A DNA stretch of 16,501 nucleotides, taken from NCBI GenBank assembly GCA_021809365.1, contig JAKBAC010000069.1:1-16501 (forward strand). Direction: 5' to 3'. The stretch comes from Planctomycetota bacterium (lineage in GTDB: Bacteria > Planctomycetota > Phycisphaerae > WQYP01). The notes below the pieces were generated by a model. It ran no database searches, had not been told where the DNA came from, and was given only the letters and a program-made list of their open reading frames with translations. A program made the translations under genes and the position numbers. Of the stretch, positions 1 to 16,501 are shown piece after piece (positions within the stretch are counted from its first letter, which is position 1; the number at the start of each line of letters is the position of its first letter).

Positions 1-185
1 GGTTCTCGCCGCCGACTCCTGGCATCTGGCCGGTTTGAGGCCAATCCACCCGTAATTATGGGTGGAACAGGGCACTAGGGCATCAGCCTTGCGATCCGGT
101 TGAATGGTGGAAGGGATACGCAGGCGGAAAGTGCCGGGGAATATTGTCCCATCATGGGTGACGCACGTTTGGAATCCGAATCGCT
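1..185. other. window edge: possible 3' end of an upstream gene, plus leader of the glycosyltransferase
   Basis: No complete gene fits here. On the + strand all three frames are open from the window edge for a short distance. One ends in TAA at 53-55 and another in TAG at 76-78, and the fragments are too short to choose between. A perfect 6-bp inverted repeat (46-51 with 60-65, 8-nt loop) lies just where such a gene would end. It could be a weak terminator, but no T-tract follows. The remaining ~100 bases lead into the glycosyltransferase and show no clear promoter. Confidence 0.3.
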
Positions 186-1538
186 ATGACAGCCAGTACA
201 ATCCATGCGCCCGGCGCACAATCGATGATTTCCCCGGCGCAATTCACTGCCGCCACAGTATTTCCACCGGTTGTTTACGCGGTCATCATCCCGGTCTATA
301 ACCACGGCGGAACCCTGGCGAAGGTCATAGAGGATGTGCTGACCCAACTGCCGGAGGCGACGGTTTTTGTCGTTGATGACGGCAGCACGGATTCCACCGC
401 ATCCGTCCTTCGAGATATGGAGGCTCTGTATCCACCTGACCCGAAATGCCCACTGCGCATTTACCGACATCACCGCAATCGGGGCAAAGGGGCGGCTCTT
501 CTCACCGGTTTTGCCGCCGCCTGGCAGGCCGGCTGCACCCACGCCATTACCGTTGATTCCGATGGACAGCATCTCATATCGGACATTTTCAGGCTGATGC
601 AAATCAGCCAATTATTCCCCGATGACCTGATTATCGGCGACCGGCAGATGGACTTTGCGAATGTCCCGAAGCGCAGCAAACGTGGACGCGATATGTCCCG
701 CTTCTGGATGTTGCTGCAAACAGGACAGGATGTTCCCGACACGCAATGCGGCCTGAGAATCTATCCGTTAAGGCATACGCTTACGCTCACCCACTTATTT
801 CGGCGATTTGATTTTGAAACCGAAACGCTGGTCCGCCATGCCTGGGCGGGTTTGCAGATACGATCCGCGGCGATTACCTGTATTTACTTTACCGCGGAAA
901 ATCGGATCACGCATTTCCGCCCGGTGCGCGACACCATTCGCGGCGTGCGATTAAACGTCATGCTCACGACCTGGCGAATTATCAACCCGGTGCCCTGTCG
1001 TAGATGCCACGTCGCGTACAGCAATCCGCATGTTCACTGGAGGGATATGTTCCGCTGGAGGTTCTGGAAGCGACAACTTGGTTTTGCAAGCTGTGCCGCG
1101 CTGGCGGATTCGATGCTGGCCACCGCAGTGGGCGTAGGTGTGTTAATTGCCATTCTACCGCTGTACGGTATTCAAACGATACTGGCCATTTACACGGCCC
1201 GTCGGCTGCATATCAACATCCCGGTGACGCTGCTGGCCACACAGATATCTCTGCCGCCGCTGATACCGTTTGCCATTTTCATGAACATTCAAACCGGCAA
1301 TCTGCTGCTGCATGGAACGTTCCTTTCACCGGAAGTGCTCGAACATCATAGTCTGACTTGGCACGGCATATTGAGAACATACATCGGGCCGCTTTTTCTG
1401 GGGGGATTGGTCTGTGGATTAGTCCTGGGCACGGCGGCCGTATTATTGACACGCATCATGCTGGCGCGGAAACGCCGCAAGTATCCGACCGACAGCGCAA
1501 CCTTTTTAATATCCGAAATAGTACGCAAAGGAGGATGA
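186..1538 (+). CDS. family 2 glycosyltransferase fused to a C-terminal DUF2062 membrane domain
   Basis: The 450-residue protein is a predicted inverting GT-A glycosyltransferase. Residues ~33-240 form the GT2 domain: IIPVYNH at 34-40, the nucleotide-binding DDGSTD at 64-69, an NRGKGAAL stretch near 98-105, the DSDGQH metal site at 124-129 and the acceptor-side DTQCGLRIYP at 185-194. Residues ~290-430 match the DUF2062 pattern, with hydrophobic segments near 308-328, 345-375 and 408-433, so the enzyme is probably held at the inner membrane. The GT part resembles enzymes of aryl-polyene and lipid-decorating clusters, from memory only, so the acceptor is unknown. ATG at 186 was chosen because it precedes the whole domain; its Shine-Dalgarno is weak. 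The gene is convergent with the sigma factor, 64 bases apart. The GT2-DUF2062 call is firm and the substrate is not. Confidence 0.88.
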   Translation: MTASTIHAPGAQSMISPAQFTAATVFPPVVYAVIIPVYNHGGTLAKVIEDVLTQLPEATVFVVDDGSTDSTASVLRDMEALYPPDPKCPLRIYRHHRNRGKGAALLTGFAAAWQAGCTHAITVDSDGQHLISDIFRLMQISQLFPDDLIIGDRQMDFANVPKRSKRGRDMSRFWMLLQTGQDVPDTQCGLRIYPLRHTLTLTHLFRRFDFETETLVRHAWAGLQIRSAAITCIYFTAENRITHFRPVRDTIRGVRLNVMLTTWRIINPVPCRRCHVAYSNPHVHWRDMFRWRFWKRQLGFASCAALADSMLATAVGVGVLIAILPLYGIQTILAIYTARRLHINIPVTLLATQISLPPLIPFAIFMNIQTGNLLLHGTFLSPEVLEHHSLTWHGILRTYIGPLFLGGLVCGLVLGTAAVLLTRIMLARKRRKYPTDSATFLISEIVRKGG

Positions 1539-1602
1539 TGCGGATGAAGGAGGGTAGGGCGGGCGGGAAGTCATTCCTTGGTTTTCCGCGGCGCGACAGA
1601 GC

Positions 1603-2400
1603 CTAATCGTTGGAAAATTCCTTTTCACGGCTGGCCAATTGTGCGCGTAGCCGGGCGATGATACTGGAGTGCATCTGGCTGACACGCGATTCGGACAATT
1701 CCAGGGCATCGCCGATTTCCTTCATGGTCATTTCTTCATAGTAATACAACACAAGGATCATTTTTTCAGACCGCGAAAGCCCGCGGGTGATCAACTCCTT
1801 GACATCGCGCCGATGGAGAATGGTCAAAGGCGAATCCGATGTTGTATCTTCCAGGACATCGACTTCGCGCACATCCTTGTCATTGTCGGATTCGAACCAT
1901 TTGCGCGACAGGCTGACCTGGGTTACGGCGCTGGAGTCCTTGAGTATCTTGTCAAATTCATCCGGCGACACGCCGAGGTGGGCCGCGATCTCCGCCTGTG
2001 TGGGTGCCCGGCCAAGCTTCATTTCCAATTGACGTGAAGCCTGAATGACTTTGCTGGAGCGGCTGCGCACCAGACGTGGCACCCAGTCCATGTTTCGCAG
2101 TTCGTCGAGAATGGCACCTCGAATGCGGGGGGCGCAATAGGTCTCAAACTTTACGCCGCGTGTGGGGTCGAACGACTCTATGGCATCTTTGAGGCCGAAG
2201 GTGCCGGCCTGCATAAGGTCGTCGAGATCCACTTCATCCGGAAGTTTGGAGTAGATGCGATCGGCATTGTATCGCACCAGCGGCAGGTACTCCATCATGA
2301 GAAGATTGCGCTGGATTTCGGTTTTGTTGGCCTTGAACTTCTTCCAGACCTCGTTGATGTCCTGTTCAACAGCCGCGGTGGTGGTATGCGTTTTAGCCAT
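1603..2400 (-). CDS. fliA: FliA/WhiG-type alternative sigma factor (sigma-28 family)
   Basis: This 265-residue RNA polymerase sigma factor has regions 2, 3 and 4 in order. Region 2 spans ~28-98 and includes the core-binding stretch DLMQAGTFGLKDAIESFDP and the -10 recognition part KFETYCAPRIRGAILDELR. Region 3 spans ~108-155, and region 4 spans ~205-258 with an HTH around MKEIGDALELSESRVSQ. Length and the YCAPRIRGAI motif fit FliA/WhiG rather than RpoD or an ECF sigma. In flagellated bacteria this family drives late flagellar and chemotaxis genes; none of those lie in the window, so that role is inferred. The ATG at 2400 is preferred over an upstream in-frame ATG at 2598 because AAGGAG lies 7 bases before it and the family homology starts there. 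An overlapping ORF ends 8 bases inside (ATGGCTAA), which would suit translational coupling. Confidence 0.9.
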   Translation of the reverse strand: MAKTHTTTAAVEQDINEVWKKFKANKTEIQRNLLMMEYLPLVRYNADRIYSKLPDEVDLDDLMQAGTFGLKDAIESFDPTRGVKFETYCAPRIRGAILDELRNMDWVPRLVRSRSSKVIQASRQLEMKLGRAPTQAEIAAHLGVSPDEFDKILKDSSAVTQVSLSRKWFESDNDKDVREVDVLEDTTSDSPLTILHRRDVKELITRGLSRSEKMILVLYYYEEMTMKEIGDALELSESRVSQMHSSIIARLRAQLASREKEFSND

Positions 2401-2797
2401 GGGTCGCTCCTTGACCTGACCGGCACCGGGCACCATGAACAGCAAGACATTCACCCGGCGCAAAACAGCGGCAGGCCTCGTGCCCGCCGAACTGAAACAA
2501 CATGTCCGCCAACGCCACAAGCGGGACGGAGACCAATACTGATGTTCCAAATTTATCGGTGGATGAAAAAGTCTTTGAAATGGCATTGATTCCGCCACGC
2601 AAGCCGAGGCGAACCGCAGGAATACCGGTACGTTGAAGCAAGTGTGTCAAACTGGGCAGAGAACCAAGCATATCGAATCCATTCGTTTCGTTGCTTCGGG
2701 CATCCTTCCCGGTCGTATCAGAATTTCCGCCCGCAAATCTCGGGCACAACATTATTTCCAACTCTGACGCGCTCACGTACTGCATAGCCTGAATCAT
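2393..2797 (-). CDS. possible 134-residue hypothetical protein overlapping the sigma gene start
   Basis: An open frame runs from ATG at 2797 to a TAA that overlaps the sigma factor's ATG as ATGGCTAA, the arrangement of translationally coupled genes. A weak AAAGGG lies about 9 bases before its ATG. The product would be soluble and rich in Cys near its end (several Cys in the last 30 residues). I recognise no family, and the C-terminal part reads less like a folded protein than the first 100 residues. If it is not a gene, the 520 bases between the FKBP stop and the sigma start are an unusually long leader. Existence as a gene is uncertain. Confidence 0.33.
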   Translation of the reverse strand: MIQAMQYVSASELEIMLCPRFAGGNSDTTGKDARSNETNGFDMLGSLPSLTHLLQRTGIPAVRLGLRGGINAISKTFSSTDKFGTSVLVSVPLVALADMLFQFGGHEACRCFAPGECLAVHGARCRSGQGATHG

Positions 2798-2922
2798 TCT
2801 CGCGCGCCCTTTGCAAAACGAAAACCAAAGGGGGTAGCGCTAAGCCATGCAATCTGACTTAGGCAATAGTCTAACATGCCATTTCTGGAAAGCAAGGGAA
2901 TTTTTATCGGGCGGTGTATAAA

Positions 2923-3471
2923 TTATTGAATGCCCAGCAGGTGTATGCGAAATTTCAAGGTGCTATTGTCGGGAATTCCGCTGCCTGGTGGAGAATTAGC
3001 ACCATACGCCAGAGCGGGCGGAATAATCAATTCACGAATACCGCCCACCCGCATGCCCTTTACGCCGATGTCCCAACCTTGAATAACCTGGCCCGCGCCA
3101 AGTTCAAATGGGAATGGCTGATTGCCATGAAGTTTGCTGGCGTCAAATACCGTTCCATTCATCAACATACCGGTGTAGCGCACAACGGCTGTCTGGCCAT
3201 CCGTCACGCGCGGCCCTGTGCCGATCCTTATATCTTTGATAATCAAACCGTCCGCCAGTTTTCTGGCAGGCAGGGGCCGCGTGGAAGCAACCGGGGTGCT
3301 GGCCGTCGGCGTTCCAGCGGGTATGACGGCAGTGACATCCGATGGTGTTGCGGATCGTTGCGCGGCGGCTTGCGAGGCCTGCCGCGAACCGGCATTTCCA
3401 CAACCCGCCAGGGCGAGCGTCAAAGTCGTACCAAAGGTAAGAGCCAATACAGCGGTCGGCAGTTTTCTCAT
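2923..3471 (-). CDS. FKBP-type peptidyl-prolyl cis-trans isomerase, predicted lipoprotein
   Basis: The 182-residue product has a signal peptide ending in the lipobox LAGC (Cys24), then a Ser/Ala/Thr/Pro-rich linker (~25-72), then one FKBP domain (~73-182). The FKBP12 pocket residues are present in order: Tyr99, Phe109-Asp110 in the TVFDAS strand, Val129-Ile130, Trp133, and Tyr156 in LAYGA. It should catalyse prolyl isomerisation of exported proteins in the periplasm, attached to a membrane. An ATG lies further upstream in frame, but ATG at 3471 has AAGGA 8 bases before it and starts directly with the positively charged signal peptide. It follows the aminopeptidase by 85 bases that hold a strong hairpin, so co-transcription is possible but not certain. 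Confidence 0.93.
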   Translation of the reverse strand: MRKLPTAVLALTFGTTLTLALAGCGNAGSRQASQAAAQRSATPSDVTAVIPAGTPTASTPVASTRPLPARKLADGLIIKDIRIGTGPRVTDGQTAVVRYTGMLMNGTVFDASKLHGNQPFPFELGAGQVIQGWDIGVKGMRVGGIRELIIPPALAYGANSPPGSGIPDNSTLKFRIHLLGIQ

Positions 3472-3520
3472 TTTTGGAATCCTTAAACAAACATTACCTG
3501 TACATCCATCATCATTCTGA

Positions 3521-3540
3521 CGCGCGCCGAATGGCGCGCG
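3521..3540. other. GC-rich hairpin between aminopeptidase and FKBP genes
   Basis: CGCGCGCC at 3521-3528 and GGCGCGCG at 3533-3540 form a perfect 8-bp stem with a GAAT loop. It lies 16 bases past the aminopeptidase stop on the - strand. No T-run follows on either strand, so it is not a standard intrinsic terminator. It may protect the 3' end of the upstream message or tune FKBP expression. Confidence 0.5.
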
Positions 3541-3556
3541 GACAAATATCCTGTCA

Positions 3557-4681
3557 TCACGGATTGGGCCAGTCCGCATTTACAAACCGCCCGGCTTCCA
3601 GAATAGTCTTGCCATCCACTTCGATCCGGCAGCCCGGCTGACGCAGATCGCACACCATATCCCAGTGCAATCCACTTTCGTTTTTTCCACCGGTCTCCGG
3701 ATATGCCGCACCCAGAGCCGCATGACACGTTCCACCAATTTTTTCATCAAACAGCGTATTGCGGGTGTATTGCTGAATGGAAAAATTCGTGCCGATGGCG
3801 AATTCGCCCAGCGTTCGGCCTCCGGCGTCCTGATCCATCATGGCAACCAGAAAATCCAGCCCCTTGGAGGCGGCGGCATCGACGACTTTTCCATTCTTGA
3901 ACTTCAGCACGATGCCGTCACATTCGCGGCCATGATGCACGGCGGGGAAGCTGTAGCGAATGACGCCATTGACCGCATCTTCAATCGGCCCGGTGAATAC
4001 TTCGCCATCGGGAAAATTTTCATGTCCGCAGCAATTAATCCAGCGCCGTCCCTGCACGCCCAAGCGCAAGTCGGTATCTTTGGCAATGACATGCACTTCC
4101 TTCGCGGTGTTGAGGTAATCCGCCAGGCGCTGTTGTTTCTCACTAATTTTCTTCCAGGCCGCCACGGGATCATCCAGGTGGAGCAAGCCGCCGCGGAATA
4201 CAAAATCCGCATATTCACGCAGCGACATTTCCGCATCCTGGGCGCTGGCCTGCGTGGGGTATTGGGTGCCCACCCACTTGAGTTTGCCCTCGGCAGCGCG
4301 TTCCAGAAATCGCTTGCTGATGGGGCGGCGGGCCTGAGCGGCGGCGGCCTGTTTCTTGGGGTCCACATTGGTCATGGCACGCGTATTTTCCTCCGCCCAC
4401 AAGCCAATCGATACATCCATATTCTCCACGACAAATTTGGAAACCGGCGAGACATACTCCAACTGCTTCGCGCTGGCCAGACGATAAAAAGCCTCATCCA
4501 TGGCGTCGGAACTCATGGTGACAAAGGGATATGCGCCTGCGGCAAGCACCTGTTCATAAATGGCTTCAATGAGTGGCAAGCCGATGACTTCTCCGGAAAT
4601 CCGCACCAGTTCGTCGGCTTTCACCGCCGCCGAATAACCCACCAGTACCCTGGCAAGCTTATCTAAACGTTGATCCCGCAT
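3557..4681 (-). CDS. M29-family metallo-aminopeptidase
   Basis: The 374-residue enzyme belongs to the M29 (thermophilic aminopeptidase, AmpS/AmpT) family, cytosolic dimeric peptidases with a two-metal centre. The ligands are visible in order: Glu227 in PDGEVFTGP, Glu293 in GEFAIGTN, His320 in GTCHAALG, and His339 with Asp341 in GLHWDMV. The N-terminal helical part (1-100) and total length fit the family, which usually has 370-410 residues. The ATG at 4681 is preferred over one 20 codons upstream because the protein begins in the usual family manner (short polar lead, then LDKLARVLVGYSA) and AAAGGA lies 9 bases before it. There is no signal peptide. It is the first gene of a - strand run with FKBP and the sigma factor, with no obvious functional link. 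Confidence 0.93.
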   Translation of the reverse strand: MRDQRLDKLARVLVGYSAAVKADELVRISGEVIGLPLIEAIYEQVLAAGAYPFVTMSSDAMDEAFYRLASAKQLEYVSPVSKFVVENMDVSIGLWAEENTRAMTNVDPKKQAAAAQARRPISKRFLERAAEGKLKWVGTQYPTQASAQDAEMSLREYADFVFRGGLLHLDDPVAAWKKISEKQQRLADYLNTAKEVHVIAKDTDLRLGVQGRRWINCCGHENFPDGEVFTGPIEDAVNGVIRYSFPAVHHGRECDGIVLKFKNGKVVDAAASKGLDFLVAMMDQDAGGRTLGEFAIGTNFSIQQYTRNTLFDEKIGGTCHAALGAAYPETGGKNESGLHWDMVCDLRQPGCRIEVDGKTILEAGRFVNADWPNP

Positions 4682-4743
4682 AACTCCATATCCTTTCGCA
4701 AGACACATCGCCACCTTACCGCATCCATAGCGCCTTCGCAACG

Positions 4744-4769
4744 ATTATCCCGCCTGGTTATCCCGCCTG
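4744..4769. repeat. 13-bp tandem duplication
   Basis: TTATCCCGCCTG occurs twice with a period of 13 (4745-4756 and 4758-4769). On the - strand this reads as two CAGGCGGGATAA boxes upstream of the aminopeptidase, which could be a repressor or activator site or a simple slippage product. Confidence 0.6.
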
Positions 4770-5019
4770 TTCCGCAACACAGGCTCGCAACGAATCCGAA
4801 CCTGCATATCAGCACACCCCATCCCCTTGTTAGAACAGATGAGGAGAACAAATAAGGTTGGGACTGAAGAGTTGTTGACACGGGAGCCGAACAACTCCGC
4901 CTGCGGTCACCTGTTGTTTTGATCTCCTGATTGAAGCTATTATGGCGGTGGGGCTAAAATGGGAAGGGGTGGTGCCGGCGTAATGCGCGAATTTGTCGCC
5001 ACGCCGCGAGTCTGGATGA

Positions 5020-5049
5020 TTGTCACGGCAGCCGTTCAGGGTTTATAAT
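5020..5049 (+). promoter_or_regulatory. sigma-70-type promoter upstream of the 128-residue protein
   Basis: TTGTCA at 5020-5025 and a perfect TATAAT at 5044-5049 are separated by 18 bases, about 45 bases before the ATG at 5094. It reads as a housekeeping promoter. No sigma-54 (GG-N10-GC) element was seen. Confidence 0.7.
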
Positions 5050-5093
5050 TTACTGGTAGAGGATGGCATGCCGCTTTTAGCGAGGTAATCTCT

Positions 5094-5480
5094 ATGGAAG
5101 AAGTTGACTCCTTTGATCTACATGCGGCGTTTCTGCGTCGGGCGCAAAAGGATATCAAGTCTTTTCTGGAAGCATTTGCAACCCGGATCGAGCAGTCTCT
5201 GCCGGGGCAGGTGGAGGTTCATCGTAAGAAAGACTCCCTGTTTGCCAAGACGCAGCATGTGGTGGGAATCACCATTCACCTGGGAGCGAATCGTTTTGTG
5301 CTGGACAACTCCGGCAGCGGCCTGCATTTGAGCCGGTGCAACGAGGTCCGCGGCATTGTGCTGAAAAATGAGGAATTGCAGTTGCCGCAATGGTTGGCCA
5401 GCTTAAATGAAGAACTCGGTGCCATGTCCGCGGATATGCATGGTACTCAGAGTCTTCTGCATGATTTTCTGATGAATTAA
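5094..5480 (+). CDS. 128-residue protein of unknown function beside the YbjQ-PspA operon
   Basis: A soluble protein of 128 residues with no signal peptide or membrane segment. The first ~35 residues look helical (DLHAAFLRRAQKDIKSFLEAFATRIEQ begins the chain in two adjacent parts). The middle (~36-90) looks like alternating beta strands, including VEVHRKKDSLF and ITIHLGANRFVLDN. The end (~95-128) is helical again around PQWLASLNEELGAM. The ATG is supported by GAGG 8 bases upstream and a good promoter further up. I recall similar short proteins near YbjQ-type genes in other phyla but cannot verify this. It has its own promoter and a second lies between it and the next gene, so it may be co-regulated with the operon rather than always co-transcribed. 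No function is assigned. Confidence 0.8.
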   Translation: MEEVDSFDLHAAFLRRAQKDIKSFLEAFATRIEQSLPGQVEVHRKKDSLFAKTQHVVGITIHLGANRFVLDNSGSGLHLSRCNEVRGIVLKNEELQLPQWLASLNEELGAMSADMHGTQSLLHDFLMN

Positions 5481-5512
5481 TTGCGCTGGAAAAGCACTCG
5501 GAGATTTAGTGA

Positions 5513-5662
5513 ATGGCCATGGGATTGTTGGTTGGGCTGGATGACTTGTTCAAGCCGCTGCTGTGCAACGTGGGGAACGTATGCCTGGAAAATGAAGCGG
5601 TGAAGGTTAAATTATTTTTGTTCGCCCGCACGATTTTCGGTACAATACGTATGGGAAGGTAG
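5513..5662 (+). CDS. possible 49-residue small ORF
   Basis: ATG at 5513, with GGAG 9 bases before it, opens a 49-codon frame ending in TAG at 5660-5662. The product is partly hydrophobic (LLVGLDDLFKPLL near the start, VKLFLFARTIFGTI near the end). It overlaps the promoter of the following operon, which argues that it is either chance or a short leader of read-through from the upstream gene. No family is recognised. Confidence 0.22.
   Translation: MAMGLLVGLDDLFKPLLCNVGNVCLENEAVKVKLFLFARTIFGTIRMGR
5618..5646 (+). promoter_or_regulatory. sigma-70-type promoter of the YbjQ-YbjQ-PspA operon
   Basis: TTGTTC at 5618-5623 and TACAAT at 5641-5646 are spaced by 17 bases, about 78 bases before the operon's first ATG. 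This differs from proteobacterial pspA, which uses sigma-54 and PspF; nothing resembling that was found here. Confidence 0.65.
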
Positions 5663-5723
5663 CGTTTTCGTCGTTATGGATGTCAGCCGAGGCTAAAACA
5701 ACCCGATTTTGTAAGGATTTACC

Positions 5724-6635
5724 ATGTCACTGCTCGGTCGTGCGTTAGGAATGAACCAGGATCCGGATCGGCAGCGGCATCAGGCAGAGCAGCAGGCCCG
5801 TAATCAAGCATGGGAGACGGCGTTAACCAATGCGACACTGCCGGATTTTGTCAAACAACGTCTGGCGGACACAAAATCGGGAAAGTTGCCATGGGTCTCC
5901 ACCGGCTCGGTAGGGGCGTTGCTGGCGCAGAGATCGCATGGCATACATCCATTGGGAATGGTATCAGGCAATTGCTGGTATCATTATGGCTATTCATGGA
6001 CACGCGGCCACTATGACGGGTGGCATACGGCCATTGATCGGATGCAGCACGAAGCGGCGCTGATGGGGGCCAATGCCGTGGTGGATGTTCAAATGAGTGC
6101 CACACGCATGGAGGGCACCGGCGAAGATCAGATGGATTACGCGGTGTTGGGAACGGCGGTGCGTATTGCGGGATTGGCCGCGCCGCGTGTTCCGGTGATC
6201 GCGACCGTCTCGGCATTGGAATTTGCCCGCCTGATGGAATCCGGGATTCTGCCCACCGGACTGGCAATTGGCGCGCACTATAATTGGCATTACTCATATA
6301 ATAACATCGCCGGGCAGGGTAATTGGTGGAATCAGGAATTAACGTCATTGTCAGAGTTCATGACGGACGTGCGCCGCACGGCGCTAGGCCAACTGGCCAC
6401 GGATGCGGCCCGCCTGGGCACAGGCGTCTTGGCGCGGGTGCAATTTTCAGAGTTGTTGCGCGGCGAGCCGCTGGAGAATGATCCGCGTCAGCGCTTTCTC
6501 GGAAGGCACATCGCGTTTGGCACGGCGGTGCTCCATGAGCCGGGGCATCATCATCCACTTAGTTTACGAGCTGTTTTCAGTGTCAGTGATGGTAAAATGA
6601 CTCCAGTTATGCCTACAGAAAAGGAGATTATCTAA
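5724..6635 (+). CDS. two-domain YbjQ-like (UPF0145/PF01906-type) protein, divergent copy
   Basis: The 303-residue protein appears to hold two YbjQ-like domains, at ~57-150 and ~160-271. Each ends in the family's signature: a helix with alternating Arg/Met (AIDRMQHEAALMGANAVVDV in the first), then a strand closing with the LGTAVRI or FGTAVLH motif. The first domain carries GNCWYH at 82-87. The matching site of the second is GAHYNWHY (192-199), where Cys is missing. The chain is unusually rich in His, Tyr and Trp, and its tail has HEPGHHHP. The N-terminal ~50 residues are a Gln/Arg-rich helix. UPF0145 proteins are annotated as putative heavy-metal-binding, with little experimental proof. ATG at 5724 has AAGGA about 9 bases upstream. 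The stop overlaps the next ATG by one base (TAATG), so the two are translationally linked. Confidence 0.78.
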   Translation: MSLLGRALGMNQDPDRQRHQAEQQARNQAWETALTNATLPDFVKQRLADTKSGKLPWVSTGSVGALLAQRSHGIHPLGMVSGNCWYHYGYSWTRGHYDGWHTAIDRMQHEAALMGANAVVDVQMSATRMEGTGEDQMDYAVLGTAVRIAGLAAPRVPVIATVSALEFARLMESGILPTGLAIGAHYNWHYSYNNIAGQGNWWNQELTSLSEFMTDVRRTALGQLATDAARLGTGVLARVQFSELLRGEPLENDPRQRFLGRHIAFGTAVLHEPGHHHPLSLRAVFSVSDGKMTPVMPTEKEII

Positions 6636-7483
6636 TGGCGGACAACACAACCAACACACCAAACCCGGCGCTGGCGGGACTTCCCAAGCACGCTTTGGAG
6701 CGACTGCAGGGATTGCGTGAGGCGGGTCAAAGCGGCGGAATATTTACCTCGGATCTGTCCGTCAACGAGTTCCTCATGGTGCGCGAAGCGGGTTTTGAAC
6801 CGCTGGGCATGGTGGTAGGCTCGTGCATTTATCACGTCGGCATTCAATATGGATCATGGGGGCAGAATCAGGAATTGAATGTGATTTCACAGGCCATGTA
6901 CCAGGCGCGTGAGCTGGCCATGACACGCATGGAACAGGAGGCCCTGACACTGATGGCCGATGGTGTCGTGGGTGTACGGCTGGAAGTCAAGCGATTGGGC
7001 TGGGACAGCGATATACTGGAGTTCATGGCCATCGGTACCGCCATTGCGCACAGTGCCGGTCATCCGGGATTCAAGGGGCCTAAGGGCATGCCCTTCACCT
7101 CCGATCTCTCCGGGCAGGATTTCTGGATGCTCTTACGGGCGGGCCATCGGCCGCTGGCCATGGTGATGGGATCGTGTGTCTATCATGTTGCGCATCAGGG
7201 CGTTCTGAAATCCATGGGAAATGTCGGGCGAAATGTGGAGATTACCCAATTTACCCAAGCCATGTATGATGCCCGCGAGTTGGCGATGGAACGCATGCAA
7301 AATGAGGCCAAAGAAGCCGCCGCGGATGGCGTGGTGGGCGTGCAGTTGCACGAAGGATCGCATAATTGGCAGCCGCATGTGATCGAATTTTTTGCCGTTG
7401 GCACGGCGGTTAAGCCCATTGAGGATAAATCACTGATTCCGGAACCCGCATCCCCACAAATTGTAATCCCGGTCAATGATTAA
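6635..7483 (+). CDS. tandem two-domain YbjQ-like (putative heavy-metal-binding) protein
   Basis: The 282-residue protein is an internal duplication. Domain 1 is ~36-138 and domain 2 is ~153-262, and both start with a near-identical FTSDLS motif (37-42 and 154-159). Each carries GSC(I/V)YH (62-67 and 179-184), a Q-A-M-Y-x-A-R-E-L-A-M helix (86-96 and 208-218), a DGVVGV strand (109-114 and 231-236) and a final IGTA or VGTA strand. These last three elements are the hallmark of UPF0145/YbjQ, a small-protein family that forms oligomeric rings. The Cys-x-Tyr-His site is not in the classical E. coli YbjQ pattern as I know it. It is soluble, with no signal peptide. AAAGGAG lies 8 bases before the ATG, inside the end of the previous gene. 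It is followed by PspA after 42 bases. Metal binding is a family annotation, and the true ligand is unknown. Confidence 0.85.
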   Translation: MADNTTNTPNPALAGLPKHALERLQGLREAGQSGGIFTSDLSVNEFLMVREAGFEPLGMVVGSCIYHVGIQYGSWGQNQELNVISQAMYQARELAMTRMEQEALTLMADGVVGVRLEVKRLGWDSDILEFMAIGTAIAHSAGHPGFKGPKGMPFTSDLSGQDFWMLLRAGHRPLAMVMGSCVYHVAHQGVLKSMGNVGRNVEITQFTQAMYDARELAMERMQNEAKEAAADGVVGVQLHEGSHNWQPHVIEFFAVGTAVKPIEDKSLIPEPASPQIVIPVND

Positions 7484-7525
7484 ATGTGTTAATTTCATCG
7501 TATTGAAATAAAAGGAGTTTATGTG

Positions 7526-8248
7526 ATGAGCAGCATGTTTCACCGAGCGGCTGAAATTGTTGAGGCGAAAGTAAATAAGTTTCTGAACGCCTCGGAAAAT
7601 CCGGATGAAGCGTTGGACCTGTCCTATGAAAAAATGCTGGGTATTCTGCAGGAAACCAAGCGTCACCTCGCGGACGTGGTCACCGAGCAGAAAACGCTGG
7701 AACGACAGATGCTTGGCGCACAGAGCGATGCGCACCGGGCGGAAAATGACGCGCGAATGGCGCTGCAGGCCGGACGCGAGGACCTGGCCCGCGCCGCATT
7801 GGCGGAAAAGCAGGCCGCCGATCAGAAGGCTGCCTCGCTGAAAGAAGCCAGCGATCATGTTGCGGCGCAATCACAGAAACTAATCACCTATGAGAAGCAG
7901 TTGGAAGACCGCATTGATCAATTCCGCACCCAGAAAGAGGTCATGAAGAGCCAATATGACGCGGCTGCAGCCGAGGTTAAGGTAAGCTCGAGCATGTCCG
8001 GTATTGGCTCGGAATTGGGCAACGTCGGCGAGACGCTGCAGCGAGCCAAGGACAAGACCACTCAAATGCAGTCACGCGCTGATGCAATGGAATCACTGAC
8101 CGACTCTGGTGCTCTGGATGATGGTGTTGACGGCCACACTAAAACGGAACGTGATCTCGATGCCTTGCGGGCGAATTCTGGTGTGGATGCGGACTTGGCA
8201 CGCCTGAAGGCCGAAGTGAATCAGACCAAGCGGTTGCCGTCGGGATAG
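7526..8248 (+). CDS. pspA: PspA/IM30 (ESCRT-III-like) family membrane-maintenance protein
   Basis: The 240-residue protein has the PspA/Vipp1 layout. An amphipathic start (MFHRAAEIVEAKVNKFLNA) is followed by DPE-like NPDEALDLSYEKM and a long coiled coil over ~40-180 rich in Ala/Glu/Gln/Lys. A C-terminal stretch follows with DSGALDD and a DADLARLKAEV helix, as in actinobacterial and cyanobacterial homologues. The family binds stressed membranes, oligomerises into rings and rods, and limits proton leak. GGAG at 7514-7517 is 8 bases before ATG 7526; the GTG one codon upstream (7523) is a poorer alternative. It is the last gene of the YbjQ operon and stops 14 bases before the convergent thioredoxin gene, leaving no room for a clear terminator. 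Confidence 0.9.
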   Translation: MSSMFHRAAEIVEAKVNKFLNASENPDEALDLSYEKMLGILQETKRHLADVVTEQKTLERQMLGAQSDAHRAENDARMALQAGREDLARAALAEKQAADQKAASLKEASDHVAAQSQKLITYEKQLEDRIDQFRTQKEVMKSQYDAAAAEVKVSSSMSGIGSELGNVGETLQRAKDKTTQMQSRADAMESLTDSGALDDGVDGHTKTERDLDALRANSGVDADLARLKAEVNQTKRLPSG

Positions 8249-8262
8249 GTGGATGACTTCCC

Positions 8263-9036
8263 TTATAAGCCCAGATAGGTTAACACATTTCCCCGGCCTA
8301 TGATCGCGGAGAGCGATTGCATCGCCGCGGTATTGCGGCGCAATTGTTCGACCGCTTTGGGACCGCTGCGCCGAACCGCAAATAGAAACTGCTTGGCCGG
8401 CCCAATCAGCGATGCGTCGCGGCCAATTTTCGGGGAAATTTTCGCTACGCCCGCGATGGCTCCCGCGAGGTCATGTTTCTGTTCCAGCATCTGCGTCGCC
8501 GCGGACAGAATCTTGGCTGCGTGGTTTGCGAATATCGCCTGCGTGGGATGCTTTTTCAGTTGTGCCCGCAGTGCCGCCGCCAACCGGGTCGGGTACCCGG
8601 TCCATAAAACCGTCCCCGTCGGCCCGATGATAAACGCATCAGGTATGCCCTTGACACCCCAACTCGTCGCCATGGGATCACTTCCCGTCAGACCATCGCA
8701 TACCTGCGGCCAGACGTATCCAATGGCCCGGGCCGCCTGTTGCATGGCACCAAGATCGCTATCCGTGGATACACCAAGAAATCCCACGCCCTGCTTGGAG
8801 AATTCCTTGTAGTCCTTCACCACATCCGGTGCATGTCGTATGCAGTGAGGACACCAGGAGGCCCAAAACTCAACCACCAATAAATGCCCTTTCAGCATCC
8901 TATTGGTAATGGACAAGCCCGTGGTGGTTGTACAATTCAGGTGAACTTTATCGCCAACCGCCAAGGTTGCCGCGTGAATGGATCCCGCAGCCAGACTTAA
9001 CATCAATAAACATATTCCCAAAATTCGCGTCTTCAT
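8263..9036 (-). CDS. exported TlpA/ResA-like thioredoxin-fold protein
   Basis: The 257-residue product starts with a signal peptide (1-~22, Lys-Arg then a Leu-rich core, AHA-type cleavage site). A thioredoxin fold covers ~25-150, with the active site WCPHC at 61-65 and the cis-proline in GIPDAF at Pro132. CPHC is the dipeptide of DsbA rather than the usual TlpA CxxC, so the active site may be more oxidising. The last ~100 residues are an Ala/Lys-rich, probably helical extension not found in short TlpA proteins. It likely acts as a thiol-disulfide exchange protein in the periplasm; its partner is unknown. ATG 9036 has GGAGG 8 bases upstream, and a longer in-frame start would disrupt the signal peptide. 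Confidence 0.85.
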   Translation of the reverse strand: MKTRILGICLLMLSLAAGSIHAATLAVGDKVHLNCTTTTGLSITNRMLKGHLLVVEFWASWCPHCIRHAPDVVKDYKEFSKQGVGFLGVSTDSDLGAMQQAARAIGYVWPQVCDGLTGSDPMATSWGVKGIPDAFIIGPTGTVLWTGYPTRLAAALRAQLKKHPTQAIFANHAAKILSAATQMLEQKHDLAGAIAGVAKISPKIGRDASLIGPAKQFLFAVRRSGPKAVEQLRRNTAAMQSLSAIIGRGNVLTYLGL

Positions 9037-9070
9037 GACAAAGACCTCCAATACATGTGCGGCAACTACC

Positions 9071-9099
9071 TTTATAGCATTTGGCGGATGGCAATGCAA
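9071..9099 (-). promoter_or_regulatory. sigma-70-type promoter of the thioredoxin gene
   Basis: On the - strand TTGCAT (complement of 9094-9099) and TATAAA (complement of 9071-9076) are separated by exactly 17 bases, about 35 bases before the ATG at 9036. Confidence 0.65.
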
Positions 9100-9192
9100 T
9101 CTATGCCGGTGGTCTCCAGGATGCGGAGCGTGGCAATAGATCCGGGCGTGGTGCCGGGAAGCCCCATCCCCCTTTAGCCGCGTGTGTCTGCA

Positions 9193-9209
9193 CCGCGCAT
9201 TTTGCGCGG
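9193..9209. other. hairpin CCGCGCA-TTT-TGCGCGG
   Basis: A perfect 7-bp stem with a 3-nt loop stands alone in the spacer upstream of the repeat element. It has no U-tract on either side, so a terminator role is weak. Confidence 0.45.
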
Positions 9210-9224
9210 CAGTGGTCGGTAATG

Positions 9225-9421
9225 AGAAAGTAGTAAGTAGACCGCAGGGATGGCCTCATCTTGCGACAGCCTACTCTCTTGCTTTAGCCGAATTTGCTCT
9301 ACTGTTCACCTGCTCTACTCACACCTGCTCTAATCGGGCCGCGGCCCGATTCGCTCTACTGCTCAACTCTGTACTGTTCTCTGCTCTGTGGCCGCCGCCG
9401 CAACGGGTGCCCGGAAATATT
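9225..9421 (+). repeat. dispersed intergenic repeat, copy A
   Basis: The core at 9235-9270 (36 bp) matches 16418-16453 on the opposite strand with 34 of 36 identities. Similarity continues in patches: GAAAGTAG before the core, then TGCTCTACTGT, CAACTCT, CTGCTCTG and GGCCGCCGCCGC, and a closing AAATAT. Copy A is longer because TGCTCT-type repeats (9295, 9311, 9326, 9352) and a 20-bp palindrome lie in its middle. It has no coding content and no flanking duplication that I can see. It may be a miniature mobile or structural element. Confidence 0.7.
9332..9351. repeat. 20-bp perfect palindrome
   Basis: AATCGGGCCGCGGCCCGATT is its own reverse complement over all 20 bases. It sits between TGCTCT-type repeats inside copy A and is absent from copy B. 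It could form a cruciform or be bound by a dimeric protein. Confidence 0.8.
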
Positions 9422-9448
9422 GCCACGCCCCAAGAAACAATTTATTAA

Positions 9449-10099
9449 TCAATTTCGGCGTGGATCGTGGCGCGGCGCGGGCGCTCCCGCGCCTGGCCAG
9501 ATGGAAACCGCTCCGGGGGTTTCCAGAATGGTGGTCAAATTCGCCCGGGCACCGGATATCGTCAGATAGGTTAAAAATTCCTTAGGCCCCAAGCGCGTGA
9601 TTAACAGCGTCCACGCTTCGGTGCTGCGTTCAAAACCGCAATGGCCATAGATATTCAAGCCCTTGGCAATACCCTGCTGCTGCTGCGGTGAAATCAGTAG
9701 TTCGCAATCCTGATGCCCCAATGCCCGGTCTCGCAATACCGGCTTAAATACCTCGGTCGCGTAATGCAACAGATCCCGCAACCTGTGCAGCTGATGCACG
9801 TCATCATCGAAATGCTTGGGATTTAACACCGCAAAACATTCTTCCCGCGTCATTGCCGGCAGGTAACTTACGGAAGCCTCCACCTGATGGCGCAGTTGAT
9901 CCGCCCAATGTTCAAACGACTGAGCCATAATCCGTGTTTCGCCAAGCTCACAATTGCGGCCACATTTTGGGCAGAGAACTTTTGGGGATCCGAAAATAAA
10001 AGAAAGAAACGGCTTTTTTACCTGCACTTGATTCAGGGCTTCCGCGCAGCATGGACACATCATGCCGTCGGCGGCTGGTTTTGTCTCTGGACTTTTCAT
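9449..10099 (-). CDS. hypothetical zinc-ribbon protein
   Basis: The 216-residue product has an N-terminal four-cysteine zinc ribbon: Cys15/Cys18 in MCPCCAE and Cys43/Cys46 in LCPKCGRNC. A mostly helical domain (~57-190) with many charged residues follows (FEHWADQLRHQVEAS; HQLHRLRDLLHYATEVFKPVL). It is cytosolic with no signal peptide. The last ~20 residues (Gly/Ala/Pro/Arg-rich) look disordered and lie at the edge of the repeat element. I do not recognise the family. ATG 10099 was chosen over 10159 because GAGG lies 5 bases before it and the zinc ribbon follows directly. It is divergent from the copper ATPase, 243 bases away, so shared control is conceivable but unproven. Confidence 0.68.
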   Translation of the reverse strand: MKSPETKPAADGMMCPCCAEALNQVQVKKPFLSFIFGSPKVLCPKCGRNCELGETRIMAQSFEHWADQLRHQVEASVSYLPAMTREECFAVLNPKHFDDDVHQLHRLRDLLHYATEVFKPVLRDRALGHQDCELLISPQQQQGIAKGLNIYGHCGFERSTEAWTLLITRLGPKEFLTYLTISGARANLTTILETPGAVSIWPGAGAPAPRHDPRRN

Positions 10100-10307
10100 G
10101 TCGGCCTCGTTTCTTCCCGGGCCATTGCGGAAATGTGCCTCCGCCACACGTTTCCTCAACCCATCCCAAGAATATTCCGGACAGCGTACTTGAGTCTTCT
10201 TACTTCACATCTCCGCGCGACAACGGCTTAGGAACTGAATCATGACGCTGTCTGACATATACTTTTAACCTGCCTTGCGATAAAAAGCAATAAGAATCGA
10301 GGCATGA

Positions 10308-10313
10308 TATAAT
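10308..10313 (+). promoter_or_regulatory. possible -10 element of the copper ATPase
   Basis: A perfect TATAAT at 10308-10313 lies 30 bases before the proposed start. No acceptable -35 box lies 16-19 bases upstream, so an activated promoter is possible. I saw no CueR, CsoR or CopY-type dyad. A small dyad TTGC/GCAA lies at 10275-10290. Confidence 0.4.
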
Positions 10314-10342
10314 TCAATGGATCGATTTACCTGACCGAGGAT

Positions 10343-12862
10343 TTGGACATTTCTATTTCAACACAACACATTGATCCGGTATGCGGCATGATCGTTGTGG
10401 CGGAAAAAGCCGCCGCCAGATGGGAATATTCAGGAACAACCTATTACTTTTGCAGTCAACGCTGTCAGGACAAGTTTAAGGCTGATCCGGAAACATATCT
10501 CAATAAGCCGCCGCCAATGCCGGCCCGCGCGGCCATGGTGCAATTGGGGGTTTCCACAAAGCTGAAATCCGGCACTGCGGCGAATAACGAGCCGATGCCG
10601 CCACCGACCGCGACACCATCCAGCGCCAAAAAAACCGCAAACTACATCTGCCCGATGTGCCCCGAAATCGCCAGTGATCGGCCCGGGCCATGCCCGAAAT
10701 GTGGAATGGCGTTGGAAATGGCTCTGCCGATTCTGGCCGTCCGGTCTACGATGCTTCAATACACCTGCCCGATGCATCCGGAAATTATCCGCAATCAACC
10801 CGGTGCGTGTCCGATATGCGGGATGGCATTGGAGCCGATGGAGGCCGCACTGGAATCCGAAGACAGAAATCCGGAATTGGCGGATATGACCCGTCGCTTC
10901 TGGATCGGCGCAATGGTGACGTTGCCGATATTTCTCCTCTCCATGTTCGCCGACTTCAACATTGCCGGTCTCCAGAGCGCGCCATGGCTCAATTGGGTCA
11001 ATCTCATCCTGGCAACACCGGTGGTGTTTTGGTGTGGATGGCCCTTTTTTGTGCGGGCGTGGTTATCGCTTGCGACGTGGAATCTCAACATGTTTACGCT
11101 GATCGGCTTGGGCGTGGCGGTGGCCTATGTGTACAGTCTGGTGGCGACACTGGAACCCGGTCTTTTCCCGCGCGCGTTTCAAACCCATACCGGTGTTGTG
11201 GCCACATATTTTGAAGCCGCCGCGGTCATCATTGTTCTGGTGTTGCTGGGTCAAATGCTGGAATTGATGGCCCGCGGAAAAACGGGTGCCGCCATTCGTG
11301 AACTCCTGAACCTCTCGCCAAAAGTGGCTCGCCGCGTTCTGGCCGATGGCCATGAAACGGATGTCCCGGTTGAATCACTGGTTGTGGGCGACAAACTTCG
11401 GGTGCGCCCCGGGGAAAAAATTCCCGTGGATGGCATCGTGCTCGACGGCACCAGTACCGTCGATGAATCCATGATTTCCGGCGAGCCGATTCCCGTGGAA
11501 AAGGCCGTTGGCGACAGGATAATTGGGGGAACGGTTAACGGCACCGGCGGCTTGCTGATGGAGGCTCAAAAAGTCGGAGCCGAAACAATGTTATCACAAA
11601 TTGTGAATCTGGTTTCCCAGGCCCAGCGCAGCCGCGCTCCAATTCAAAAGCTGGCCGATCGGGTTGCCGGAATCTTTGTGCCCGCGGTGGTCGCTTCGGC
11701 CCTGCTTACTTTTATTCTATGGGCCGTGTTCGGTCCGGCCCCCGCGATGGCGTCCGCCCTGGTAAATGCCGTTGCGGTGGTGATGATTGCCTGCCCGTGT
11801 GCCCTGGGACTGGCCACGCCGATGTCGATAATGGTGGGTGTCGGCCGCGCCGCGAAATCAGGTGTGCTGATAAAAAATGCCGAGGTCCTTGAACGCATGG
11901 AACAAATTGACACCATCGCACTGGATAAAACCGGTACCCTCACCGCCGGCAAACCCCGGGTGGTAACACTGGAACCGCGCGAGGGCGGTTCCGCTGATGA
12001 ACTGCTGCAGTTGGCGGCTTCGCTGGAGCGGGGAAGTGAACACCCGTTGGCTGCCGCCATGGTCCAGGCCGCACAGGAAAAGCATCTTCCATTTTTGGCG
12101 GTCAAGGATTTTCAATCCGTCAGCGGGCAGGGGGTTGAGGGGCAAATCAATGGCCGGCAAGTGACCATCGGCAACGCCATGATGATGCGGCGAAAGCTCG
12201 TCGCCATCGAAGTCCTGGAACAGCGGGTGGAATTGCTGCGCGCCGATGGGCAGACGGTCATTTATGTGGCGGCGGACGGCCAATTGCTGGGGCTTGTCGG
12301 TGCCGCCGATCCCATTCGACCTGACGCGGCGGGCGTGGTGCAAAGTCTGAAAGAAAGCGGATTGTCCGTCGTGATGATCACCGGTGATAACCCAACCACC
12401 GCGATGGCGGTAGCACGAAAATTGGGCATTGATACCGTTGAAGCCGGAGTTTTGCCGCAGGAAAAAGATCAAGTCATCCGCCGCCTCCAAAGCCAGGGAC
12501 GAAAAGTCGCCATGGCTGGTGATGGCATCAACGATGCCCCCGCCCTGGCCCAGGCCGATGTCGGGATCGCCATGGCCACCGGCACTGATGTCGCCATTGC
12601 CAGTGCCGGCGTCACGTTGTTGCGCGGTGAGTTGGCTGGAATCCAGCAGGCCCGCCGATTGAGCATTGCGACCATGCGCAACATCCGGCAGAATCTGGCC
12701 TGGGCGTTCGGCTATAACATTCTGGGAATCCCCGTGGCGGCCGGCGTGTTGTATCCATTTCTGGGAATTTTGCTAAGCCCGATGATCGCGGCGGCGGCGA
12801 TGAGCTTCAGCAGCGTATCGGTGATCACCAACGCCCTTCGTCTGCGCAACGTGAAAATATAA
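10343..12862 (+). CDS. copA: Cu(+)-type P1B ATPase with YHS and two CPMxPE metal-binding modules
   Basis: The 839-residue protein should export Cu(+) or Ag(+) from the cytosol, driven by ATP. In order it has a YHS domain (~8-53: DPVCGM, CSQRC) and a Pro-rich linker. Two heavy-metal-binding modules follow at ~101-125 and ~140-165. After these come the transmembrane and actuator regions (SGEPIPVEK), the transport motif CPC at 484-486, the phosphorylated Asp528 in DKTGT, a GSEHPLA motif, TGDNPTT, and GDGINDAP at 726-733. The end has [16 protein letters not shown], the Cu(+) signature of the last helix. It has no N-terminal MXCXXC ferredoxin-like domain. The first module reads CPMCPE where the second has canonical CPMHPE. 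No ATG precedes the YHS domain: TTG at 10343 is the usual choice, but its Shine-Dalgarno (GAGG at 10337-10340) is only 2 bases away and would fit ATT at 10349 better. Confidence 0.93.
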
Positions 12863-12931
12863 TTATCATCCGCGTAACAGAGCATTCAGGGACATGGCGG
12901 TGAAACTCTGAAGTACATCAGGGTTGGGCCA

Positions 12932-14245
12932 TTACAGCCCGCCGCGCAGTGCCACCTTTTTTGCGGGTTTGGGTGCGGGTTTCGCCGCAGCGGCGCTGGC
13001 CGTCACGGCAGTGGTCGCCGCAGCCCCTTCATCGGCCTGTAGTAACGCGGCATCGCGCTGTGCCTGCGCCGCGGAAAGACTGATGCGTTTCTTATCCAGG
13101 TCCACCGCCAGCACTTTGACCTGAATTTTATCTCCCGGCTTGACGACCTGTCCGGTATGGGACACCCGCCGGGTGGAAAGTTCCGAAATATGCACCAGGC
13201 CTTCAACGCCGGGAGCCAATTCCGCAAATGCGCCAAAATCCATCAGGCGCGTTATTGTAACTTCGGTGATCATGCCGACCGGGAAGTCTTCCACCGCGCT
13301 GGACCAAGGGTCTTTCTGCAATTGTTTAAGACCCAGCGAGACACGCTGCTTTTCGTGATCCACCGCCAGCACCATCACCTGCACCCGATCGCCGGGTTTG
13401 AGAAGTTTTGTGGGGTCCGCCACACGCGTGTGACTCATGGCCGAGACATGGAGCAGGCCGTCCACACCTCCGATATCCACAAATGCCCCGTAGGCCTGAA
13501 CGGTACTGACCACTCCTTCGCGAATTTGCCCGGTCGCCAATTCACGCCATGTCTTTTCGCGTTCAACCTCCGATTGCTGCGCAAGAATTTCCCGGCGGCT
13601 GACAACCAGTTTGCGATCTGAGCGATTAATTTCAATAACCTGACATTTGATTTTCTGGCCGACCAGTGCGTTGAGATCGGAATTAAATCGGATATCCACC
13701 TGCCCGGCCGGCATGAACGCCCGGATATTATTGATCGTTACTTCCAGGCCGCCCTTGTTGGCCGCCGCGACCACACCTTCCACAACGTCACCTTCATGTA
13801 ACTCGTCCCATGAGCCATGGTTGACCGCACCCCGGCGCGTCAGCAGCACCAGTCCTTCGCGATTGTCGTAACCCGTGAATGTAAAATCATATTCTTGGCC
13901 GATTGCCGGTTCCTCCTCAATATCGCTGAACTGCTCGAGTGGTACGACGCCCTGGGATTTTCCACCCAGATCCACAAAAATGGTCCGGTCTCGGATGGCC
14001 AAAATCCGTCCGCGGCGATCCCGGCTGTTGGCGGCAGCAGGCGAATCCCCGGCTCCGGCCTTGGGACGTCCGCCGCGCATCGGACGGGACGGATCAAGAT
14101 TATCGCCGCCGGATGTGTCACCGGAGGCCTGCTTGAGCAGGTCTTCCATGGACAATCCACCCATTGCCTCCGACACCGCCTGGTTGAGATCATCGTTGGG
14201 TGTTCCGGAAAGCACGGAACCACCGGTATTCAAGTCGACTGCCAT
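12932..14245 (-). CDS. ribosomal protein S1-like protein with four S1 RNA-binding domains
   Basis: The 437-residue protein holds four S1 (OB-fold) repeats at ~77-138, ~149-220, ~237-308 and ~323-393. The last two have the classical pattern (YGAFVDIGGVDGLLHVS; DFGAFAELAPGVEGLVHIS). A disordered Gly/Ser-rich N-terminus (~1-75) and an Ala/Lys/Pro tail (~400-437) flank them. It is shorter than the six-domain E. coli S1 and could be the ribosomal S1 or a related translation or RNA-binding factor. ATG 14245 was chosen over a TTG two codons upstream because AGGA lies 6 bases before it. It follows purM by 184 bases that include a -10 box and a hairpin, suggesting its own transcript. It is convergent with the copper ATPase, 69 bases apart. 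Confidence 0.88.
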   Translation of the reverse strand: MAVDLNTGGSVLSGTPNDDLNQAVSEAMGGLSMEDLLKQASGDTSGGDNLDPSRPMRGGRPKAGAGDSPAAANSRDRRGRILAIRDRTIFVDLGGKSQGVVPLEQFSDIEEEPAIGQEYDFTFTGYDNREGLVLLTRRGAVNHGSWDELHEGDVVEGVVAAANKGGLEVTINNIRAFMPAGQVDIRFNSDLNALVGQKIKCQVIEINRSDRKLVVSRREILAQQSEVEREKTWRELATGQIREGVVSTVQAYGAFVDIGGVDGLLHVSAMSHTRVADPTKLLKPGDRVQVMVLAVDHEKQRVSLGLKQLQKDPWSSAVEDFPVGMITEVTITRLMDFGAFAELAPGVEGLVHISELSTRRVSHTGQVVKPGDKIQVKVLAVDLDKKRISLSAAQAQRDAALLQADEGAAATTAVTASAAAAKPAPKPAKKVALRGGL

Positions 14246-14277
14246 GGACAATCCTCATGCGTAACAAATTCAGTAAA

Positions 14278-14296
14278 TTTTTCCGCGCCGGAAAAA
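14278..14296. promoter_or_regulatory. 8-bp A/T-flanked hairpin in the S1-like gene leader
   Basis: TTTTTCCG at 14278-14285 pairs perfectly with CGGAAAAA at 14289-14296, leaving a 3-nt loop. It lies 32 bases before the S1 start, between it and the proposed promoter, so it would be in the leader RNA. It could be a terminator of purM transcripts or a site of S1 autoregulation, a control known for S1 in E. coli but only suggested here. Confidence 0.45.
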
Positions 14297-14349
14297 AACA
14301 TTTTCAATTCCGCGCCACGCGTCCGTGTCGTCGCGCCGGATCAGATTGT

Positions 14350-14355
14350 ATTATA
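14350..14355 (-). promoter_or_regulatory. possible -10 box of the S1-like gene
   Basis: The - strand reads TATAAT at the complement of 14350-14355, in an AT-rich island about 105 bases before the S1 ATG. The -35 region is poor (TTCTCA-like at 19 bases). Confidence 0.4.
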
Positions 14356-14429
14356 TTACCATCGCGCGCGGCATTGAGAAACATACCGCCGCCCCGTATT
14401 CGCTTTTGCGTCTCCGTTCTCGGCCGGCG

Positions 14430-15512
14430 CTACGACCACTCCAACTGGGAACCATTCACAGCTTTCTTGATCTTGCCCAAAAAGTAGGGCTGTTCCCCGC
14501 ACGACCGCAGATAGGTCATCACCGAACGCGTGTACTGCGGACTAACCACAATCACGTAGCCGATGCCCATATTAAATACATTGAACATTTCATCCTGATC
14601 CACCGGGCCATGTTTCTGCATATATTGAAAGATCGGCGGAACGGCCCACGCGTCGCGCTTGATCTTCGCCGCCATGCCGTCCGGCAAAACCCGCGGCACA
14701 TTGCCGGGCAGTCCGCCGCCGGTAATGTGGCTCATGGCCTTGACGACCTGCCTGGCCTTATACTTCTGGAGCAGTCCCAATATGGATTTTACATAGATGC
14801 GGGTAGGCCGCAACAGCTCTTCCCCCAGCGTGCAATTGAATTCCGGAATAAATGTATCCGTGGAAAGACCCAGCTTGTCAAAGCAGATCCGCCGGACCAG
14901 CGCATAACCGTTGGAATGTATCCCGTTGCCGGCCAGTCCAATCACGCTGTCGCCGCTGGTCACATGTGAGCCATCGAGAATATGTTTACGTTCCACCACG
15001 CCGACCGCAAAGCCCGCCATATCGAATTCACCAGGGGCATAAACCGCGGGCATCTCCGCGGTTTCACCACCCAAAAGCGCGGCCCCGGATTCCATGCAGC
15101 CATCGGAAATACCCTTGACCATTTGTGACGTGATGGCGGGATCCAGTTTGTGCAGCGCCAGATAATCCAGAAAGAACAGCGGCTCGCCGCCCTGCACGAT
15201 CAGATCGTTGACGCTCATGGCCACGAGATCAATGCCGATGGTGTCATACTTTTTCATGTCCGCCGCAACTTTGATTTTTGTGCCCACGCCGTCGGTGCAG
15301 GCGATCAGTACCGGCTCTTTGTAATTGCGGGCGAAAATTTTCTCGTTGAAATCCAGGCGGAATAATCCCGCAAAAGCTCCCCACTTGCCCAGCACGCGCG
15401 GGCTGTACGTGCGCGTGCATAGATGTTTGATCTGATCAACCATGGTGTCGCCGGCGTCAATATCAACGCCCGCGAGTTTATAGGTCAGCGGTCTGTTTAT
15501 TTCTTGTTTCAT
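14430..15512 (-). CDS. purM: phosphoribosylformylglycinamidine cyclo-ligase (AIR synthase)
   Basis: The 360-residue enzyme makes aminoimidazole ribotide from FGAM and ATP, the fifth step of purine synthesis, in the cytosol. Family signatures are in order: LAGVDIDAGD near 13-22, WGAFAGLFRLD near 44-54, the DGVGTKIKVA loop, GIDLVAMSVNDLIVQGGEPLFFLDYLA in two adjacent parts, GGETAEMPAVY, GNGIHSNGYALVR, SHITGGGLPGN and VFNMGIGYVIVV. The length is slightly above the usual ~345. ATG 15512 fits the family start, but no Shine-Dalgarno is visible before it; a TACACT-like box 13 bases upstream might indicate a near-leaderless transcript. It precedes the S1-like gene on the same strand with no known functional link. 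Confidence 0.95.
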   Translation of the reverse strand: MKQEINRPLTYKLAGVDIDAGDTMVDQIKHLCTRTYSPRVLGKWGAFAGLFRLDFNEKIFARNYKEPVLIACTDGVGTKIKVAADMKKYDTIGIDLVAMSVNDLIVQGGEPLFFLDYLALHKLDPAITSQMVKGISDGCMESGAALLGGETAEMPAVYAPGEFDMAGFAVGVVERKHILDGSHVTSGDSVIGLAGNGIHSNGYALVRRICFDKLGLSTDTFIPEFNCTLGEELLRPTRIYVKSILGLLQKYKARQVVKAMSHITGGGLPGNVPRVLPDGMAAKIKRDAWAVPPIFQYMQKHGPVDQDEMFNVFNMGIGYVIVVSPQYTRSVMTYLRSCGEQPYFLGKIKKAVNGSQLEWS

Positions 15513-15658
15513 GGTGCGAAAGTGTATCCGAATCCGAGCATATTGGCGAGTGCCGGTATGACAGTGCCGGTCATGGGGGCCTGTGACCGATTCTGCAACG
15601 CGGCACCGCCAGCATTTACGGGTTAGGAGTTGGAAGACTTTGCGAATTTCAACTTGCC

Positions 15659-15708
15659 CAAGTTAGGGGGGCAAGGTGCTCAAGTTAGGAGGGCAAGGTG
15701 CTCAAGTT
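15659..15708. repeat. 22-bp tandem repeat, 2.3 copies
   Basis: Copies at 15659-15680 and 15681-15702 differ at one base (the G or A in CAAGTTAGGRGGG), and a partial third copy, CAAGTT, follows. CAAGGTGC recurs at 15748-15755. Confidence 0.75.
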
Positions 15709-15807
15709 GAGCATGTGGATGGGAGCGTTGATTTTAGCGGGTTTGGTTCAAGGTGCCCCAGATGCTCAAGATGTTTTTGGCCCCCATCGGGGGGCGGCAT
15801 TCAGCAT

Positions 15808-15843
<36 letters not shown>

Positions 15844-16060
15844 TAGAAGACTTTTTGGGCGCGGAATGGGCGCGGGCTGTTGGCTACAACGAACAACGAA
15901 ACGCTGCGCTTAACGAGCAACGAGCAACGGGTTTCTGTTCAGGATTCTTTTCCGCGATCACTGTGGCGGCATGTTATTTACTTGTCAAATCCCGGCGGAC
16001 CGGGATGCGGCACTTATGCCGTGGAGAGGCTATAGGGGGCGGCGGGGGAGGGTAATGGCG

Positions 16061-16123
<63 letters not shown>

Positions 16124-16225
16124 TAGGGAAGCTGCAAGGGGAATTGCCGGCGGTTGCCGGGCGCGGAGCAGGCGAGCAGTAGAGAGTTGAGCTGTCGCGG
16201 CGGCGACGACAACGACGGTATTTAC

Positions 16226-16265
16226 CACAACGACACAACGACACAACGACACAACGACACAAAGA
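16226..16265. repeat. octamer array CACAACGA, four perfect copies plus one variant
   Basis: CACAACGA is repeated at 16226, 16234, 16242 and 16250, and CACAAAGA follows at 16258-16265. The array is preceded by TATTTAC, which recurs at 16330-16336. Confidence 0.9.
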
Positions 16266-16326
16266 TACGACGATGGAACGACGGTTAGCCACAAGTCACA
16301 GAGGTCACAGAGGTTGGGATACGACG

Positions 16327-16469
16327 ACGATATTTACCACGAGGTAGCGGCGGCGGCCGCAGAGCAGGAGAAGCAGAGAGTTGACAGTAGAGCACATAAG
16401 GCTGGAACTCAAGAAATGCTGTCGCAAGATGAGGCAACCCCTGCGGTCTACTTTCTATTTTCTACTTTC
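16327..16469 (-). repeat. dispersed intergenic repeat, copy B (inverted relative to copy A)
   Basis: Read on the - strand this matches copy A at 9225-9421. The 36-bp core at 16418-16453 has two mismatches, with TGCTCTACTGT, CAACTCT, CTGCTCTG and GCCGCCGCCGC following in the same order. It lacks the central TGCTCT repeats and palindrome of copy A and may extend beyond the window. Confidence 0.7.
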
Positions 16470-16501
16470 AAGGTGCCGCTGCGGCGGCTGGAGCAGGAGA
16501 T

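Follow-up and report, generated by a model that had tools for sequence, protein, structure and literature searches.

A recurrent gene set of P128, two tandem YbjQ-like proteins and PspA as a probable membrane-repair unit

Do two tandem YbjQ-like proteins, a small protein without Pfam model and a PspA form a unit, and what would such a unit do? The question is raised by the window analysed here, the whole stretch of 16,501 nucleotides from a Planctomycetota bacterium, in which these genes follow each other on the forward strand. P128 (5094..5480, + strand) encodes a protein of 128 residues. It is followed by Y1 (5724..6635, +), a double YbjQ-like protein of 303 residues with a strongly diverged second half, by Y2 (6635..7483, +), a double YbjQ protein of 282 residues with the motif GSCxYH in both halves (Cys64/His67 and Cys181/His184), and by pspA (7523..8248, +), a PspA/IM30 protein of the type found in this set with 241 residues if read from GTG at 7523 or 240 from ATG at 7526. 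All four reading frames lie where the preliminary description had placed them. The one-base overlap described for Y1 and Y2 is present (TCTAATGGCG, in which TAA of Y1 and ATG of Y2 share one base), and pspA follows the Y2 stop after 39 bases if it starts at the GTG and after 42 if it starts at the ATG, the latter in agreement with the 42 bases claimed. A purine-rich stretch lies 5' of each of the four genes in the window sequence.

With Pfam, Y2 shows two YbjQ_1 (PF01906) stretches (77.5 bits) and Y1 a single one (36.6 bits, gathering cut-off 23 for both); all 35 members of the Y1 alignment match YbjQ_1 at E ≤ 0.01. In profile comparisons the first half of Y1 matches the first half of Y2 with 99.5% probability and the second half of Y1 does so with 98.1%, the two halves of Y1 matching each other with 37% only. 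The four YbjQ-like domains proposed earlier are thus borne out, although Pfam gives Y1 only one stretch. The Cys/His sites are strongly conserved among the best 80 of at least 576 Y2-related stretches: Cys181 and His184 of Y2 occur in all 80, His67 in 79 and Cys64 in 78, and the nearly invariant Cys84 in the first half of Y1 is found in 77 of 78 sequences with one gap (L045, in which the Y1 frame is broken, and L047 left out). In Streptomyces Y2 and in the distant locus L088 the Cys64 position is occupied by another residue. The Y1/Y2 family matches the YbjQ structures 1y2i, 1vr4 and 2gtc with E values of 0.0007–0.016. These solved YbjQ/UPF0145 proteins belong to the same domain family but are short (chains of 103–133 residues), whereas Y1 and Y2 are two different tandem proteins, Y2 with GSCxYH. 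The term "heavy-metal-binding" attached to YbjQ is a putative Pfam label. Thiamin phosphate synthase activity presumably belongs to YjbQ, a family other than YbjQ, and this function, considered for YbjQ from the accessible part of PMC7084401, was set aside for that reason. Apparent Y1–Y2 fusions (frames of 527–636 residues in L023, L043, L045 and L068) were rejected, since in these cases the open frame merely begins at a start further upstream.

Judged by its PF04012 score over nearly the full length (95.8 bits, cut-off 33.9; residues 5–232 of 241, profile positions 2–218 of 220), the window PspA belongs to PspA/IM30 of the ESCRT-III superfamily, and among structure chains it matches Vipp1/PspA (best E 8.5e-18). 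P128 itself matched no Pfam family; in a search of its family against Pfam at E ≤ 1 no family was hit by more than two of 49 members, and a profile search of PDB returned nothing credible (best E 0.57). It does not resemble PspAA as encoded in L156, so that a relationship with PspAA was rejected, and a family size of only 13 relatives was dismissed as the limit of a word-based search. Neither the four proteins nor one TelA partner matched any PADLOC anti-phage model (E ≤ 0.01).

Related loci were searched with Y2 only, and the best 80 of at least 576 related stretches are therefore those most similar to Y2. In these 80, Y1 is adjacent to Y2 in 79 and P128 lies near Y2 in 75, with four of the five misses at contig ends; PspA is present in 54, TelA in 17 and neither in nine, two of which (L065 and L066) are truncated by the end of a contig. 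A conserved module of four genes, with the 128-residue protein as its fourth member, had been suggested, and both proposals hold: far from being rare neighbours elsewhere, the genes recur together in Planctomycetota, Pseudomonadota, Actinomycetota and Bacillota (according to record titles). The recurrence of P128-Y1-Y2-pspA is that of a real conserved set, and its conservation across phyla is far beyond chance. In the Acidithiobacillus family Y2 was found in 26 of 29 genomes, and 25 of the 26 loci have all four genes, the other being cut by a contig end. The set is rare in the Pseudomonadota sample (one of 298 genomes besides the centre genome; samples are named here after the record title of their centre genome). 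All 17 loci from the family and phylum samples (L081–L097) contain P128 and Y1, 16 of them with PspA or TelA no more than 1.5 kb away; the exception, L094, is from the same genome as L068, and its TelA lies just outside that distance.

Gene order may change while the members are kept (Y2-PspA-P128-Y1 in L024–L027, P128 last in L042 and L046, TelA downstream of Y2 in L088). In the standard order, to which the spacing count was restricted, Y1 and Y2 either overlap or directly adjoin each other in 42 of 74 loci and lie within 30 bases in 72, and the median distance between P128 and Y1 is 15 bases (n=71; all from the best 80 of at least 576). Between the four proteins, distance matrices show correlations of r 0.77–0.90, which partly reflects shared descent, and none of 999 permutations was as high; near-identical rows (distance ≤0.03), L045 and L047 for Y1 and the fragment L004 for PspA were left out. 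Six actinobacterial loci (L116–L121) retain P128-Y1-Y2 with neither PspA nor TelA nearby, PspA being located elsewhere in the actinobacterial cases, and two Streptomyces plasmids carry P128 with YbjQ proteins, again with neither partner nearby. Three further actinobacterial loci (L122–L124) encode a Y2-like protein with neither P128 nor Y1 within 1.5 kb.

The set apparently travels alone. Of nine other window genes tested, eight lack relatives (E ≤ 1e-20) throughout the best 80 of at least 576 loci, and the ninth, CopA, has one within 8 kb in five, all of the Acidithiobacillus type; the module thus moves without its surroundings. Apart from TelA and the module genes, the neighbour family that occurs most often within 5 kb is GGDEF/EAL, and it reaches no more than 14 of the same best 80 of at least 576 loci, mainly from one clade. 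Pfam names were assigned to neighbour families from one or two representatives each, f9 and f11 having no Pfam match. UvrD (nine loci), ABC transporter, MFS and GGDEF/EAL proteins were rejected as members because they are mostly confined to single clades, as was a divergent response regulator seen in L051 only.

PspA was proposed as a regular member, and this stands for 54 of the best 80 of at least 576 loci; it is not obligatory, since in one clade TelA replaces it, directly upstream of P128 in 17 of the 80. The swap requires one change on the Y2 tree when loci with neither partner are left out. PspA is absent from 15 of 21 genomes of the TelA type, a count that has no base rate beside it and includes several metagenome bins. 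The PspAs of the module are separated from the further PspAs that their genomes encode (99 in a quick tree with long-branch warnings, built with L004 and L108 [partial, 13.4 bits] left out, L109 having given no match). Their profile scores are 328–388 bits where whole, and the closest subtype by profile is actinobacterial (182–232 bits, compared with 36–79 for most other PspAs of module genomes). A PspA of module level was seen away from the module once, as an extra Acidithiobacillus copy (L106/L158). The wider subtype, at 186–231 bits, is found in 16 of 119 Actinomycetota genomes, only three of which (G010, G1118 and G1106) have a Y2 match. Samples of Pseudomonadota (n=249) and of Planctomycetota (n=199) say little, their sole module-level PspA being that of the centre genome. 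Whether such a PspA normally occurs without YbjQ-like partners, as had been considered, thus depends on how broadly the type is drawn: the module-level type does so once, the wider subtype mostly.

Of the two good sigma-70 promoters described earlier, one is good and one weaker, as judged from a consensus scan plus conservation in six aligned sequences (the window and its five closest relatives, L001–L005). The scan found four sigma-70-type sites in the window, which is chance level (3.0 ± 1.7 in shuffles), and listed one of the two relevant ones, TTGTCA-18-TATAAT before P128 (5020..5049, +; 11 of 12 consensus positions), whose -10 element and the TTG of its -35 element are kept in all six sequences. 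TTGTTC-17-TACAAT before Y1 (5618..5646, +), absent from the scan, is a probable weaker promoter with TTG and TA(C/T)AA kept in six of six. The absence of a sigma-54 site described earlier is in line with a scan in which sigma-54-like sites with up to three mismatches did not exceed their number in shuffles (134 versus 147.5 ± 11.4), a divergent site being possible.

The proteobacterial Psp system consists of PspF-ABC and depends on sigma-54. It has the PspA/IM30 membrane protein in common with the window locus, but the window PspA scores 91.9 bits with the proteobacterial equivalog TIGR02977, below its cut-off of 242.95, none of the 13 window ORFs scanned is PspB, PspC or PspF, and instead of the sigma-54 promoter of the canonical regulon there is no excess of sigma-54 sites and a conserved sigma-70-type one. 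The actinobacterial PspA-PspAA-PspAB locus (with an M48 peptidase) is similar in having the closest PspA subtype and small partners of PspA, but in L156 and L157 neither YbjQ proteins nor P128 stand beside PspA, and the window ORFs scanned gave no match to PspAA or PspAB. The SPFH partner linked with PspA of B. subtilis (PMC8581546, as far as accessible) had no match among them either. TelA/KlaB toxic-anion resistance proteins (PF05816) are the second partner of P128-Y1-Y2, in another clade than the window locus; in Listeria, mutation of lmo1967, which is TelA-like, raises the sensitivity to nisin and tellurite (accessible part of PMC12791056). YbjQ is unmentioned in two open surveys of PSP. 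The available text of PMC6414554 reports, for E. coli, an increase of YbjQ during the recovery of depolarised persisters, in which PspA is made.

The four genes probably form a membrane-repair unit, most likely one in which the YbjQ proteins act in the cytoplasm as scaffold or sensor and cooperate with PspA or TelA where the membrane is damaged. Solved YbjQ proteins are pentamers, and their fold is common to the envelope-stress sensor RcsF and a selenium-binding protein (PMC4092069, in part). The four YbjQ-fold domains of Y1 and Y2 might assemble in the cytoplasm into a soluble single or double ring serving as scaffold, perhaps also as sensor through the conserved Cys/His sites. P128 would be the constant adaptor of this platform, which would recruit or assemble an exchangeable effector, either PspA as ESCRT-III-type remodeller or TelA, at the damaged cytoplasmic membrane. 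We give about an even chance to the full proposal of one functional, horizontally spread membrane-stress module with Y1/Y2 as scaffold or sensor and exchangeable PspA/TelA. Carriers of the set are often acid-loving bacteria. The near-fixation of the module in the acidophilic Acidithiobacillus family suggests proton leakage at low pH as a frequent insult; PspA repair of proton leakage is the title of Kobayashi 2007, as cited in the accessible part of PMC11471286. Acid is not the whole story, since P128 with YbjQ proteins is also kept by Streptomyces, which are not known as acidophiles. Tentatively, and with clearly less than even confidence, P128-Y1-Y2 may be a free-standing platform for membrane damage that predates its association with PspA in one operon, its YbjQ rings being a cytoplasmic counterpart of the RcsF type, with PspA or TelA as effector by lineage and spread as a unit at low pH. 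Sensing of metal, oxyanion or thiol by the Cys/His sites of Y1 and Y2 is a further and weaker inference, and the coupling of metal or redox state to membrane repair suggested earlier stays hypothetical.

A response to metals or oxyanions could even be the primary role, the Cys/His sites binding a thiophilic metal, selenite or tellurite, PspA or TelA limiting the ensuing damage, and the acid link being secondary to metal-rich acid drainage. The near-invariance of Cys181, His184, His67 and Cys64 in Y2 and of Cys84 in Y1 is consistent with it, as are the family name of TelA, the selenium-binding pentameric protein of YbjQ fold (PMC4092069, in part), the CopA-like P-type ATPase in the window and in five of the best 80 of at least 576 loci, and a candidate Y1 or Y2 (AFE_1862) of A. 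ferrooxidans on pyrite in the accessible part of PMC6450195. Yet the metal label of the family is putative, Cys64 is replaced in some members and the CopA search saw no relative in the other 75 of these 80 loci, and we regard this role as rather unlikely. Also unlikely, in our judgement, is that P128-Y1-Y2 is a separate system (e.g., for protein quality control), placed in one operon with PspA or TelA solely so that they are co-regulated under stress. The six actinobacterial loci and the nine of the best 80 of at least 576 in which neither partner is adjacent would fit this, but two different envelope-stress proteins occupy the same operon in different clades, changes of order leave the set intact, and all nine genomes of those loci carry PspA elsewhere. 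A chance or hitch-hiking neighbourhood with no functional link found no supporting point; against it stand the tight spacing, the conservation across phyla and the scarcity of outside families around the best 80 of at least 576 loci, which make it extremely improbable and, for P128-Y1-Y2, in effect exclude chance.

If the membrane-repair reading is true, the widespread and functionally obscure YbjQ/UPF0145 family would obtain a cellular role, and the P128 family together with a new set of partners would join the PspA response. It would also suggest that either PspA or TelA can act as the effector, and yield a testable idea of the way in which acidophiles mend membranes that leak protons.

The layout proposed in the preliminary description was re-found in the window: four open reading frames on the forward strand encode P128 (a 128-residue protein, 5094–5480), the double YbjQ-like proteins Y1 (5724–6635) and Y2 (6635–7483) and PspA (7523 or 7526–8248), with a one-base overlap between the Y1 and Y2 genes and a short gap before pspA. 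By Pfam scan Y1 and Y2 are YbjQ_1 proteins and PspA is a PF04012 protein. P128 matched neither Pfam nor NCBIfam, and among 49 of its relatives, scanned at E ≤ 1, no single Pfam family was seen in more than two. A long hydrophobic stretch is found in none of the four proteins (highest 19-residue hydropathy 1.42). Of two good sigma-70 promoters claimed, the one upstream of P128 holds with a score of 11/12 in a consensus scan, but the site upstream of Y1 is weaker; both are conserved in an alignment with the five closest relatives (L001–L005), although the number of promoter-like sites across the region is at chance level. Convergent with pspA is a gene for an AhpC/TSA-thioredoxin-type protein with a signal-like N-terminus (8263–9099, reverse strand). 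The reverse strand at 1603–2598 encodes a sigma factor of the sigma-70 family in which regions 2, 3 and 4 are all present; its listed start is probably too far upstream.

An alignment of Y2 alone was searched against one genome per species (84,980 species). At least 594 stretches matched, at least 576 of them encoding relatives, and the best 80 of these were taken as loci, which therefore tilt toward close relatives of Y2. The claim that the four genes are neighbours in other genomes was borne out there: Y1 adjoins Y2 in 79 of the 80, P128 is present in 75 and PspA in 54. The sole locus without Y1 beside Y2 (L047) starts at a contig end, four of the five without P128 (L012, L037, L047, L065) sit at contig ends, and in L049 P128 is absent as judged by its profile. 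Gene order varies among these loci, the surroundings differ even between close relatives, and of the nine window genes tested from outside the module, eight are without relatives throughout the 80.

The halves of Y2 are clear duplicates of each other and Y1 is its diverged paralogue (244 columns aligned). Cys181 and His184 of Y2 are conserved in 80/80 loci, His67 in 79/80 and Cys64 in 78/80; Cys84 of Y1 is conserved in 77/78, with one gap. Streptomyces Y2 has serine at position 64 and retains Cys181. Passages of PMC4092069 describe the YbjQ fold as common to RcsF, DUF1471 and an archaeal Se-binding protein, and YbjQ, DUF74 and the Se-binding protein as pentamers.

TelA (PF05816; one representative Pfam-scanned, the remaining ones assigned by profile) is encoded immediately upstream of P128 in 17 of the 80 loci. 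On the Y2 tree, loci with neither protein left out, one change suffices for the switch between PspA and TelA. A PF04012 match is absent in 13/17 TelA-type genomes (15/21 counting L085–L088), a figure that has no base rate and includes several incomplete metagenome bins. Neither PspA nor TelA occurs in nine loci (L006, L007, L049, L051, L053, L056, L058, L065, L066), L065 and L066 being truncated by contig ends; all nine genomes have a PF04012 match. Directly after Y2, where PspA is expected, L006 (6649–9471) and L007 (8891–11743) encode a PF04185 phosphoesterase-domain protein of 940–950 residues, relatives of which are also encoded in L062 and L067. The L006 and L007 records carry the label Deltaproteobacteria, but their Y2 groups with planctomycete Y2s, so the bins may be mislabelled. 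In one Caulobacterales locus (L051:4192–6516, reverse strand) a response-regulator protein, possibly a regulator there, is divergent from P128.

Kinship samples were counted with Y2 profiles and include the centre genome. At E ≤ 1e-60 Y2 was found in 2/190 genomes of the class and 8/200 of the family of an Acidiphilium, 8/147 of the family of a Dyella and 1/199 of the phylum of a planctomycete (the centre itself); at E ≤ 1e-25, in 2/299 of the phylum of the Acidiphilium, 10/246 of the phylum of an acidimicrobial genome and 26/29 of the family of an Acidithiobacillus. By these counts the module is patchy overall and almost universal in one family of acidophiles. All 17 loci from the Acidiphilium-family, Dyella-family and planctomycete-phylum samples, seven of them from genomes already represented in the 80, contain P128 and Y1 (L088 weakly, with 44 and 71 bits), and 16 have PspA or TelA within 1.5 kb. 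All four genes occur in 25 of the 26 Acidithiobacillus-family loci, several of which must likewise overlap with the 80.

In Actinomycetota, the centre's own locus L115 and L116–L121 encode P128 with at least two YbjQ proteins, and neither PspA nor TelA lies within 1.5 kb of them, or within the 9–13 kb examined in five of the six loci L116–L121; L122–L124 have a Y2-like protein only. On two Streptomyces plasmids P128 comes after a pair of YbjQ genes, and a decayed remnant of P128 and a double YbjQ persists on a plasmid of the cyanobacterium Aulosira laxa that was typed as conjugative (L112:5637–6657). Three YbjQ genes in succession in two actinobacterial genomes (L161:4902–7392, L163:5556–8247) indicate amplification of the set there.

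Against a profile of the module PspA, whole PspAs of module loci score 328–388 bits (L146, cut, 248), actinobacterial PspAs 182–232 and other PspAs in module genomes 36–79 (L108, partial, 13). Exceptions among the last group, all located away from the module, are one additional A. ferrianus copy (358) and two acidimicrobial PspAs (222). A quick PspA tree with long-branch warnings agrees with this grouping (99*). The acidimicrobial PspA of L156 is part of a PspA-PspAA-M48-PspAB locus, whose gene lengths recur in L157. The extra A. ferrianus copy, of module type but separate from the module, comes directly after a gene for an Nramp metal transporter (L158:4496–6617). At E ≤ 1e-25 the profile matches 3/249 Pseudomonadota (346 bits for the centre, 93 for the other two), 1/199 Planctomycetota (the centre) and 20/119 Actinomycetota, 16 of these at 186–231 bits. 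That this kind of pspA usually lacks YbjQ-like partners, a possibility raised earlier, applies to the wider subtype, since only three of those 16 genomes matched Y2 in the phylum sample, but the PspAs of module loci stand apart in score. The wider subtype is encoded elsewhere in five of the six actinobacterial core genomes (L116–L121; 203–232 bits) and in the L006 and L007 genomes (218–219 bits); the sixth core genome, G1234, matches PF04012 and not the module profile.

Low pH as a common setting is suggested by the near-fixation in the Acidithiobacillus family and by the record titles of 20 of the best 80 loci, which give the names of acidophiles (Acidithiobacillus, Igneacidithiobacillus, Acidiphilium, Acidocella, Alicyclobacillus or Acidiferrobacteraceae). 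Streptomyces, however, also carry the core, and acid habitats are metal-rich, which counts against reading acid alone. Metals as the setting would fit the CopA relative that lies within 8 kb of the module in the window and in five loci of Acidithiobacillus type. In the window, a heavy-metal P-type ATPase that combines YHS with two HMBD stretches is encoded about 2 kb downstream of the module (10343–12862, forward strand). Excerpts of PMC10533852 place a heavy-metal-binding-domain gene and a pspA, possible kin of the genes described here, among the top up-regulated genes of a sulfate reducer under one condition. In depolarised E. coli persisters PspA is produced and YbjQ rises during recovery (log2 1.71 at one time point), according to parts of PMC6414554; for the module role this is a hint only.

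No description of the P128-Y1-Y2-PspA set was found in the portion of the open literature covered. The terms YbjQ, UPF0145, heavy metal and metal-binding are all missing from the main texts of the PSP surveys PMC11237479 and PMC9239133, and TelA is missing from that of PMC11237479. The gene data are best fitted by a soluble platform that the YbjQ proteins would form, with P128 as its putative constant adaptor and a membrane effector that may be exchanged. We regard the gene set as a probable PspA-based envelope-stress module, a new version of a familiar kind that contains one new protein family.
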